A DNA stretch of 64,000 nucleotides from Halobacteriovorax marinus. Lineage in GTDB: Bacteria > Bdellovibrionota > Bacteriovoracia > Bacteriovoracales > Bacteriovoracaceae. The DNA lies in contig MAAO01000002.1 in the NCBI GenBank assembly GCA_002163155.1, positions 248,001 through 312,000 of the forward strand, read 5' to 3'. Below are positions 1-64,000 of the stretch, in pieces. Numbering within the stretch: position 1 is the stretch's first letter; every line of letters begins with the position of its first letter. Made by a program: the position numbers and the translations under genes. The notes below the pieces were generated by a model that was not told the origin of the DNA, searched no databases, and saw only the letters and a program-made list of their open reading frames with translations.

Positions 1-100
1 CAATGAGTCCATAGCAGTTTCCTGGAATAAATTTAATATTAACTTCATCAAATAGTTTTCTGCCACCAAAGGCTAAACTTATATCATTCGCACTGATCAT
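1..100 (-). CDS. ABC-F family ATPase, N-terminal fragment (runs off the window)
   Basis: Only the first 33 codons are inside the window; the gene continues past base 1. The reverse complement starts at the ATG at 100-98 and reads MISANDISLAFGGRKLF followed by DEVNIKFIPGNCYGLI, which is the typical start of an ABC-F protein (YbiT/EttA/Uup type): a first beta strand and the aromatic/GG/F segment just before the Walker A loop. ABC-F proteins are soluble twin-ATPase ribosome-associated factors, not transporters. AGGAAAG lies just upstream as a ribosome site. The subfamily cannot be decided from this fragment. Confidence 0.75.
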   Translation of the reverse strand, partial: MISANDISLAFGGRKLFDEVNIKFIPGNCYGLI

Positions 101-196
101 TTTCTTTCCTATTATGAATATTTTTTTTGCAATAATTAGCATATTTCTTTGCACTTAGTCACAAATTTCTCAATAAAGTGTCGAATTTGCTACAAA

Positions 197-226
197 TTGC
201 AAGTTACACTAAATTCTTGCTATGAT
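197..226 (+). promoter_or_regulatory. Promoter directly abutting the ATG at 232 (leaderless candidate)
   Basis: TTGCAA (197-202), an 18-base spacer and TATGAT (221-226) form a sigma-70-like promoter. The -10 box ends only 5 bases before the ATG at 232, so transcription would begin at or next to the start codon. No Shine-Dalgarno sequence is present. Confidence 0.5.
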
Positions 227-231
227 GTCCC

Positions 232-906
232 ATGTTTAAGTATTTGATTCTTCTAGTATTGATAAATTTTAGTGTTTGTGGCAGGGAAGTTGTGAGGATT
301 GCCTACACTCATCTTGTGGCCAGCCGTGGTCAGTTCTATGTTGAGGAATTGAAAGATATTTATGAAAGAATAGGTATTTCTGTGGAGAGTTTGAATTTGC
401 CCTCTCCTCGGGGAATTTATTACTTTGAAACGAATAGAGTTGATGCTCTAGGAATTCGAATAGGTAGTTATGACAAATTTAACCCAGATGCAATAAAGGT
501 GAATGTCCCCATATTTGATAAGGTGGGGATAAGAGAATGGGTTCTGAAAGAAGATTTAGAGCGAGTAAGTAAGAATAAAAAGAACTTTGTAGTCTCTATT
601 CGAGGAGATATTGCTCCAAAGGCTTACTCAAAACGCATGAAGATAAAAGTGAATCATTACTCATTAGATATTCAAACTGCCCTACAAATGTTAAAGAAAA
701 AGCGAGCGGATGTATTAATCTTAACAGATATAGCAGTTAAGGTAAGTGGTCTGTATAAAATTCTTGTCCCGCTAAATGATAGAGTCCTTCAAGATAAACT
801 CTATCACTTCATTCATAAATCCAAAGCTCATCTTCTAAGTCAATTAGAAATTGAGTTTAGAAAATCTAAGAAAGAAGGAAAGTTTTCCCTTGAGGTTAAA
901 AAATGA
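232..906 (+). CDS. Small secreted solute-binding-protein-like protein (first of a tandem pair)
   Basis: A 224-residue protein with an N-terminal signal peptide (about residues 1-17). The mature part resembles a short version of family 3 periplasmic solute-binding proteins: an opening VRIAYT strand, then the segment LPSPRGIYYFETNRVDALG, where such proteins have the conserved region before the hinge, and a second-lobe region near RADVLILT. The ligand cannot be read from sequence. The next gene is a close paralogue with the same landmarks (LPSPRGIY, GSY.QFN, REWVLKE), and the two overlap in ATGA at 903-906, so they are translationally coupled. No transporter permease or ATPase lies nearby, so a sensory or scavenging role is as likely as transport. 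Confidence 0.7.
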   Translation: MFKYLILLVLINFSVCGREVVRIAYTHLVASRGQFYVEELKDIYERIGISVESLNLPSPRGIYYFETNRVDALGIRIGSYDKFNPDAIKVNVPIFDKVGIREWVLKEDLERVSKNKKNFVVSIRGDIAPKAYSKRMKIKVNHYSLDIQTALQMLKKKRADVLILTDIAVKVSGLYKILVPLNDRVLQDKLYHFIHKSKAHLLSQLEIEFRKSKKEGKFSLEVKK

Positions 907-1592
907 TTAATTTCTTAGCAATAATCATTACGCTTTGTCTGAGCTCTTCTGCTAATGAAGAAATTAGAGTTGCTCATACTGAACTTAAAACGAAGAACTT
1001 GCAAAACTTTACTTTAGAAGTAGATAAAATCTATCAAAAGTTGGGTCTTTCAGTTGTAAACCTATATCTCCCTTCGCCAAGAGGTATTTACAATTTTGAA
1101 TTAAATAAAGTGGATGCCCTCGGGCTCAGAATTGGTTCCTATGAGCAATTTAACTCCAAGGCGCTGAAAGTAAATGTACCTATTATTGAAAATATTAAAA
1201 TACGAGAGTGGGTTTTAAAAGAAAACCTTGAAGAGATAAAGAAGAAGTCCAGTCTGACCGTTATTGCTGTGAGAGGTGACATTTCTCCTCAATTATATTC
1301 GTCCAAAGTGGGCTTAAAAATTGATCACTATGTTTTAGATGCCGATGTTGCTGTAAAAATGCTTTTAAAAGGAAGAGGGGATATTTTTATCACCAACAAC
1401 CTTAGCGTTAAGTACAGAAGTTTCGGAAAAAAACTTGCTCCTTTGAATAACAGGTTTATACAAGAAAATCTCTATCATTTCATACACAGTTCTAAATCTC
1501 ATCTCCTAACTAAATTAGAAAATGAGTTTAGATCGTCAAAGAATAGGGGTCTATTCTTTAAAAATATTACAAGTCCAAAGAAAGTGAAATAG
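903..1592 (+). CDS. Small secreted solute-binding-protein-like protein (second of a tandem pair)
   Basis: A 229-residue protein with a signal peptide (about residues 1-17), paralogous along its whole length to the preceding product: both contain VDALG-RIGSY, VPI, IREWVLKE, RGDI-P and LYHFIH-SK-HLL. The start ATG overlaps the upstream stop in ATGA, which indicates a tandem duplication kept in one operon. It is expected to be a periplasmic ligand-binding protein of the family 3 type but shorter than typical members. Its 3' end overlaps the convergent exonuclease III gene by 26 bases. Confidence 0.7.
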   Translation: MINFLAIIITLCLSSSANEEIRVAHTELKTKNLQNFTLEVDKIYQKLGLSVVNLYLPSPRGIYNFELNKVDALGLRIGSYEQFNSKALKVNVPIIENIKIREWVLKENLEEIKKKSSLTVIAVRGDISPQLYSSKVGLKIDHYVLDADVAVKMLLKGRGDIFITNNLSVKYRSFGKKLAPLNNRFIQENLYHFIHSSKSHLLTKLENEFRSSKNRGLFFKNITSPKKVK

Positions 1593-2340
1593 GGCAGTGA
1601 TCACTACCTAGAACATCTTTATGATGTTCACAAGCTTCTACTTTATTTAAGAGTTCATTTGTCGACCAAAAGTAATCTATACGCCAACCAATATTTCTCT
1701 CTCTACAATTACTTCTATAGGTCCACCATGTGTAGTGGCCATTTTCATCTGGAGTGAAGTGTCTAAAGAGATCAGTGAAACCTTTTTCTTTAAATTCATC
1801 CATCCACTCTCTCTCAATTGGGAGAAAGCCAGTTGATTTCTTATTAGTTTTCGGATTTGCTAAGTCTATTTCGTGGTGAGCAGTATTGTAGTCTCCAGTG
1901 ATGATGACTTCTTTGCCCGTTTTCTTTTTTAAAGCGAGTGCTTTCTTAGCTACAATATTGGAAAACTCTAGTTTATAGGGAACTCTGGCGTGATCTCTTT
2001 GTCCATTTGGAAAGTAGCAATTAAAGAGAATGAACTCATCAAATTCTGTAATGATAGTTCTTCCTTCGCAGTCAAATTCTTCAACGCCAAGGCCAATAGT
2101 GTGGGAGTGATTGATTCCCTTCTTTACCCATGTAGAAACTCCTGAATACCCTTTCTTTTCAGCTGGGGCGTAGAGGGCCTCATGGGAGTCTGGGTTTACT
2201 AATCTGTCACTCAGTTGTTCTGGTAGCGCCTTAGTTTCTTGCATACAAATGACTTCCGGCATTGTTTCAAGATACCATTCGTAGAAACCTTTCTTTTCGC
2301 AGGCCCTAAGTCCCGCCACATTCCATGAGTATATTTTCAT
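1567..2340 (-). CDS. xth: Exodeoxyribonuclease III
   Basis: A 257-residue member of the endonuclease/exonuclease/phosphatase fold that cleaves DNA at abasic sites and degrades 3' ends in base excision repair. Family landmarks are all present: WNVAGLRA near residues 6-13, the metal-binding Glu in QETKA (E35), GDYNTAH near residue 147, WWTYR near 205, and GSDHCPI near 245-251 with the catalytic Asp-His pair. Length is normal for the family. AAGAGAAGAA just upstream of the ATG is a plausible ribosome site. The 3' end lies inside the 3' end of the convergent binding-protein gene. Confidence 0.92.
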   Translation of the reverse strand: MKIYSWNVAGLRACEKKGFYEWYLETMPEVICMQETKALPEQLSDRLVNPDSHEALYAPAEKKGYSGVSTWVKKGINHSHTIGLGVEEFDCEGRTIITEFDEFILFNCYFPNGQRDHARVPYKLEFSNIVAKKALALKKKTGKEVIITGDYNTAHHEIDLANPKTNKKSTGFLPIEREWMDEFKEKGFTDLFRHFTPDENGHYTWWTYRSNCRERNIGWRIDYFWSTNELLNKVEACEHHKDVLGSDHCPISLSLDL

Positions 2341-2434
2341 TTTCTTCTCTTTGTTAGTTTTTCATTAATCTAGCAAATATATAAGGACTTGATCAAAGGA
2401 TATTATCTAGTCCATAATAATTTAAGAGGTTTAT

Positions 2435-2857
2435 ATGAAGCAATCAATTTTATTTCTATGTACAGGTAACTCATGTCGCTCGCAAATGGCCGAAGGCTTC
2501 GCTAAGAAGTATTGGGGCGAGAAGTTTGATATCTATTCCGCAGGTATTACTAAGCATGGGCTTAATCCTAGAGCAGTTAAAGTTATGGAGGAAGTAGGGA
2601 TTGATATTTCAACCCACGTTTCAAATACTTCTGATGAAGTTCCTGCTGATAAAATAAACTATGTCTTTACGGTTTGCGGTAATGCTCACGAGACTTGTCC
2701 CCACTTTAGTGTTGGAAAAATCAAGCATGTAGGTTTTGATGATCCTCCATTTCTAACTAAAGATATGAGTGATGAAGAGGAGATCCTTGAGATTTATAGA
2801 AGAGTGAGAGATGAAATTGAAAACTTTGTTAAAGGTCTTGATGGAGAGTTGATTTAG
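2435..2857 (+). CDS. arsC: Arsenate reductase, thioredoxin-coupled (LMW-phosphatase fold)
   Basis: A 140-residue cytoplasmic enzyme that reduces arsenate to arsenite. The CX5R phosphatase loop CTGNSCR starts at C9, and two further cysteines (C81 and C88, in VCGNAHETCP) sit where thioredoxin-dependent ArsC enzymes keep the resolving cysteines of the disulfide cascade. The later FDDPP segment supplies the general-acid Asp region. AAGAGG precedes the ATG. No arsenite pump (ArsB/Acr3) or ArsR lies nearby, so it is a lone resistance gene here. The low-molecular-weight tyrosine phosphatase family is the alternative, but the cysteine triad favours ArsC. Confidence 0.88.
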   Translation: MKQSILFLCTGNSCRSQMAEGFAKKYWGEKFDIYSAGITKHGLNPRAVKVMEEVGIDISTHVSNTSDEVPADKINYVFTVCGNAHETCPHFSVGKIKHVGFDDPPFLTKDMSDEEEILEIYRRVRDEIENFVKGLDGELI

Positions 2858-2863
2858 ATTATT

Positions 2864-5800
2864 CTAGCCTGAAGTGGGAAACTTTAAAGGGCGTTTACTA
2901 TGAGAAGTTATCTTTTCACACTTTGTTAGGGCCTCAATTAATGTGGTCTTAATAATAGGCTTTCCAATGAAGTCATCCATTCCTGAATCGATACACTTCT
3001 GTCTATCTTCTGGTAAGACATTGGCGGTCATGGCTATAATTCTTGGTCGTTTATCTCCAAATTTTTCTACAATAATCTTAGTTGCACTCACACCATCGAG
3101 AACAGGCATTTGCATGTCCATAAAGACCACATCAAAATTCTGTTGATCTATCATATCAATGGCAACTTCCCCGTTCTTGGCAACATTCGTATTATGTCCA
3201 AGCTTTTGTAGCAACTTTACAGCTAGTACTTGGTTGATACGATTATCTTCAACGACGAGAATGTTAAGTGACTTCTCTGGTAGTTCTGTAGTTTTTACTT
3301 GCTCACTAGGAATATTTAACTCCACTGATTTTAATGGGATTTCAACGAAGAAAGTGGAGCCCTTCTTGTGTTCACTTTCTACCCACATTTTTCCTCCCAT
3401 CAATTGAGTCAGTTGGTAACTGATGGCGAGACCTAACCCTGTCCCTCCATATTTTCTGGTAGTTGAAGTGTCCACTTGCGAAAAAGATTGAAATAATTTC
3501 TTTTGATCTACATCGGAGATACCTATTCCTGTATCTTTTACGGCTATTCTTATAATATAGCTATTATTAACAATTTCCTGATCTGTCACTTTTATATTTA
3601 CGCCACCATCATGAGTAAACTTAATGGCGTTTGAAGTTAAATTTAAAAGTATTTGTCCAATTCTTGTGACATCTCCTAGAAAACCTTTTGGTAGATTTGA
3701 GGAGATATTTGACGATAGAGAAATATTTTTTTCTGAAGCCATAGGATCTAACATGAATAAAACAGTTTCAATACTCTTTGCAAAGTCGAAAGGTTGTTCT
3801 TCAAGGTGAAGTTTTCCCGCCTCAATTTTTGAGAAATCTAAAATGTCGTTTAAGACAACTAGTAAACCATCACCGCAGATTCTAATGGTATTTACTAATT
3901 CTCTTTGATCATTGTCTAGTTTTGAATCCTCTAGGAGAGTAAGCATTCCAAGAACACCATTCATAGGAGTTCTTATTTCGTGAGACATATTTGCTAGGAA
4001 TTCACTCTTGGCTTGATTGGATTTCTTCATCTTGTTAATTGAATCTTTTAGAGCAATGGTCATGGCGTTAAATGAATTTCCGAGTTGACCGAATTCATCT
4101 TGCGAGTTAATTGATATATTTTGTGAAAAATCACCTTTGGTTACATTTTCTGTACCCTTTAGGAGTAGGTTTAGCTTTCTTACAATTGTGCCTGAAACAA
4201 AGAAGGCCACTGCTAGGGCAATAACTATCGAAACAACTGTTCCGAAAATCGTCACTATTACGGTATTTTTAGCTGCGAATTCTGCAACTAAAACTCTTTC
4301 TTTCATGAGGGCATTTTCTATTTGAATAAATTTTACTAATTTAAGTCTGATTTTATCAACGATGTTCTTTCCTGTTTCATTTTCTATCATGTCCGTAATA
4401 TCGTTCATGGTAGCACCAGTTCTATTAATTTTTCTTCTTATTTCTATTTCAGGTTTCGCTGCTTTTATTAACCACTCATCAGCTTTTAAGCGGAGCTTTT
4501 CAATATTCTCAAGCATGACGTGTTTCTTAAAATTAGAACTTACTATTTTACGTAATTCAGTAAGAGATGAATTTAAATATAGTTTACCGGATTCATAGGG
4601 CTGTAAAAAAACAGACCTACCTGTAATGAGAAATCCCCTTTGACCTGTTTCTTGATCCACCATGGCCTTACCTATTTGAATAACATATCTTTGAGCTTCA
4701 AGATTTTTAGCTTTTTCAAATAATATATCTAATTCTTCTAGTTTAATTCTAATGGAATCTAGTATTCCTTTTCCTGTTCCATTTGAAATAGCCTCTTCTA
4801 TATCTGTAAATGTTTTCTTACCAAGGTCTAATTGTCTTCTTAATTTTATTTCTGGTTGAGCCGCAGTTTGTAACCATTTTCTAGCTAATCTTTCGACTTC
4901 TTTCACCTTGATTAAAGTAGTATTAATATCAAAAGTATCATTCGCAACCACTTTAAGTTCGACTATCACAGATTGAAAAGTCTCATATCCATTTTTGAAA
5001 GGCTCAAGAAAACGATCTTCTCCTGTTATGAGAAATCCACGTTGCCCTGTTTCTTGATCAACAAGGGACTTCGTTGCACTTAGAGTTAATTTTATTCCAA
5101 GTTGGTGCTTGGTTTTGTGAAAGTCCGAATCGATTCTTTTAGATAAAACTCTAAGTTCATCTAAAATGTTTTTTCCTGTCTTTCTTCGAAGAACTGTTTG
5201 CATATAAAAGAGGCTGTTCTGACTTCTCTTAGCCACTTCTCGTCTAGAAGCAATCTCTGGTCTGGCAGCTCTTTCAGACCATTCGATAGCCTTGTCGTGC
5301 AGTTTATTTATATCTTTGTTCATGTTTTCTTTGTTTCTTTTTTGGTATTTAAACTTAACAAATATTTTTAAATTGGTTATAGCATTCCTAAAATCTTTTT
5401 GCCCTTGCTTATATGGAGCTAAGAAATCTTCTTCTCCTGTAATAAGAAAGCCACGTTGCCCTGTTTCTTGATTGAGTAATGAGTTAGTTACGAGTACAAC
5501 TAAGTATCGACCTTCTAGGTTTTTATCTTTCTTGAATCTATTATCTATTCTGTCTAAAATGATACGCATATCATCTAAGAGACCTTTTCCCAGTCCCTGA
5601 GTAAGAACTGTTTGTAAGAATTCTTGAGTCGATATTCCTGATTTTGAGATTTCTCTTCTTGCATTTATTTCAGGTCGTGCAGCATTTTCTAACCATTGCG
5701 TATACTGGTTATTTAGAGTGTTGATTTCTAGATTCAATTCTTTTTTCGAAAATGAATTTTTAACGATTGTTTGAATTTCATTATAATAAATTGTTAGATC

Positions 5801-7021
5801 TTTTTTACCCTCTTTAAATGGGTGTAGAAATTCTTCTTTTCCTGTAATAAGAAAACCACGTTGTCCAGATTCTTGATCAACCATGGCCTTCTCAATTTTC
5901 AACACTATATTTTGTGCAACTTTATTTTCAGCTTTTTCAAAAATAATTCTTAAATGAAATAGTTTTCTTCTTAAGTTGTCTAATATGTCTTTACCTCTCG
6001 CCCTCGCGAGGACATTTCCTATAATAGATTCAAATTTTAAGTCTTTTAAGTCTTTTAAGTCTTTTAAGTCTTTTAAGTCTTTTAAGTCTTTTAAGTCTTT
6101 TAAGTCTTTTAAGTCTTTTATTGGCCCTGCCTGTTCTTCATATATCTTTCGTGCTTTATCTAGTTTTCTACGTAGATTTATTTCAGGAGTTGCAGCTTCA
6201 TCGATCCACTGTTTTGTAAGTTCTTTAATTTCTTGAATATTCCTTATGACTTCTTTTTTTTTAAATGCTTGGTTTATTATAATTCTTAAATCATTTAAAT
6301 GCCTTCTATAACTTTGTTGTCCTAAATGATAGGGCTCTAGAAAACTGTCCTCTCCAGTGATAAGAAAACCTCTCTCTCCTGTTTCTTGATCAACAATGTC
6401 TTTTGAAATGGCGAGTAGAAGATTGGTTCCGCTTAGGTTATCTGCTTTTGTAAATTTATTATTAATTGAATTTATTGTTTTTCTTAAATTATCTAAATAT
6501 TTTTTCCCTGTACCTTTTTTCAAAACATTTTGCATATAGTTCAAGGTCTTTGATCCGATTTGAATAGTTCTTCTCTTAGCAATTTCAGGGTTAGCAGCTT
6601 TTATTAGCCATTCTTTTTGTAAGGTATCTACTTCTTCAATAAGGCGAACTTGATCAGGATTATCTTCAACTAAAGTTTTAATTTTTAAAATATCACTATT
6701 CCAATTCTTTTTAGCTTTTTCAAAAGGTTCTAAGAAGTGTTCTTTTCCAGTAATTAGAAAACCTCTCTCTCCAGTTTCCATATCAACTATGTTCTTTTCA
6801 AGTCTTTGACCACTTGTAATCACTACTTGTGTATGCTGTACCCATTTTGATGTATCGATCAGTTTTTCAATACTAAAATAGATGACAATTGAAATGATAC
6901 TCATAAGTAAAAGAGGAACACTAAAACCTAGTAGAATTTTTTTGCGTGTATTTAGCGTTGACAAAATATTTTGTAATTTTCTCATCGTCTTTTTGTATGA
7001 AATTTCAATTTTATTAATCAT
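2864..7021 (-). CDS. Giant hybrid sensor histidine kinase with six CHASE3-like modules
   Basis: A 1385-residue membrane hybrid kinase. One transmembrane segment lies near residues 29-50 and a second near 930-955. Between them are six CHASE3-like modules, each marked by a version of [13 protein letters not shown] and a following W..AA.PEI..RR motif, spaced about 130-140 residues. After the second membrane segment come HAMP, HisKA with the phospho-acceptor in [11 protein letters not shown], HATPase with GTGLGLAIS, and a C-terminal receiver with [15 protein letters not shown]3 is usually present once, as an extracytoplasmic sensory bundle, so this sensor is greatly expanded. A run of nine in-frame Asp-Leu-Lys units lies near residues 303-329, between modules 2 and 3. 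No partner output gene is adjacent. An internal Met at residue 13 is a possible alternative start; neither start has a good ribosome site. Confidence 0.9.
6035..6120. repeat. 9-bp tandem repeat, nine units, in frame within the CHASE3 kinase gene
   Basis: The unit ttttaagtc is repeated nine times without error from 6035 to 6115, followed by a partial unit to 6120. On the coding (minus) strand each unit is GAC TTA AAA, giving Asp-Leu-Lys nine times. Because the unit is a multiple of three, gain or loss of copies would lengthen or shorten a charged helix without breaking the frame. Confidence 0.97.
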
Positions 7022-7113
7022 TGTATTTTTATCTTCTATGAACAGTTTAATAACTTTCTCATTTAATACATTCGGTTATTTTATTATTTTTCTTATTGGG
7101 AGAGGCTTAATTC

Positions 7114-7260
7114 TTGTTAAAGATTCAATATCTACCCATTTTATTGGCAATTTCTTGGGTCTCATTCGCTTTGGTTGCAGTTCTTTATATCTACTCTAAG
7201 TTCCCAGTTTTATTGGAAAAGAGTCTTTTTCTAAATTTCAACACAACTTATGAACCATAA
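7114..7260 (+). CDS. Candidate 48-residue membrane microprotein upstream of BrkB
   Basis: A short open frame starting with TTG at 7114, preceded at 8 bases by GGGAGAGG (7098-7105), a strong ribosome site not otherwise explained. The product would carry one hydrophobic helix (ILLAISWVSFALVAVLYIY) and a short polar tail ending in NTTYEP. Its stop at 7258-7260 overlaps the start of the downstream BrkB-like gene (ATG at 7250), which lacks its own ribosome site, so the arrangement suggests translational coupling. It is not a recognised family and could be a chance frame; the ribosome site and overlap are the evidence for it. Confidence 0.4.
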   Translation: MLKIQYLPILLAISWVSFALVAVLYIYSKFPVLLEKSLFLNFNTTYEP

Positions 7261-8278
7261 TGCTCAGATGGAAAACGAACAAAATAAAATTATTGAAATT
7301 GGAAAGAATTACGAGTCTTATAGTTATAAATTTACTACGGTACTTGTCTCTAAATTACTACATGGCTTCTTCTTATTTAAGAAGAGGAAAGGTGAGATCT
7401 TAGCGGGAGCTACAACGTTCTTTGCTGTCTTAAGTTTTTGTCCTTCAATCTTGCTCTTTATATCTCTACTCGGATATATAACAGGGGATATTAATCAATC
7501 TAAGGCGATTGTGCTAGAGACAATCAATGCTAATATTCCGCAACTTGCACCTTGGATTTTAAAGAGTATTTCTGCCATAGTGGAACAACAATTATCTTCT
7601 TCTAAAACGGTTAACGTATTTAATCTGATCTTTCTCGGTTACTCCTTAGTAGGTTTAGTTTCTGCACTTATGTATGGAATAAGATCGATAAGTAAGACTG
7701 AAGCAAAGGGTGGTTTTCTAATTGAAGATATGAAGTCATTTGCCATTGGATCAATGATGAGTGTTTTTCTTGGAACACTTATTATTATTTCAAATAAGAT
7801 ATTATTTAAATTGATCTTTTTTCCAAAGGCAGCGGCTTTACCAGATGTGACGAAGTTTCTCTTTGATTATCAAATCGCTCCCATTGCCTTATCGCTTGGA
7901 TTCTTTACACTCTTTTATAAGTTCTCTTCAGGTAAGAATATTTCTTATAAGAATTCATTTGTAGGGGCCTGTGCATTTGTCGCTTGTTTTATAGTGGGGA
8001 AGTCAGGTTATTGGATTTATCTGCAAAGTTCTAAACAAGACCTTACACAGAATTATGGAAATTTCTATACTATTGTTATGGCGGTAGTGTGGGTTTATTA
8101 CTTAGTGTGTTCGTTCTTCTATGGGGCGAGTATTTCTAATCTTAAAAAGGAAGACTTATTTCCTGTGAGACAACAAGCTCCAACACCTATAAAGAAAGCT
8201 GTGAGAAAATCAGCTGTTCCTCCAGGGTTACCAAAGGTTCCTAGTCAGTCTAAGGAACCTTTTAAGAAGGCCGCTTAA
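7250..8278 (+). CDS. YihY/BrkB family inner-membrane protein
   Basis: A 342-residue polytopic protein of the YihY/BrkB family. The core begins with GEILAGATTFFAVLSFCPSI (about residues 47-66), the family's characteristic first membrane helix, and continues through about six hydrophobic segments to near residue 300. The tail is proline- and lysine-rich and cytoplasmic. Members were once called ribonuclease BN, but they are membrane proteins of uncertain transport or envelope function. No ribosome site precedes the ATG at 7250 or the alternative Met at 7268; translation may be coupled to the overlapping short frame upstream. The last four bases overlap the convergent phospholipase-like gene. 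Confidence 0.85.
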   Translation: MNHNAQMENEQNKIIEIGKNYESYSYKFTTVLVSKLLHGFFLFKKRKGEILAGATTFFAVLSFCPSILLFISLLGYITGDINQSKAIVLETINANIPQLAPWILKSISAIVEQQLSSSKTVNVFNLIFLGYSLVGLVSALMYGIRSISKTEAKGGFLIEDMKSFAIGSMMSVFLGTLIIISNKILFKLIFFPKAAALPDVTKFLFDYQIAPIALSLGFFTLFYKFSSGKNISYKNSFVGACAFVACFIVGKSGYWIYLQSSKQDLTQNYGNFYTIVMAVVWVYYLVCSFFYGASISNLKKEDLFPVRQQAPTPIKKAVRKSAVPPGLPKVPSQSKEPFKKAA

Positions 8279-9816
8279 AGTAGATCTCTTAAGAGAATTG
8301 AAGGAATTGCAATAGCTTTCATAATGAATTTACTCTTTCCTGTAGGATCTCCGTAGGCATCCGCAGGGAGGTTATTGCTATCAACTGCTGCATTATCGCC
8401 AGTTATTTTATAACCAAATCTTGATCTCTCTTCAATGCTGGCACTTACTTCTGCTGTGAGTTCTTTATTTCCCTTACAAAATAGGGCCATTTCTGAGTTA
8501 TAGTAATTTGATCTATTATCTACGTTATATGTTCCAATCATAACTTCATCATTGTCATAGATTTGTGTTTTCGAATGAGTTCCCCATTTTGCAGTCTTCA
8601 CACCTTCACTAATTGTTTCATGTTTAGGAAACCATTTTCCATTATGGATATAAGGAACGATTCCCTTTGCTTGCCACTTAAAGACATCCTTGTAGAAGTT
8701 TGCAGCTACATAGACAGCATCAGTTGAACCTAAACTATTAGTATAAATTTCAATATCGATATCTTTTTTAATTAAGTAATCCATTAAGCCTTCAGTATCA
8801 TTATTATGAATGAAGTATGGTGATGAAACTACAATCGAGTCTTTTGTGTCTCTAATTTTCACATCGAGAACTTTTCTAAGAACTCTAAACTTGTCTGAAA
8901 AATTATCTTTTATTCTCTTAGAAAATCTTGCACCTTCTACGTCTGTAGCATAAGTTGTCTCAGGGCAATCATGAAGCTTCTTGGCATCTAGAATGGGTCT
9001 TGAAATGGCCTCAACTTTTCTCATCATTTCTCTATCTGCATCTGTTTGTAAAAGAAAACTCACTGCATTTTCTTGTGCTTTTTTAAATGACTTAACACTT
9101 GCTTTATACTTTCTTCTAAGAGCTGCTCTTCTATGTCTATTTGTGGCGGCCATTTTAAAAGTTTTAGGTTTAGTGGGAGCTTTTGGGTCTTCTGTAATTT
9201 TATGACCAAAGTACTTATCAAATGATTCTCTCATTCCTTTAACAATAGATCCTTTTACAAAGATATCTCTATCGAGGAAATTAAAATGTTCTGAGAGGTC
9301 AAAGTAATCGTCTCCAATATTTCTTCCACCAGTAATGGCTTCCACGTCGTCTATGACGAATAGTTTTCTATGGGATCTAAATTGCATAGATGAGAGTTTT
9401 AAAATTGAAGCATCGTTATAGAATCTTAATTCTACGCCATATTGCTTTAATTCCTTTGCGATATGATTGTCTAGGGCAAAAACCGCTACGGACTTATCAA
9501 CTAGGATTCTAACTTTCACGCCTCTCTTAGCGGCTTCAACGAGTGCTTGAGTTAATATTCTTCCTGCTTGGTCTTGGTTATAAATAAAGTATTCCACTTC
9601 AATGGATTTCTTAGCTCGTTTAATCATATCGAGTCTAATCTGCAGGGAAGCAATCCCACTGTTTAGAACAATCATTTCATTTCTTAGGTTTGACTCTTCA
9701 CTTGCCACTTGAACTTCATAGAAAGGATATTTAAGAGGGGATTCAGCTGCCATCGCACCAAGTGTTGTACTTGCTAGTGCTAAAGTTAAAAGCATACCTT
9801 TCATTGTCTTTCTCAT
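8275..9816 (-). CDS. Secreted phospholipase D-like protein (two HKD motifs)
   Basis: A 513-residue protein with a cleavable signal peptide ending near AMA-AES (residue 23). It has two phospholipase D/cardiolipin synthase-type catalytic motifs: HRKLFVID near residue 150 followed by GGRN, and HSKTQIYD near residue 412 followed by GTYNVDNRS. The two HKD motifs come together to form one active site that hydrolyses or transfers phosphodiester head groups. The basic stretch between them (about residues 215-245, rich in Arg and Lys) is unusual. Export suggests action in the periplasm or outside the cell rather than cardiolipin synthesis. AGGA lies 11 bases before the ATG. Confidence 0.82.
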   Translation of the reverse strand: MRKTMKGMLLTLALASTTLGAMAAESPLKYPFYEVQVASEESNLRNEMIVLNSGIASLQIRLDMIKRAKKSIEVEYFIYNQDQAGRILTQALVEAAKRGVKVRILVDKSVAVFALDNHIAKELKQYGVELRFYNDASILKLSSMQFRSHRKLFVIDDVEAITGGRNIGDDYFDLSEHFNFLDRDIFVKGSIVKGMRESFDKYFGHKITEDPKAPTKPKTFKMAATNRHRRAALRRKYKASVKSFKKAQENAVSFLLQTDADREMMRKVEAISRPILDAKKLHDCPETTYATDVEGARFSKRIKDNFSDKFRVLRKVLDVKIRDTKDSIVVSSPYFIHNNDTEGLMDYLIKKDIDIEIYTNSLGSTDAVYVAANFYKDVFKWQAKGIVPYIHNGKWFPKHETISEGVKTAKWGTHSKTQIYDNDEVMIGTYNVDNRSNYYNSEMALFCKGNKELTAEVSASIEERSRFGYKITGDNAAVDSNNLPADAYGDPTGKSKFIMKAIAIPSILLRDLL

Positions 9817-9900
9817 GGTTCGTTCATCCTGGTAAATTTATAATTAAATAATTTTAACCTAAAGATGGAACACAGATGACAATTTGAGAATGTTTACAGG

Positions 9901-9923
9901 GGGTGTAAAGAAGCTAAACACCC
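9901..9923 (-). terminator. Weak hairpin after ilvA
   Basis: GGGTGT (9901-9906) and ACACCC (9918-9923) can pair across an 11-base loop, in the gap following the end of ilvA on the minus strand. There is no clear T-run after it, so termination is only plausible. Confidence 0.35.
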
Positions 9924-9947
9924 TCCATTATTTCGGTAGGTTAGGGG

Positions 9948-11156
9948 CTAACTACGGCTGACAATGAGGTTAATTTCAGTGATGGCCTTCATTATTTCTT
10001 CAATATGCTCATGACCCTTGGTTTCTAGCGTAATGTGTACCGCTGTTTGCCCTAGGTGAGTGTTGGAGAAGGTTCTATTGTGGTAAATATCCACTATATT
10101 GGCTCCGTGCTCGGCAATGACGGTGGAGATGTCTGAAATAATTCCAGGGTTGTCTGGCACCATAATTTTTAGGGTAGAAAGCCTACCATCTTCAGAGAGA
10201 CCTCTTTCTAGGACTTTGGATAGGAAGTTAATATCAATATTTCCGCCAGAGACGATGACTCCGACTTTCTTGCCTTCAATTCCTTTTATCTTTCCATGTG
10301 AGAGCGCTGCAAATGCTGCAGCTCCAGCACCTTCTACTAGAACCTTTTCAACTTCTAATAGCGTCATTATAGCGTGGGCCATCTCAAGTTCACTGACAGT
10401 GACAATTTCATCAACATACTTTTGTACAATTTCAAAGGTATTCTCTTTGACTGTAGTGACAGCTATTCCATCTGCAATAGTTCTTTCTTTTGGAATTTCA
10501 ACAATTTTTCCAGCCTCTACAGAGGCCTTCATGGCAGCGATCTGAGCGGCCTCAACTCCTATAATTCTAATCTTAGGATTGAGAGTCTTTAGAGCAATAG
10601 AGATTCCTGAAATTAAACCACCGCCACCAATAGGAATAATGACTGTATCTAGATCCGGTATGGATTCAAATAATTCAAGGCCTATGGTCCCTTGACCAGC
10701 TATTATATCTTCATCGTTAAAGGGATGAATAAATGTTTGTCCTTCTTTAGCCTGAATTTCAAGGGCCTTTGTATAAGCTTCATCATAGAAGTTTCCATGA
10801 AGAATCACTTTTGCTCCAAATTTCTTGGTGCCTTGAATTTTTGAAAGAGGAGTTGTCACAGGCATAACGATTGTCGCCTCTATTCCTTGTTTCTTAGCCG
10901 CGAGAGCGACTCCTTGAGCATGGTTTCCGGCAGATGAGGCAATAACTCCATTCGCTTTCTCTTCATCACTTAAGTTCATGAGTCTATTGAGAGCACCTCT
11001 TACTTTATAGGCTCCGGTAAGTTGTAGGTTTTCTAATTTTAAATAGACATTACACTTAACGATTTTACTAAGATTACTAGAATAGGTACTAGGAGTTTTA
11101 ATAATTTGATCTTTAATCTTCTCTCTAGCAATTTTAATGTCTTCAATTGTAATCAT
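9948..11156 (-). CDS. ilvA: Threonine ammonia-lyase with C-terminal ACT domain
   Basis: A 402-residue PLP enzyme that converts threonine to 2-oxobutanoate and ammonia, the first step of isoleucine synthesis. The PLP lysine is in LTGAYKVRGA (K51). The substrate loop SSAGNHAQG lies near residue 75, the phosphate-binding GGGGLISG near 176, and VSGGNID near 300. Residues about 325-402 form one ACT domain, as in the shorter 400-residue threonine dehydratases rather than the 500-residue E. coli IlvA with its larger regulatory region. AAGGGG precedes the ATG. No other ilv gene is adjacent, so a catabolic TdcB-like role cannot be excluded. Confidence 0.9.
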   Translation of the reverse strand: MITIEDIKIAREKIKDQIIKTPSTYSSNLSKIVKCNVYLKLENLQLTGAYKVRGALNRLMNLSDEEKANGVIASSAGNHAQGVALAAKKQGIEATIVMPVTTPLSKIQGTKKFGAKVILHGNFYDEAYTKALEIQAKEGQTFIHPFNDEDIIAGQGTIGLELFESIPDLDTVIIPIGGGGLISGISIALKTLNPKIRIIGVEAAQIAAMKASVEAGKIVEIPKERTIADGIAVTTVKENTFEIVQKYVDEIVTVSELEMAHAIMTLLEVEKVLVEGAGAAAFAALSHGKIKGIEGKKVGVIVSGGNIDINFLSKVLERGLSEDGRLSTLKIMVPDNPGIISDISTVIAEHGANIVDIYHNRTFSNTHLGQTAVHITLETKGHEHIEEIMKAITEINLIVSRS

Positions 11157-11256
11157 AGAAAAACCCCTTATTTAGGAGTTATTTTAAAGCAAAAATGACG
11201 ATGTGGAAACTTACTGGGAACAATCTCTATAATTTTATCAATATTGTACTAAAAGG

Positions 11257-12066
11257 CTATGGATATCCTATATTTACTTCTGTGTTGTTCTCTTGGTCTT
11301 CTCCACCAGTAGTTGTGGAGCTTTTATGAATATTTATATTTATGGACTGATTGCCTTCATCTTCTTCGATATAGTTTTCTTCGAAATCTTCAATGAGTAC
11401 TTTTATGTCTTTTAATTTACCTGACTCATCTAAGAGATTTGGAAAGAGGGACTCCTTAGCATTTAAAATCCTCTCCAAGCTATCTCCATCTAGTTTTTGA
11501 ATTCCAGCATCAAGGTGGTTTGAGTTTATATATTCTCCGGGATTAAAGTCGACTATGCCTGAACTACCAAAGTCTCCTCTAATTCCTCCTTCTAGTAGGA
11601 CTATATCGGTGGAGAGTTGATTTTGTACTAAGTAGCTGCTGGTTATGAACTCAGTTCCTCTCACTCCAATAGATATGTCATTCGTGTTGAATTTGAAGAC
11701 ATCTTCTTTTGATTTAGATTTTTCTTTTACCCAAGTTCTCACTTGTCCTTTAATTAAACTAATAATATTTCTTTCATTGTTTTTTACTTTAGACTTTGTC
11801 ACGACGAGTTCAGATTTTGGACCAATCGTAAGCAGGGAATTATCAGTGAGTTTTATTCTGAGAATTGATATCTTATCAGTTTTTAAAGTGTCTCCTAGAA
11901 AGACAGGGTCATTTAAGCGAATTTCAGAGAATACTTTTTGATTAAAATGTTTTCTAAGGGCGTGACCTTTTACTTTTATCACCACAGCTGTAGGAGTAAG
12001 AGCTATGCTCTTAGATAGTATGATCTTTGAAAAAAAGAGAATAAGGATTATCGCTGCAATTTTCAT
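11257..12066 (-). CDS. FecR-domain secreted protein
   Basis: A 269-residue protein with a signal peptide (about residues 1-18) and a FecR domain at roughly residues 45-175. Landmarks are VFLGDTLKTD, LRIKLTDNSLLTIGPKS and the hallmark ISIGVRGTEF. The C-terminal part is acidic and Asn-rich (NTEVNIGYP end). In stand-alone form FecR domains are found in envelope proteins without a FecI sigma factor, as here. Its start overlaps the stop of the preceding lipoprotein gene (12063-12066, ATGA), so it is the last gene of a three-gene envelope operon. Confidence 0.8.
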   Translation of the reverse strand: MKIAAIILILFFSKIILSKSIALTPTAVVIKVKGHALRKHFNQKVFSEIRLNDPVFLGDTLKTDKISILRIKLTDNSLLTIGPKSELVVTKSKVKNNERNIISLIKGQVRTWVKEKSKSKEDVFKFNTNDISIGVRGTEFITSSYLVQNQLSTDIVLLEGGIRGDFGSSGIVDFNPGEYINSNHLDAGIQKLDGDSLERILNAKESLFPNLLDESGKLKDIKVLIEDFEENYIEEDEGNQSININIHKSSTTTGGEDQENNTEVNIGYP

Positions 12067-12491
12067 TCTTTCTTTTTTCTACCTTTCTTTTTCAGCATCT
12101 CAGGAGAGATATTAATATTTATAGTATTGGTGTTGGTATTTTTTGAATCACTTTGAGCATTGGCCTTAGCGTTTGCACCTCTTTCTGAATCATTCATCGC
12201 CACAAGCTCTGCGCACTCAATGCTCACTTCTGTTGGTGACCAGGCCCAACCTAACCACGGAACGAGTGCGATAACAGCTTGGAAACCATTTCTTCTAGAA
12301 GTGATTTCATGAGGTCCATTGGGGCAGCGCTCTTTTACTCTGACATCATCGCTAAATTCAACAGTTTGAAAAACACCGACATGATGCCATTGCTTGCCAC
12401 CTGTTCCGTCAGGTTGATTATCAAACCGATAATGAATGGTGCTACAAGAAGTTATAAAAAGCATAGTGATTATGAGAGAAGTATTTTTCAT
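12063..12491 (-). CDS. Lipoprotein, Bor-like organisation
   Basis: A 142-residue predicted lipoprotein. I place the start at the ATG at 12491 because AAGGA lies just before it and the sequence then gives a proper signal with lipobox ITSC; the in-frame extension to 12539 runs into the upstream gene. After the lipid Cys the layout parallels the neighbouring Bor-like product: a GVFQTVEF strand, a conserved Cys (RCPNG), a hydrophobic-Gly stretch (VALVPWLGWAWSP-type) and a Cys in VSIEC. The tail is Asn/Thr-rich then Lys-rich. The similarity between the two neighbours suggests an old duplication, but this one is too diverged to assign firmly. Confidence 0.65.
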   Translation of the reverse strand: MKNTSLIITMLFITSCSTIHYRFDNQPDGTGGKQWHHVGVFQTVEFSDDVRVKERCPNGPHEITSRRNGFQAVIALVPWLGWAWSPTEVSIECAELVAMNDSERGANAKANAQSDSKNTNTNTININISPEMLKKKGRKKKE

Positions 12492-12501
12492 TGATAATTC
12501 C

Positions 12502-12789
12502 TTATAAACGACAGTAAATTTGTACCGTTCTAGGAGCATAAATACCTAGAGTAATGATAGTTAGAAATGAATCACCAAAAGAGTTTTCTTCTTTTATATG
12601 ACTCACTCCTTTACCGCAGTAGTCTTTCATTATTAAGGTTTGTTCGCCAACGAGACCTAGCAAATAGAACTTTTGAGTTTCTTCAATAGGTCTTCTATCT
12701 TTTTTTCCACTTAGACGCATATTCACTGTAGAACAGCCTACAAGTGAAAGTAATATTAAATAGAGTGGCAATTTTTTTACTATTTCCAT
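12502..12789 (-). CDS. Bor/Iss family lipoprotein
   Basis: A 95-residue lipoprotein; start chosen at the ATG at 12789, preceded by AAGAGGAAG. The signal ends in lipobox LVGC. The mature part matches the lambda Bor/Iss pattern: a FYLLGLVGEQ strand, a central Cys-Gly (DYCGKG), and the C-terminal block FLTIITLGIYAPRTVQIYC, corresponding to GFITLGIYTP..ARVYC in Bor. Bor and Iss are small surface lipoproteins linked to serum resistance in enterobacteria; in this organism the role is unknown. First gene of an operon with a second lipoprotein and a FecR protein. Confidence 0.75.
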   Translation of the reverse strand: MEIVKKLPLYLILLSLVGCSTVNMRLSGKKDRRPIEETQKFYLLGLVGEQTLIMKDYCGKGVSHIKEENSFGDSFLTIITLGIYAPRTVQIYCRL

Positions 12790-12942
12790 TTCTTCCTCTT
12801 TTAAAAATATAACAATCATTCTATGTGATCACTGGTGAGACACAATATAAGTTATTCTAGAGATTTCTAGCAGTGGTCTTTTAGGAGCGATTAGTAGATA
12901 CTACCCTTAGACTAAAATATGAATTAAAAGGAATCAAGTGCA

Positions 12943-13794
12943 ATGGCTAAGATTAAACATAAGTACGGAACAACATTTTATGAAAAGAAAGGACGAAAGG
13001 GAAAGACTCCAATAATTTGTCTACATGGTGGACCTGGTGGAATGTCCAAGAAAATGTCTCCACTATTTACTTTATCTAGTGACAGGGAAGTTTACCTCTA
13101 TGATCAAATCGGTGGGGGAAGAAGTAGTGAAATTCCAAAGAGACTTTGGAAGATTGAAACATTTGTTGCTGAGCTAGATATTCTCATTAAAGAGTGGGGT
13201 TTAACAGAATTCTACCTGATGGGAGGTTCTTGGGGAACGACTCTTGCGCTTGAGTATTACCTTCGAAAGAAAGGTAAGGGAGTCAAAGGTCTTATTTTTC
13301 AATCACCAATGTTCAGTGCTAGAGATTGGCAAAATGATGCCAATGACTTAGTTGAAAAACTTCCGGCCAAGACTAGAAAAGTTATTAAGTATTGCCACGA
13401 AATAGGGGCGACAGACTCTAAAGTATATGGCGAAGCTGTTATTGAATATTACTCAAGACACGTTTTTAGAAATATAAAGAAACTTAAAAAGGCGATGGGG
13501 AAGAATATCAATCCCCATGGTGATAAAGTCTACGAATACATGTGGGGGCCAAGTGAATTTATGGCCACGGGAACGTTAAAAAATTATTCAAGATTGAAAG
13601 ATCTAAAAGATATTAAAGTTCCCACTCTCTTTATCTGTGGACAATACGATGAGGCGAGACCTGATACGGCCAGAAAGTATGTGAAGAAGATTAAGAATTC
13701 AAAACTAAAAGTTATTAAAGATGCTTCACACGCGATTTTAGGGGAGAAGCCTAAAGAGATGTTGAAAGTGATGAAAGACTTTATGGTTGATTAG
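12943..13794 (+). CDS. Proline iminopeptidase-like alpha/beta hydrolase
   Basis: A 283-residue cytoplasmic alpha/beta hydrolase of the S33 type. HGGPGG (residues 28-33) forms the oxyanion region, the nucleophile elbow is GGSWG with S96, the acid is in GQYDEARP (about residue 229), and the His is in DASHAILGEKP (about residue 264). This set is characteristic of prolyl aminopeptidases, which remove N-terminal proline, though related esterases share it. AAAGGA lies before the ATG. It stands alone and is followed by a hairpin shared with a convergent gene. Confidence 0.82.
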   Translation: MAKIKHKYGTTFYEKKGRKGKTPIICLHGGPGGMSKKMSPLFTLSSDREVYLYDQIGGGRSSEIPKRLWKIETFVAELDILIKEWGLTEFYLMGGSWGTTLALEYYLRKKGKGVKGLIFQSPMFSARDWQNDANDLVEKLPAKTRKVIKYCHEIGATDSKVYGEAVIEYYSRHVFRNIKKLKKAMGKNINPHGDKVYEYMWGPSEFMATGTLKNYSRLKDLKDIKVPTLFICGQYDEARPDTARKYVKKIKNSKLKVIKDASHAILGEKPKEMLKVMKDFMVD

Positions 13795-13804
13795 TTCAAA
13801 CAAG

Positions 13805-13827
13805 ATCGGGTCCCAAGAGGACCCGAT
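13805..13827. terminator. Hairpin between convergent genes
   Basis: A perfect 9-base-pair stem (atcgggtcc at 13805-13813 with ggacccgat at 13819-13827) and a five-base loop lie between two convergent stop codons. There is no strong T-run on either side, so it may act as a bidirectional weak terminator or as a 3'-end stabiliser. Confidence 0.6.
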
Positions 13828-13852
13828 AGTGTGTTAGTGTAGGATGCCTTTA

Positions 13853-14644
13853 TTACTGTCTTCTGTTGGGGCCAGTTGCAGTTTTTATGTGGAGTTTTCC
13901 ACGGCTTCCGAAAAGATTATTTGATACGGCTGAAACTTTGATAAACTTAATTGGTTTTCCAAGCTCATGCTTAAATTTAAATGACTTTGTTCCTTTTACT
14001 TTTCCTTTCATTTCTTCAAGTGTAACCACTTGACCATCTTTAAACTTTACTTTGACTTCAGTGATACTGACACTTTTTCCAGAAGCGCTTATTTGAATCG
14101 CTTTAAATCCTGAACCTACATTGATCTTCTCACTAGAGCCTACGATCTTTGCGACCTTAAAACTCTTCTGATGTTGAAAATTAAATCGCCCAACACTTTC
14201 ATAATTATAACTTGGTTGCATCTTAGTAACTGCACTAACTGAATCAACCTTTACATTACCTTTGATATGTAACTTCCATTGACCTTGAGCTCTTTGACTG
14301 CCTCTTGGTGCCATGAAAGATAAACTACTATATCCAGAACTATGAGAATCAAAATTTTCTGGTGTTCCGCTGATAGTTTGCGGATAAGTTTCTTTGTATC
14401 CAACTTGTAAGTTTGCATCGGCCCCACCTTTCTTAGATTTTGCAGAGATTGTGACTTTCTTTAATTTGAATCCTTGCAAGGCCTTCCTTCCATATTTATT
14501 CTTAATCATTTTCTTTAATTGAAGTGTTTGTTGACCTCTAGAGTGTTGCGCATTTAAATCGAAATTAAACTTTTGAGTAACAGCAGATACGCTTGGAGTT
14601 AATAAAGTTGCTGTTGTGATAACTAATGCTAATGCTTTTTTCAT
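13853..14644 (-). CDS. Secreted protein of unknown family, two similar beta-rich halves
   Basis: A 263-residue exported protein; start placed at the ATG at 14644, preceded by GAGAGGG, which puts the signal peptide (MKKALALV..., cleaved near VSA) at the N-terminus. The remainder is rich in Ser, Gly and Lys and poor in Cys. Two halves each begin with a KFNFDL/RFNFQH-like strand, contain a KAIQISASGK-like or KLKKVTISAK-like segment, and end with a KLHIK strand (GQWKLHIKGN and RGKLHIKTA), suggesting an internal duplication of a beta-sandwich domain. Function unknown. Confidence 0.7.
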   Translation of the reverse strand: MKKALALVITTATLLTPSVSAVTQKFNFDLNAQHSRGQQTLQLKKMIKNKYGRKALQGFKLKKVTISAKSKKGGADANLQVGYKETYPQTISGTPENFDSHSSGYSSLSFMAPRGSQRAQGQWKLHIKGNVKVDSVSAVTKMQPSYNYESVGRFNFQHQKSFKVAKIVGSSEKINVGSGFKAIQISASGKSVSITEVKVKFKDGQVVTLEEMKGKVKGTKSFKFKHELGKPIKFIKVSAVSNNLFGSRGKLHIKTATGPNRRQ

Positions 14645-14822
14645 TTTTCTACCCTCTCTAGTGGTGAAATTGGACAATAGAGTACACCTTAAGTGGTTTA
14701 CTCATACTAATCCTTAGTATTTTGAACGATGACTTATACAAAGCAAGGACTGTGCCAAAAATAATGAGGTAAATGGGGGAGAATTGGTGTCAAAATGTTT
14801 CAGGAATATGAAAATATGAAAT

Positions 14823-14858
14823 CAATTTGCTACCACTTCTAGTTTTGGTAGCAAATTG
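14823..14858 (-). terminator. Strong hairpin after fxsA
   Basis: A perfect 13-base-pair inverted repeat (caatttgctacca at 14823-14835 with its complement at 14846-14858) and a 10-base loop sit just beyond the end of the FxsA gene on the minus strand, followed by ATTTC. It is the likely terminator for that gene. Confidence 0.65.
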
Positions 14859-14863
14859 GCACT

Positions 14864-15394
14864 TTACTTCTCTTTGAACTCTGCTTCAAATACGCCTGGC
14901 TCCACTTCTTTTGGATTGGATGATTCAAAACTATGAGGATGCTGTGCTTGATCTGTGTGACTTGTATGAGAGCTGAAGGAAAATCCTCCTGCTTGAGATT
15001 GCCCCATTGATGAGAATTTAATATTTCCGTTTTTGATTCCCTTCTCAAAGTATCCTTTTAAGAAGGCCACAAGTACGTGCCTTGTTCCTGGAAAGACCAT
15101 ACTAAGGCCTAAGACATCAGTTAAGAATCCTGGTGTAAGTAGCAGCAGTCCTCCACCAAAAACGAGGAGACCATGAATCAATTGATTGGCAGGTAGGCTT
15201 CCTTTATTAAGGTCATTTTGAATATTACCTAGAATCGCTAGTCCTTGAGACTTCGCAAGACTTGCTCCAATCACACCTGTGATAACGACGATGGCAACTG
15301 TATTGAGGCCACCAACTAGGGCGCCAATGCTAAATAAAAGATATATTTCAATGGCCGGGATGACCGTAAATAATAGAACTAGAATGGGAAACAT
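14864..15394 (-). CDS. fxsA: FxsA family membrane protein
   Basis: A 176-residue inner-membrane protein of the FxsA family, known from overproduction effects on phage exclusion. The start is the ATG at 15394, preceded by AAGGAG. The first helix (MFPILVLLFTVIPAIEIYLL) carries the family's PxxE motif, followed by GVIGASLAKSQGL, and by GLLLLTPGFLTDVLG, the signature of the third and fourth helices. The last 60 residues are hydrophilic and His/Ser-rich, ending in an acidic segment. It stands alone between divergent neighbours. Confidence 0.88.
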   Translation of the reverse strand: MFPILVLLFTVIPAIEIYLLFSIGALVGGLNTVAIVVITGVIGASLAKSQGLAILGNIQNDLNKGSLPANQLIHGLLVFGGGLLLLTPGFLTDVLGLSMVFPGTRHVLVAFLKGYFEKGIKNGNIKFSSMGQSQAGGFSFSSHTSHTDQAQHPHSFESSNPKEVEPGVFEAEFKEK

Positions 15395-15505
15395 AATTTC
15401 TCCTTTCCTTATATATATCAAAAATTGATACATTTCCCTACTTAAGTATTGTAAAATTACTGTCAACTATTAAGGCCTTATAAAACCAGTGGTTTAGGAT
15501 GTTCT

Positions 15506-15847
15506 ATGAATGATGATGATTATGAGCTTGTCTACGTATGTGATGGTTCTGGAAAGAATAAGCTAGATAAGAACAAGAAGAAGAAAAAGAATGACTTCGT
15601 CGAGATCATTCCTAAAGATACGACGCTAAAGATGAGAATTGAAAAGAAGGGAAGGGGCGGTAAAGCCGTAACAGTCTTCTATGAATTCCCTAATAATCCT
15701 CCCTTCTTTAAAAGGCTGATGAAGGAACTAAAGAACCTCTGTGCAACAGGTGGAAGTTATAAAGATGAGACTTTTGAAATTCAAGGAGATCAGAGGGAGA
15801 AACTTAGGGGATATCTTGAAGAGAAGGGTTATAAGGTTTTAGGGTAA
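15506..15847 (+). CDS. yciH: SUI1/eIF1-like translation factor, YciH type
   Basis: A 113-residue protein of the SUI1 family. The core is KMRIEKKGRGGKAVTVFYEF (residues about 47-66), a typical KRxGRGGKxVTxI motif, then LMKELKNLCATGGSYKDETFEIQGDQREKL, the KxLK..CGxGG...EIQGD block. Bacterial YciH is homologous to the eukaryotic start-codon fidelity factor eIF1. The N-terminal 35 residues are acidic then very Lys-rich. AGGA lies before the ATG. Confidence 0.9.
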   Translation: MNDDDYELVYVCDGSGKNKLDKNKKKKKNDFVEIIPKDTTLKMRIEKKGRGGKAVTVFYEFPNNPPFFKRLMKELKNLCATGGSYKDETFEIQGDQREKLRGYLEEKGYKVLG

Positions 15848-15873
15848 AAAAAAGGAGCTTCAAATGAAGCTCC
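15846..15873 (-). terminator. Intrinsic terminator of the DEAD-box helicase gene
   Basis: On the minus strand an 8-base-pair stem (ggagcttc at 15854-15861 with gaagctcc at 15866-15873, loop of four) is followed by eight T residues (complement of 15846-15853), immediately after the helicase stop. It also overlaps the end of the convergent YciH gene. Confidence 0.88.
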
Positions 15874-15881
15874 CAGTGTTC

Positions 15882-17864
15882 TTAGATTAAGCTAAGTTCA
15901 ATCTTCTTAAAGCGACCTTCGCCCACAGAGTTAGAATTAAACTTAGGATCTTCACTGATGTATTGGTGAACAATTCTTCTCTCAGCAGGATTCATTGATT
16001 TTAAAAGCACTGAATTCTTTGTTTCAATAACTTTCTTCTTCATTTCATCAACAAGAGTGATTATTTTCGTTTCGTAGTGTTTCTCACGAGCTTTATTATC
16101 TTTAGAGTACTCTTCGTTAAAACACCTAAGCGTAAGCTTAACTTCTTCTTTAACGTAGAGTTTTCTCATTAAGTATTGCTTAGTGAGAGTTTCAAAAGCT
16201 GTAAGTAGCTCTGCTTTATTTCTAAGCAGAAGACCCATATCGTTACCAGTAAAAGTCACTTTAAGATTATTATCTTTAAATGAAGCTTTTACATAGAGAT
16301 CCATATTAGCTTTTCTTAGGATTCCCACAAGAAATGGTGTGAGAACTTTCTTATAAATAGGCTTAAGCGTGTGCTTGAAAGTTGTTTTTCTTGGACCAAA
16401 TAAGATGAACTTCTTTCCACCTTCTGCCACAACTTCAGTATTAATTAAGTGAAGATCATCAAAATCAAAGTGCTTAAGAGCGAGCTTTTGTGAAGCTTCT
16501 TTTGAAGTACCTGTATGAACAAAGAATCTTCTATCATTTTTGAATGTCTTAGAAGTAAAAGGAATCGTACTTGTTCTAGGTTTGATTTCTTTAGTGTTCT
16601 TAGTGATAGTCTTTTTATTATCGTCTCTTTTAGTCTTAGATTTCATTTTCGCCTTATCGTTTGATCTTTCTACAACTTGTAAAGTTTTGGCATCGAGGTA
16701 TGGTTTTTGACAAATGTCTTTTGCAAAATCTTCATTTTCTAAATCCATCTTAGGAATTTTATCTCCAATGAAGTCGTAAATAGGATCTAGGTTTTCGCAA
16801 TCTTCAAATGAACAAAAGCTGATGGCGTGTCCCTGCTTACCAGCTCTACCTGTTCTACCTATTCTGTGAACATAACTAGCAGCTTCGTTTGGAAGGTCAT
16901 AGTTAATCACTAGGTTTACATCTTTAACATCAAGTCCTCTTGCGGCTACGTCAGTACAAACAAGAACTGTTACTTCTTTTGCTCTGAACTCTTCCATTAG
17001 ACGAGTTCTCTTATTTTGCGGCATACGACCAGAGATTGGTTTGGCTTTAAATTTCATTTTCATGAGCCATTCTGCCACGAGGTGAGTTTGAAATTGTGTG
17101 TTACAAAATACGATGGCGTAGGCGTCTTCAATAGATCTAAGTTGGTTAACAAGAAGAGGCATTTTCTCACTCTTATCAATCATAGCAATCTTGTGATCAA
17201 TATTATCAACTAACATTGATTCTTCATTGAGTCTGATTTCTTCAGGTTGCGAACCATATTTAAAAGCAGTATTCAAAACTTCCATATTTGTTGTGGCAGA
17301 AACCATGATCAACTGACGAGATTTTGGAATACCATTTAAAACAAATTCAATGTCTTTTTTAAATCCCATATCAAAGAGTCTGTCCGCTTCATCAAAGACA
17401 ACTGCAAGGCAGTTACTGAGGTCAACTTTCTTTTGCTTAGTAAGGTCATTCAATCGTCCAGGTGTGGCCACAAGTACGTGTACACCTTTATTGATTTCTT
17501 CGATTTGTTTCTCAATACTCTCACCACCAATAATACAGGCAGAATTGATTCCTAGCTCTTTTCCTATAACTTCGAAAAATTTATTTGTCTGTTGAGCCAA
17601 CTCTCTAGTTGGGCTTAGGATCACGATTTGCTGGCAAGGGTTATCTAGAGCTTTTTCCTCTAGAAGAATTTCCATCATAGGAATGGCAAAGGCACCTGTC
17701 TTCCCACTTCCTGTTTCTGCTAGAGCGAAAATATCTTTCTTATCTAAGATAGGACCGAATGTAAGATCTTGGATTTCACTGGCATGTTTGAAGCCGTGGT
17801 TTGTTAGGGCCTCAATTAGTTCTGGTTGAAGATTGTATTCAACGAATTCTTTCATAGTTTTCAT
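15882..17864 (-). CDS. DEAD-box RNA helicase fused to a KhpB/Jag-like RNA-binding module
   Basis: A 660-residue protein. Residues 1-380 are a complete DEAD-box helicase: Q-motif region, AETGSGKT, PTRELAQQ, DEAD in VFDEADRLF, SAT in VSATT, and HRIGRTGRAG. A Lys-rich linker (about 395-430) follows. The last 210 residues match the layout of KhpB (Jag/EloR): a Jag_N-like segment near 455-495 (SKEASQKLALKHF and KKFILFGPRK), a KH-like region near 510-575 (VTFTGNDMGLLLRNKAEL), and an R3H domain near 620-657 (MNPAERRIVHQYI, then NSVGEGRFKKI). KhpB is an RNA chaperone that normally exists as a separate protein. The usual GxxG loop of the KH domain is replaced by LRNK. The assignment of the tail is from motif pattern only. 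DEAD-box subfamily is closest to RhlE/CsdA-type. Confidence 0.85.
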   Translation of the reverse strand: MKTMKEFVEYNLQPELIEALTNHGFKHASEIQDLTFGPILDKKDIFALAETGSGKTGAFAIPMMEILLEEKALDNPCQQIVILSPTRELAQQTNKFFEVIGKELGINSACIIGGESIEKQIEEINKGVHVLVATPGRLNDLTKQKKVDLSNCLAVVFDEADRLFDMGFKKDIEFVLNGIPKSRQLIMVSATTNMEVLNTAFKYGSQPEEIRLNEESMLVDNIDHKIAMIDKSEKMPLLVNQLRSIEDAYAIVFCNTQFQTHLVAEWLMKMKFKAKPISGRMPQNKRTRLMEEFRAKEVTVLVCTDVAARGLDVKDVNLVINYDLPNEAASYVHRIGRTGRAGKQGHAISFCSFEDCENLDPIYDFIGDKIPKMDLENEDFAKDICQKPYLDAKTLQVVERSNDKAKMKSKTKRDDNKKTITKNTKEIKPRTSTIPFTSKTFKNDRRFFVHTGTSKEASQKLALKHFDFDDLHLINTEVVAEGGKKFILFGPRKTTFKHTLKPIYKKVLTPFLVGILRKANMDLYVKASFKDNNLKVTFTGNDMGLLLRNKAELLTAFETLTKQYLMRKLYVKEEVKLTLRCFNEEYSKDNKAREKHYETKIITLVDEMKKKVIETKNSVLLKSMNPAERRIVHQYISEDPKFNSNSVGEGRFKKIELSLI

Positions 17865-18193
17865 TTATTTAACTTTCCTTGTAATTGCCCTAGTGTTTTA
17901 CTTTAAAATACACGAACTTACCAATTTTTAGTAAAAGGGAGGTATTGCAAGAGTGGTAACTAAGGTTCTGTAATTAAAGGTTTTATTGAACCTTCAATTA
18001 TCTGTGAAATTTTAATATTTGGTTTTTCTGTAATTTTTTAATCTTTTGAGGCAGTTCTCCTCGAAATAACTTTTCTCTGACCGCGTCAAATTTGGCGTGC
18101 AAAAAACCATTGTCAAGAAATCTTGATTTACATTACTGCGTCATTTCCTTTACATATACTACATCTCTTACAAAATTGATCCGATGAGTTTAC
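17865..18193. other. 329-base intergenic region between divergent genes
   Basis: Holds the promoters of the helicase (minus) and the sensor kinase (plus). The one structured element is an imperfect inverted repeat at 17971-18000 (aaggtt at 17977-17982 with aacctt at 17989-17994, flanked by taatt/aatta). No small gene or RNA could be supported. Confidence 0.5.
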
Positions 18194-19507
18194 ATGAAAA
18201 ATCAATACACAATTTGGGGAACTTTCGCTGAAGCTTCCAAAGAAAAAATGTTTTTGGAAACGACCTGGCAGAAAAATAAGTTCTATGGTTTTCTAACTTA
18301 CTTTCTCTGTTGTCTCTTCTTTGTTTTCGCCGGAGTATTTGGAGATTACCATAGAGTGTTCCATACGCTAGGGGCGAATGAACTTCTTGTTCTAAGATAT
18401 ATTCTCTTACATATCTCTATTAGCTTTTATTATGTCCATAGAAAGAGTTCTAAACGTCCACAGTCGGCTGAGTTGTGGATGGATTCCATGAAGTATCTCT
18501 CTACATTGGTTATTCTTCTTCTCACTATTTGGACCAAGGGAACGAGCATAACATTATTGCCTGGAATCATGATGATGGTGGCGAGCTTCTATGTCATTCT
18601 TCCTGGCAGACTTCTCTCTACTAATATTTGTGCAATAGTTTTACTAATTACTTTTGCGGTATGGCAGAACCCTGCGGTTACCTTTGGCAATGATGTTCAC
18701 AACTATATGATTTTCATGCTCTATGTGATCGAAGTTCTCTTACTCTTTTTTAAATGCAAGATAGATCGTTGGGCGCGGCTTGAATTTGAGACTCAATTAA
18801 AGCTCGATGAGATCAATAGAACCAAAGATAAAATTCTTGCTACGATTGCTCATGATATTAGAAATCCCTTAGCAATTATTCATTCAAAAGCTTCTATGTC
18901 TAATACTCTCTTAAAGAGAGGAGAGTATTCAAAAGTTAAAGAGAGACAGGATTCAATTGTAAAATCTGTTTTAAATTTAGATCAAATGCTCTTAGATATT
19001 GTGGAATGGGCCTTAAGTGAACTTCAGTTGGGGAAGAACTCTAAGAAAGAAGGTTGCATAAATAGTACGGTGAAAAGAGCTATAAACTTTGTAAATGAGC
19101 AAGCAGAGAGTAAAGATATTAACTTCTCCTTAGACCTAGAGCCTACATTGTTCTTCTATGAGGACAAATTAATGGAAACTTGTATAAGAAATATTCTTAC
19201 TAATGCTATTAAATTCTCAACCCATAGAACAGTTATTGATATTTCAGGAGAGAAAGATGGTGCTCAATACGTTTTAAAAGTATCTGATCAAGGTTGTGGA
19301 ATGGAACAAGCATTAGTTAAGAACATCTTAAATGGTTCTAATCACAATTCTGAATTTGGTACGGAAGGGGAAACTGGTACTGGTTTTGGCCTTAAGCTTG
19401 TCAAAAATGTTATTCTTCGGCATGATGGCGAAATGAAGATCAATTCAATCATAGGAAAGGGTACAACTTTCACTTTCCACTTACCGCTAGGTTTAGAAAA
19501 TGCATAA
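18194..19507 (+). CDS. Orphan membrane sensor histidine kinase
   Basis: A 437-residue kinase. The N-terminal 190 residues contain about six hydrophobic helices with short loops, so signal sensing is probably within the membrane. A HisKA dimerisation domain follows with the phospho-acceptor in IAHDIRNPLAI (about residue 220), then a HATPase domain with NAIKFS, DQGCGMEQ and GTGFGLKL (about 330-435). No response regulator is adjacent. The gene overlaps the following parvulin gene by 8 bases, so the two are co-transcribed. A second kinase with the same layout lies at 41721-43076. Confidence 0.87.
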   Translation: MKNQYTIWGTFAEASKEKMFLETTWQKNKFYGFLTYFLCCLFFVFAGVFGDYHRVFHTLGANELLVLRYILLHISISFYYVHRKSSKRPQSAELWMDSMKYLSTLVILLLTIWTKGTSITLLPGIMMMVASFYVILPGRLLSTNICAIVLLITFAVWQNPAVTFGNDVHNYMIFMLYVIEVLLLFFKCKIDRWARLEFETQLKLDEINRTKDKILATIAHDIRNPLAIIHSKASMSNTLLKRGEYSKVKERQDSIVKSVLNLDQMLLDIVEWALSELQLGKNSKKEGCINSTVKRAINFVNEQAESKDINFSLDLEPTLFFYEDKLMETCIRNILTNAIKFSTHRTVIDISGEKDGAQYVLKVSDQGCGMEQALVKNILNGSNHNSEFGTEGETGTGFGLKLVKNVILRHDGEMKINSIIGKGTTFTFHLPLGLENA

Positions 19508-19787
19508 GAGCTTAACCCTTTACCGCGTAAGACATATACTCTTAGAAGATATTGAAGATGCGGAGTACGTGCTCGAAGAACTCGCAAAGGGTGTGAAGTT
19601 TGAAGAATTGGCGAAAGAGCTTTCAGAGTGTGAAAGTGCTGCTAAGGGCGGGAATTTAGGTCAAATTTCTTCCGGTCAAATGGCGCCGGAGTTTGAAAGA
19701 GGTCTCTACAAACTAGAGATTGACGAAATTTCAGGACCTGTCAAAACAGAATTTGGTTATCATATAATTCATCGATTACCGCTCTAG
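19500..19787 (+). CDS. ppiC: Parvulin-type peptidyl-prolyl cis-trans isomerase
   Basis: A 95-residue single-domain parvulin without a signal peptide, so cytoplasmic like E. coli PpiC. Landmarks are VRHILLED at the first strand, FEELAKELSECESAAKGGNLG, the Phe of MAPEFE, and FGYHIIHRL at the C-terminus. It catalyses cis-trans isomerisation of peptidyl-proline bonds. The start overlaps the kinase gene by 8 bases. Confidence 0.9.
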   Translation: MHKSLTLYRVRHILLEDIEDAEYVLEELAKGVKFEELAKELSECESAAKGGNLGQISSGQMAPEFERGLYKLEIDEISGPVKTEFGYHIIHRLPL

Positions 19788-19813
19788 CTCTTTTCAAAGA
19801 GCTTAAAGCTTTC

Positions 19814-19819
19814 TAAAAT
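19814..19819 (+). promoter_or_regulatory. -10 box six bases before the radD ATG (leaderless candidate)
   Basis: TAAAAT at 19814-19819 ends six bases before the ATG at 19826, with TTTTCA at 19791-19796 as a possible -35 at 17-base spacing. There is no ribosome site between them. Confidence 0.4.
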
Positions 19820-19825
19820 AATCCC

Positions 19826-21550
19826 ATGTACAAATTAAGGCCCTACCAGGAAGATGCTGTAACATCTGTGGTGACCCATTTTCAAAGAACAAAAGACCCT
19901 GCGGTCATTGTGCTTCCTACTGGTGCAGGTAAGAGTTTAGTGATTGCTGAACTCGCCCGAATCGCCAAGGGGAGAGTTCTCTGTTTGGCCCACGTGAAAG
20001 AGTTGGTTGAGCAAAATCATGACAAGTATGAAAGTTATGATTTAAAGGGAGGGATTTTTTCAGCAGGTCTACTTAGAAAGGAAACTTCTGAAAAAGTTAT
20101 CTTTGGTTCTATTCAATCAGTAGCGAGGGCAGATGATACATTCTTTGAAGATTTCTCATTACTAGTCATTGATGAATGCCACCGTGTTTCCACTAATGAG
20201 GAAACTCAATACCATCAAGTCATTGCTAAATTAAGAAAATTCAACCCAAAATTGTGTGTCCTCGGATTAACGGCCACTCCTTATAGATTGGGTCTTGGAT
20301 GGATTTATAATTTTCATCACAAGGGATTTATAAAATCCGAAGAGGATAGGTTCTTTAAGAAATGTGTTTATGAGTTACCACTTAGTTTCATGATTAAAAA
20401 TAAGTATCTAACTCCTCCTATAGTGATTGATTCACCTGTGGCCTGTTATGACTTTTCTAAACTTAGACCTAATAGCGAATCAGGAGGATTTTCTATACGA
20501 GATATAGAAGAGCTCTTAACGGATCAAGAGAGAGTGACTCCAGGAATCGTAGGTCACATTATATCTCAATCAAATGAGCGTAATGGAGTTATGATTTTTA
20601 CTTCTTCAGTAAGACATGCCAGAGAAATTCTAGGACTTCTACCTGTTGGTATTTCTTGTATTGTCACTGGTGAAACTCCAGATATTGAGCGAGATGAAAT
20701 CATCGCTAGTTTTAAGAATAGAGAAATTAAATTTCTAGTAAATGTTTCGGTGTTGACGACGGGATTTGATGCTCCTCACGTTGATCTCATTGCCATTTTA
20801 AGACCTACTGAATCTGTAAGTCTCTACCAGCAAATTATTGGACGAGGGCTTAGGTTATATGAGAATAAAGAAGATTGCTTAGTTCTCGATTATACCGGTC
20901 AGGGGCACGATCTCTTTTCCCCTGAAGTGGGTAACGAGAAAATGGGTGAAGATAGCGATCCTGTTCATGTTCTGTGCCCGGACTGCGGTTTTAAAAACCT
21001 CTTCTGGGGAAAAGTGAATAGTGACGGACATGTGTTAGAGCACTACGGACGAAAGTGTCAGGGGGCATTTGAAGATCCAGATACTCTTGAAGTTATTCCT
21101 TGTGGATTTCTCTTTCGTTTTAAAATTTGTGATTGTTGCGGCATTGAAAATGATATTTCAGCGAGACTTTGTAAGACTTGCGATAACGTCTTAATTGATC
21201 CCGATAAGAAACTCAAAGAGGCGATGCAATTAAAAGATGCTCATGTTCTTCAGTGCGACACCATGAATTTTGAAGTTGAGTTAGATAAGAAAGGCCAGGA
21301 AAGGCTAAGTATAAATTACTATGACTTTGATGGAGAGTCTCTCAGTGAAAAATTCTATCTAACAAGGGATGATCAAAAAGGTGCGTTCTTTCATAACTTT
21401 GTAAGACCACACTTAAAGAATCCTGGTCAAAAATTTGATATCCATTCTGCTGAACATATCGCTTTGATTGCTCCCATATTTAGGAAACCACGATTTGTCA
21501 TTGCTAGAAAAGTAAAACATTTCTGGAAGATTCGTGAGAAAGTTTTTTAA
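19826..21550 (+). CDS. radD: RadD-like superfamily 2 helicase/ATPase
   Basis: A 574-residue SF2 protein very like E. coli RadD (YejH) in length and plan. It opens with LRPYQEDAV, Walker A LPTGAGKS, then a DECH box in VIDECHR, LTATPYR, and QQIIGRGLRL as motif VI. After the helicase core there are paired CxxC elements (LCPDCG, CGFLFRF, KICDCC, LCKTC; about residues 385-455), consistent with RadD's zinc-binding region. RadD assists recombination and processing of DNA crossovers with RecA. The C-terminal 100 residues form a separate small domain. The last four bases overlap the convergent GAF gene. Confidence 0.85.
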   Translation: MYKLRPYQEDAVTSVVTHFQRTKDPAVIVLPTGAGKSLVIAELARIAKGRVLCLAHVKELVEQNHDKYESYDLKGGIFSAGLLRKETSEKVIFGSIQSVARADDTFFEDFSLLVIDECHRVSTNEETQYHQVIAKLRKFNPKLCVLGLTATPYRLGLGWIYNFHHKGFIKSEEDRFFKKCVYELPLSFMIKNKYLTPPIVIDSPVACYDFSKLRPNSESGGFSIRDIEELLTDQERVTPGIVGHIISQSNERNGVMIFTSSVRHAREILGLLPVGISCIVTGETPDIERDEIIASFKNREIKFLVNVSVLTTGFDAPHVDLIAILRPTESVSLYQQIIGRGLRLYENKEDCLVLDYTGQGHDLFSPEVGNEKMGEDSDPVHVLCPDCGFKNLFWGKVNSDGHVLEHYGRKCQGAFEDPDTLEVIPCGFLFRFKICDCCGIENDISARLCKTCDNVLIDPDKKLKEAMQLKDAHVLQCDTMNFEVELDKKGQERLSINYYDFDGESLSEKFYLTRDDQKGAFFHNFVRPHLKNPGQKFDIHSAEHIALIAPIFRKPRFVIARKVKHFWKIREKVF

Positions 21551-22206
21551 GCTATTTTAAGCAGCGGAGGAGGAGTTTCCTCTTCTAACTCATGGACAAC
21601 ATGTGACTTAGAGTTTTCAAGTCCTATTGAAATGAGTTTTGCAAACCTCTCAAGCAGGTTAATATCCATTTGTGTGAAACTAAGGGAGTTCGAGATCTCT
21701 TGGTACTCATTGGGCCACTCTTCAGAATAAAAATTTTTCTTATTTATTAATTGAATAACTCCAATGGCCTCATCCTGTGAATTGATTAGGGGAACAGAGA
21801 GCATGGATTTTGTATGATAATTATGGAGTGAATCCAATCTAGCATTAAATTTAAAATCAAAACTAGGGTCTAGTAAGTAGACATCATCTATATTTATCAC
21901 TTCTTTGTTGTGAAAACAGAATGTTGCTAGAGACTTTTCCTCAAGAGAAATATTTAGAGTTTCAAAATGTTTTGTAGAAAAACTCTGATTCTTTAAGACT
22001 TCAAATTGCATACTCAACTTATCTTCTGAGAGTAGATAGAGAGAGCCTCCATCGGCAATTAGTAGGTCCATAGCTTTTTGAACAATTCCTGGAAGTAGAG
22101 TTCTGGCATCTTTTGAACTCATGAGATCAAGAGCGATTGATTCTAATGTATCAAGGCATTCAACTAGTTCGTTCTTATTCAACTTCTTAAGTGTATCGCT
22201 GCTCAT
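21547..22206 (-). CDS. GAF-domain protein
   Basis: A 219-residue cytoplasmic protein with one GAF domain at about residues 20-190. Landmarks are the helix LDLMSSKDARTLLPGIVQKAMDLL, DGGSLYLL, a central strand region, SMLSVPLI and IGVIQLINKKN, which form the GAF core. GAF domains bind small ligands such as cyclic nucleotides. There is no output domain, so it probably works as a sensory partner of another signalling protein. AGAGGAAG precedes the ATG. Convergent with radD by a four-base overlap. Confidence 0.82.
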   Translation of the reverse strand: MSSDTLKKLNKNELVECLDTLESIALDLMSSKDARTLLPGIVQKAMDLLIADGGSLYLLSEDKLSMQFEVLKNQSFSTKHFETLNISLEEKSLATFCFHNKEVINIDDVYLLDPSFDFKFNARLDSLHNYHTKSMLSVPLINSQDEAIGVIQLINKKNFYSEEWPNEYQEISNSLSFTQMDINLLERFAKLISIGLENSKSHVVHELEEETPPPLLKIA

Positions 22207-22345
22207 AATTTCTTCCTCTTAGGTTTTATACCTCTAGATACTAAGCCATTGTGGAAATGTCCTGCGAATGGAATGTTATTTTGGATAGTTAGAAGTATTT
22301 TCGTCTTGGAGAGTACGTTAAATAGACTCAGAAAGTTGCTATTCA

Positions 22346-24205
22346 TTAGAAGTTAATACCTCTTATGTAACCACGGCCCATAATTTGATCGAGTCCCACG
22401 ATATCAACCATGGTCTTGTGAAATTGTTTTCCATAAGTCTTATTGTTTAGAATCGTAAGTAAGCTCTTCGCCTTATTGATTAACTTATCTTTTCTTCTAA
22501 GTTGTGCAAAACGTTTAAAGAGTTTATGGGCGCTTTCAAGTAGTTTAAGTTTTACAAGGTTGGCCTTTTGCTTCTTATTTAACCTCTTTCTTCTCGAATT
22601 ATGAGTAGAGTGACTTCTAAGAAAGTTGGGTACGTAGTACGTCTTCTTATACTGACTACGTACTTCTTCACTTTCCCAACTAAAGGGGTCACTTAAGCCA
22701 AATGAAGAGGCGAGGGAGATCCATAATTCGTGATCAGATACATTTAAGACGCTACTTATGGCGGCTGTTGAGAAACGAATTTTTGCCTCTATTTGTACCT
22801 TTCCATACTTCTTTTTTGCGTCAAAGAGAACTGGGATCCCTGCAGGTATTCCTAGTAGAGAGATGGTTTTAGAAATTGCATTCAATTCCTTTCCTTTCGC
22901 CTTACTATCTTCATAGAAGTAAAGAGTATCTAGAACAAAACTCGCTCTACTAGCATCTGTAAAGAAATCAGGGTTATCTCCATCTAGGGGAACGATAGTA
23001 GAAAACGTTAAGACTTCTTTTTCATCACCACTGAAGCCTGAATGGTCACTAACTCTTTTTAGAGTAACTTCTTCGTAACTAAACTTATTTCCATTTCCAA
23101 GAGTCGTATTGAACTTTGCGTCCACAAAGATATTTCTCTCTCCAGTTCTAAAAATTAAAAGATTTATGGCAAAGTTTGATTCTGTAATTGAGATATCTCC
23201 CTCTTTAATAATATCTAATTTTACAGGAGAGTCTTCTTCCTCTGAAAGATCTTGTAGGACAGTGAAGTCCTTCTTTAAGAAACTTTGGTAAGCAAATAAT
23301 CCTTCTGGATCATTTAAATCAATTTTATAAACGAGAGACTTTGTTTTCTTCTTCACTTTCTTAAAGTTTATAACAAGGGGAGAGTAGCCATCATGACCAT
23401 CGATTCCTATTGATACAGGTAGAGAAATTAAATCTTCAACGTAAACTCCCAGACCAATTCCTATGCCTTTCAAATTTTCATCAATCTTTTCAATTGAAAT
23501 GATAGCGAAATTATCTTCTTCTTTTGCAATACTCACTTTAAGAGTGTGTTTCAGTAACAACTTTACTTTAGGTCCTAGTTCTATAAGTGCTGGAACATCA
23601 ATTCCTAAGAGATCAAATAGACCAACTGAAAGCCTGGTCATTATACCACTTGAAGTTAGAGTTGATATGACTTCTCCATTTGTAAGAGAGTCAAAATCCT
23701 CTCTTTCAAATGGAATTTTTGCTAAATTAAAATTTTCAGCTAGTAGAGCTTCTTTATAAGTTTTAAAGTGGCGAATATTTGTAAATCTCTTCTCCCTGAT
23801 TGGGCTCCCTTGCACATAAGGGAAGTAGAAGGAGAGTAGCAGATTTGAAGTAAGCGTGGCCAGTTGAGTAATGATCTCATCTCCCATTGCTATAGTGTCA
23901 ACAACTAGGAATCCATCATTCATATCGGGAACTATTTGTCTGGAGACTTTAGGGTTTAGCCAACCTTTTTGGTAGATAGTTCCGTACATACCAAGTTTTG
24001 TTTGCTCTTCTATCCATATGGGATTTTCTTGATTACTTATAAGTGGTGCCCATCTCTTTTCTGCTCTTTGATCAATTCTTAAAAGAAGTTCTTTCTCTTC
24101 CTCTAACGTTAAGTTAGAACTTTGAGCAAAGGAGTTTAGTGGTATGAGAATTAATACCAAACAGAAACTTAAGAATGTGGTTTTTACTATAGTTCTATTT
24201 CTCAT
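22346..24205 (-). CDS. Large exported protein of unknown family in an Omp85 operon
   Basis: A 619-residue protein with a signal peptide (cleaved near SFA-QSS, residue 27). No recognised domain. The middle (about residues 230-480) is rich in alternating hydrophobic residues, consistent with extended beta structure, and residues 530-600 are very basic (RRKRLNKKQKANLVKLKLL). Its start shares one base with the stop of the upstream Omp85 gene (TAATG), so they are translationally coupled. By position it could be a periplasmic partner of the Omp85 protein, as TamB is for TamA, but it is far shorter than TamB and no similarity is visible. Confidence 0.65.
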   Translation of the reverse strand: MRNRTIVKTTFLSFCLVLILIPLNSFAQSSNLTLEEEKELLLRIDQRAEKRWAPLISNQENPIWIEEQTKLGMYGTIYQKGWLNPKVSRQIVPDMNDGFLVVDTIAMGDEIITQLATLTSNLLLSFYFPYVQGSPIREKRFTNIRHFKTYKEALLAENFNLAKIPFEREDFDSLTNGEVISTLTSSGIMTRLSVGLFDLLGIDVPALIELGPKVKLLLKHTLKVSIAKEEDNFAIISIEKIDENLKGIGIGLGVYVEDLISLPVSIGIDGHDGYSPLVINFKKVKKKTKSLVYKIDLNDPEGLFAYQSFLKKDFTVLQDLSEEEDSPVKLDIIKEGDISITESNFAINLLIFRTGERNIFVDAKFNTTLGNGNKFSYEEVTLKRVSDHSGFSGDEKEVLTFSTIVPLDGDNPDFFTDASRASFVLDTLYFYEDSKAKGKELNAISKTISLLGIPAGIPVLFDAKKKYGKVQIEAKIRFSTAAISSVLNVSDHELWISLASSFGLSDPFSWESEEVRSQYKKTYYVPNFLRSHSTHNSRRKRLNKKQKANLVKLKLLESAHKLFKRFAQLRRKDKLINKAKSLLTILNNKTYGKQFHKTMVDIVGLDQIMGRGYIRGINF

Positions 24206-26487
24206 TATAAATCATACGCCGGATCATAACTCCCTAACATAAAGTAGAAGGGTCTAAGAATATCTTGGTTGTCGTCACCGTTTAGAGGAATGGCAAAACC
24301 TGCTTCAATATTACTTCTTAGAAAAGTGTCCTTAAGGTTTGCTCTCACTCCAATTCCTGCAACAAGTCTAACATTGGAGAGTTCACTTATATCATTGGCA
24401 ACACTGGCTGCTTCTACAAAGACAACACCTTTTAAGATATTCTTCCAAAGAGGAAATGAATAAGTTAGATTACCACTGGCCACGTAACTTCCTCCGACGA
24501 CACTACCGTCTGGAGAGAGGCTTCTCGATTTATATCCTCTAATTGTCGAGAGCCCACCAGCATAGAATTTCTCATAAAATGGAGTGTTCTCACTTGAATA
24601 ACCAAGGGTGACTCTTCCGCTAATAACGTGATGACTTCCGTGCTCGTTTCTGCCAAGACTTCTATGGGCCATGAACTCTGAAACTGCTTTTAGGTAGGCA
24701 CCGTTATCGGAATAACTTGGAAAGAGCGCAAGCTTCATTCTGTGACCTCTAATTGAGTCTCCAGCACTGTCAACTTCTTCATCTTTATAGACAATGGTAC
24801 TTATCATTCCAATTGTTCTGGAAGTTCCCCTCGCATCGTGAACTTCATTAGCGAGTTCTGTTGAGACATCACTGATATCCATGAACTCAATTCTCGTTCC
24901 AATTCCAATCTTTAAATTATCTGTTATGAGTTTCTTAATCATGAATCTCATGGCGGTTCTAGATCTTTGATAATCTGGTTGCTCAGCTTCTCCATAATTA
25001 AGTGAAATTTCCATTTCATAATCAGAGCCAAGTAGGTGAGGATCCTTATAGATAAGTCCAAGCTTTAGAAGCTCTTCGTCTTTAGAGGCGCTCAGTGAAA
25101 TTGATCTCCCCGCATCGAAGAGATTGGGATTTCTATAACCAATATCACCACCAAGACCTGAGGTATTATAGCCCACTCCAAACTCAATATAGTGTGCTCT
25201 CGCTTCTTCTACAGAGACATAAATAATACCTGAACCTGAAGCATTTGGAGAGTAGTCAATCCTTACGTCATCGTAGAAACCAGTCTTTCTCATTTTATTT
25301 AATGATTCTTGAATCTTATCAGTATTAACAATTTCTCCTGGTACAAAAGATACATCCCTTAGAATGACCTCTTCTTCCATATATTGATTTCCTGTGACTT
25401 TAATTTCTGAAATATGGTGTAATTCTCCCTCTGAAATAAAAATAGAGAGTGTCTTGCTTGTTGGATCGTAATCAGTAATTGTATTTACTAATGGATAACC
25501 TATACGACCGTAGGCTTCTCTGATTTTTTGTAATCCAATTCTGAATTTCTTTTCATTGTATGGGTTGTGAGTTTTAAAATTAAAGAGTTTTAATATCTCA
25601 CTCTCTTCTTTGACCTTATTTCCATTCACTGATAGCTCATCAATTATCGATTGGTGACCTTCAGTAATTGTAAAAGTGACATCTCTATAACCTTTTTTCT
25701 TCTTGTCATTAATTTTATGAGTGATACTTATGTCTAGAAAACCATTCTCTCGGTAGAACTTGGTCAGCTCTAATTGATCTCTCTCTAATGTGAAAATGTT
25801 TAATTTATTCTTAGCGAAGAAGCCACTTTCTTTTGACTTGAACAACTTCTTTAGCTTCTTAAGTTCGAAAGAATGACCACCTTTGATTTTAAGTTCTTTT
25901 AAATTTATTTTTCCTTCAAGTGAGACTACGTGATATCTTACGGACACATCACCATCGTTATTTAAGGAATTTACTTGTTCTGTCACTTCAACGAAAGGGT
26001 AGCCTAACTTTTGATAAGTCTCCTTTATGGTCTGCTTATCTTGATCTATAGCACTACCTTTTAGTAGAAGACCTTTTTGCGCTACCAATTTGTCACGTAT
26101 GTTTAAAATTTCTTCTACTTGAGTAAGTTTTAAACTCACATATTTTATCTTTCTCTTTAATTGAAATTCAAAAACAATCTGAATTAAATCTTCTGATGAT
26201 CCCGGTTCAACTCTTGCGGTAACTTCAGAGTACTCAGGAAATTTATTTGAAAGGGTGTTTACGTCAGTGATTAATTTCTCAGCATCTAAGAGTTCTCCAA
26301 CTTCTAAAGTTGTAATATGCACTAGAGTAGGGTTTTCAAGAGTCTCACCTTGGTCGTTAATATAAGTAATACTCTCAATAGTAACATCTTCAATAGTAGA
26401 AGATTCTTCCTGAGCGCAAACTGATCCTAAGAGGAACAATTGGAGTGAGGCCATGAGAATAAATTGTAAGTATTTTTTTATATTCAT
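24205..26487 (-). CDS. Omp85/TamA-like outer-membrane protein with POTRA repeats
   Basis: A 760-residue outer-membrane protein. After a signal peptide ending near VCA (about residue 25) come several POTRA-like repeats to about residue 430. Each has the strand-helix pattern, for example LKELKIKGGHSFELKKLKKLF, IDELSVNGNKVKEESEILKLF and ISEIKVTGNQYMEEEVILRDV. The C-terminal 330 residues form the Omp85 barrel: a glycine-rich YNTSGLGGDIGYRNPNLF stretch and the lid-lock motif in GGLSTIRGYKSRSLSP, corresponding to VRGY/F. The family inserts or translocates outer-membrane components. AAGGAAG precedes the ATG. Length is close to BamA but the flanking genes are unlike either a bam or a tam locus. Confidence 0.85.
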   Translation of the reverse strand: MNIKKYLQFILMASLQLFLLGSVCAQEESSTIEDVTIESITYINDQGETLENPTLVHITTLEVGELLDAEKLITDVNTLSNKFPEYSEVTARVEPGSSEDLIQIVFEFQLKRKIKYVSLKLTQVEEILNIRDKLVAQKGLLLKGSAIDQDKQTIKETYQKLGYPFVEVTEQVNSLNNDGDVSVRYHVVSLEGKINLKELKIKGGHSFELKKLKKLFKSKESGFFAKNKLNIFTLERDQLELTKFYRENGFLDISITHKINDKKKKGYRDVTFTITEGHQSIIDELSVNGNKVKEESEILKLFNFKTHNPYNEKKFRIGLQKIREAYGRIGYPLVNTITDYDPTSKTLSIFISEGELHHISEIKVTGNQYMEEEVILRDVSFVPGEIVNTDKIQESLNKMRKTGFYDDVRIDYSPNASGSGIIYVSVEEARAHYIEFGVGYNTSGLGGDIGYRNPNLFDAGRSISLSASKDEELLKLGLIYKDPHLLGSDYEMEISLNYGEAEQPDYQRSRTAMRFMIKKLITDNLKIGIGTRIEFMDISDVSTELANEVHDARGTSRTIGMISTIVYKDEEVDSAGDSIRGHRMKLALFPSYSDNGAYLKAVSEFMAHRSLGRNEHGSHHVISGRVTLGYSSENTPFYEKFYAGGLSTIRGYKSRSLSPDGSVVGGSYVASGNLTYSFPLWKNILKGVVFVEAASVANDISELSNVRLVAGIGVRANLKDTFLRSNIEAGFAIPLNGDDNQDILRPFYFMLGSYDPAYDL

Positions 26488-26489
26488 AC

Positions 26490-27806
26490 TTATATCTTCC
26501 TTAGGAGCTTGTTTAATTTCTTTGTTTGTTTCTTTGTAAGGAATTGCCCATGTATTTTAAATATTTCATTTACCAACTTCTTTGCTTCTTTTTTTCTGTG
26601 ATCATAGTAGTAAGCGTGCGCAAGATTAATACTTGCAGCTATTTCATGACCTAGACCTTTGTAATTTAAGAGAAGCTTACTTAGTATCTTAATGGCCGAT
26701 CTGGAACTGTGAGAGTTTCTTCTTCTCTGTGCCTTTGAGAGGTAGAACTTTGCTTTCTCAAGCATCTTACTGGCAAGAAAGGTTCTACAAGTGGCATACT
26801 TCTCACTTAGTTGTGAGTGATCATATTGAGTGGTTAAATTTTTTGGGTAGAGAAAGAAGGCCTTGTGGGCATTCTCACAGAGAGTGGCGTACTTTGCATC
26901 TAGTTTTACATTCTCTGGTAAATATTTGTAACCAAAAGCTCCAATTTCAATAGTGGCCTTTATTAGAGGTTTTTCTTCTTCTAGGAGCTGCGTGTATTTT
27001 AGTATATCTTTCTTAATTGTTTCATCTTCAGTTTGTAGATGTATAAGGATAAATTCTTGAATGAGTGAACGAGATTTTAAATGGGCGAATGCTTCTCTCT
27101 TGCCATTCATTAAGTTGTCATAAGTTCTTTTGGCCCATTTCTTAATCTTAACATTTTCATTTAGCATTGCTGCTTCTAATTCTTCTTTGGCATTGAGCTC
27201 CACTAGTGCTTTAGAGATTTCTAAATTTATTTGTTCAACTTCTTTAGCGAAGAGTGAAATTAAAAGTGGAATACTTTCTTTTACGTGTCTAGCACCAACA
27301 GTAGTGATAGTGACAAATCTTAAATTAGGATTTTTATGGTTGAGAAGTTTTACCAACTCCTTTGATAACTCGCTATCTGCTTGCTTATACCTTTCAAACT
27401 CTTGATCATTCTCAGGGTCAATATTAATTTTCAAAGCTTTCATTGAAGAGACCATATAGAACTTATAAATGAGCTCTGATCCAGTTTTTAAGTACTGTCC
27501 ATAGTGCTCTAGAACTGCAATGTTTTTGGAGCTATTCATTATTCTTAAGACGAGGACTCTTATATCTTTTGAAACTTTAGGTGCATTTTCAATGAGGATT
27601 TTTACTTCTCTTTCACCTATGATCTTATTGGTTAATTTTGTATATTCTAAAACCTTTTCCAATTTTGTAATTTTCTGTGGCTTAGAAAGACTTCCTGTTA
27701 GAGCAACTGATAAGAGCTCATATACACTCTCTGCACGAGCTGAGTGCATGTTTGCACAAACTAGTAGTGTTGTTATGAGAATAGAAAGTATTCGTGTTTT
27801 AAACAC
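26490..27806 (-). CDS. Exported alpha-helical repeat protein (HEAT/TPR-like)
   Basis: A 438-residue protein with a signal peptide (cleaved near ARA, residue 25). Start is GTG at 27806, preceded by AAGGAG. The body is helical: residues about 145-230 contain two HEAT-like pairs (KELVKLLNHKNPNLRFVTITTVG, then SIPLLISLF), and the C-terminal 90 residues resemble TPR helices. It is the first gene of an operon with the Omp85 protein (2-base gap) and the 619-residue protein. Helical-repeat proteins often serve as adaptors, so a role in assembling the Omp85 system is a reasonable guess. The palindrome cgtgttttaaacacg (27793-27807) covers the start codon. Confidence 0.65.
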   Translation of the reverse strand: MFKTRILSILITTLLVCANMHSARAESVYELLSVALTGSLSKPQKITKLEKVLEYTKLTNKIIGEREVKILIENAPKVSKDIRVLVLRIMNSSKNIAVLEHYGQYLKTGSELIYKFYMVSSMKALKINIDPENDQEFERYKQADSELSKELVKLLNHKNPNLRFVTITTVGARHVKESIPLLISLFAKEVEQINLEISKALVELNAKEELEAAMLNENVKIKKWAKRTYDNLMNGKREAFAHLKSRSLIQEFILIHLQTEDETIKKDILKYTQLLEEEKPLIKATIEIGAFGYKYLPENVKLDAKYATLCENAHKAFFLYPKNLTTQYDHSQLSEKYATCRTFLASKMLEKAKFYLSKAQRRRNSHSSRSAIKILSKLLLNYKGLGHEIAASINLAHAYYYDHRKKEAKKLVNEIFKIHGQFLTKKQTKKLNKLLRKI

Positions 27807-27940
27807 GCAAAGCTCCTTAAGTTAAAATAATTAACTTTTATTTGCAATTTTCTTACCGTATTGGGGTGAGATAACGTATTGAAATTTATATTGAAATCTT
27901 ACTTTTGATGTCTAACTAATAGTCAGGTGTCGCTTTATAG

Positions 27941-27962
27941 AGGGCCCAATCAATTGGGCCCT
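27941..27962 (-). terminator. Hairpin after the porin gene
   Basis: A perfect 9-base-pair stem (agggcccaa at 27941-27949 with ttgggccct at 27954-27962) and a four-base loop follow the stop of the minus-strand barrel gene. No T-run follows, so it may be a factor-assisted or weak terminator. Confidence 0.6.
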
Positions 27963-27974
27963 AAGTGGTCAACT

Positions 27975-28949
27975 TTACTTCTTTCTAAGCCTGATCTCAG
28001 TTCTTATTCCATAAGTCACTTCATCATCTCTATCTTCGTCATCATACATACTGTATCTAACCTCAGGACCAACTCGAATTGAGTCATTAACTTGAATATT
28101 TAATCCAAGTGCTAATTGAGTCATGTGATCTTCAATAAAGTTGATGGCGGCAACAGCTTCACCAAATTTAAAAGTTCTTGAAGCTCCAGCATTTATGGCG
28201 GTGGCATCTCCGTAAGTTGCATGATTGGTGAAAAAGATCCCTTCCGCCCAAAAAGTGTTTCTATCTGTCTTATAAACAGCTCCAATACTAATACGGTCTT
28301 CGTCTTCTCTGTCGTCATGTCCTAGGTGAGCGTAAGAAATATTTCCTTCAAGCCCGTCCATAATCTCTCTAGAGTATCTAATGGCATAAGAGCCAACGGA
28401 CCCAATATCTAGATCACTACTTCCTTCAAGATTTTCAAATACTGAAGCTTGAATTTTTCCAAGAGTCTCTGAATCAAGAGTGACTGTGATCCCAAAAACC
28501 TGATCATAGTTTCTTAGTCCACGAACTGGATTGTTGTGGTGATTTAAGAAACGATCAAAACCTAGACCCATAGGAATTCCTTTCTTACCAATAACTACGG
28601 CAATAGGTTTTCCTCCAATATTTCTAATCTCAACATAGGCATACTTTAAAAATTCTTCCAGCTCTATTGAACTCTCTACACTGTCACCATTTCTTCTGAT
28701 CATTCTATCGAGTTTTAGAGCAATGACTGCTTTAATATTTTCAGAAATAGTTGCAGTAAATTTAATGACTGAACCTTTGATTCTCATATTATCTTGATGA
28801 TCGCCATTTGCATCAGGTTTAAAATAGTTATCAACTCTGATAACGGCCGATACATCTAAGGAATCTCCAAGAGTTTCTCTCTCTTCATTGTTCGCAAATC
28901 CCGTTGCACTTGAAAGTAGTAGGGAAGTTATTAGTAATAATCTCTTCAT
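27975..28949 (-). CDS. Outer-membrane beta-barrel protein (porin-like)
   Basis: A 324-residue protein with a signal peptide ending near GFA-NNE (residue 19). The rest consists of alternating amphipathic strands with acidic turns (DDREDEDRIS, DDEDRDDEVT) and Gly-aromatic periodicity, typical of a 14-16-strand barrel. The C-terminal strand VTYGIRTEIRLRKK ends in Lys rather than the usual Phe. The general porin-like family is inferred from composition; no channel specificity can be read. GGAGAAT precedes the ATG. It stands alone between its terminator and a divergent operon. Confidence 0.75.
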   Translation of the reverse strand: MKRLLLITSLLLSSATGFANNEERETLGDSLDVSAVIRVDNYFKPDANGDHQDNMRIKGSVIKFTATISENIKAVIALKLDRMIRRNGDSVESSIELEEFLKYAYVEIRNIGGKPIAVVIGKKGIPMGLGFDRFLNHHNNPVRGLRNYDQVFGITVTLDSETLGKIQASVFENLEGSSDLDIGSVGSYAIRYSREIMDGLEGNISYAHLGHDDREDEDRISIGAVYKTDRNTFWAEGIFFTNHATYGDATAINAGASRTFKFGEAVAAINFIEDHMTQLALGLNIQVNDSIRVGPEVRYSMYDDEDRDDEVTYGIRTEIRLRKK

Positions 28950-29094
28950 GCCATTCTCCTTTATTTTTTCGTCATGATATTTTTAATGTTCGAGGTACAA
29001 TTGCAAAGGTGGGTTTGACTTGTCAAACAAAAGTTTATGATACATGACAACATATTATAAAATGAATATTGTCTTAATCTTTCCCAATGGTAAG

Positions 29095-29129
29095 TAGCGT
29101 TATCTAGCGTTTTCACACCTTTAACGCTA
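29095..29129. promoter_or_regulatory. Operator-like repeat cluster (TAGCGTT direct and inverted)
   Basis: TAGCGTT occurs at 29095-29101 and again at 29105-29111, ten bases apart, and its inverse AACGCTA at 29123-29129. This places three copies of a 7-mer within 35 bases in the intergenic region between the porin and the plus-strand operon. It is a candidate binding site for an unidentified regulator. Confidence 0.45.
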
Positions 29130-29232
29130 TCAGTATCTGGTCGTAGAATGTATTTTGAAGTAAAATGGAAATCAATTTAAATAGTAATCTAATAAGAACC
29201 TAACAATAAACAAAACTTATCATCTGGTAACA

Positions 29233-29589
29233 ATGAAGCAATTACTCACATACTTTAAACTGCAATATAAATTATTTCTGACTTTGATCCTTTTAGTCAT
29301 TGTCCCTTTAGTTCTAGTTTACCTCTTCTCCCCGTACGAATGGGACAATCTCTATTGGTTGGCGCTCACATTTATTTTTGCTCTCAAAGTTGTTTTCTAC
29401 AAGGAAGCTCCTTTAAAAAAGAAATTGATAGGGGAAGTGAGAGAGAGATTCATTAGTAAGACTGGAAAGGTTCCCTCTAAAATGCAAATTGTAAGGGGAG
29501 TGGACGAAATTATTGTGGCAAGAGATGTTATGCTTGTCTCTGTTGGAGTTTGTGTTTTAATAGTGACTCTATTTTTTGGAAAACTTTAG
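29233..29589 (+). CDS. Small inner-membrane protein, unknown family
   Basis: A 118-residue protein with three hydrophobic segments: two in residues 14-60 (FLTLILLVIVPLVLVYLF and LYWLALTFIFALKVVFY) and one at the C-terminus (VMLVSVGVCVLIVTLFF). A short basic cytoplasmic stretch lies between. No family is recognised. It is first in a two-gene operon with the Gre-like gene, 10 bases downstream. A TATCAT box ends nine bases before the ATG and only GGT could serve as a ribosome site. Confidence 0.6.
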   Translation: MKQLLTYFKLQYKLFLTLILLVIVPLVLVYLFSPYEWDNLYWLALTFIFALKVVFYKEAPLKKKLIGEVRERFISKTGKVPSKMQIVRGVDEIIVARDVMLVSVGVCVLIVTLFFGKL

Positions 29590-29599
29590 GAAGTGAATT

Positions 29600-30079
29600 T
29601 TGAATAAGAAATTAATAATTGAAAAACTCATAGAACAATTAAATGTTGAATTAGATAAAGCTAAAGGCGCTTATGCGACTTCTAAAAACCTCACTCAAGA
29701 TTCTGAATTTAAGGCCGAGAGTAAATGGGATACGAGAAGTATAGAAGCAGGCTATCTAGCGGGGGCTCAAAAGGTTCGTGTTGACGAGTTAGAAATGGAC
29801 GTCAAGATGATTGAGGATCTCGGCGATGAGAAGAATAATAAGAAAAGCACCATTGGGATTGGCTCTCTTGTGGAAATTAATTTAAATGGGAACTCTAAAA
29901 AGTACTTTATAGCACCAACTGCTGGTGGAACAATGATTAATATTGATGGAGAAGTCTTACTTGTGATTTCAGTCTTCTCTCCCATAGGAAACGCCGTGAT
30001 GGATCTTGTTGGTGGCGATTCCTTCGAGTTAGAGATGGGTGGAACTAATAGAGAGTATGAAGTCGTCTCTTTTTGTTAG
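29600..30079 (+). CDS. GreA/GreB-family-like protein
   Basis: A 159-residue protein with the layout of Gre factors: an N-terminal helical coiled coil (residues 1-75, with ESKWDTRSIEAGYLAGAQKVRVDEL, similar to the Gre-type ES..D..E.. YLA.GQ..R..EL) and a C-terminal domain with IGSLVEIN, GGTMINIDG, FSPIGNAVMDLVGGDSFEL. The latter resembles the GreA C-terminal SPLG.AL.G...GD block that binds RNA polymerase. It lacks a clear pair of acidic residues at the coiled-coil tip seen in canonical GreA. Probably a Gre-like transcription factor rather than GreA itself. Convergent with the next gene by a four-base overlap. Confidence 0.7.
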   Translation: MNKKLIIEKLIEQLNVELDKAKGAYATSKNLTQDSEFKAESKWDTRSIEAGYLAGAQKVRVDELEMDVKMIEDLGDEKNNKKSTIGIGSLVEINLNGNSKKYFIAPTAGGTMINIDGEVLLVISVFSPIGNAVMDLVGGDSFELEMGGTNREYEVVSFC

Positions 30080-30810
30080 TAGTAAATATTTAAACTCACT
30101 CCAAGATAATGTGAAGAGTGAGTTTGTTCATACTTTCCTAGGTTCTTATCTTTAAAATCTTTCGAAGAAGTCCAATATCCTTTCCTAAAGTTATAAAACA
30201 CCCCAGGCTTTATGACATCACTGTAGTGATAGAGGAGACCTGCATATATCCATTGCTCGTAAATAGATTTCTCACTAAAGTTCAGAGGAAGGTACGCTTC
30301 ATAGTTTAAAAATAGATTTATAAAAGCAGCACCCTCGTCTAATACGAGATAGGTGACTCCTGGCCTCACTTTTATAGCATCGTGATCATTAAAGAAGTTA
30401 TGCTCATAGGTGAGACGAGTTTCAAAAATATAATTACCAAAGAGTTTCTTATAACCGGCTTCTCCGATAAGAATATTTTCTCCCCGCGAGTTTGTGTCAT
30501 TCCACAACCACTTCATATTTTGCCAAACCCAATCATCGTCGTGTCTTAGACCGTAAGCTCTCTTGTAGAAGATTCCTAGTTTAACATTGTTATGAACTCT
30601 ATATTTAAAACCTAGCTTTAAAGACTTTTCCTTTCTTTCAAGTTCTTCTTGTGACCAATTATATTCAATAAGAGAAGTAATCTTTGGAGTAAATTGGTGA
30701 AAGTGTCTTAGAATGATTTTAGAATTTACTTCAGCTTCGCCCTCTGCAGGAACATTGCCAGCGAGAATAGAAGTACTTAATAGAAATGTAAGAAAGAGTT
30801 TTCTAATCAT
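30076..30810 (-). CDS. Outer-membrane barrel-like protein coupled to a FecR protein
   Basis: A 244-residue exported protein. I choose the ATG at 30810, which overlaps the upstream FecR stop by 8 bases and puts the signal peptide (MIRKLFLTFLLSTSILA) at the N-terminus. The remainder consists of aromatic-rich amphipathic strands (NVKLGIFYKRAYG, YIFETRLTYEHNFF, WIYAGLLYHYSD, PGVFYNFRKGYW) ending in HYLGVSLNIYY, consistent with an outer-membrane beta-barrel of about 10-12 strands. No family is recognised. The coupled FecR protein suggests they act together at the envelope. Confidence 0.65.
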   Translation of the reverse strand: MIRKLFLTFLLSTSILAGNVPAEGEAEVNSKIILRHFHQFTPKITSLIEYNWSQEELERKEKSLKLGFKYRVHNNVKLGIFYKRAYGLRHDDDWVWQNMKWLWNDTNSRGENILIGEAGYKKLFGNYIFETRLTYEHNFFNDHDAIKVRPGVTYLVLDEGAAFINLFLNYEAYLPLNFSEKSIYEQWIYAGLLYHYSDVIKPGVFYNFRKGYWTSSKDFKDKNLGKYEQTHSSHYLGVSLNIYY

Positions 30811-31468
30811 AGTCTTGTCCAAGAATATCTCCGTATGCTTCTTCAATACTTACTGTGTTATCAAGTTTTCCTTTTCTGCGATCAAAGCCCCAGTTTAAAT
30901 TCTTGGTCCATGGAAGACTCTTAGGGGGAGTGACGTTGTTCTTGTCTTTTATGTGAACACCTTCTCCGGCCTTTACTAGCACTTCTTTTTTAGAGCTCTT
31001 TGGTTTTACTGATACGAGTCCTTTATTAACACACATCCATGAATCTTTACTCTTCACTTTTTTTCCGTAGCTTACAAAGAACTGTGTTCCTCGTACGCCC
31101 AAAGATGCCTGTCTTGTTTTAACAATGAACTTATCTTTTTTTATCATTTTATTTTTGATAACTTGAAAGAATGAACTTCCTTTATATAAGCCTGTCTTGG
31201 TAGGGGAGTTTTTATCTTTAGGAACTGAAATTGCGAGTTTACTAAGTTCGTTAAGTTTAATTTTTGAACCATCACTGAGGGATATGACTACGAGAGCTTT
31301 TTTAAAAGTTTCAAAAGTAGATTTATCTTGAATGATAAAATTTTTCTTTACGAGACGTTTTATCTTTCCAACCGTATTTGTAACTTTGCCTTTAACAAAG
31401 ATTACTTTTCCAATATCTCTAGCGGAAGTAGTAGAGATTAAACTCATCATGAGTATGATCTTTAACAT
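30803..31468 (-). CDS. FecR-domain secreted protein (second in the window)
   Basis: A 221-residue protein with a short signal peptide (cleaved near TSA-RDI, residue 16). The FecR domain spans about residues 20-170, with GKVIFVKGKVT, VVISLSDGSKIKLNE, a GSSFFQV strand and the hallmark ASLGVRGTQFFVSYG, then KGLVSVKP and KAGEGVHIKD. It is the second FecR protein here after 11257-12066, with which it shares plan but little sequence. It overlaps the downstream barrel gene by 8 bases. No FecI-type sigma factor is nearby. Confidence 0.8.
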   Translation of the reverse strand: MLKIILMMSLISTTSARDIGKVIFVKGKVTNTVGKIKRLVKKNFIIQDKSTFETFKKALVVISLSDGSKIKLNELSKLAISVPKDKNSPTKTGLYKGSSFFQVIKNKMIKKDKFIVKTRQASLGVRGTQFFVSYGKKVKSKDSWMCVNKGLVSVKPKSSKKEVLVKAGEGVHIKDKNNVTPPKSLPWTKNLNWGFDRRKGKLDNTVSIEEAYGDILGQDYD

Positions 31469-31498
31469 AGCAAAATCCTTTTTTTTATTTAGTATACT

Positions 31499-31810
31499 CT
31501 ACTTCTTTACTTCGAGTTCCTTTTTTAAGGAGAGGAGTTTATCGCTTCTCTTTTCAATGATATCGCTAACAAATTTTTGTAGTGCTTCTCGCAGATAAGG
31601 TTCAAAATCTTTATCTTCACAATTAGTAGTACTAAAGAGATCCATATAGATGCGATGGGTATCTTCACTCACTGAGATGGTGATGGTATTTGGATTGAGT
31701 TGATCTTCTAAGGCCTCTCTGATTACGCCACTGAGCTTTAATCCTCTCTCCATAATGGACTCATAGTAGTCCTTTGGAATGTGAACATTGACTCTCTTCA
31801 TATCATCCAT
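31499..31810 (-). CDS. Ribbon-helix-helix-like DNA-binding protein
   Basis: A 103-residue protein with an N-terminal segment MKRVNVHIPKDYYESIMERG followed by LSGVIREALEDQL, the strand-helix-helix of CopG/MetJ-type repressors. Residues 45-85 repeat the pattern (ITISVSEDTHRIYMDLF ... FEPYLREALQKFVSDI), suggesting two fused half-folds in one chain. The C-terminus is basic and helical. It is encoded divergently from the small gene at 32072-32383, and a cluster of TTGCTCAA repeats lies between them. GGAGAAAG precedes the ATG at 31810. Confidence 0.65.
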   Translation of the reverse strand: MDDMKRVNVHIPKDYYESIMERGLKLSGVIREALEDQLNPNTITISVSEDTHRIYMDLFSTTNCEDKDFEPYLREALQKFVSDIIEKRSDKLLSLKKELEVKK

Positions 31811-31977
31811 TTCTTTCTCCTGTGTATAGCTCTTCGGTAATGAGTAAAAGTAATTAAGTTTTACGTATCACTAGATTGTAACATATTGAAAATATATAGA
31901 CTGTCAGGAAAAGTTGGCGGTTTTTCGGGTTTTTGAAAATGAATGATTGAGTAGGATTGTGCCGTAAGGTGTAGTTA

Positions 31978-32024
31978 TTGCTCAAAATGAGCAAAAGTCT
32001 TTTAATTTGCTCAATCTTGCTCAA
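31978..32024. promoter_or_regulatory. TTGCTCAA repeat cluster, candidate operator
   Basis: TTGCTCAA is found at 31978-31985, 32007-32014 and 32017-32024; the last two are spaced exactly ten bases. TGAGCAA at 31988-31994 is the inverse of the first copy. They lie just upstream of the small gene at 32072 and beside the divergently transcribed ribbon-helix-helix gene, whose product class typically binds such short helically phased repeats. Confidence 0.5.
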
Positions 32025-32071
32025 AAATAGTGCAAGATGGTTTTAACAACAAAACAAACGAGAGGTTGAAA

Positions 32072-32383
32072 ATGAGTGAGCTAATCGAAGACGTTATCCT
32101 TACTGAAAATTGTTTAAGAAAAGCAAGAGAGAGAGGGATTACAATTCGCCAAGTCTTTGAGGCCATCACTTATGGAAGACCTTGGGTCACTGAACTGGGA
32201 GGTTTAAGTTTTTACCATAATGGAATAGAAGTTATTACATGTGCTAGTTTTGAATACGCTATTACCGTCATTGATCACGGGCAAGATCTCACCCACGAAC
32301 TTGCAAGTGTTGATATGGACGTCTCTCCACCTTTACGGATTACTCACGATGTTGTCGAACCCCTAAGTTATATGCTGACGTGA
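32072..32383 (+). CDS. DUF4258-like small protein
   Basis: A 103-residue protein; start chosen at the ATG at 32072, preceded by GAGAGG, rather than the in-frame ATG at 32030. The core ENCLRKARERGITIRQVFEAITYGRPWVTE, a GGLSFYHNGIEVITC strand and YAITVIDHGQD follow the DUF4258 pattern (a helix with ..RGI...V..AI..G, then beta strands). DUF4258 proteins resemble RelE-type toxins in length and fold prediction, and the adjacent divergent ribbon-helix-helix gene would be consistent with a regulatory pair. That is inference only. Followed by a strong terminator. Confidence 0.6.
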   Translation: MSELIEDVILTENCLRKARERGITIRQVFEAITYGRPWVTELGGLSFYHNGIEVITCASFEYAITVIDHGQDLTHELASVDMDVSPPLRITHDVVEPLSYMLT

Positions 32384-32392
32384 GATAAATAG

Positions 32393-32433
32393 ACCCACTG
32401 GCAATAGGGATTTTGCTGGTGGGTTTATTTTTT
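32393..32433 (+). terminator. Intrinsic terminator after the DUF4258-like gene
   Basis: A 12-base-pair stem (acccactggcaa at 32393-32404 pairing with ttgctggtgggt at 32413-32424, two G-U pairs) is followed by TTATTTTTT. It overlaps the end of the convergent kinase gene. Confidence 0.82.
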
Positions 32434-33778
32434 AACTTGCTATCTTTACTTCATTTTCAGCAATGATAGGTATGTTGATAACAAAGCAGGTATTGGGTGA
32501 AGATCTATCAATAGTAATAGTTCCACCGTGATCTGTTACAATGGAATGAGTAATACTCATTCCAAGGCCAGTTCCTTTTCCCACTTCCTTGGTTGTATAG
32601 AAGGGATTAAAAATATTCTTTGCAATATTTGTAGGAATACCACTGCCGGAATCTGTCACTCTCACTTCAAAACTTTTTAAGTCTATTTTTACGTGAATTT
32701 TAATCCACTTGGTTTCAAGTTCTTCAATGGCATCAAAGGAATTATTTAAAATGGCCACTAGTGCTTGTGAAATACGTATATGATGACATAGAAATTCCGC
32801 TTTTTTTGTATCATTATCCATGTCAATAATAATATCAATGCCAGAGGCGTTGTATTTCTCTGTGCAAAGGAAGAGAGAGTCATCTATGAGTTCAGTGAGT
32901 TGGATGTAATTCATTTTGTCTGCTTCATGACTTTGTCTCGCAACAGTGCGCATTCCTTTGATAATTTTAGATATTCTCCTAACTGTTTCATCAACTCTTG
33001 TTAGGGATTTCAAAATAGCTTCTTGATCTATCTTACCATTTTGTATCATTCTTTTAACTGAGCGGGCATTTCCCGAAATGATTGTTAGAGGATTATTTAT
33101 TTCATGTGCGATACCACTGGCCATTTCTCCTAGAGAAGCTAGGCGTGAATTATTAAAGAGCTGAGCTTCTTTATTTGTTATTTCTTCGTGGGTACAATTA
33201 ATTAACCTTCTAAAGAAAAAAGAACCTATCAGGGCCACCATTAAAATCACAGCAAAGAAAGAGAGTAGGTAGCTTATTTTCTTTTGATTAAGAATGGAAA
33301 AATTATTTAACTTCTCCATTCCATTAAGATTGGAATACTCATTCATATTAACTATAAGTAATTTTATTTTCTTTAGCTGAGCAAGTTTTCTTATGATATT
33401 TTTATTTTTGATTTGTAACTTTTTAAATTTAGAAAAATCATTTAAATATGTCATAAAGTCTTTTTTAAGGGGATGATTTTTCAATGAGTCGTTTGAAAAG
33501 TCCTGATTGATTCTGCTAATCTTCTTAATAAGCTCTTGTCGCTCTCTTTTTATTTCTAAACTTTGTTTACTGATTATATTTGTCTCCAAATCAGAAATGG
33601 CTAAAGAGATATTTTGAAAATGTAATCTTGGACTAATAAATTCATTTTGAATATTTAATGAATTCTGAGAAATCTCTGTGATAACGGTACATGTTACCCA
33701 GGCCCCAATACAGATGAGAAAAAAGAATAGAGCAGACATTAACGTGATATATGGACTTAATCTTTTATTACTCTTCAT
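32432..33778 (-). CDS. Membrane sensor histidine kinase, NtrB-type core
   Basis: A 448-residue kinase. A first transmembrane helix is at about residues 12-34 and a second near 168-190, enclosing a 130-residue helical extracytoplasmic sensor with basic heptads. The kinase core has the phospho-acceptor in SGIAHEINNPLTIISGNA (about residue 222), the HINPL version typical of NtrB/ZraS-like kinases, then a HATPase domain with NNSFDAIEE, VTDSGSGIP, NIFNPFYTTKEVGKGTGLGMS. No response regulator is adjacent. Its 3' end lies next to a terminator shared with the convergent gene. Confidence 0.87.
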   Translation of the reverse strand: MKSNKRLSPYITLMSALFFFLICIGAWVTCTVITEISQNSLNIQNEFISPRLHFQNISLAISDLETNIISKQSLEIKRERQELIKKISRINQDFSNDSLKNHPLKKDFMTYLNDFSKFKKLQIKNKNIIRKLAQLKKIKLLIVNMNEYSNLNGMEKLNNFSILNQKKISYLLSFFAVILMVALIGSFFFRRLINCTHEEITNKEAQLFNNSRLASLGEMASGIAHEINNPLTIISGNARSVKRMIQNGKIDQEAILKSLTRVDETVRRISKIIKGMRTVARQSHEADKMNYIQLTELIDDSLFLCTEKYNASGIDIIIDMDNDTKKAEFLCHHIRISQALVAILNNSFDAIEELETKWIKIHVKIDLKSFEVRVTDSGSGIPTNIAKNIFNPFYTTKEVGKGTGLGMSITHSIVTDHGGTITIDRSSPNTCFVINIPIIAENEVKIAS

Positions 33779-33962
33779 ATACCTCCCTTATTTCTTACCA
33801 TTTCCTTATCGTTATTAGTTTCCACTAATTGAGAGATTTTATGAATAATTTCTATTTATTATTTTCTCTATGCTAGAACTAATTACCTGAGCGTTTGAGT
33901 GGGCTACTTTTAAGGGGAATAGGTAAAATATTATATGGAAGTCTATGAAGTAAGTAATTTAG

Positions 33963-34625
33963 CTAGAAAGAAAGTCTCCATCTAGCAAAAGTTAGAACAA
34001 ATCTCTGTACAAGACTCTCAGCATTCATCTGTGAGTCTATTATCCCTCTATTTTCTTCCAATATAGACACATAGTGATCTAAGCTCTCAGTATTTTCTGG
34101 CAGCTCTCCTAAGATACTATTCATAGTCTTGGCCGCATTTTCGAACTCAATACTGATGGGAGTATTCGATGTTCCCGCTATAGTGTATGAGCTGGATACT
34201 TGTCTTAATGTTTCTTTGAAAGATTTCATAAGTTCTTTTGAAGCAGGATGATCAACACTAATGTTGGAAGCATAGGCCCAGGCCTTGATTTTCGTCATTT
34301 GAGAATTATGAGCAAAGAAGGGTACTAGTTTATCAAACTCTACTCCCCATCTTCCGGTTTTAATTTTCACTCCAAGACAAACCAGGTTAAACCCTTCGTC
34401 TTTAGAACTCGTGACTCGTACAGATCTCTGGGCATTTAGAGTCGTTAAGCCGTCCAGATTCTTACACTCGTAATCACATGTGAAGGTCACAACCTTTGGG
34501 AAGGGAGCGGTGAAGTCGTAGGTTAAATATTTCTTAGAGCTTGGATTGGGTAGGCATTCTCCCACCTCTTGTGAGAGGGCAGAGTAGCCTAGCAGACAAA
34601 AAAGTATGAGGGAGAAAAATTTCAT
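33963..34625 (-). CDS. Secreted protein with conserved cysteines, unknown family
   Basis: A 220-residue exported protein with a signal peptide (cleaved near ALS-QEV, residue 18). The mature N-terminus carries four close cysteines (GECLPN, FTCDYECKN) and a fifth in LVCLGVK, so it probably forms disulfides in the periplasm. The middle is a beta-rich segment and the last 70 residues are helical. No family recognised. No ribosome site precedes the ATG. It faces the catalase-like gene divergently across about 137 bases. Confidence 0.65.
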   Translation of the reverse strand: MKFFSLILFCLLGYSALSQEVGECLPNPSSKKYLTYDFTAPFPKVVTFTCDYECKNLDGLTTLNAQRSVRVTSSKDEGFNLVCLGVKIKTGRWGVEFDKLVPFFAHNSQMTKIKAWAYASNISVDHPASKELMKSFKETLRQVSSSYTIAGTSNTPISIEFENAAKTMNSILGELPENTESLDHYVSILEENRGIIDSQMNAESLVQRFVLTFARWRLSF

Positions 34626-34705
34626 GGGTCATTTTTGACATATAAGTTGTGATTAGGCCCATAAATTGAAAAATATTCAAGACTTACAGTATAACTAAAC
34701 TCAAT

Positions 34706-34742
34706 TTGACTTATTGATTGGTTACAATTAGATTGTGCACAA
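34706..34742 (+). promoter_or_regulatory. Promoter and OhrR operator of the catalase-like gene
   Basis: TTGACT (34706-34711), a 17-base spacer and TAGATT (34729-34734) form a promoter. The palindrome TTGTGCACAA at 34733-34742 overlaps the -10 box, the same arrangement as in front of ohrR, so OhrR binding would block it. Confidence 0.75.
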
Positions 34743-34762
34743 CTGAAATAAAGGAAAGAATC

Positions 34763-35698
34763 ATGAAATCACTATTACTCTTAGTTCTGCTCACTAATTC
34801 TGCTATGGCCAATTACCAGGGAAGTCATATTTCCGATGTATGGGAAACGGTACAGGAAAAATCTTATTCTAAACTTCCACAAACAAAAGTGAATATGAAT
34901 CGTCTCACTAAATGGGGAAAGTCTAAACTCGAGCAGTCGGCAAATAGAACAATTAGTAATAGAAGTGACATTCTTCCATATTTTGAAAAACTTGTTCATC
35001 CCAATGGAACTTGTCTCTTAGGAGAGTGGAAAATTGATGAAGATAATATCTATACTGGTTACTTTAAAAAGGGAAGCCAAGGTCTAATCGTTTCAAGGGC
35101 CTCAGTTGCTCTTTCTGACACTAAGAGAGGAAAGAGAAGAAGCTTTGGTCTTGCAGGAAAAATATATCCAACTACAGATATTAATCATAGTGAAAACCTA
35201 GAGACAGCAAACTTCTTCACAATGGATGATCTTGGCGGAACTAAAATTAAGAAATTTTCTCTCACTAAATTAACCAATGAACCTGAACTTTCAGTGAGTC
35301 TTGGTGCGATCTTTCTTATTAGAATGGCGAGATTCGTTTCAAAAGCTTTTACAAATGCAGATAACAATCCAGGTCTTAGACAATTATGGCAAATTTCAAG
35401 TCTTGGTCTAAAGGATGGAGAAGCACAATTGACTCCTATGTGGATGAGACTAAGTGCTGTTAAAGGATTTGAATATAACAGTGAAAAAGACTTTAGAAAT
35501 GAAATCGCTGAAAATATTAAAAGAAATGGTGATATGACTTTTTCTATTGAAGTGGCCGGTACAATGAATGCAGGTAGCGAACAGGTCAAGAGCTTTACTA
35601 AGATTGGAACAATTAAATATACAGAGATTTCAGCGAGTGAAGGTTGTGATCACAGACTACACTTTAATCATCCAAAGCTTAGAGCAGACTTAAACTAA
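34763..35698 (+). CDS. Secreted catalase-superfamily-like protein under OhrR control
   Basis: A 311-residue protein; start chosen at the ATG at 34763 (preceded by AAAGGAAAG), giving a signal peptide cleaved near AMA-NYQ. The body carries the landmarks of the catalase fold: LVHPNGTCLLGEW, with H79 and the glycines matching the distal-His motif VHAxGxGAxG; S-R-A-S (R112) for the RFS motif; and TANFF (N150) for the distal Asn-Pro-x-FF segment. A C-terminal CDHRLHFNHPKL resembles the FNPW region of small catalase-related proteins, but the chain then stops, so the downstream Arg-x-x-x-Tyr that ligates haem in catalases is absent. Either it binds haem differently or has lost peroxidase activity. 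Its promoter carries an OhrR box. Confidence 0.68.
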   Translation: MKSLLLLVLLTNSAMANYQGSHISDVWETVQEKSYSKLPQTKVNMNRLTKWGKSKLEQSANRTISNRSDILPYFEKLVHPNGTCLLGEWKIDEDNIYTGYFKKGSQGLIVSRASVALSDTKRGKRRSFGLAGKIYPTTDINHSENLETANFFTMDDLGGTKIKKFSLTKLTNEPELSVSLGAIFLIRMARFVSKAFTNADNNPGLRQLWQISSLGLKDGEAQLTPMWMRLSAVKGFEYNSEKDFRNEIAENIKRNGDMTFSIEVAGTMNAGSEQVKSFTKIGTIKYTEISASEGCDHRLHFNHPKLRADLN

Positions 35699-36162
35699 TT
35701 CTTATCTTCGTTTACTTTATCATGGAGGTTTGCAAGAACCTCCTTAACACCATCACGAATCTCAATAAAACTATCCATGGTTAAATTTAAGTTACAAAAC
35801 ATTTCCATAGGAATGCTCTCACTCTTCTTTTCTAGGTTTATACCTTTTCTACTAAGAGTAATAAGAACTTCTCGTTCATCATGTGTGGATCTCTTTCTGG
35901 TTAATAATTCCATTGCCTCAAGTCTCTTTAAGAGAGGAGTTAGTGTTCCCGAGTCGAGGTAAAGCCGCGTACCAAGTTCCTTAACTGTGGTGCCTTTGTC
36001 GCTATCTTTACCTTTGGCCTTCCAAAGAAGAGTCATCACAAGAAATTGTGGGTAAGTGAGGCCTATTTTCTTTAAGTAAGGTCTATAAACTTGGGTCATT
36101 AACCTTGAAGCTGTATAGAGGTTAAAGCAGAGGGCATCTTCAATAGAAACTTTTTTAGACAT
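35695..36162 (-). CDS. ohrR: OhrR-type MarR family organic peroxide sensor
   Basis: A 155-residue MarR-family repressor; the ATG at 36162 is chosen because AAAGGA lies before it. The sequence follows OhrR closely: the reactive cysteine is in EDALCFNLYTASR, aligned with Cys15 of Bacillus OhrR, then YRPYLKKIGLTYPQFLVMTLLW, TVKELGTRLYLDSGTLTPLLKRLE as the recognition helix, and RKRSTHDEREVLITL as the wing. Organic peroxide oxidises the Cys and releases the protein from DNA. No ohr peroxidase gene is adjacent; the probable target is the convergent-strand neighbour at 34763. Two operator copies lie in its own promoter, so it is autoregulated. Confidence 0.88.
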   Translation of the reverse strand: MSKKVSIEDALCFNLYTASRLMTQVYRPYLKKIGLTYPQFLVMTLLWKAKGKDSDKGTTVKELGTRLYLDSGTLTPLLKRLEAMELLTRKRSTHDEREVLITLSRKGINLEKKSESIPMEMFCNLNLTMDSFIEIRDGVKEVLANLHDKVNEDKN

Positions 36163-36175
36163 ATTGTAATCCTTT

Positions 36176-36218
36176 AAGTTGTGCACAATGTAACACCCTC
36201 AAAGGTTTTGCACAACTT
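36176..36218 (-). promoter_or_regulatory. ohrR promoter with two OhrR half-operators
   Basis: On the minus strand TTGTGC (36215-36210), 17 bases and TACATT (36192-36187) make the promoter. TTGTGCACAA at 36179-36188 covers the -10 region and a one-mismatch copy TTTTGCACAA at 36206-36215 covers the -35. They also form a wider inverted repeat, AAGTTGTGC (36176-36184) with GCACAACTT (36210-36218). Confidence 0.8.
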
Positions 36219-36394
36219 AAAAAGAATCCTATGAAATTGCTGCTACCAAGGTGTCTAAAGTCTAGACAGGTGCTTCAAGTTAGTCGTTAAAAAGTATAAA
36301 ATCTTTCTCTTTATTAGGGACTTAGCCCTGTTTAGAATTGGTACATTTCTTGCTTTAAAGACTCTATTAATACTTTAAAAGGACCTACTTCTTT

Positions 36395-38431
36395 ATGAAA
36401 GATTTATCAAAAATCATTTGTCTACTATCTGTCTTAACCTTTGTTGGTTGTTCCAAGAAAGAGAAAGACTTTGAGTACACTAAAGTGGTTAGTGAACTTG
36501 AACTTCTTAGAATGCAACAAATGCAAAGGTCCTCACAATTGCCTCAAGGTGATTTTGCAACAAATAGAAATGGGCTGCCAATTGCTAAAGAAATAAATCC
36601 CGTAGTGGATGGTTTTTGCCAAATGATTAGTGATAAAAACATTGAGAATCCATTTGAAGTTGATAAGTATTTCGCTACTGAAATTACTAAGAAAGATTAC
36701 GCTAAATATATTGAAACTATTCAGGGGCTTGAAGACCAATGTATAAGCTCAGAAGTTCTCTTAGATAAATTTCCACTGCTCTTTGTAAAGTATCAATTAA
36801 AGAGTGGGAAAAAGCTCTATGGAACATATAGAGTTGGTGAGAATAAGAAAATTACTAGCTTCTATCCCTTCTTTAATGAAGGATTTGAATTCGATCATAA
36901 ATTAATTGAGATGAGTGACGGAAAGAAAATTTCTACCACTATCCTAAGCAATCACAACGGACCTACTAAAACTATTTTTTTAAAAACGCCATACTTTCAT
37001 ACCGATTTAACGAGCTACTATATTTGGGACGCTATGAACTGGGTAAAGAATGGTTATAGTTTTGTGATTCAATCAAATCGCGGATCACACGCATCTACTG
37101 GTGACTTTAAATGGCTCCATGAAAAAAACATTCAAGATTCAAAAGAGACAATTGATTGGATTGCTAAACAACAATTTAATAACGGAGAAGTTACTGCATA
37201 CGGAACATCATATGATGGGTACAATGCTCTGGCGGCAGCTGTAGGAAAACCTGAGGCCTTGAAATCTGTCATTGCCTGTAGTGCACCAGCTAATGCTCAA
37301 ACTGATTCTTTCACTGCAGGTGAAACGATAGAGTCATGGTTAATTGAGTACATTGCTAAGAGAGAAAATTCTAAACCCACCAGTCGCTTTCAAGAAAAAA
37401 TGGAATATCTCAATTTACACAAAGATATAGGTTTTGATGAGTACGATAACTACCTCTACGGAAGAGATATTGCAGATTGGCAAGACTTAATGGATGCTAG
37501 AAAAACTGGAGACTTAAAGAGTTACTGGCAATCAAGATCAATGTTAGAGGGTTTATCAAAGGTCACTATTCCTGTTTTTCACATCGCAGGTGTGCTTGAT
37601 GATCAAGATAGTAGAGATACAATTTTAACTCATAGATATATTTTAGAAAATGCACAAGATTCTTCAAATCACCGCTTATATCTTCATAGGTATGGTCATG
37701 GCTGTGGGAACTTTTTGCAGGAACAAATTGGAACAGATTTCTTAAATGGAGATTTGGATCTTATGAAACAAGAGTATAGAGATAGTGCTCAAGGTGATTC
37801 TCTTATTGCTGACCTAGATGAGTCTATATCTGAGAAAACAATTTCCTTAAATGTTACGACTGCCCAAACCGGGGGAGCTGAGAGTGAAGAATCGGTAACA
37901 ATAAATAATAGATTTGAACTTATGGGAGATAAGACAGCACTGCTTTCTTATGAGGCCTTAGAAGATATGCAAATTAATGGGGTTCCTGAGATTGAATTGA
38001 AGGTGAAGTCTAGTTTAGTGAAGTCAAATCTTTCTATCTATTTGATACATCTAAAAGATGGAAACGCTCAGTCTCCACATAATTTAACTTGGGGAAGTTC
38101 AAGATCGTCATTTGTTCTAAATGAAGAGTTAGAGGGAATTCAAACTATTAAACTTACACTGCCTCCAATGGCCTTCAAGGTTGCAAAGGGTGATAGTATA
38201 CAAATTTATGTAACTACTGATGTTAATGATTTTCTTGATATCTTTATGATGAATAGAGCAGAGTATTACACGAGTGATGAAAGTGCTGGTTATCTTGAGA
38301 TTATGAAAGGGGAAGGTAATACCATGCTTCTTCCGCTTGAGAAAATTGAAGAAGCTGATGCTGAAGAAGTTGTTACTGAAGAAGTCGTCGATGAAGACGA
38401 AGACTTAGAGAAACCAGTTCTTAATATTTAA
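36395..38431 (+). CDS. CocE/NonD-type S15 hydrolase lipoprotein
   Basis: A 678-residue lipoprotein (lipobox FVGC, about residue 19). The catalytic domain of the CocE/X-Pro dipeptidyl-peptidase class shows TPYFHTDL, a GYSFVIQSNRGSHASTGDF strand-loop, the nucleophile in YGTSYDGYNA, FHIAGVLDDQDSR for the acid, and HRYGHGC for the His. A C-terminal jelly-roll domain (about residues 480-640) follows, then a strongly acidic tail (EEADAEEVVTEEVVDEDED). It acts outside the inner membrane and probably releases dipeptides or hydrolyses esters. AAAGGA precedes the ATG. It stands alone. Confidence 0.82.
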   Translation: MKDLSKIICLLSVLTFVGCSKKEKDFEYTKVVSELELLRMQQMQRSSQLPQGDFATNRNGLPIAKEINPVVDGFCQMISDKNIENPFEVDKYFATEITKKDYAKYIETIQGLEDQCISSEVLLDKFPLLFVKYQLKSGKKLYGTYRVGENKKITSFYPFFNEGFEFDHKLIEMSDGKKISTTILSNHNGPTKTIFLKTPYFHTDLTSYYIWDAMNWVKNGYSFVIQSNRGSHASTGDFKWLHEKNIQDSKETIDWIAKQQFNNGEVTAYGTSYDGYNALAAAVGKPEALKSVIACSAPANAQTDSFTAGETIESWLIEYIAKRENSKPTSRFQEKMEYLNLHKDIGFDEYDNYLYGRDIADWQDLMDARKTGDLKSYWQSRSMLEGLSKVTIPVFHIAGVLDDQDSRDTILTHRYILENAQDSSNHRLYLHRYGHGCGNFLQEQIGTDFLNGDLDLMKQEYRDSAQGDSLIADLDESISEKTISLNVTTAQTGGAESEESVTINNRFELMGDKTALLSYEALEDMQINGVPEIELKVKSSLVKSNLSIYLIHLKDGNAQSPHNLTWGSSRSSFVLNEELEGIQTIKLTLPPMAFKVAKGDSIQIYVTTDVNDFLDIFMMNRAEYYTSDESAGYLEIMKGEGNTMLLPLEKIEEADAEEVVTEEVVDEDEDLEKPVLNI

Positions 38432-38433
38432 AA

Positions 38434-40905
38434 CTAAAACTTCTTTCTATCTTGATAGGAGTCTTTTTTAAATAATTGGCCAGATGAGAGACCATAAGTT
38501 TCTATTTGGCCTAATCTTAAATTCAATTCCTCAGAATCAATTTCACCATTTATAAGTTCTCTGTAAGTTTCAAGTCTTTCGAAAATTACACTACCAGACT
38601 CAAAGAGGGCTTCAATCCTAAAGAGATTAACACCTAAGTCATGACACTTCTTAAGCATCGTGGGTGCTGAAATAGGAGTGGCGTTATACATAGTATTACG
38701 ACACTCTTGGTCAGCTTTTATAAAGTGTTTATTTCCAAAGCTATCGTGTAATTCAACTTTATGTTTTTCACACGGCTTTCCACAATCTCTAAAAGATTTT
38801 CCTTTTGATAGGAATGCGGCGAACACACAGTGCTCCATATGAAAACTTGGCATATATTGGTGTAGAGTGATTTCAAAATTCTTATTCTTAGAGTGATTAA
38901 TCATTTCGATCAATTGCTCTTCATTAAGATCATAACTTGGAGTTATAGTTGTTAAACCTTTTTTAAATAAGTAATCTGCACTGATAGAGTTAGAAATATT
39001 TAAACTAAAGTCACCACAAGTTTCAAGCTCAGGAGCAAATTTACTAAAGAATTCTTTTGCACCTAGATTTCTCACAAGAACATAGTCAGGTTTAAGTCTG
39101 ATAAGTACTTTTAAGTGATGATATTCACCAGGCTTTAGAATTCTATTGGTGGCCACTCCGCAACGGATCCCACTTCCTCTTACCAACTCTAGAGAACTTT
39201 TGTAGTCTTTTCCGAATTCAAAATCTAAAATAATAGAGTCTAGGATTTCTTTAACATTTGGAGAATCATCTAAGTAAGATAGAAGTGATTCAACTTGAGC
39301 TTTCTCTCTGAGCATTAAACGAATTTTAGAATCTTTCGTTTCTATCTCGCTATACTCTATAGGGAGAGTGAATTCATTTAAATCAGATGATTTTCTATTT
39401 AATAGAGCTTCAGAAAGAGTGGCAATAGCACTTTGTCTTAAGAGTTTTAAAGTCTTGTTGTGAATAAATGGCGTAGGATTAGAAAGATCAATTTGTACGT
39501 CATCACTTTTAAAAGCGCTGGCTGAAAGAGCACATAACTCTTTTTTAATATCTTCTAATTTTGGTTCTCGCTTAGCAGCTTCGAGTACAGCTTCAGACTT
39601 AACAGAGATAGTAGTCTCATCTAGAGTCACCATCAGCTCCATTGGTGAGCCAATGTGGGCCTTAAATGAAACTTGTATATCTCTTCTCTTTAAAAGACTC
39701 TTGTCACTAAATGTTTTAGCTAACTCTTTTGAAACACTTGGTGAAGAGGTTAGGTAGACGTCGTTTCCAACTCTTAAATTATCTATTTTAAAATCTTTTG
39801 AAAACTTAAGTTCATAGCGTTTGTTTTTAAACTTATAAACACCATAAATCATCGTTCCAAATTCAATCACTGATTTCTTTCCAAAACCGGTAAAGAGTAG
39901 ACCATCTCCTTTTTGTACAGGATAGTCTGATGCGATAACAATGGCGTTTCTTTTGATTTCTTGAATTTGACCAATTTTTAGTCCTCTATTGTCACCAAAG
40001 GTTCCATTGACGAGGTCTTGGTGATCAACACCATTTAACCAGCCAGGAAAGAATCCTCTTGAATAAGTGATGGCCATTTCTTCTTTTAATTTCTTATTGT
40101 CACCAGTTTCATCTAGTGCTTGTCGATAAGAGCTAGCGGCACTGGCCACATAGAGAGGACTTTTTAATCTTCCTTCAACTTTAAAGGAATCTATTTTTAA
40201 TTCTTTTAATTTTGCAATCTCATCGATTCCACAAAGATCTTGTGGAGAGACGAGATATTTCTTATCCACTAGGTCTTTCTTTACACCGTCTACAATAAGG
40301 TCGTATTCAAAGCGACAACTCTGGGCGCATTGTCCGCGGTTGGCACTTCTTCCACCTATGGACTCACTGGTAAAACATTGTCCAGAGTAGGCGACACAAA
40401 GTGCTCCGTGAACAAAGACTTCTAATTCTTTATCCGTGGCATCTTTAATTTTCTTGATTTCATCTAAACTATTCTCTCTTCCAAGAACGTAGCGTTTAAT
40501 ATCTAAGTCTCTTGTGAGATCAATAGCGTATTCATTAGTAATGGTCATTTGAGTTGAAGCGTGAATAATTTGCTTCGGCGCCATAGCTTTGATGAGTTTC
40601 ACTAAACCTAAATCCTGAACAATAATAGCATCGGGGCTTAGAGGTAAGAGTTTTTCTATGAGCTCTTTTGCTCTCTCTAATTCGCTTTGAAAAATAAGAA
40701 TATTAAAAGCGACATTTACTCTCACACCGTAGAGGTGACAGAGTTTAATCATCTCTTCGAGTTGCTCAAAGGTATGATCCGTCGTTCTGCCTCTCGCATT
40801 AAATTCAGGCATTCCAACATAAATGGCGTCGGCACCGTTGTGAATGGCCGCAAGGCACATATCAAGGTTTCCGACAGGTAGTAGTAGTTCAGGTGTATAG
40901 CTCAT
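38434..40905 (-). CDS. rlhA: U32-family protein (RlhA-like)
   Basis: An 823-residue U32-family protein (E. coli RlhA is about 650). The start ELLLPVGNLDMCLAAIHNGADAIYVG is the family TIM-barrel opening; IHASTQMTITN, LEVFVHGALCVAYSGQCF and SANRGQCAQSCR carry the conserved Cys ligands that bind iron-sulfur in these enzymes. A second Cys set near residue 685 (MEHCVFAAFLSKGKSFRDCGKPCEKHKVELHD) completes the site. RlhA hydroxylates 23S rRNA C2501 using prephenate; sister proteins UbiU/UbiV hydroxylate quinone precursors. The long chain contains a second U32-like half. No ribosome site is visible before the ATG. Confidence 0.82.
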   Translation of the reverse strand: MSYTPELLLPVGNLDMCLAAIHNGADAIYVGMPEFNARGRTTDHTFEQLEEMIKLCHLYGVRVNVAFNILIFQSELERAKELIEKLLPLSPDAIIVQDLGLVKLIKAMAPKQIIHASTQMTITNEYAIDLTRDLDIKRYVLGRENSLDEIKKIKDATDKELEVFVHGALCVAYSGQCFTSESIGGRSANRGQCAQSCRFEYDLIVDGVKKDLVDKKYLVSPQDLCGIDEIAKLKELKIDSFKVEGRLKSPLYVASAASSYRQALDETGDNKKLKEEMAITYSRGFFPGWLNGVDHQDLVNGTFGDNRGLKIGQIQEIKRNAIVIASDYPVQKGDGLLFTGFGKKSVIEFGTMIYGVYKFKNKRYELKFSKDFKIDNLRVGNDVYLTSSPSVSKELAKTFSDKSLLKRRDIQVSFKAHIGSPMELMVTLDETTISVKSEAVLEAAKREPKLEDIKKELCALSASAFKSDDVQIDLSNPTPFIHNKTLKLLRQSAIATLSEALLNRKSSDLNEFTLPIEYSEIETKDSKIRLMLREKAQVESLLSYLDDSPNVKEILDSIILDFEFGKDYKSSLELVRGSGIRCGVATNRILKPGEYHHLKVLIRLKPDYVLVRNLGAKEFFSKFAPELETCGDFSLNISNSISADYLFKKGLTTITPSYDLNEEQLIEMINHSKNKNFEITLHQYMPSFHMEHCVFAAFLSKGKSFRDCGKPCEKHKVELHDSFGNKHFIKADQECRNTMYNATPISAPTMLKKCHDLGVNLFRIEALFESGSVIFERLETYRELINGEIDSEELNLRLGQIETYGLSSGQLFKKDSYQDRKKF

Positions 40906-41018
40906 AAGTAGTGGAAACTAGCAGAGAGTTAGGAAATGTACAACGACCCTGTAAAGATTTACACGACATAAAGCGCCGTTTTTGCTATAAATTCTTATAC
41001 TAAATTATTGAGGCATCT

Positions 41019-41651
41019 ATGTTGGATAAACTAAAATTATTTCTTTCTACTTTTTCACTACTTCTCGAGTATGAAAAACAACCCCAGTGGGCCCATCACA
41101 TGCACGCTGTTGAGAATATGCTCGACTCTGATTTTGATACAGCTTATGACCGCTACACTTCCGCATACGGGGGAGCAGGGACTTTAAATGATATTCATAT
41201 ATCCGATCCTTGGAGTCTTACGCTCTTTTGGAAACTTAGAACGATTATAAATATTCACTTTCAATGCCTTGAACTCAAGAAGGATATTTTTTCAGAGCTT
41301 GTAGAATTCGAACAAGATAAATTAGAAAATCTAAAAGTTCACTGTTGTACAAGTTGTAACGCTAGGTTTGTCACTGAGCGAGATCTCATTCAAACTCAAA
41401 TCCCAGCTAAGGTGAATAAACTAATGCTAGAGGAAGTCAATTCTCATCCTACTAGAACTCTCTATGAGAGGTTCTGTGTGGCGAGGAAAGAGAGTGTAGC
41501 GTTATTAGAAGAGCTCTCTGTTACTATTGATGAGAGCTGGTCGATTATTCGTTCTGATCCTTCCTATCAACCCTGCGATAGTTGTAAGCAGAATACTTTG
41601 AAGCTGCAGAATTTCAAATTCGATGGTGATGTTTGGAGCATGTTGACCTAA
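41019..41651 (+). CDS. Cysteine-motif cytoplasmic protein, unknown family
   Basis: A 210-residue protein without a signal peptide. The N-terminal 70 residues contain EYEKQPQWAHHMHAVENML and SAYGGAGTLNDIHIS, a helix-plus-GG(A/M)G(S/T)LND pattern seen in small immunity-like domains. A separate part holds a split zinc-type motif: CCTSCNARFV near residue 109 and PCDSCKQN near residue 188, about 80 residues apart. Function unknown. GAGG lies before the ATG. The next gene is an orphan kinase on the same strand 69 bases on. Confidence 0.55.
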   Translation: MLDKLKLFLSTFSLLLEYEKQPQWAHHMHAVENMLDSDFDTAYDRYTSAYGGAGTLNDIHISDPWSLTLFWKLRTIINIHFQCLELKKDIFSELVEFEQDKLENLKVHCCTSCNARFVTERDLIQTQIPAKVNKLMLEEVNSHPTRTLYERFCVARKESVALLEELSVTIDESWSIIRSDPSYQPCDSCKQNTLKLQNFKFDGDVWSMLT

Positions 41652-41720
41652 CATGTCGATTCTTTGCTAAGTCACTAACAATTACAAAAATCTATTAATT
41701 GGTTTTCATTGAGTTGCTAA

Positions 41721-43076
41721 ATGCTTATAGTTGACTTGATGTTAGTTAGGAAAATTATCAAAATTTATAATAAAACCCTTCTTAGTTTTACTAAAGGAGA
41801 GGGTTTTAATAATCAGAAAGAGAGATCTGAGTTCTCTCTCTTATTACTTTCTGTGCTCATGACGTCCATTCTCATGTGGGGTTATTCTCTCACTTCTTAT
41901 TTGTACGTAGATCATGATAATCATTACAAGCTAGGACTCTTCACTTCAGTTATTCATATTTCAAGTCTGTTCATTTATTACAGAACGAGATGCATTCCAC
42001 TCGCTTTAAATACTTTTGTCTCTGCCGGATTTATCTTCCAACTTAGTTGGGCCCTAGTAACTGGTGGTTTTCAAAGTCCTATCATCATTTGGTTTGCACT
42101 TCTGCCTCTTATTGCGGGAGTGGTAAGAGGACAATTACACTTACTCGTTTGGGGAGCTGTTTCTATTCTGACTTCTTTAACTTTATTTTTCCTTCATATC
42201 AGTGGCTATGTATTTCCAAACTTGGTGACTCCAAAAGGTTTTATCATTTCTCAAATCTTTTTAAGCTTTGGCTTTATAGGACTGTGTTCTGTTTTCATTC
42301 TTGCTTATATTCTTGACCGAGAAAAATTTTATCAAACATTAATTGCTAAGAATGAGCAAATAAATAGTCTTCTTACAATAGTAGGACATGATATTAGTAA
42401 TCCCTTAACTGTTGTGACTATTTCAACAAAGAAGCTTAAGTCGCTACTTTCTGAATCTGGAAGTGAGAGAGTGAAAAAGTACCTAGAGAGGTTAGACTCT
42501 AGTGGTAAGGCGATGACTGAAATTTTGAATCAGATTAGGGATATTCAGGCGATAAAAGAAGGTAAAGTGGAGTTAAGTCTTGAGAAACTTCATCTCAATA
42601 GTCTCTTTGAAGAATCACTACATTTCTTTGAGTCTAAAATTAAATCTAAGAATATTGAACTTCATTACGACTTTACTAAGAATCAGGATCTTCATATTTT
42701 AGGTCACAGCACTTCTCTAAAGTACCAAGTTTTAAATAATATCTTTTCCAATGCCATAAAGTTCTCTGATCAGAATGGGGAAATCCGCATTGATGTAACT
42801 CCTAAACCTAGCTCAATTGAAATTTGTATCAAAGATATCGGTAGGGGGATGGAACAGGAACAACTTGAAATTCTCTTTGATCGCAATTCCAGGACTTCAC
42901 TAGAGGGAACTTTGGGAGAACGGGGAACTGGTTTTGGAATGCCCATTGTTAAATCTTTTGTGGAACTTAATGAGGGACAAATTAAGGTTAAATCTAAGAC
43001 AAAATTAGATTTTCCACACGAGCATGGAACAGAAATATTGCTCTCCTTTAAAAATGCTACTGATTTAGTTAATTAG
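41721..43076 (+). CDS. Orphan membrane sensor histidine kinase (paralogue of 18194-19507)
   Basis: A 451-residue kinase with about six hydrophobic helices in residues 40-205 and short loops, then HisKA with VGHDISNPLTVVTISTKKL (about residue 222) and HATPase with NAIKFSDQ, DIGRGMEQEQ and GTGFGMPIV. Domain plan and motif spacing match the kinase at 18194-19507. The acceptor motif has GHDISNP in place of the AHDIRNP seen there. No response regulator is adjacent. An internal Met at residue 7 is a possible alternative start; neither has a clear ribosome site. Confidence 0.85.
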   Translation: MLIVDLMLVRKIIKIYNKTLLSFTKGEGFNNQKERSEFSLLLLSVLMTSILMWGYSLTSYLYVDHDNHYKLGLFTSVIHISSLFIYYRTRCIPLALNTFVSAGFIFQLSWALVTGGFQSPIIIWFALLPLIAGVVRGQLHLLVWGAVSILTSLTLFFLHISGYVFPNLVTPKGFIISQIFLSFGFIGLCSVFILAYILDREKFYQTLIAKNEQINSLLTIVGHDISNPLTVVTISTKKLKSLLSESGSERVKKYLERLDSSGKAMTEILNQIRDIQAIKEGKVELSLEKLHLNSLFEESLHFFESKIKSKNIELHYDFTKNQDLHILGHSTSLKYQVLNNIFSNAIKFSDQNGEIRIDVTPKPSSIEICIKDIGRGMEQEQLEILFDRNSRTSLEGTLGERGTGFGMPIVKSFVELNEGQIKVKSKTKLDFPHEHGTEILLSFKNATDLVN

Positions 43077-43179
43077 GGCCTATATCTGATAATAAAAAAC
43101 ATTGATCAAAGAAGAAAGGTTCCTCTAAGAATGCAGTGGACTTAATGAAGTATTATATGGCGGCTAATTTACTCTTGGC

Positions 43180-43575
43180 TCAGGTGTTATAGAGAAAGAG
43201 AGTGCGATGAGTGCGAAAATACTCTCTGGCCACTTTCTCATGTTTTAACCTTGGATGGGCCACTACCCAAGAAAGACCTAACATACCAATACTGCAAATG
43301 AGGATGAGTATCGTAGAAAAAGTAAACACTTCGTAGACTATGTAGTTTTGATAAGCAATGTACATCATCCAAGTAGAGAAAATGAAAGTGAAAAAATGAA
43401 AGTGATCATGAGTTTTTAAAAAATTCACACTCTGGTGGGCATCAATTTCTTTATAGATTTCTTTTTCAGTCATCTTAAGCTCACCACTGTGTTGCATGGC
43501 CTCTTCGACTTTATAGTACATCTCAATTTCTTCACTATTAGCTTCATCGATAGGCGTTAGGTATGGAGTAATCAT
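43180..43575 (-). CDS. Small protein with two membrane helices, unknown
   Basis: A 131-residue protein with a 60-residue acidic, helical N-terminal segment (NSEEIEMYYKVEEAM, TEKEIYKEIDAHQ), then two membrane helices (FTFIFSTWMMYIAYQNYIVY and FSTILILICSIGMLGLSWVV) and a basic C-terminal tail. Topology suggests both ends are cytoplasmic. No family recognised. CAGGAG lies before the ATG. Confidence 0.6.
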   Translation of the reverse strand: MITPYLTPIDEANSEEIEMYYKVEEAMQHSGELKMTEKEIYKEIDAHQSVNFLKTHDHFHFFTFIFSTWMMYIAYQNYIVYEVFTFSTILILICSIGMLGLSWVVAHPRLKHEKVAREYFRTHRTLFLYNT

Positions 43576-43654
43576 ATCTCTCTCTCCTGTAAATTAAATA
43601 CTTCACTAAAAGTTTAATTTACAATGATGAAGATATTATGAAGAATGCTGACCT

Positions 43655-45007
43655 TTAAGGGCCAGCTATATAGGATTCAACAACTTGTAAGAGTTTTGAT
43701 TTACCTGAGCTACATTCTTCCACGCTAGAATCCTGCCAAGTACTAGGCTGGGCATTAGTGGCAAAGTGCAAGCCACAGAGATCAAGAAATTGAACTCCCG
43801 CTAGGTACTTGTCTGTTGATTGTTTTACACGCACGGGAAAAACAATTCCTTGTGCCATCTTAGGAAGTTTAGAATCGCTATAGAATTCGTTAAAGATATC
43901 TTCTGGATTTTGAACTTTTGGAAGCCCCGAAACCATAGTCATTCTTGTGACATCTTCACCACGACACTCATTATCTTTACATTGATTTACAACTCGACAG
44001 TACTTGCCTTCTGCATCTGTTTCCCAGTTGTAGTCATTCTCACCACGCACAAGAATTCCTTCAACTACACCTGTAGTGTTATTAAAAACTGGAGAACCTG
44101 AGTTGCCACCAAAAGTGTCTAGGTTGCCAACAAAGAACCAATCGTCACTATTAGTTCTTACATTCGCTCCGCCCGCAACTTTCATAGGAAGTCCTGAAGG
44201 GTGTCCAATAACAACAATAGGAGCATTATTTGAAATTTTCCCAGAACTTCTAAATGAAAGAGGTCTTCTATCTGAGACTACTCTTTCTAGCTTTATCACG
44301 GCGTAATCAGCGTTAGTGGAGTCATCTAAAGCGCGTGAAATAATGGAAGAACACTTATAGACATTCTTGTTCTCAACACTTGTAACACCCTTTTCAAAAC
44401 CAAAGACCCAACTATATTGATCACACTCATTTTGATTTTGAACACAATGTCCTGCCGTCACTAGGAGATCTGGAGCGACGAGAAACCCTGAACATCTTCC
44501 AGGGTTAATTTGGTCTCTGTATTTCTCACTAGAGCAGAGAGACATACTCTCACCAATTGTTTCACTAGGAAGTTCACCATTGCTACCAATCTTATTTGTG
44601 GAAATTTGCACTGCTACTGACTTAGACCAATCTCTATGGCGGGCATCGCTTGCTGCTGAGGCTTCGACGCGATCATCATTTCCATATATAACTTCGGGAC
44701 GAATCTCGCGATTGATTTTTGTAAAACTTAGAAATTCTTTTAAGTCGTCATTTGGGTTAAAGGTCTCTCCGTCACTCTGACATTTTTCTGGGTGAGTCTC
44801 TATGAAAGAAGTAATATCACTTCTAAATTTCTCAAAATTAGATAGAGAAGTTGTGGAAGAGTAGGAGACTTTGAATTCAGATTTTAAATTATTCAGGTCT
44901 TTGATAAATTCGGTACTACAACTCTTCTCTTCGTCTTTACATGAAACAAGAAATATTGTTGAAAGGATTAAACCTAGAGTTAGGCCATTTTTAAAAGTCT
45001 CTCGCAT
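43655..45007 (-). CDS. Trypsin-like serine protease lipoprotein
   Basis: A 450-residue lipoprotein; start placed at the ATG at 45007 (GGGAGAG precedes), giving lipobox LVSC. After a 120-residue N-terminal region comes a chymotrypsin-fold protease: His in VTAGHCV, Asp in DYAVIKL, Ser in GGNSGSPVF, with a VIGHPSGLPMKVAGG loop typical of Glu-specific V8/S1B-type enzymes. Cysteines around the active site suggest disulfides. A C-terminal extension of about 100 residues follows. A second protease with the same catalytic layout lies at 56592-57671. Confidence 0.85.
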   Translation of the reverse strand: MRETFKNGLTLGLILSTIFLVSCKDEEKSCSTEFIKDLNNLKSEFKVSYSSTTSLSNFEKFRSDITSFIETHPEKCQSDGETFNPNDDLKEFLSFTKINREIRPEVIYGNDDRVEASAASDARHRDWSKSVAVQISTNKIGSNGELPSETIGESMSLCSSEKYRDQINPGRCSGFLVAPDLLVTAGHCVQNQNECDQYSWVFGFEKGVTSVENKNVYKCSSIISRALDDSTNADYAVIKLERVVSDRRPLSFRSSGKISNNAPIVVIGHPSGLPMKVAGGANVRTNSDDWFFVGNLDTFGGNSGSPVFNNTTGVVEGILVRGENDYNWETDAEGKYCRVVNQCKDNECRGEDVTRMTMVSGLPKVQNPEDIFNEFYSDSKLPKMAQGIVFPVRVKQSTDKYLAGVQFLDLCGLHFATNAQPSTWQDSSVEECSSGKSKLLQVVESYIAGP

Positions 45008-45216
45008 TTGCTCTCCCTTTAAATCCAAGTCATTTAGTTGAATTTAGCTAGGCTAATAAGACCATTTTGATTCTTTTATTTCAAGCCACTTGGTGTGCTA
45101 TCTAGAGTAATGGCCCCTAAAGTGAGAAGTTGTCAGTTTCAAATGACACAAGGTTCTAAAAAGCTACAAATCATGGTCAAAATGTCACTACTTTTTACGG
45201 GTTTTGAAGTTCATTT

Positions 45217-45244
45217 TTGCAACTTAATAATTCTGTGTTAGATA
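45217..45244 (+). promoter_or_regulatory. Promoter abutting the tcdA ATG (leaderless candidate)
   Basis: TTGCAA (45217-45222), 16 bases and TAGATA (45239-45244), ending six bases before the ATG at 45251. No ribosome site between. Confidence 0.4.
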
Positions 45245-45250
45245 GATTTC

Positions 45251-46024
45251 ATGAGTGAAAACGATTATAGATTCAGTGGAATATCCCGACTGTACGGACC
45301 AGAAGCCAGAGAGAAACTTGAGGCCGCTCACGTTTGTGTCGTAGGAGTTGGGGGAGTTGGATCCTGGTGTGTTGAGGCCCTTGCAAGATCTGGAGTGGGA
45401 GAGCTTACTCTCATCGATTTAGACGATATTTGTGTGACCAATGTAAATAGACAATTGCATGCCCTTGACGAAACAATTGGTCAGCTTAAAATTGAGGTCT
45501 TGGCCAAGAGATGTAAACTTATTAATCCCTTGCTCAAAGTAAATATTCTGGCAGAATTTTTCACACCTAAGTCAGCTGACAAATTACTTTCTAATAAATT
45601 TACTTATGTGGTGGATGCTATTGATTCCATTGAGAATAAAATACTACTCATTGATGAATGTTTAAAAAGAGGTCAACCAATTCTGACCACCGGTGCAGCC
45701 GCCGGAAAACAAGATCCTACAAAAATCCTAGTGGAAGATCTTTCTAAAACTTGGAACGATCGTCTGTTGCAAAGAGTGCGAAAGACAATGAGACAAAGGC
45801 TGGGATACCCAAGAGATGGAAGGCCTTTTAATGTTCTCAGTGTATTTTGCCATGAACTTCCTTTCTTTCCTCACGAAGATGGCAGTGTTTGCCAAATAAA
45901 AAAGGAAGACCAAAAAAACTTAAAACTTGACTGTAATTCAGGTTATGGTTCGGCTACTTTTGTGACTGGAACCTTTGGGTTTGTTGCCGCTAGCGAAGTC
46001 GTGAGAGAAATCTGCAAGAAGTAA
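45251..46024 (+). CDS. tcdA: tRNA threonylcarbamoyladenosine dehydratase TcdA
   Basis: A 257-residue member of the E1-like family that cyclises t6A37 to ct6A in ANN-decoding tRNAs. The nucleotide loop VVGVGGVGSWCVEALARSG (residues 31-49), IDLDDICVTNVNRQ, VVDAIDSIENK and GAAAGKQDPTKI match TcdA (CsdL). GSATFVTGTFGFVAASEVV closes the fold. Length is normal for the shorter forms. It is followed 43 bases later by a TatD-like gene on the same strand. Confidence 0.9.
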   Translation: MSENDYRFSGISRLYGPEAREKLEAAHVCVVGVGGVGSWCVEALARSGVGELTLIDLDDICVTNVNRQLHALDETIGQLKIEVLAKRCKLINPLLKVNILAEFFTPKSADKLLSNKFTYVVDAIDSIENKILLIDECLKRGQPILTTGAAAGKQDPTKILVEDLSKTWNDRLLQRVRKTMRQRLGYPRDGRPFNVLSVFCHELPFFPHEDGSVCQIKKEDQKNLKLDCNSGYGSATFVTGTFGFVAASEVVREICKK

Positions 46025-46055
46025 ATTTAAGCCTTTCTAATTTTTCAAAATAATC

Positions 46056-46061
46056 TATAAT
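46056..46061 (+). promoter_or_regulatory. -10 box six bases before the TatD-like gene (leaderless candidate)
   Basis: A perfect TATAAT at 46056-46061 ends six bases before the ATG at 46068. No ribosome site lies between, and the -35 region is weak. Confidence 0.5.
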
Positions 46062-46067
46062 AAAATT

Positions 46068-46730
46068 ATGTACTTAAACTTTCATACTCATAAAGTGACA
46101 GAAGACGCCGGTATTGAATTCTACAATATCGATCTCAGAAAAGGACCCATTGAATTTACCAAGGGTCAGTTCCGTTGTATTGGTCTCCACCCATGGTGGT
46201 TAACGCCAGAGTATCTCGATAGATTAGACTCTTTTGAAGAAATCATGCTTGAAGCTGACGTTCTCTGCATTGGAGAAATTGGACTTGATCGCTCTTGTGA
46301 TGTGGATTTTGAATTACAGTTGAAAATGTTAATCTTTCAATTAAATATCGCTAAGAAAAGAAATGATCCCTTCGTCGTGATTCATTGTGTGAAGGCCTAC
46401 TCTGATATTATTCAATGTGTAAAAAAGTCTGGCTTTGATGGACGCTTAGTTTTTCACAATTATAACGGTGATACTCAAACAACTAAAGATCTTATCTCTA
46501 GAGGATGTTACTTCTCATACGGTAATATGCTTTATAAAGAGTCTTCTAAGGGTTTTAAGTCTCTAAAAGATATTCCCATTGAGAGACTTTTTCTTGAAAC
46601 TGATGATCAAGATAAGTATTCAATAAAGGATGCTTATGAAAAGCTATCTTCTATTAAGAGAGTTTCTAGTTTAGATTTACAGAGAATCATTCTTACAAAT
46701 TTTGGAAATATTAAAACTCGTTCACATTAA
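46068..46730 (+). CDS. TatD-family metal-dependent hydrolase (short form)
   Basis: A 220-residue TIM-barrel hydrolase of the TatD type. Metal and catalytic landmarks are NFHTH at the N-terminus, IGLHPWW, IGEIGLDRS, VIHCVKAY, VFHNYNGD and FLETDDQ. It is shorter than the usual 260-residue TatD, and the N-terminal His pair reads HTH followed directly by KVTEDAG. Family members are 3'-5' exonucleases acting on DNA or tRNA. Its transcript appears to be leaderless. Confidence 0.82.
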   Translation: MYLNFHTHKVTEDAGIEFYNIDLRKGPIEFTKGQFRCIGLHPWWLTPEYLDRLDSFEEIMLEADVLCIGEIGLDRSCDVDFELQLKMLIFQLNIAKKRNDPFVVIHCVKAYSDIIQCVKKSGFDGRLVFHNYNGDTQTTKDLISRGCYFSYGNMLYKESSKGFKSLKDIPIERLFLETDDQDKYSIKDAYEKLSSIKRVSSLDLQRIILTNFGNIKTRSH

Positions 46731-46735
46731 AGACT

Positions 46736-47773
46736 TTATACAGGAATGATTTTAATTAAGTCCGTATTAAAATAGAGCTTTAACAACTTGTCTCTTATAT
46801 TCACGGCGTAAGCTGGCCTTGAAATACTCATTTCTATATCTCGAAATTTTATTTCTAATTCCAGATTATCTCCTCTGAAATGTTCTCCAAGAACTTCAAA
46901 ATCATGATTGATAAAATCGCTTTCTTTTAGTTGAATGGCATCATTTGGTAAGTAGAAGTAAACCTCTTCACTCATTTCTATTCTTTCTCTAGGAATTGAA
47001 AAGAGAGGGCATGTATAAGCACTAGTGTTCTCATCGTAGATCGCTTTTATTAAATTCTTACTGCCTAAGAAGTTTGCAACAAAAGTATTCTTTGGATTTT
47101 GGTAGAGCTCTCTTGGAGAGTCTATTTGCTCAATTTTCCCTTTATTTAAAACTGCGATTCTATCGGCCATATCAAAGGCTTCATACTGATCATGAGTAAT
47201 GAAAATAGCACTTATTTCATTCTTCTTTAGTAAGTTTCTAAGCTCACTTCTAAGTTCTTGCCTTAGATTGGGATCTAGATTACTAAAGGGTTCATCTAAG
47301 AGCAGTAAATCGTTTCCTGAAGCAATTGACCTTGCAATGGCCACTCTTTGTTGTTCGCCACCTGAGAGCTCGTGAGGGTAGTTTTTGATCTTCTCTAAGA
47401 GTCCCACCATTTTTAAAACTTCTACTATTTTTTCTTCTTGGTAATTCTTAGGTTTGTTTCTTAAAGCAAATTGAATATTCTTTTTGACACTCATATGAGG
47501 AAAGAGTGCATAGTCTTGAAAGACGAGTGATACATTTCGTTTTTCTGGAGGCATTGTGAAATTACTTTCAGAGACGACCTGTTCCTTACAAGTGATTTTT
47601 CCCCCCGTAATATCTACAAACCCAGAAATACAATTAAGTAGGGTTGTTTTTCCGCAACCACTTGGACCTAGGACACAGAGGATTTCACCTTTTTTTAAAG
47701 TGAAGTTCATATCATTTAAAATGGTTTCTTTGTCATACTTATGAATTAAGTTTGAAACTTGTAAGATATTCAT
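46736..47773 (-). CDS. fbpC: Iron(III) ABC importer ATP-binding protein FbpC
   Basis: A 345-residue ABC ATPase of the Fe3+ importer class. Walker A GPSGCGKTT (about residue 34), signature LSGGEQQR, Walker B LLLDEPFSNLD, switch His in FITHDQYEAFDMADRIAVL. A C-terminal regulatory region of about 110 residues follows, as in FbpC/CysA-type subunits. It overlaps the permease gene by 4 bases. Energises the FbpA-FbpB system immediately upstream. Confidence 0.9.
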   Translation of the reverse strand: MNILQVSNLIHKYDKETILNDMNFTLKKGEILCVLGPSGCGKTTLLNCISGFVDITGGKITCKEQVVSESNFTMPPEKRNVSLVFQDYALFPHMSVKKNIQFALRNKPKNYQEEKIVEVLKMVGLLEKIKNYPHELSGGEQQRVAIARSIASGNDLLLLDEPFSNLDPNLRQELRSELRNLLKKNEISAIFITHDQYEAFDMADRIAVLNKGKIEQIDSPRELYQNPKNTFVANFLGSKNLIKAIYDENTSAYTCPLFSIPRERIEMSEEVYFYLPNDAIQLKESDFINHDFEVLGEHFRGDNLELEIKFRDIEMSISRPAYAVNIRDKLLKLYFNTDLIKIIPV

Positions 47774-49386
47774 TTTGTTTTACTTCCTATTTTTTCTACT
47801 ACTGTCATGATCACGATTGAAATAAAACCTGCCAGGACAATGAGTAACGCAGGTATGGCCGCTCTCTCCCAATCTCCTTCAGAAGTGAATTCATAAATTT
47901 TTACTGAAAGTGTATCTTTACCAAAGGGTCTAAGCATTAGAGTCATGGGCATTTCTTTCATAACTTCTATAAGAACCATGAGGAAACCTGAAATTATTCC
48001 AGATTTAATTAAGGGAATATGAATTTTAAAAATAATCACACTAGGTTTGGCCAAGAGTGCTGCCGCTTTATCAAGATTGGGAGATATTCTCTTAAAGGAA
48101 GAGAAAATATTCTTATAGGAGATAGAGAGAAACCTTGTCATTAAGCCCACAACCAAAATGAAGTAGAGAAATGAATTTTGATTAATGAAATCTCCGAGAG
48201 AAATTTTTATTTTAGTGAATAACCCAAATACTGCCACTGCAATAATACTTCCAGGTATGGCATAACCCAGAGTTGTGAGCTTTGTTAAACGTTCCCAGTT
48301 TACTGACTTTAAAAACCTTGAACTCGAAGCAAGTAAGGTGGTCACGATGGTAGTAACCAGCGCCGTAATAAAGGCCAGTCTTACGGTATTGTAGAAATAG
48401 GGATAATTATTTAATAAACTTTGTAGGTCTAAATTATCCTTACACCAGCTAAAGAGTTGATAAGAAGGAATAAATATAGTCGTGACAATTAAAAGTAAGA
48501 GCCAAATGAGCGCCATAGATTTAAATAATTGGCTTAATTCAAAAGGGGCGACAAATCCACTCTTACTTTTTATAAAGAATTTCTGCTTAGAAGTTAACTT
48601 TGCTTCCGCCCCAAGTACAAGTAAGGCAAAGAAGATTAGGATGGCACTCAATTTTGTGGCCGTAATAAACGAAAACATTCCCGTCCAAGATTCATAAATA
48701 GCAGTGGTAAAAGTATCAAAGTTAAAAACTGAAACACCGCCGAAGTCCGCTAGTGTTTCCATTAAAATAATAGCGAGAGAACCAAAGATCCAAGGTTTAG
48801 CTAGCGGCAGAGTAATTTTTAAGAAACTTTCAACTTTAGTGTACCCAAGAGATCTTGATACTTTGAAAAGATGATCACCTTGTCCCTCAAAAGCTTGCTT
48901 TAAAAGTAAGTAGACGTATGGGTGAAGACAAAGAGAAAAAATCAGCGAAATACTAGTGACAGATTTGATATCTATAAATTGTTTAAGATTGATTCCCCAT
49001 TCATTTCTAAAGAAAGTCATAGTAGGGGCAGAGTATTCAAAAAGTCCCACATAGATAAAACTCATGACGTAGAGTGGGTAAATTAAAGGTAGGATAGAGC
49101 AAATATGCAATATCTTCTTATATTTAAAATCACTTAAAGTGACTAGCCATGCGGAGTAGGTCCCCATGAGAATAGAGAATAGGGATGTATATAGCGCCAG
49201 CGAGAAAGTATTACTAAGTATGTTAGGAATTACGTTTCTTGTGACATGGATCCAGACACTGGGATCAGAATCCAAACCAAAAATGGCCCTGAAAAGAAGG
49301 GCCAAAAAAGGCAGTATGACAACTGTACATACTGCTAGAATAAAAATTTTTTGAAAAGCAAATTGCTTATTTGTATTGAACTTCAT
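47770..49386 (-). CDS. fbpB: Iron(III) ABC importer permease FbpB
   Basis: A 538-residue fused permease with two homologous halves, each having the ABC permease EAA-type loop: SRSLGYTKVESFLKITLPLAKPWI and AALLAKPSVIIFKIHIPLIKSGI. About twelve membrane segments. This two-lobed architecture is the FbpB/AfuB class. The start overlaps the FbpA gene by 20 bases and the end overlaps FbpC by 4, so the three are one operon. Confidence 0.9.
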   Translation of the reverse strand: MKFNTNKQFAFQKIFILAVCTVVILPFLALLFRAIFGLDSDPSVWIHVTRNVIPNILSNTFSLALYTSLFSILMGTYSAWLVTLSDFKYKKILHICSILPLIYPLYVMSFIYVGLFEYSAPTMTFFRNEWGINLKQFIDIKSVTSISLIFSLCLHPYVYLLLKQAFEGQGDHLFKVSRSLGYTKVESFLKITLPLAKPWIFGSLAIILMETLADFGGVSVFNFDTFTTAIYESWTGMFSFITATKLSAILIFFALLVLGAEAKLTSKQKFFIKSKSGFVAPFELSQLFKSMALIWLLLLIVTTIFIPSYQLFSWCKDNLDLQSLLNNYPYFYNTVRLAFITALVTTIVTTLLASSSRFLKSVNWERLTKLTTLGYAIPGSIIAVAVFGLFTKIKISLGDFINQNSFLYFILVVGLMTRFLSISYKNIFSSFKRISPNLDKAAALLAKPSVIIFKIHIPLIKSGIISGFLMVLIEVMKEMPMTLMLRPFGKDTLSVKIYEFTSEGDWERAAIPALLIVLAGFISIVIMTVVEKIGSKTK

Positions 49387-50353
49387 GCATTAACTTAATG
49401 GCATCCTTTTGAAGCATTCCTGCTTTTGAAAGATTAAATTCTTTATTGTATTTAAAAGTTCCCCAGCTTTTAACAAGTGGATCTAGATCAACACTTGGGT
49501 TTGCTGGATATTCTAAATTAAGAGAAGCAAATAATGCTTGAGCTTTTCCACCTGAAAGCCACTCAAGAAATTTCTTAGACTCTTTCTTGTTCTTAGAGTA
49601 CTTTAATAAACCGGCTCCTGAAACATTTATATGAACACCAAGTTTATCATTTTGGTTTGGCCAAAAGATCTTTACACCAATAGAGGGATCTTTCTTAAGC
49701 AGTCTTCCGTAGTAGTAAGTATTTACAATAGCTGCATCACATTGACCTGAGATCACTCCCTTAATGGCAGAAGTGTCATTAGAGAAAATATCCACAGTAT
49801 TTGCAACCCAACCTGCTACTACTTTCTTCGCTTTCTTTCTTCCAAGAGTGTCGATGAGTTCTGCCACAAGAGATTGGTTGTAAACTTTCTTAGAAGTTCT
49901 AAGACATAGTCTTCCTTTCCACTTACTAGTTGCTAGGTCTTCATAAGTAGAAAGTTCACCTTTTTTAACTGTCTTTGGATTGTAAACAATTGTTCTCGCT
50001 CTTAGAGAAAAAGCGAACCAAAGATTTTTAGGATCTTTAAAACTTGCAGGAATATTCTTATCAAGTATTTGGCTATTAATTGGCTCTAAGATATTTTGTG
50101 TAGAGGCGTACCAAAGGTTTCCTCCGTCAACAGTGAAAAGTAAATCTGCAGGAGTTGAACTTCCCTCAGCTTTTAGTCTTTGTATTAAAGCGCCATCTTT
50201 ATTTGTTGTGTAGTTGAATTTTACGCCAGTTTCTTTAGTGTAGAGGTCTAAAATAGGCTTAATAAGATGTTCTTTTCTAGAAGTGTAGATTGTTAACGTT
50301 TTGGCACTTGCCACAGAAGAGAAGAGCACTAGAAAGGGAATTAAAAATTTCAT
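49367..50353 (-). CDS. fbpA: Iron(III) periplasmic binding protein FbpA
   Basis: A 328-residue periplasmic protein; ATG at 50353 chosen, with a signal peptide cleaved near ASA-KTL. It has the FbpA/FutA layout: TIYTSRKEHLIKPILDLY, ADLLFTVDGGNLW and the tyrosine pair in NTYYYGRLL that coordinates ferric iron. It hands Fe3+ to the FbpB permease. No Fur box could be recognised upstream; regulation is not visible. Confidence 0.9.
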   Translation of the reverse strand: MKFLIPFLVLFSSVASAKTLTIYTSRKEHLIKPILDLYTKETGVKFNYTTNKDGALIQRLKAEGSSTPADLLFTVDGGNLWYASTQNILEPINSQILDKNIPASFKDPKNLWFAFSLRARTIVYNPKTVKKGELSTYEDLATSKWKGRLCLRTSKKVYNQSLVAELIDTLGRKKAKKVVAGWVANTVDIFSNDTSAIKGVISGQCDAAIVNTYYYGRLLKKDPSIGVKIFWPNQNDKLGVHINVSGAGLLKYSKNKKESKKFLEWLSGGKAQALFASLNLEYPANPSVDLDPLVKSWGTFKYNKEFNLSKAGMLQKDAIKLMHEVQYK

Positions 50354-50476
50354 ATACATCCTTGTTCTTTGAGTGTTGTTACAGATGTTTGATATATAAA
50401 ACTTTTACTGCTCTTTTGCAAAATCTTTTAATTTATTATTTCACTAAGATTATCTAACTGGTTGAAATTACAGTAG

Positions 50477-51127
50477 TCAATTTAAAGTGTATCCAGGAAG
50501 TTTACTGGCACTACTTTGATGGCAGAGCTTTAAGGCCTTTTTTATTGGAGCTTCAAAATTACCATTTTCGATCTCAACTCCAAGATCATAGAAGAACTGC
50601 CCCCAGAGAAATTCTAAGAACGGGACTTTTACTTTAGCAAAACAGCCTTTCTTTCTTGCGTAGTAGGCGAGGCTTCTAAAGGGATTGTCATTTAATTCGA
50701 CCAGACTTTTTGGAAGATCGAAGAAGTCACCTTCTTCAAAGTCGACACCCAGCAAATAGACATATTTCTTGGAAATCATTCTTTCTTTAAAATCATTAAA
50801 ATTTAAGTGTGACCAATCAGCTAAGAGCTCTACATAGAGACCCTTGTGAAGCTGTGGGATATCTGATTTCAAGATTGAGTAGCTTGTATGGTGCCTGTCT
50901 AGCAGCCAGTACATTCTATCTGGACCAAGCACTACAGGGGCCCACTTCTTTTTGAGATACTTTTTTATTTTACCTTTCTTAAAGGCCTTCTCAACCTCTT
51001 TAATCTTCTTAGCAATAACAGCTTTACCGATGGCAAATTGACCAGGATGGAGCTTGTTCAAACCAATAAAGCTAAGTTCAGCTTGTGTTGTAAAAGAGAG
51101 TAAGAGTGAGAGAATAAGTACTTTCAT
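50477..51127 (-). CDS. Secreted ParB-like domain protein
   Basis: A 216-residue protein with a signal peptide (cleaved near TQA-ELS, residue 17). The segment LHPGQFAIGKAVIAKKIKEVEK, then KKWAPVVLGPDRMYWLLDRHHTSYSIL, matches the periplasmic ParB-like (ParBc_2) group, in which the DRHH element is the counterpart of the ParB CTPase/nuclease GxxRxxA region. The rest is helical. The substrate is unknown. A very good promoter lies directly against the ATG. Confidence 0.75.
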   Translation of the reverse strand: MKVLILSLLLSFTTQAELSFIGLNKLHPGQFAIGKAVIAKKIKEVEKAFKKGKIKKYLKKKWAPVVLGPDRMYWLLDRHHTSYSILKSDIPQLHKGLYVELLADWSHLNFNDFKERMISKKYVYLLGVDFEEGDFFDLPKSLVELNDNPFRSLAYYARKKGCFAKVKVPFLEFLWGQFFYDLGVEIENGNFEAPIKKALKLCHQSSASKLPGYTLN

Positions 51128-51133
51128 GGACTC

Positions 51134-51162
51134 AAGTTAAGACTATTGATAGTGTGTGTCAA
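51134..51162 (-). promoter_or_regulatory. Promoter abutting the ParB-like gene (leaderless candidate)
   Basis: On the minus strand a perfect TTGACA (51162-51157), 17 bases, then TAACTT (51139-51134), ending six bases before the ATG at 51127. There is no ribosome site. Confidence 0.6.
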
Positions 51163-51322
51163 ATACGATTTTTTCCTTCCTTTTTAGTCGGGTACTTCTT
51201 ACTTTTTCTTCTAAGTAAAAGTTAAGTAAAATTACTTTTCAAAGGAGAGATATATTTCCCTAATTGAATTAAATTAAGATATGTTTTAGCATATAAAAAA
51301 TCATTATTTTAAGGGCAACTCA

Positions 51323-52006
51323 TTGAAAGTCTTAGCTTTATTTATTCTCTTCTTTTCTCTTACTTCACAGGCCAGCGAGCTTGAAAAATTCTTTAATGAA
51401 AATGATTGGACGAAAGTTTACGATAAAGGTGGCTACGTTGTTCACTCACAGAAAGCTAAGAACTCTAAAATCGTAGGGTTTACTGCTCGCGCTGTCTTGG
51501 ATGCTAAGTTAGAAAATGTTTTGGCCATCCTTAGAGATGTAGCAGGGACTACTAAGTGGGCCCCAAATATGGTCGAGAAGAAAACGATAGTTAGATATTC
51601 TGACTTAAAAGCCCTCACTTACAATAATAATGATCTACCTTGGCCCGTTGCGGATAGGGATATGGTACTTATGAATGTGCTGAGAGTGGACCGTGATAAG
51701 AAAGTTCTAGTAGTGGATACTCACTCTGTTGAACATCCTGATTATCCTCCAAGAAAGAAAGTTGTTAGATCATTCATGCCTTATGGAACTCTTGAATTTA
51801 AAAGGCATGGAAATAAGAGCTCCGTTAAGATGACAATTCTTGTAGAACCTAAAGGTTCAATACCTATCTGGATTGTGAATATGATTCAGAAGAGATTTCC
51901 AATACAATTTCTTAAGGCGCTAGAGAAGGAGTGCAAGCGAGTTGAGCTTCCTCTTCTGCCAGGAATCAAGAAGTTACTTGATGAATTAGATAGACTAGGT
52001 AAATAA
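51323..52006 (+). CDS. Secreted START-like lipid-binding domain protein
   Basis: A 227-residue protein with a signal peptide (cleaved near SQA-SEL, residue 17). The body follows the START/SRPBCC helix-grip fold: an N-terminal helix-strand (WTKVYDKGGYVVHSQKA), VLDAKLENVLAILRDVAGTTKWAPN, DLPWPVADRDMVLMN, the mid strands, and the long C-terminal helix with KRFPIQFLKALEKECKR. These domains bind lipids or other hydrophobic ligands in a cavity. Similar exported forms are widespread in marine proteobacteria. Confidence 0.82.
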   Translation: MKVLALFILFFSLTSQASELEKFFNENDWTKVYDKGGYVVHSQKAKNSKIVGFTARAVLDAKLENVLAILRDVAGTTKWAPNMVEKKTIVRYSDLKALTYNNNDLPWPVADRDMVLMNVLRVDRDKKVLVVDTHSVEHPDYPPRKKVVRSFMPYGTLEFKRHGNKSSVKMTILVEPKGSIPIWIVNMIQKRFPIQFLKALEKECKRVELPLLPGIKKLLDELDRLGK

Positions 52007-52051
52007 TCTTTAAATTATACTTTTCTTAAAAATTCCTTAACAAGTTTATTT

Positions 52052-52057
52052 TATAAT
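52052..52057 (+). promoter_or_regulatory. -10 box six bases before the CheY-like gene (leaderless candidate)
   Basis: A perfect TATAAT at 52052-52057 ends exactly six bases before the ATG at 52064, and no ribosome site intervenes. Confidence 0.5.
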
Positions 52058-52063
52058 CGTCTT

Positions 52064-52468
52064 ATGAAAATAACGGCAAATATGAAAATTCTTGTTGTGG
52101 AGGATGATCTCGATACGAGAAATCTTATTAAAACCTTGTTGCGAAAACAGGGCTTTAAAAATATCCATTCTGTTGTAGATGGAGTTGAAGGGCTAGACTT
52201 TCTAGAGAAAGCTTTTATTGAAGATAGCCCAGTGAAGCTCATTTTAGCCGATTGGAATATGCCTAAGTTAGATGGAATCTCTTTTTTGAATCACTTAAAA
52301 AATAGTATAGATTTTAAAGGAATTCCTTTTGTTATGGTGACTGCAGATAACGATAGACAACATGTAGTTGAAGCGATTAATTCAGGTGTTTCTGAGTATC
52401 TAATTAAACCCATTAAGCCTGAAATCTTAGTTGAGAAAATGGTCTCGGCAGTGAAGAAAGCTTCTTAA
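52064..52468 (+). CDS. CheY-like stand-alone response regulator
   Basis: A 134-residue single receiver domain. The acidic pair is in VVEDDLDTR, the phospho-acceptor Asp in LILADWNMPKLDG (about residue 64), the switch Thr in FVMVTADND, and the Lys in YLIKPIKPE. It lacks an output domain, so it works by protein-protein contact like CheY. An HPt-like protein gene lies about 350 bases downstream. A second Met at codon 7 is possible, but the promoter position favours 52064. Confidence 0.88.
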   Translation: MKITANMKILVVEDDLDTRNLIKTLLRKQGFKNIHSVVDGVEGLDFLEKAFIEDSPVKLILADWNMPKLDGISFLNHLKNSIDFKGIPFVMVTADNDRQHVVEAINSGVSEYLIKPIKPEILVEKMVSAVKKAS

Positions 52469-52820
52469 ATTTTCTTGTGCAACTTCTCTCTTAATTCAAT
52501 TTTAATCTACTTTATACAATCAGCTACAAATCCACGCTTAAGGTTTAGTTCAAGAGTGCATAGGGGAGTTTGTAAAGGCTCTCCTCTTTTCAATGTCTCT
52601 GGTTTTACTGTTAAGTACCTGAGCTTAAAAAAGTGCACAAGATTCCCTGTGACCTTTTCACCTTATGACTTATTTATTGAGTAAAATTTCTTACCATAGT
52701 GAAAGTTCTATGATTCTAACTATTTATAACTATTCGAATTTGTGATTTTTTCCATAATTGATTACATTTTATTGACTAATAAACCGTAAAATAGACTGAA
52801 ATAAAATTTTGGAGAACTTA
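52469..52820. other. 352-base intergenic region
   Basis: Contains the promoter of the HPt-like gene. A 69-codon open frame exists on the plus strand but has no ribosome site or recognisable product. Nothing else can be supported. Confidence 0.4.
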
Positions 52821-53255
52821 ATGGATAAGGAGATGCTCTCATTCTTCGTGGATGAGATCAAAGAAATTCGAAAGGGAATGGTAAGTTCAATCTCTGGGCT
52901 CATTGCCAGTAAGTTAGAAGATAGTTCTAAATTTGCAGAAATTGGCCAAATGGTTGATCGCATTTATGGGACCGCAGCAACCTTAGGTCTTAAAGAAATT
53001 AGTGAGTACACAAAAGCTGTCAAAGATGTGAGCTATATGGCCTCTGCCAGCGATAATGAAGCCGGTAAGAAGAAGGTCATGAAATTTATTATAAAGTATG
53101 TGGAACTGAGTGATCAAATCTGTGAGTGTATTTTTGATGAAGCAGAGTTAACAAAAATAAATCGTCTTCTCAACTTAGAAAAATCTAGGGCTGAAATTCT
53201 CAATAAGAAAGAATTCTTTAGTGTTGAGACGAAATCTTGTGATATTGAAAAGTAG
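52821..53255 (+). CDS. HPt-like protein with the phospho-acceptor His replaced
   Basis: A 144-residue helical protein; start at the ATG at 52821 (GGAGAA precedes). The layout is that of a histidine phosphotransfer domain: FFVDEIKEIRKGM, an amphipathic helix, then VDRIYGTAATLGLKEIS where an HPt has AHxLKGxAxxLG. The His position is Asp (D46) and the Lys is Tyr (Y49). It could not relay phosphate in the normal way and may be a structural or inhibitory partner of the adjacent CheY-like protein. The remainder is an acidic helix bundle. Confidence 0.62.
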   Translation: MDKEMLSFFVDEIKEIRKGMVSSISGLIASKLEDSSKFAEIGQMVDRIYGTAATLGLKEISEYTKAVKDVSYMASASDNEAGKKKVMKFIIKYVELSDQICECIFDEAELTKINRLLNLEKSRAEILNKKEFFSVETKSCDIEK

Positions 53256-53307
53256 ACATCCTTAATGGCCACTTGTACTGTTTTCAAAAGCAATTTTTGG
53301 AGACAGT

Positions 53308-55239
53308 ATGAAAAAAATAATTTTTCCCCTCGCGATATTCCTCTTATTCTCATGTGCCACGGAAACGAAGAAGAAGTATGCAGGCCACGGTGCCGAAAGT
53401 ATTTCTCAATCGGTTTTAGATAAATACCAACCAACTTCTATTCCCAGTGAATTATCTCGAGAAATTGAAGGTCAACATGAAATTCGCTCAACCAGCCTTG
53501 GACTGTTAACCCCAGATGGAAAGAATATGTTCTTCTCTTGGTCGGTGACAGGAACAAGACAGATCTGGAAAATTGATGGACCCAAGCGGTTTCCTGTTCA
53601 AATGACAGGGGGAGAGAATAGAACTTCTCTTCAAGATATTACTAATGATGGAAAGTATCTTATTTTGTCGAGAGATAAAGATGGAAATGAATATCCGGCC
53701 CTGTATTTACAATCTACAAAAGGTGGAGAGTTAAAACTGATCTTTGGAAAAGATAAAGTGAAGATGAGCTACATGGATCAAAGTGCTGATGGTCAGTATA
53801 TATATTTCCGCGCTAATGATGAATCCCCAACAATTTGGAATTTATATAAATACCATATAAAAACTAAGAAGAAGCAGCTCTTCTATCAAGGCAAAGGTTA
53901 TTGGTATATTGTCGATTTAAAGACCAATGGGGATATGATTCTAGGTCACGCTATAAGTAATGTGACTAGTGAATATTTTCTCTTTAATGAAAAGACTAAG
54001 AGTCTCTTGCCAATAGTAGGGCAAGGAGAAAATGAGAGTTACCGTGTTCGTTTCGCTCCTGTGAAAGGGACCTACTTTATTCTCACTAATAAGTTTTCTG
54101 ATTTTAAAAGACTCTATCTCTATGATGGAAAGAAATTTACACCTATCACACCTAAAGCAAATAAAGACGTGACTAGTTTTTCAGTAGATAAGAGTTTTAA
54201 ACGTCTACTAGTCACATATAATGATCATGGATTTTATAAAATGGATGCCTATCATCCAAAGAGTTTGAAAAAGTCACGACTACCTAGGTTTTCAAAGTCG
54301 CTACATACTTACTATGGCTCAACTACGGTAAATAGTCGCTACACAACATTTGGACAAAGCTTTCATAATAAACCGCGCTCAAGTTATGTCTATGATTGGA
54401 AAAAGAAAACTCTTAAGCAATGGACTCTTCCAAGCTCTCCTGAAATTGACCCCTCTGATTATAGACCTTGGTCTTTAGAGTATTATGACGCAAAAGATGG
54501 AACTAAGATCCCAATGTTAGTAAAAAGACCTAAAGGCTGTGAGAAAAAAACTTGTCCAGTTGTTGTGTCTTTCCATGGAGGTCCTGAAGGACAATCCCTT
54601 CCAAGTTTTAGCCCTTATTCTGAACTCTTTGTGAAGAGAGGTTTTATATTTGTGAAACCTAATGTCAGAGGAAGTAAAGGTCTTGGTAAGAAATGGTTAA
54701 ACTCAGACAATGCAGGAAAAAGATTAGATGTCATAACTGATATTAGAGATTGTTCTATTCATATTAAAAAGAATTGGAGCTTTAATGGTGTTATTCCAAA
54801 AGTAGGAGTCATGGGAGGATCTTATGGCGGATATTCTACTCTTTACGCTATGACTGTTTTTTCTGGTCATTATCAAGCGGGAGTGGCGAGAGTTGGAATG
54901 AGTAGCTTGGTCACTTTCCTACAAAATACAGCGGAACACAGAAGGTACCTTAGAGAGTCAGAGTACGGTCACTTGATAAAAGACCGAGAAATTTTAGAGA
55001 AGTTATCTCCTATAAATTACCTTTCAAAACTAAAAGATCCTCTTCTCATTATTCAAGGGGCAAATGATCCCAGAGTTCCGGCCGGTGAATCTATTCAGTT
55101 CAAAGAAGCCCTGGACAGAAAGGGAATTAACTCTACATTAATTTTATTTCCTGATGAGGGACATGGCGTAAGAAAGAGAAGAAATAGAACTTTAAGCACT
55201 GGGCATACACTAAATTTCTTTATTAAAAATTTATTGTAG
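53308..55239 (+). CDS. S9 prolyl oligopeptidase family lipoprotein
   Basis: A 643-residue lipoprotein (lipobox LFSC). The N-terminal 380 residues form the beta-propeller with repeated WD-type strands; the C-terminal domain is an S9 alpha/beta hydrolase: HGGPEGQ, Ser in MGGSYGGY (about residue 506), Asp in GANDPRVP (about 586), and His in DEGHG (about 617). Members release peptides of up to about 30 residues. As an outer- or inner-membrane lipoprotein it would act on extracytoplasmic peptides. TGGAGAC precedes the ATG. Confidence 0.87.
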   Translation: MKKIIFPLAIFLLFSCATETKKKYAGHGAESISQSVLDKYQPTSIPSELSREIEGQHEIRSTSLGLLTPDGKNMFFSWSVTGTRQIWKIDGPKRFPVQMTGGENRTSLQDITNDGKYLILSRDKDGNEYPALYLQSTKGGELKLIFGKDKVKMSYMDQSADGQYIYFRANDESPTIWNLYKYHIKTKKKQLFYQGKGYWYIVDLKTNGDMILGHAISNVTSEYFLFNEKTKSLLPIVGQGENESYRVRFAPVKGTYFILTNKFSDFKRLYLYDGKKFTPITPKANKDVTSFSVDKSFKRLLVTYNDHGFYKMDAYHPKSLKKSRLPRFSKSLHTYYGSTTVNSRYTTFGQSFHNKPRSSYVYDWKKKTLKQWTLPSSPEIDPSDYRPWSLEYYDAKDGTKIPMLVKRPKGCEKKTCPVVVSFHGGPEGQSLPSFSPYSELFVKRGFIFVKPNVRGSKGLGKKWLNSDNAGKRLDVITDIRDCSIHIKKNWSFNGVIPKVGVMGGSYGGYSTLYAMTVFSGHYQAGVARVGMSSLVTFLQNTAEHRRYLRESEYGHLIKDREILEKLSPINYLSKLKDPLLIIQGANDPRVPAGESIQFKEALDRKGINSTLILFPDEGHGVRKRRNRTLSTGHTLNFFIKNLL

Positions 55240-55336
55240 CTTTATACTCGGTTTTCTTAGAGGAACAACATTTTAGTCTTTTAAAATTTCAAAAATTTGA
55301 GACAATAGGGGCTCTTATTTAGGAGTCTCTAGTTTT

Positions 55337-56449
55337 ATGAAAATGTGGTCAACTTACAGAAAAGATATAATTCTCGAAAAGTTACAAATTATTTGTGACA
55401 AGAAGGAAGATGTTACTATTTGGCAAAATAGAGCAGAAGAAAAAATAAAATTTCACGGAAGAATTGTAGAGGTTAACCCCTCAAATACTATTCTCGAACT
55501 AGACTCATCTTATAAGAAAGCAGAGTATCCTCTGACTAAAGATCTAACAGTCTTTGTCCACTATGCAAAAGGTGATGCTCTCTTTAAAAAAGAAGCCTTT
55601 AAAACTGAGGGGCTAAAACTCATCTTTAAAACTCCTGTAGAATTAATGATGAAAGAGAGACGAGTTATTGAAAGATTTACTTTTAAGTATCAAGATTTCA
55701 AAAATGTTTCTTTTAAGACGGCAGGTGCAGCCAATGATCAAAAAAATGTTCTGCATAGATCTTGTATCTTAAAAGATCTCTCTGTAGAAGGTCTAGGCCT
55801 GGTCATTCATGAAGAAGAAATGCTTTCGTTGAGTGTTGGAGATAGTGTTTACATTACTGCAATCACAGATCAAAAAATTGAGTCAGGTCACTTGGGAGAG
55901 ATTCGCTACATCACTCCTTATAACGTCTCTGTTGAACAAGACTCTAATCTTTTTAAAATTGGAATAAAATTTACTGCAGCTCTTGATAGTGTCACCTACA
56001 GATCAATTAGCTCAGTAGTAGAAAAAAAACAGACTAAAATGAAAGGCATCAATGTTTCAACTTTTAACGGTTTAACAGAACTTGATCAAGAGAAAATTCT
56101 TAGAAAAATCTCTGAAGATAATGTCCCTCTTGCAAATAATATTAAAGAACAAATCGAAGTTATAGATCGCTTACGATATCTAACAACCGGTATGAAACAA
56201 AAGTTTCTCTTAGAAGTTAATTTAGACCTCTTAGCTGCGGCACTTAGAATCGCATCTAAAGAACTCATTTTCGATCTTATGACTGAAGTGACGGAGACGA
56301 TGAGAGAAGAGTTTCTCTATAAGTTAGATCAGGCCAAGCCACCCTCTGCTATTAATAAGGCGCAAGATGAAATTGTGAAATATATGAGAGATAAAGAGAG
56401 AGCAGGTGAGCTAGTTTTAGATCCTGTTGCCTTTGATACCTACGTTTAA
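55337..56449 (+). CDS. PilZ-FliG fusion protein (c-di-GMP receptor joined to motor rotor domains)
   Basis: A 370-residue protein. Residues 1-95 are beta-rich with a YcgR/PilZN-like start. A PilZ domain follows with the c-di-GMP motifs RVIER (R109-x3-R113) and DLSVEG (D147, S149, G152). From about residue 240 the sequence switches to FliG middle and C-terminal helices: VPLANNIKEQIEVIDRLRYL matches the FliG P.LA..I...MF.FED...L block; DLLAAALRIASKEL matches the .LL.ALKGA block; and KAQDEIVKYMRDKERAGELVLDP matches VE.AQKEIV.I.R.L...GEI-. The chain even ends in DTYV, as E. coli FliG does. YcgR normally reaches FliG as a separate protein; here both are one chain. No other flagellar gene is in the window. 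Confidence 0.75.
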   Translation: MKMWSTYRKDIILEKLQIICDKKEDVTIWQNRAEEKIKFHGRIVEVNPSNTILELDSSYKKAEYPLTKDLTVFVHYAKGDALFKKEAFKTEGLKLIFKTPVELMMKERRVIERFTFKYQDFKNVSFKTAGAANDQKNVLHRSCILKDLSVEGLGLVIHEEEMLSLSVGDSVYITAITDQKIESGHLGEIRYITPYNVSVEQDSNLFKIGIKFTAALDSVTYRSISSVVEKKQTKMKGINVSTFNGLTELDQEKILRKISEDNVPLANNIKEQIEVIDRLRYLTTGMKQKFLLEVNLDLLAAALRIASKELIFDLMTEVTETMREEFLYKLDQAKPPSAINKAQDEIVKYMRDKERAGELVLDPVAFDTYV

Positions 56450-56591
56450 TTCCCTTTAATAAACCATTCTCAAATTAGAAACTGTTTCAAATATGGAACA
56501 GTTATATCCTTGTTTTATCAGTGAGTTACCTGTACTTACTGTTGGCACTTAAATTGTATTAGTTAAAGTAATTCAATTTAAGGAGCAATAA

Positions 56592-57671
56592 ATGATTTTA
56601 AACAAGAAACTCTCAAACACAACTCTACTTCTCTCACTGGGGATAATTTTAGCCTCTTGTGGAGGTCCTAATTCAACTGATCCTAAATCCAAAAATATTC
56701 CCCCTAGGGCCATTTCTGAAAGTACTCAAGATTATAGCTTAGAGGCAATTGATATTAGTGAATCACTTTCTTTTGAAGCAAGCTGTAAGTCTAATACTCT
56801 GCCGCTAGGAAGGTTTAAGGCCGTCTATGGAGTGGATGATTCTACATCTATATGTTCTGACAACATTAACCCACAGGAAGTTTTAAGAGCAAAGAAAACT
56901 GCTATGTTCGTTAGTAAGATGGACATGAGACTAGCGGGAAGAGTTGATGGGAAGAATATTTGGCAAATAGTAGGTAGTACTTTAGAAGATGTCTTATCAA
57001 GTCAATATGAGATGCCTGTTTGTCACTCAGTTAAATTTAGAAAGGAAATGACTCCAGGATTTTGTACCGGTTTTCTCTTTAATACTGGAGATGTATCTAC
57101 TAATGGTAAACAACTTCTAACTGCAGGTCATTGCTTTGGAAATAACTCCTCAAGCGATCGCAGTAGTATGAGGGTGGTATTTACAGTTGCTAACGATAAT
57201 AGAAAAGTTGTTTCAAATAACCCTTATTATAGAGAGGGAATTTTCGTTTCTGAAGATCAAGTTTTTGAAGTTGACTACAATACACAAGAAGAGGAAGACT
57301 TTACAGTGGTGACTCTTGATCGAAAAGTAAAAGGCGTTTCGGGATTTGAAATTGAAAGTCTAGAAGTCTCAGCTGGAGATAGGATTCAAATGATGGGTCA
57401 CCCCCTAGGGCTTATGATGAAGTTCACAAGTGGAAAAGTTGTATTTCCTAATCGTGATGAAAGTGAAAATTACTTTGGTGCAAGACTTAGCTCGTTTGGA
57501 GGAAACTCCGGTTCTCCCATAGTAAATCTCTCTACGGGGAAAGTTAATGGTATTCTCGTGGGAGGGCAAGGAGATCACGAAGTAAATTATCGTAAAAATT
57601 GTGTCATGGATGCTGTGTACGCTACGGGAAGTGAGGGTGTTCTAAAAATAGGAAAGTTACTAAATCTTTAA
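56592..57671 (+). CDS. Trypsin-like serine protease lipoprotein (second)
   Basis: A 359-residue lipoprotein (lipobox LASC). Chymotrypsin-fold protease with His in LLTAGHCFG, Asp in DFTVVTLDR, and Ser in FGGNSGSPIV, plus a MMGHPLGLMMKFTSGKV loop that matches the V8-like group. It closely parallels the product of 43655-45007 in the catalytic region but lacks its C-terminal extension. A Cys-rich N-terminal region precedes the protease. AAGGAG precedes the ATG. Followed by a terminator. Confidence 0.87.
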   Translation: MILNKKLSNTTLLLSLGIILASCGGPNSTDPKSKNIPPRAISESTQDYSLEAIDISESLSFEASCKSNTLPLGRFKAVYGVDDSTSICSDNINPQEVLRAKKTAMFVSKMDMRLAGRVDGKNIWQIVGSTLEDVLSSQYEMPVCHSVKFRKEMTPGFCTGFLFNTGDVSTNGKQLLTAGHCFGNNSSSDRSSMRVVFTVANDNRKVVSNNPYYREGIFVSEDQVFEVDYNTQEEEDFTVVTLDRKVKGVSGFEIESLEVSAGDRIQMMGHPLGLMMKFTSGKVVFPNRDESENYFGARLSSFGGNSGSPIVNLSTGKVNGILVGGQGDHEVNYRKNCVMDAVYATGSEGVLKIGKLLNL

Positions 57672-57675
57672 ACTG

Positions 57676-57702
57676 AAAGGTCTCTTGCTTGGGACCTTTT
57701 TA
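57676..57702 (+). terminator. Intrinsic terminator after the second serine protease
   Basis: aaaggtctc (57676-57684) pairs with gggaccttt (57691-57699, one G-U), loop of six, followed by TTTTTAT. Confidence 0.8.
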
Positions 57703-57712
57703 TTCGTTCACT

Positions 57713-58099
57713 CTAGGCCGCTTCATTATAGAGAAATTTTTTTAAAAATAAATTTTCAATGATAGAAATGATATTGTGGAAATTTGTAGAGTCTTTATTA
57801 ATGAAGTAATCGGCCTTAGTCTCTATTATCTCGGTGGGTGTAAGGCTTATTTTTCCAGAAAAGAGAGCGAACTTAATATTCTCATCTCCTTGTTTCACTA
57901 TTTTACACAACTCAATTCCTGTCATATTCGGCATACATATGTCGCTAATAATGAGGTCATATTGATTCGTTTCAATTTTTCCAAGAGCATCATTACCATC
58001 AAGAGAGAGGTCTAGATATAATTCTTTTAAATTTTTAAGTTTAACGGCCATAAGATCTTGCATAAGTTCATCGTCGTCAACGAACAGCATTCTAAACAT
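57713..58099 (-). CDS. Stand-alone response-regulator receiver
   Basis: A 128-residue single receiver domain with the acidic triad in FVDDDEL, the phospho-acceptor in IISDICMPNMTG (about residue 54), and a switch Ser in FALFSGK in place of the usual Thr. The fold ends with a Lys in YFINKDS. No output domain and no adjacent kinase. It is convergent with the second serine protease. Confidence 0.82.
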   Translation of the reverse strand: MFRMLFVDDDELMQDLMAVKLKNLKELYLDLSLDGNDALGKIETNQYDLIISDICMPNMTGIELCKIVKQGDENIKFALFSGKISLTPTEIIETKADYFINKDSTNFHNIISIIENLFLKKFLYNEAA

Positions 58100-58247
58100 A
58101 ATTACCTCAATTTCAAGAACTGTTTCTTCATCAGTATACCGCCAAACTGATTAGGAACTTCTTAAGAATAGGATAATTTCTTTGAGATATTTTGGATAAA
58201 ATTTTAAGAACTTATAAATGGAATCTAAATTAAAATTACTAAATAAA

Positions 58248-58267
58248 AGGGCCAATCTCTTGGCCCT
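58248..58267 (-). terminator. Intrinsic terminator of the Cys-rich lipoprotein gene
   Basis: agggccaa (58248-58255) pairs with ttggccct (58260-58267), loop of four; on the minus strand the stem is followed by TTTTATTT. The signal is just after the stop. Confidence 0.78.
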
Positions 58268-58274
58268 AGGACTT

Positions 58275-58907
58275 TTATCTACAGCTACCTGACCAAGTTA
58301 CAACTTTACTTGTATCTGAATCATAACCTTTAAATACAGCTAAGTTTGCAGAAGTAGATGGGTCTACAACTTTAAGTTTTAGGTTTGTTTCTCTTGTAGA
58401 GTAATAGTATTCAACATCTTGATATCCATGATTGGTTACAGGAACACTTTCACATCTTCTTCTACAACGAGTTCTTCCATTTTCATTAGTACGACATACT
58501 TTTTCGCACTCTCTAATGTAAGTCGTATAAGTACAAGATTCAGTTCCTCTGTGACTTGATGAACGATCATACGTTGTTTTGATTTTCCCTTCAAAGTCAT
58601 ATTGTTGCTTTACATCTTCACCAGCAACAAAGAATTCATCATTTCTATTGTTGATACTTAATTCTTTTGGAAGTTTAATTTTGATTTTCTTATCAACACC
58701 TTTAATGTCGATTTTCATTTTAGTTTTAGAAGAAAATTTAATGCTCGCTTTATGCTCTCCGGCCGGAACTTTAACTTTTACCATTTTGCTAGAGAAGATA
58801 CTCTTCTTCGTTTTAAAGACTAAGTCTTTCTTCGCCTTAAATGTCCCGTCTAAGTCATTACAAGATACAAATGCGAGTGCCATACTCAAAATTACTAAAC
58901 TTTTCAT
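58275..58907 (-). CDS. Lipoprotein with a Cys/Arg-rich insert
   Basis: A 210-residue lipoprotein; the ATG at 58907 is chosen because GAGGGAGAG precedes it, giving lipobox FVSC. The mature part alternates strand-rich segments (VFKTKKSIFSSK, KMKIDIKGVDKK, KIKIKLPKEL). Residues about 122-151 carry a dense Cys/Arg cluster (ESCTYTTY, RECEKVCRTN, RCRRRCES) that may form two or three disulfides. No family recognised. It ends in WSGSCR. Confidence 0.68.
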   Translation of the reverse strand: MKSLVILSMALAFVSCNDLDGTFKAKKDLVFKTKKSIFSSKMVKVKVPAGEHKASIKFSSKTKMKIDIKGVDKKIKIKLPKELSINNRNDEFFVAGEDVKQQYDFEGKIKTTYDRSSSHRGTESCTYTTYIRECEKVCRTNENGRTRCRRRCESVPVTNHGYQDVEYYYSTRETNLKLKVVDPSTSANLAVFKGYDSDTSKVVTWSGSCR

Positions 58908-59133
58908 TACTCTCTCCCTCAAAAGATATTTCTAAACTATTCAATTATTTAGTTTTTAACTCTTAAAGCAAGAAGAGTGCCAATAAAAATGACGCAATTA
59001 CAGGTGGTTAGTTGATGTCAATTTAGGACTGGAGCCAAGATGCATTAATTTGAAGGTGTAATACGGTTTACTTTTGACCTAAACATTTCCTCTCTCTAGA
59101 ATTGAAGAGTCTAAGAACTTAAAAGGTACGATT

Positions 59134-59706
59134 ATGCATAATAGTAAGTTGGAAGTTGAAATTGTCGGAAGTGAAGAGTTTTTTGAAACTTTTAAAGAGG
59201 ACCGTGATCGTGAGTTCGCAGATTTTCTTCATCCTGGAAATATGGTCTTCTATACTGAGGCCGAGAAAGAGAACTCTAAAGCGGTCAATCATGAGCCCGA
59301 CGATAAAAATAATATCTACATGGTCATTCGTGACAAAGGTGAAATTATAGCGAGAAGCTTTTCCTTTCAAGAGTTGCGCAGAAGCCTTCTTATGGCGATG
59401 AGCTTTGTGAATGAAGACTACCGAGGTCAGGGTCTCTATAAATTGATGATGGACGCTTCTGTAAAGTTTGCCAAAGAAAGAGGTTACTTAAAGATTACTA
59501 GTTTTCACAATAGCACTAATAATAAAATTATCATTCCTAAACTTAAGTACGGCTTCACTATTACTGGTATGAGATTAGATGCTGGTTATGGGACACTGAT
59601 AGAACTCACTTATTTTATTTCTGAAAAAGAAAGAGAAGCTGTGGATTTTAGATGTGGGTATAAACGTCCTTCCAAAGATTTATTATCTCGTATGGGGATT
59701 AATTAA
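59134..59706 (+). CDS. GNAT-family acetyltransferase-like protein
   Basis: A 190-residue protein with the GNAT acetyl-CoA fold: MVIRDKGEIIARSFSFQEL, a strand MSFVNEDYRGQGLYKLMMDASVKFAKERGY (the acetyl-CoA pyrophosphate loop R/QxxGxG/A appears as RGQGLY), and SFHNSTNNKIIIPKLKYGF, the conserved C-terminal Asn motif. The acceptor substrate cannot be predicted. The gene stands alone. Confidence 0.82.
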   Translation: MHNSKLEVEIVGSEEFFETFKEDRDREFADFLHPGNMVFYTEAEKENSKAVNHEPDDKNNIYMVIRDKGEIIARSFSFQELRRSLLMAMSFVNEDYRGQGLYKLMMDASVKFAKERGYLKITSFHNSTNNKIIIPKLKYGFTITGMRLDAGYGTLIELTYFISEKEREAVDFRCGYKRPSKDLLSRMGIN

Positions 59707-59874
59707 GAAGTACAATTTAGCTCTTCTTCTTAAGTAGCTGTATTTATATAATAAATTTATATTTAAAGACACTTTTGACAAAAAATCGTAATTCTTGTCA
59801 ACGGCTTTTATTGTAAAAAATCTCCCAGACTTATAAAACTATTTCATAAGTTAATAACTAATCGGGAGATAGAT

Positions 59875-60690
59875 ATGAAATCATTTAAGAAAACATTCGC
59901 AGTTTTAATTTGTTACTCATTACTTTCAAACTCTGTTTTTGCTAACGGGCAAGAGTGGACAAAACTCACAGATGTACAAACTGAGTTGATTGAAAAATGT
60001 ATGGAAGCATCTGATTGTAATTTAGATGAAATGAACTCTTACGTTAAAAGTATTGGTGTTGCTGGAGAGAATGCAGTTCTTTTAAAGAGCATCGAAACTA
60101 AGAAAGGAACTCTTGGAAATATAATTGAAACAGTTAAAGATGCTGGTGTCGCTGTAATTGGAGTGACTATCGTAGCAGGTGCAACAGTTGTTAATGTTGC
60201 TGCTGATTCTTTAGAGTACATAACAGATCTTCCTCCTGTAAGAGCGGCTTTAAATGGTGGAAAGAAAGTGATCACTTTCACTGTTAAAGGTATTTACAAT
60301 GGAGTTGAAAGAACAATCGTCTTTACTTTAAAAGCGACTAGAGCAGTTCTAACTTTCAAGCCTGTTAAAATTGCCATTCAAACTTCTTTTAAAGTGATTG
60401 GAAATATCGCAGAAGGAACTTATAAAATCATTAAAGCAGTTGTAACTTCAAGACCTGTCGTCTTAATTCTTAATGGAGTTGAAGCTGTACTTACATTAAA
60501 AATTGTTAAAAAGATCTTCTCTGCCACTGGTAAAGTGATTGGATTTGCAGTTGAGACAACTTTTGATGTAGCTAGAGTTGTTGTAAAAGGTGCTTGGACT
60601 GGTGTTAAGTATGCTTGGAATGGTGCCCTTGTTGTTATAGGCGCTCCTTACCTAGTACTTAGATCAATCTGGCGTGCTATCAGAGGTTAA
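59875..60690 (+). CDS. Secreted glycine-punctuated amphipathic protein, unknown
   Basis: A 271-residue protein with a signal peptide (cleaved near VFA-NGQ, residue 24). From residue 85 on it is composed of hydrophobic/basic segments punctuated by Gly: IIETVKDAGVAVIGV, KVITFTVKGIYNGV, IAIQTSFKVIGNIAEG, KIFSATGKVIGFAVE, GAWTGVKYAWNGALVVIGAP. The pattern recurs about every 30 residues and is neither a normal membrane segment nor coiled coil. It could be a membrane-active or surface-associated protein. No family recognised. GGGAGA precedes the ATG. Confidence 0.6.
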   Translation: MKSFKKTFAVLICYSLLSNSVFANGQEWTKLTDVQTELIEKCMEASDCNLDEMNSYVKSIGVAGENAVLLKSIETKKGTLGNIIETVKDAGVAVIGVTIVAGATVVNVAADSLEYITDLPPVRAALNGGKKVITFTVKGIYNGVERTIVFTLKATRAVLTFKPVKIAIQTSFKVIGNIAEGTYKIIKAVVTSRPVVLILNGVEAVLTLKIVKKIFSATGKVIGFAVETTFDVARVVVKGAWTGVKYAWNGALVVIGAPYLVLRSIWRAIRG

Positions 60691-60699
60691 TAAATTACC

Positions 60700-60728
60700 A
60701 AGGTCAGCTCTCTTGCTGGCCTTTCTTT
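60700..60728 (+). terminator. Intrinsic terminator after the amphipathic protein gene
   Basis: aaggtcagc (60700-60708) pairs with gctggcctt (60715-60723, one G-U) with a six-base loop, followed by TCTTT. Confidence 0.75.
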
Positions 60729-60888
60729 AGTTTGAATTAAGTTTAAACCCCATTTCTTTGTGCCTTTTTGCTGTAGATCGACTAATGTTTTGGCAGCATT
60801 CTGGCTCCAGTTCCTCTAAAGTCTTAATATTCAAAAGGTCGTTTTGGCATCCACTTGGCAATAAGTAATATGTTGCCAGGAGGGCAAG

Positions 60889-61497
60889 ATGAAATTTATA
60901 AACATATTTAATCCTACTACTCAGCGAGAGTTGCTCGAGGCCATAGGACTTATAAAATCTCCCATTACTCTATGGCAATCTCTTGAGCTTAAAAAGAAAG
61001 TGATGAAGATTTGTATGATGAAAGTAAATCGCTACCAACAGCAAATTGAGTTCACACCAAAGGAAGATAAGTATATTTTTTCAAGTCAGCTTCCTGTTTA
61101 TTTCTACACTAGACACAGAAATTGTATTTTTAAGGCCAATATTATTTTTAACTCTGAATTTAAAGTCATTGCTAAGTGGCCGGAAAATTTTATGATTGAA
61201 AACGGTAGAGAACACGAACGAATTCATCCTAGTAAGAGAAGAGAAGTCTTCTTTTCCTTGCGCGTGAATAATGCTTTCTTTAAAGAATTTTCCAAACCTG
61301 TTATTGATGAGTCTAAGAGAGGTATTTCCATTCGTATTCCCTGCAGTGAAGTTCAATTCTATGATGAATTGGCGGTTGTGAAAGTGAAACTTAGAGGAGA
61401 GATCCGAGATGGAATGATCAATTACATTGTCCCGCTTGAGGGCAAGGGACAGCGGGGATTTTTTCGAATAGGTATAGTCTTTAATAAAATGACCTAG
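60889..61497 (+). CDS. PilZ-like domain protein
   Basis: A 202-residue cytoplasmic protein. The C-terminal half resembles a PilZ domain: basic residues RIHPSKRR (R111, R117, R118) precede the fold, the strand FFSLRV, D140-E-S142-K-R-G145 for the D-x-S-x-x-G motif, and a closing FFRIGIVF strand, as in canonical PilZ. The R-x3-R motif is stretched to R-x5-R, so c-di-GMP binding is uncertain. CAGGAGGG before the ATG is a strong ribosome site. The N-terminal 90 residues resemble a YcgR-type leader. Confidence 0.65.
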   Translation: MKFINIFNPTTQRELLEAIGLIKSPITLWQSLELKKKVMKICMMKVNRYQQQIEFTPKEDKYIFSSQLPVYFYTRHRNCIFKANIIFNSEFKVIAKWPENFMIENGREHERIHPSKRREVFFSLRVNNAFFKEFSKPVIDESKRGISIRIPCSEVQFYDELAVVKVKLRGEIRDGMINYIVPLEGKGQRGFFRIGIVFNKMT

Positions 61498-61588
61498 TTA
61501 TCTCTTGATCACCTTATAGAAGGATAATAATTTCAACACTGTTGCGATGCGTTGTAAGTGTGGTATGTTTCCTGAAATTGGAGACATT

Positions 61589-62572
61589 ATGAAAAATTTA
61601 ATTTTACTGGGAAGTATTCTCTTATCGGGAGCAGGTTTTGCTGCTGAAGCAGATCATTACACAAGTAGGAATGACCTCTTAGAAGATATCTCAGATAGAT
61701 TAAATAGTGACGCCAATGAATCACTAAGAAAGGCGGTAGAGAATTCTAAGGCCTTAGGGGAATGTGATTCTAAGAAAGCAGAACTTGCTCTGTATAAAGA
61801 GCTTCGAAATTATTTTGCCAATCATACCAAAGGCGAAATAGTGAAAGGTTTACTCCATTCAAATAATACTGCAAAGAGAGCGATTCCTTTAAATGAATCA
61901 ATCTATGGGGAGTGGAGTATTTTTGATGGATACCTTTTAGGTAAGAAATCTGCGGCCAATAGTCCGCTGGCCTTAAGTCCTATGATCAAAGTAGGTGAGC
62001 AATTGGTGGGAATTGATAAATTAGAGCATATGTTTGGTATGGGATTTAAGTATTTCAAGAGTCATCACATTAAAGGCAAGAAGTTAAGAAAGGTATTAAA
62101 GAGAGGGATATTTAGCGAGAAGACAATTCTTGGAGGAAATATCTTGGCCACAGGGGTTTTTGCTTACGGTGATCTTTCTGCCAACTTCAATGGTATGAGA
62201 TTTTGGAATCATGTTCTGCAAAGAAGAGACGATGTTCTAGGTGCCGACCAAAATATAGGACCCTATATACTATGTGTAGACAATTCATTTGTAGTTAATA
62301 CGGAAAACCCTATTGATTTTAAAAACTACATCGATGCAAGTATGGATGAGAGTGTGAATTGTTCTAAGTTTGCCACAAAGAATGGAGCGAGAAAATACAA
62401 GCGCGCCATGGAGAAAAGGGGATTTTCTTGTCCCATGTCACAGAGTTCTTTAAATGAAATATTAACTAAGTATGGTGTTGTGACTCCAAAAGATAGAAAG
62501 AAGAGACCTATTTCTCATTGGATAATAAACACTGATGGAAACGAGGATGTGTCCTACTTCAACGAATTTTAA
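61589..62572 (+). CDS. Exported protein of unknown family
   Basis: A 327-residue exported protein; the ATG at 61589 is chosen because GGAGA precedes it and a signal peptide follows at once (cleaved near GFA-AEA). Recognisable pieces: SIYGEWSIFDGYLLGK, IDKLEHMFGMGFKYFKSHH, which resembles the DKxxH-type membrane-proximal motif of DUF2279-like proteins, and YILCVDNSF plus SVNCSKFA with paired cysteines. No hydrophobic helix follows the signal, so it is probably periplasmic. Function unknown. Followed by a good terminator. Confidence 0.62.
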   Translation: MKNLILLGSILLSGAGFAAEADHYTSRNDLLEDISDRLNSDANESLRKAVENSKALGECDSKKAELALYKELRNYFANHTKGEIVKGLLHSNNTAKRAIPLNESIYGEWSIFDGYLLGKKSAANSPLALSPMIKVGEQLVGIDKLEHMFGMGFKYFKSHHIKGKKLRKVLKRGIFSEKTILGGNILATGVFAYGDLSANFNGMRFWNHVLQRRDDVLGADQNIGPYILCVDNSFVVNTENPIDFKNYIDASMDESVNCSKFATKNGARKYKRAMEKRGFSCPMSQSSLNEILTKYGVVTPKDRKKRPISHWIINTDGNEDVSYFNEF

Positions 62573-62583
62573 AATAATGTACT

Positions 62584-62611
62584 AAAGAGATCTGTGAGAT
62601 CTCTTTTTTTT
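62584..62611 (+). terminator. Strong intrinsic terminator
   Basis: aaagagatct (62584-62593) pairs with agatctcttt (62597-62606) around a three-base loop, followed by a run of T residues. It closes the preceding gene. Confidence 0.88.
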
Positions 62612-62699
62612 GCTAAATTTCATCTTCAAATTATTAAATCCTTTCCGATACTTCATAGAATTGTTATCATTTTGTCATTAATTTTTAAAAGAGGTATCG

Positions 62700-63176
62700 A
62701 TGAAAGGAAGTCAAAAGGTCGTAGATCAACTTAAGTTCTTACTTACGGGTGAACTCACGGCAATGGATGTTTACTTTATCCAATATAGAGTTTTAAAAGA
62801 CTGGGGACTTGATAAAGTCGCAGCAAGACTTGAGCACGAGTTTGACGATGAGAAAATGCACGCGGATCAACTTATTGATAGAATTCTCTTTCTAGAAGGG
62901 ATGCCAGATATGGCGGCTCGAGAGCCATTTGACGTTGGAAATAATGTTCAAGAGGTGCTAGCAAACGATCTCGATTTAGAATTACTAGTGGCCAAGAATT
63001 TAAAAGTGGCGATAAAAATCTGTGAAGAAGAAAGTGATTTCGAAACGCGCAGTATTCTTCTACAACTTTTAAAAGACACTGAAGAAGATCATATTAAATG
63101 GTTAGAAATTCAGCTCAAACTCATTAAAAGCATTGGGATGGAGAGATATTCGCAGTCCCAAATGGAAGTTAAGTAA
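62700..63176 (+). CDS. bfr: Bacterioferritin-like protein lacking the haem Met
   Basis: A 158-residue four-helix ferritin-like protein, aligned without gaps to E. coli bacterioferritin at its start (MKGSQKVVDQLKFLL). Ferroxidase ligands are present: E18 in GELTAMD, E51 and H54 in HEFDDEKMHAD, E94-like in DLDLELLVAKN, and E/H in TEEDHIKWLE. At the position of the haem ligand Met52 there is Lys (K52), with Met one place later. Haem binding at the subunit interface is therefore doubtful. It stores iron. AAGAGG precedes the ATG. A TonB gene follows. Confidence 0.88.
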   Translation: MKGSQKVVDQLKFLLTGELTAMDVYFIQYRVLKDWGLDKVAARLEHEFDDEKMHADQLIDRILFLEGMPDMAAREPFDVGNNVQEVLANDLDLELLVAKNLKVAIKICEEESDFETRSILLQLLKDTEEDHIKWLEIQLKLIKSIGMERYSQSQMEVK

Positions 63177-63262
63177 GTTACACTATCCTTATTACAGACC
63201 GTTAGCTCGGTCTGTAAATTCTCCTGCCTTTGTGTTACTTTATATCTTTAACAAGGTTGGAA

Positions 63263-63892
63263 ATGAATAAGTTGTCTAAGACAAGTTTTACCCATTTATC
63301 TATTGTGCTCTCGCTAGCACTGCATGGTCTTATTTATATCCACTTTCAAAACAAGAATGAAAAAGTAAAAAGTATTTATTCTCAGGTTCATAGAACTCGT
63401 ATCACTCTTAAAACGACAAATCGTAAGTATTCTAAGAAACAACAGAAATCGATACCAACTCCTATCAAGAAGAGAGTGGTAAAAAAGTCTTCTAAGAGAG
63501 TTCAAAAGAAAATAGTAAAACCTACGAAGAAAATTTCTAAATTTAGTCAGATTATGGAAAGGACTTTAAGAAAACCTATCACCAAAAGTTCTGGACACAG
63601 AGATATGGTGGCCAAGTATCTTTCAAAAGTTAGGCAGTCAATTTTAAAGAATAAGTTCTATCCACGTGTGGCCAGAAGATTAAAACAGCAAGGAGAAGTT
63701 GTTGTGACTTTTGCTATCCGCTGGCCTAATACAATCGAAGATGTACGTCTCAAGAAAATGACGCCATACGCACTGCTCAACCAATCTGCTCTAGAGTCGG
63801 TTAAAAGCCTAACCGAGCTTGCGATCATGCCTGAAAAGCTTAAAACTCAAGTGTTAAAAGTCGAAATTCCTCTGGTATATAGAGGCCTCTAG
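63263..63892 (+). CDS. tonB: TonB-like energy transducer
   Basis: A 209-residue protein; the ATG at 63263 is chosen (AAGGTTGGAA precedes). One N-terminal membrane helix (HLSIVLSLALHGLIYIHF) with the TonB-type Ser-x3-His pattern, a long Lys-rich linker (KKSSKRVQKKIVKPTKKI), and a C-terminal domain with YLSKVRQSILKNKFYPRVARRLKQQGEVVVTFAI, the TonB Y/FP..AR...G.V.V.F motif. The usual Pro-rich linker is replaced by Lys. It energises outer-membrane receptors; it lies next to bacterioferritin, suggesting shared iron control. Confidence 0.85.
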   Translation: MNKLSKTSFTHLSIVLSLALHGLIYIHFQNKNEKVKSIYSQVHRTRITLKTTNRKYSKKQQKSIPTPIKKRVVKKSSKRVQKKIVKPTKKISKFSQIMERTLRKPITKSSGHRDMVAKYLSKVRQSILKNKFYPRVARRLKQQGEVVVTFAIRWPNTIEDVRLKKMTPYALLNQSALESVKSLTELAIMPEKLKTQVLKVEIPLVYRGL

Positions 63893-63950
63893 CTAAAAAT
63901 ATCTACAAATATATGACACTTTTTCGTATAAAATATGATTAATTATTACC

Positions 63951-64000
63951 ATGTCTTTTTCTATTTCTTTTAAAGAAAGCCTTTTTCTTATCTTGCCTTT
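63951..64000 (+). CDS. Possible gene start at the window edge
   Basis: An ATG at 63951 opens a frame (MSFSISFKESLFLILP) that runs out of the window. TATAAA lies at 63928-63933, but no ribosome site is seen. Too short to identify. Confidence 0.3.
   Translation, partial: MSFSISFKESLFLILP

Follow-up and report, generated by a model that had tools for sequence, protein, structure and literature searches.

A YcgR-type c-di-GMP receptor joined to a FliG C-terminal domain in Halobacteriovorax marinus and its relatives

The closest described systems are the flagellar brake or clutch proteins YcgR (E. coli and Salmonella) and MotI/DgrA (B. subtilis), in which a PilZN domain is followed by a PilZ domain with RxxxR and D/NxSxxG motifs; these proteins have no further domain beyond the PilZ helix, and FliG or MotA is for them a separate binding partner. 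YcgR with c-di-GMP contacts MotA and FliG (PMC12713396, PMC10140304), and F117 of E. coli YcgR is required for MotA binding (PMC10140304); the site of YcgR action at the motor is disputed, and may be the stator, the rotor or both (PMC12713396). Here we describe a protein of Halobacteriovorax marinus that has the receptor fold and the same motifs as YcgR and MotI/DgrA, but which continues beyond the PilZ helix with the C-terminal domain of FliG (FliG_C). In the YcgR-GAZ proteins of Leptospirales a YcgR-type receptor has similarly gained a domain in one lineage, although there it is a GAF-like domain inserted in PilZ rather than FliG_C at the C-terminus (PMC11800159). We found no PilZ-FliG fusion described in the openly accessible literature, in agreement with the initial annotation, which knew of no protein with this architecture.

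The gene is a single unbroken ORF encoding 370 aa in a 64,000 bp stretch of contig MAAO01000002.1 (the whole stretch analysed, referred to here as the window; Table 1), and the AGGAG upstream of it is common to most of the genus. The same full-length frame is uninterrupted in 29 genomes. Structure matches are to YcgR-N, the YcgR PilZ domain and FliG in that order, and the chain is therefore read as PilZN-PilZ-FliG_C, a YcgR-type receptor with FliG_C at its C-terminus. Both c-di-GMP motifs lie exactly where they had been placed initially, and PilZ is present within the first 230 residues as proposed, although this segment contains two domains, PilZN and PilZ, rather than one. A hairpin covering the ribosome site is present in the window but is not conserved across the genus and was set aside. 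No c-di-GMP riboswitch or other known RNA was found in the window, and a phage origin of the gene was rejected as there are no PHROGs matches.

Table 1. Positions of the fusion gene and its features in the window
Feature	Position	Strand	Remarks
Likely ribosome-binding site AGGAG	55321..55325	+	11 nt upstream of the fusion ORF
PilZN-PilZ-FliG_C fusion gene (370 aa), including the stop codon	55337..56449	+	Full-length relatives in 29 genomes
PilZN (YcgR-N-like), residues 1-100	55337..55636	+	YcgR-N fold match
PilZ domain, residues 104-215	55646..55981	+	YcgR PilZ fold match; Pfam PilZ in 12/12 relatives
c-di-GMP motif R109-x3-R113	55661..55675	+	R at both positions, 29/29
c-di-GMP motif D147-x-S149-x-x-G152	55775..55792	+	D/N, S and G in 29/29
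C-terminal PilZ helix, residues 218-236, continuing into the FliG_C arm	55988..56044	+	Alignment, model
FliG_C (ARM_C and C1-6), residues 241-370	56057..56446	+	Pfam and FliG fold match
R304, at the place of torque residue K264 of E. coli FliG	56246..56248	+	R in 29/29
K329, charge-reversed counterpart of torque residue D289	56321..56323	+	K in 24/29 fusions; D in 30/30 canonical FliG

The Pfam FliG_C profile (PF01706) matches residues 257–361 significantly (E 4.1e-13, above the cut-off), whereas neither FliG_N nor FliG_M is matched in Pfam at E values up to 10; the FliG middle domain that had been proposed together with the C-terminal one is thus absent. Residues 216–362 align with positions 180–329 of the 338-position FliG model TIGR00207 (1.2e-7), with a score of 31 bits that is far below the equivalog cut-off of 226.7, and residues 221–361 match FliG in the PDB at 6e-6 (4e-8 with a profile). 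The PilZ profile gives only a sub-cut-off match in the query alone (E 0.01, residues 140–219), although all 12 aligned relatives match both PilZ (best 6e-7) and FliG_C. Of the landmarks noted initially in the C-terminal part, the KAQ block is conserved, while the DTYV end is present but specific to the query, and only its last V is conserved among the fusions.

An AlphaFold2 model built on 12 sequences has a mean pLDDT of 75.9 and a pTM of 0.40, and does not define the relative arrangement of the domains. Residues 1–108 of the model match YcgR-N (Z 14.4, 2.1 Å, 102 residues), residues 107–239 match the PilZ domain of YcgR in complex with c-di-GMP (Z 11.2, 2.5 Å), the model as a whole matches complete YcgR (Z 14.5), and residues 274–363 match FliG (Z 11.3–11.4, 1.7–1.8 Å). 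When the C-terminal 157 residues are modelled alone they match 14 FliG entries with Z 9.5–11.5, so that the part initially assigned to FliG does not have an unrelated fold; the next match is a FliG middle domain (Z 5.7). Helix 218–236 aligns with the FliG helix preceding the GG hinge. What is common to the fusion and FliG is FliG_C with ARM_C and C1-6, and the fusion lacks FliG_N, FliG_M, the MFVF hinge and most of the torque charges of FliG; it is classed as a YcgR-type effector and not as a FliG.

In the receptor half, R109, R113, S149 and G152 are invariant among the 29 fusion sequences and position 147 is D in 28 and N in one, such that every one has the RxxxR and D/NxSxxG of YcgR-type PilZ receptors. 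The MotA-binding F117 of YcgR is not kept: position 112, its equivalent as set through the RxxxR motif, is E, K, Q, D, P, R, S or L and never F, a criterion that refers to the MotA contact of E. coli YcgR and is not a mark of the wider receptor family. Mean identity to the query is higher in the FliG_C arm than in the receptor (57% vs 37%; 29 fusions), as expected for a part held by a partner. In genome G082 a PilZN-PilZ paralogue lacking FliG_C (L131:6718-7434, minus strand) directly adjoins the fusion (L131:7546-8679, minus strand). A 202 aa protein 4 kb downstream of the fusion (window 60889-61497, plus strand) has faint similarity to the PilZN half (E 0.196) and no notable Pfam match, and is possibly a divergent PilZ-type protein. 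Elsewhere in the source genome a YcgR-like match to the receptor half (L003; G000:C1:656296-656997, plus strand) crosses three stop codons and is possibly a decayed paralogue.

Within the family Bacteriovoracaceae/Halobacteriovoraceae, 29 of the 129 genomes encode a full-length fusion, one copy in each; among the 369 phylum genomes that were searched, none lay outside this family. A profile scan across 84,980 species, each represented by a single genome, used only peptide patterns of this fusion family and identified 11 loci, all in Bacteriovorax (including Bacteriovorax sp. DB6_IX), Halobacteriovorax or relatives; searching genome contigs with the single protein as query gave no match. Canonical FliG is present in all 29 fusion genomes. 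The neighbours of the fusion in the genus encode a START protein, a response regulator, an Hpt-like protein, an S9 peptidase and a trypsin-like protein; these vary among genera, and no flagellar genes were found in the neighbourhoods of the fusion or of the stand-alone FliG_C genes described below. Five relatives in two genera have neither FliG nor FliM and also lack any FliG_C protein, while retaining 3–5 PilZ proteins; three of the five have weak, sub-cut-off FliF-like matches. Taken together, the FliG_C proteins are more likely to be flagellar in function on account of this co-loss, which says little about the fusion itself because most flagellate relatives also lack it. An exception is genome G137 (85% complete), in which FliF, FliM and canonical FliG were not detected but two FliG_C proteins are kept.

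Besides canonical FliG (~346 aa), most flagellate genomes of the family encode two FliG_C proteins that stand alone (~141–150 aa), and the fusion, where present, is then a fourth FliG_C. Type A of the stand-alone proteins (e.g. L038:9799-10224, plus strand) is encoded near tatC- and hldD-like genes, and type B (e.g. L119:8028-8465, minus strand) adjoins a gene for a conserved coiled-coil protein of ~140 aa and is near ppx/gppA-like and cyclic-nucleotide-binding-like genes (all names assigned by eye from sequence). Type A has FliG_C ancestry in common with the fusion but has no receptor half. In a tree of only 143 columns, with bootstrap not fully settled, all fusion domains and one long-branched stand-alone protein form one clade (100/97) nested inside type A, and type A with this clade (98/100) is separate from canonical FliG. 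We conclude from the tree that the FliG_C of the fusion descends from the type A stand-alone family; derivation from canonical FliG was considered and rejected on the same tree.

It is well established that K264, R281, D288, D289 and R297 (E. coli numbering) are torque-face residues of FliG. Canonical FliG of the family has K264, R281, E288, D289 and K297, with all five charges in 30 of 30 sequences. In the fusions the basic charge at 264 is kept in all 29 (as R), 281 is N, T or S (R in four), 288 is variable (E, Y, D or F), 289 is K in 24 with its charge reversed, and 297 is P, S or A. The MFVF hinge is also gone, both M and F being replaced, with E in place of F234 in 25 of 30 rows. The loss of the charges at 281, 289 and 297 and of the hinge indicates that the fusion is no working rotor subunit, and the lost charges would also make it a poor mimic for catching the stator. 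A receptor and a FliG-type module are therefore joined in one chain, as initially claimed, although the term 'rotor module' overstates a segment without FliG_N and FliG_M and with most MotA-facing charges lost, and the residues favour neither of the two roles suggested with it, a rotor subunit acting inside the switch complex and a charge-mimicking decoy of FliG.

Several explanations can be considered. That an assembly error or frameshift has joined two genes might be suspected from the sub-cut-off PilZ match of the query, but the identical full-length open frame in 29 genomes and the structural confirmation of both halves are such that we reject it. A working rotor subunit that stands in for FliG in a portion of the ring, with c-di-GMP sensing inside the switch, would account for ARM_C and for a junction at FliG's own hinge; yet such a subunit would have no FliG_N or FliG_M for holding FliF and FliM, its torque charges and MFVF hinge are lost, and canonical FliG is always alongside, so we regard it as highly improbable. 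Alternatively, the FliG_C arm could act as a decoy, taking over the rotor's part in engaging the MotA stator, as suggested initially. FliG_C is the domain by which FliG contacts MotA, the fold matches FliG bound to MotAB (8ucs), and the basic residue at 264 is invariant; however, the known charge pairing with MotA would break with the loss of R281, D289 (mostly reversed to K) and K297, and a decoy mimicking the torque face is unlikely on these residues.

Less improbable, although still on the unlikely side, is that FliG_C has become a general docking module in the phylum and that the fusion puts some assembly other than the motor under c-di-GMP control, for example an envelope or polar assembly that holds a stand-alone FliG_C protein. 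The many other FliG_C architectures of the phylum (stand-alone, MORN-repeat, coiled-coil or membrane-anchored), the non-flagellar neighbours of the fusion and stand-alone forms, and the loss of rotor-specific residues are all consistent with it, whereas the absence of FliG_C proteins from the five FliG- and FliM-less relatives, in which PilZ proteins remain, argues against it. A bolder and fairly unlikely proposal is that a torque-dead, c-di-GMP-gated FliG_C inserts into or caps the rotor ring, as one of a set of phylum-specific adaptors (stand-alone, MORN-fused, coiled-coil and membrane-anchored FliG_C) that rewire the motors of these predators.

The explanation we prefer, tentatively and at somewhat less than an even chance, is a c-di-GMP-gated adaptor with the logic of YcgR, whose FliG_C-derived arm docks on the motor. 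It is favoured because the receptor folds, the motifs present in 29 of 29 sequences, and FliG_C by both sequence and fold are all in place, and because canonical FliG accompanies the fusion in all 29 genomes, FliG_C proteins are co-lost in the five relatives, and the arm is conserved. Against it are the lack of flagellar neighbours, the position equivalent to F117 that is never F, the loss of the MFVF hinge and three torque positions, and the G137 exception. In such an adaptor c-di-GMP would bind at the RxxxR and DxSxxG motifs and reorient the PilZ domains, and by analogy with YcgR this could shift the last PilZ helix (218–236) and move the FliG_C arm with it. The arm may then dock at the motor, for which the simplest sites are the FliG ring, contacted via ARM_C, or a stand-alone FliG_C there, and would place a torque-incompetent piece beside the stator, such that the motor slows or disengages as c-di-GMP rises. 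The receptor with its intact motifs, the FliG_C fold, its stand-alone descent and the loss of torque charges are shown by the analysis; where the arm docks, in which direction it acts and that the motor is its target are inferred.

A natural receptor-FliG_C chain offers a direct way to ask which YcgR contact at the motor matters. In Bdellovibrio, mutations of the stator turn obligately predatory cells into freely growing ones and also change c-di-GMP (PMC11323537); if the motor receives a c-di-GMP input, that would be relevant to this transition. The fusion also suggests that predatory bacteria use FliG_C more widely as a module of its own, of which we found no description in the openly accessible literature.

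Other FliG_C- and FliM-type proteins occur in the phylum. FliG_C is joined to MORN-type repeats at L137:7234-8019 (minus strand; FliG_C 3.8e-8, MORN_2 1.4e-9) and at L130:6862-7590 (plus strand), where both matches are weaker and under the cut-off. The source genome encodes, in addition to a normal FliM, a further FliM-like protein that is short (211 aa; L139:7030-7665, plus strand, of G000:C6) and covers the FliM middle domain only (E 3e-29). Genome G189 has canonical FliG and three extra FliG-like proteins of 397, 292 and 338 aa (L182, L183 and L184), the genes for which lie within ~60 kb on one contig; one of the three is without FliG_N and one has FliG_C only. Proteins of 553–784 aa with C-terminal FliG_M and FliG_C are present in other families of the phylum (L172:2546-4897, L174:2407-4668 and L177:2207-3865, minus strand; L173:741-2624, plus strand). 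Lastly, a 577 aa protein of genome G154 (L171:2423-4153, the same as L189:7420-9153, minus strand) begins with a signal-like stretch, probably has a membrane segment, and ends in FliG_M and FliG_C; it is encoded ~3–5 kb from MotB-like (L189:12350-13306) and MotA-like (L189:13312-14190) genes, and resembles a rotor-like FliG that is anchored in the membrane and lies next to a stator pair.
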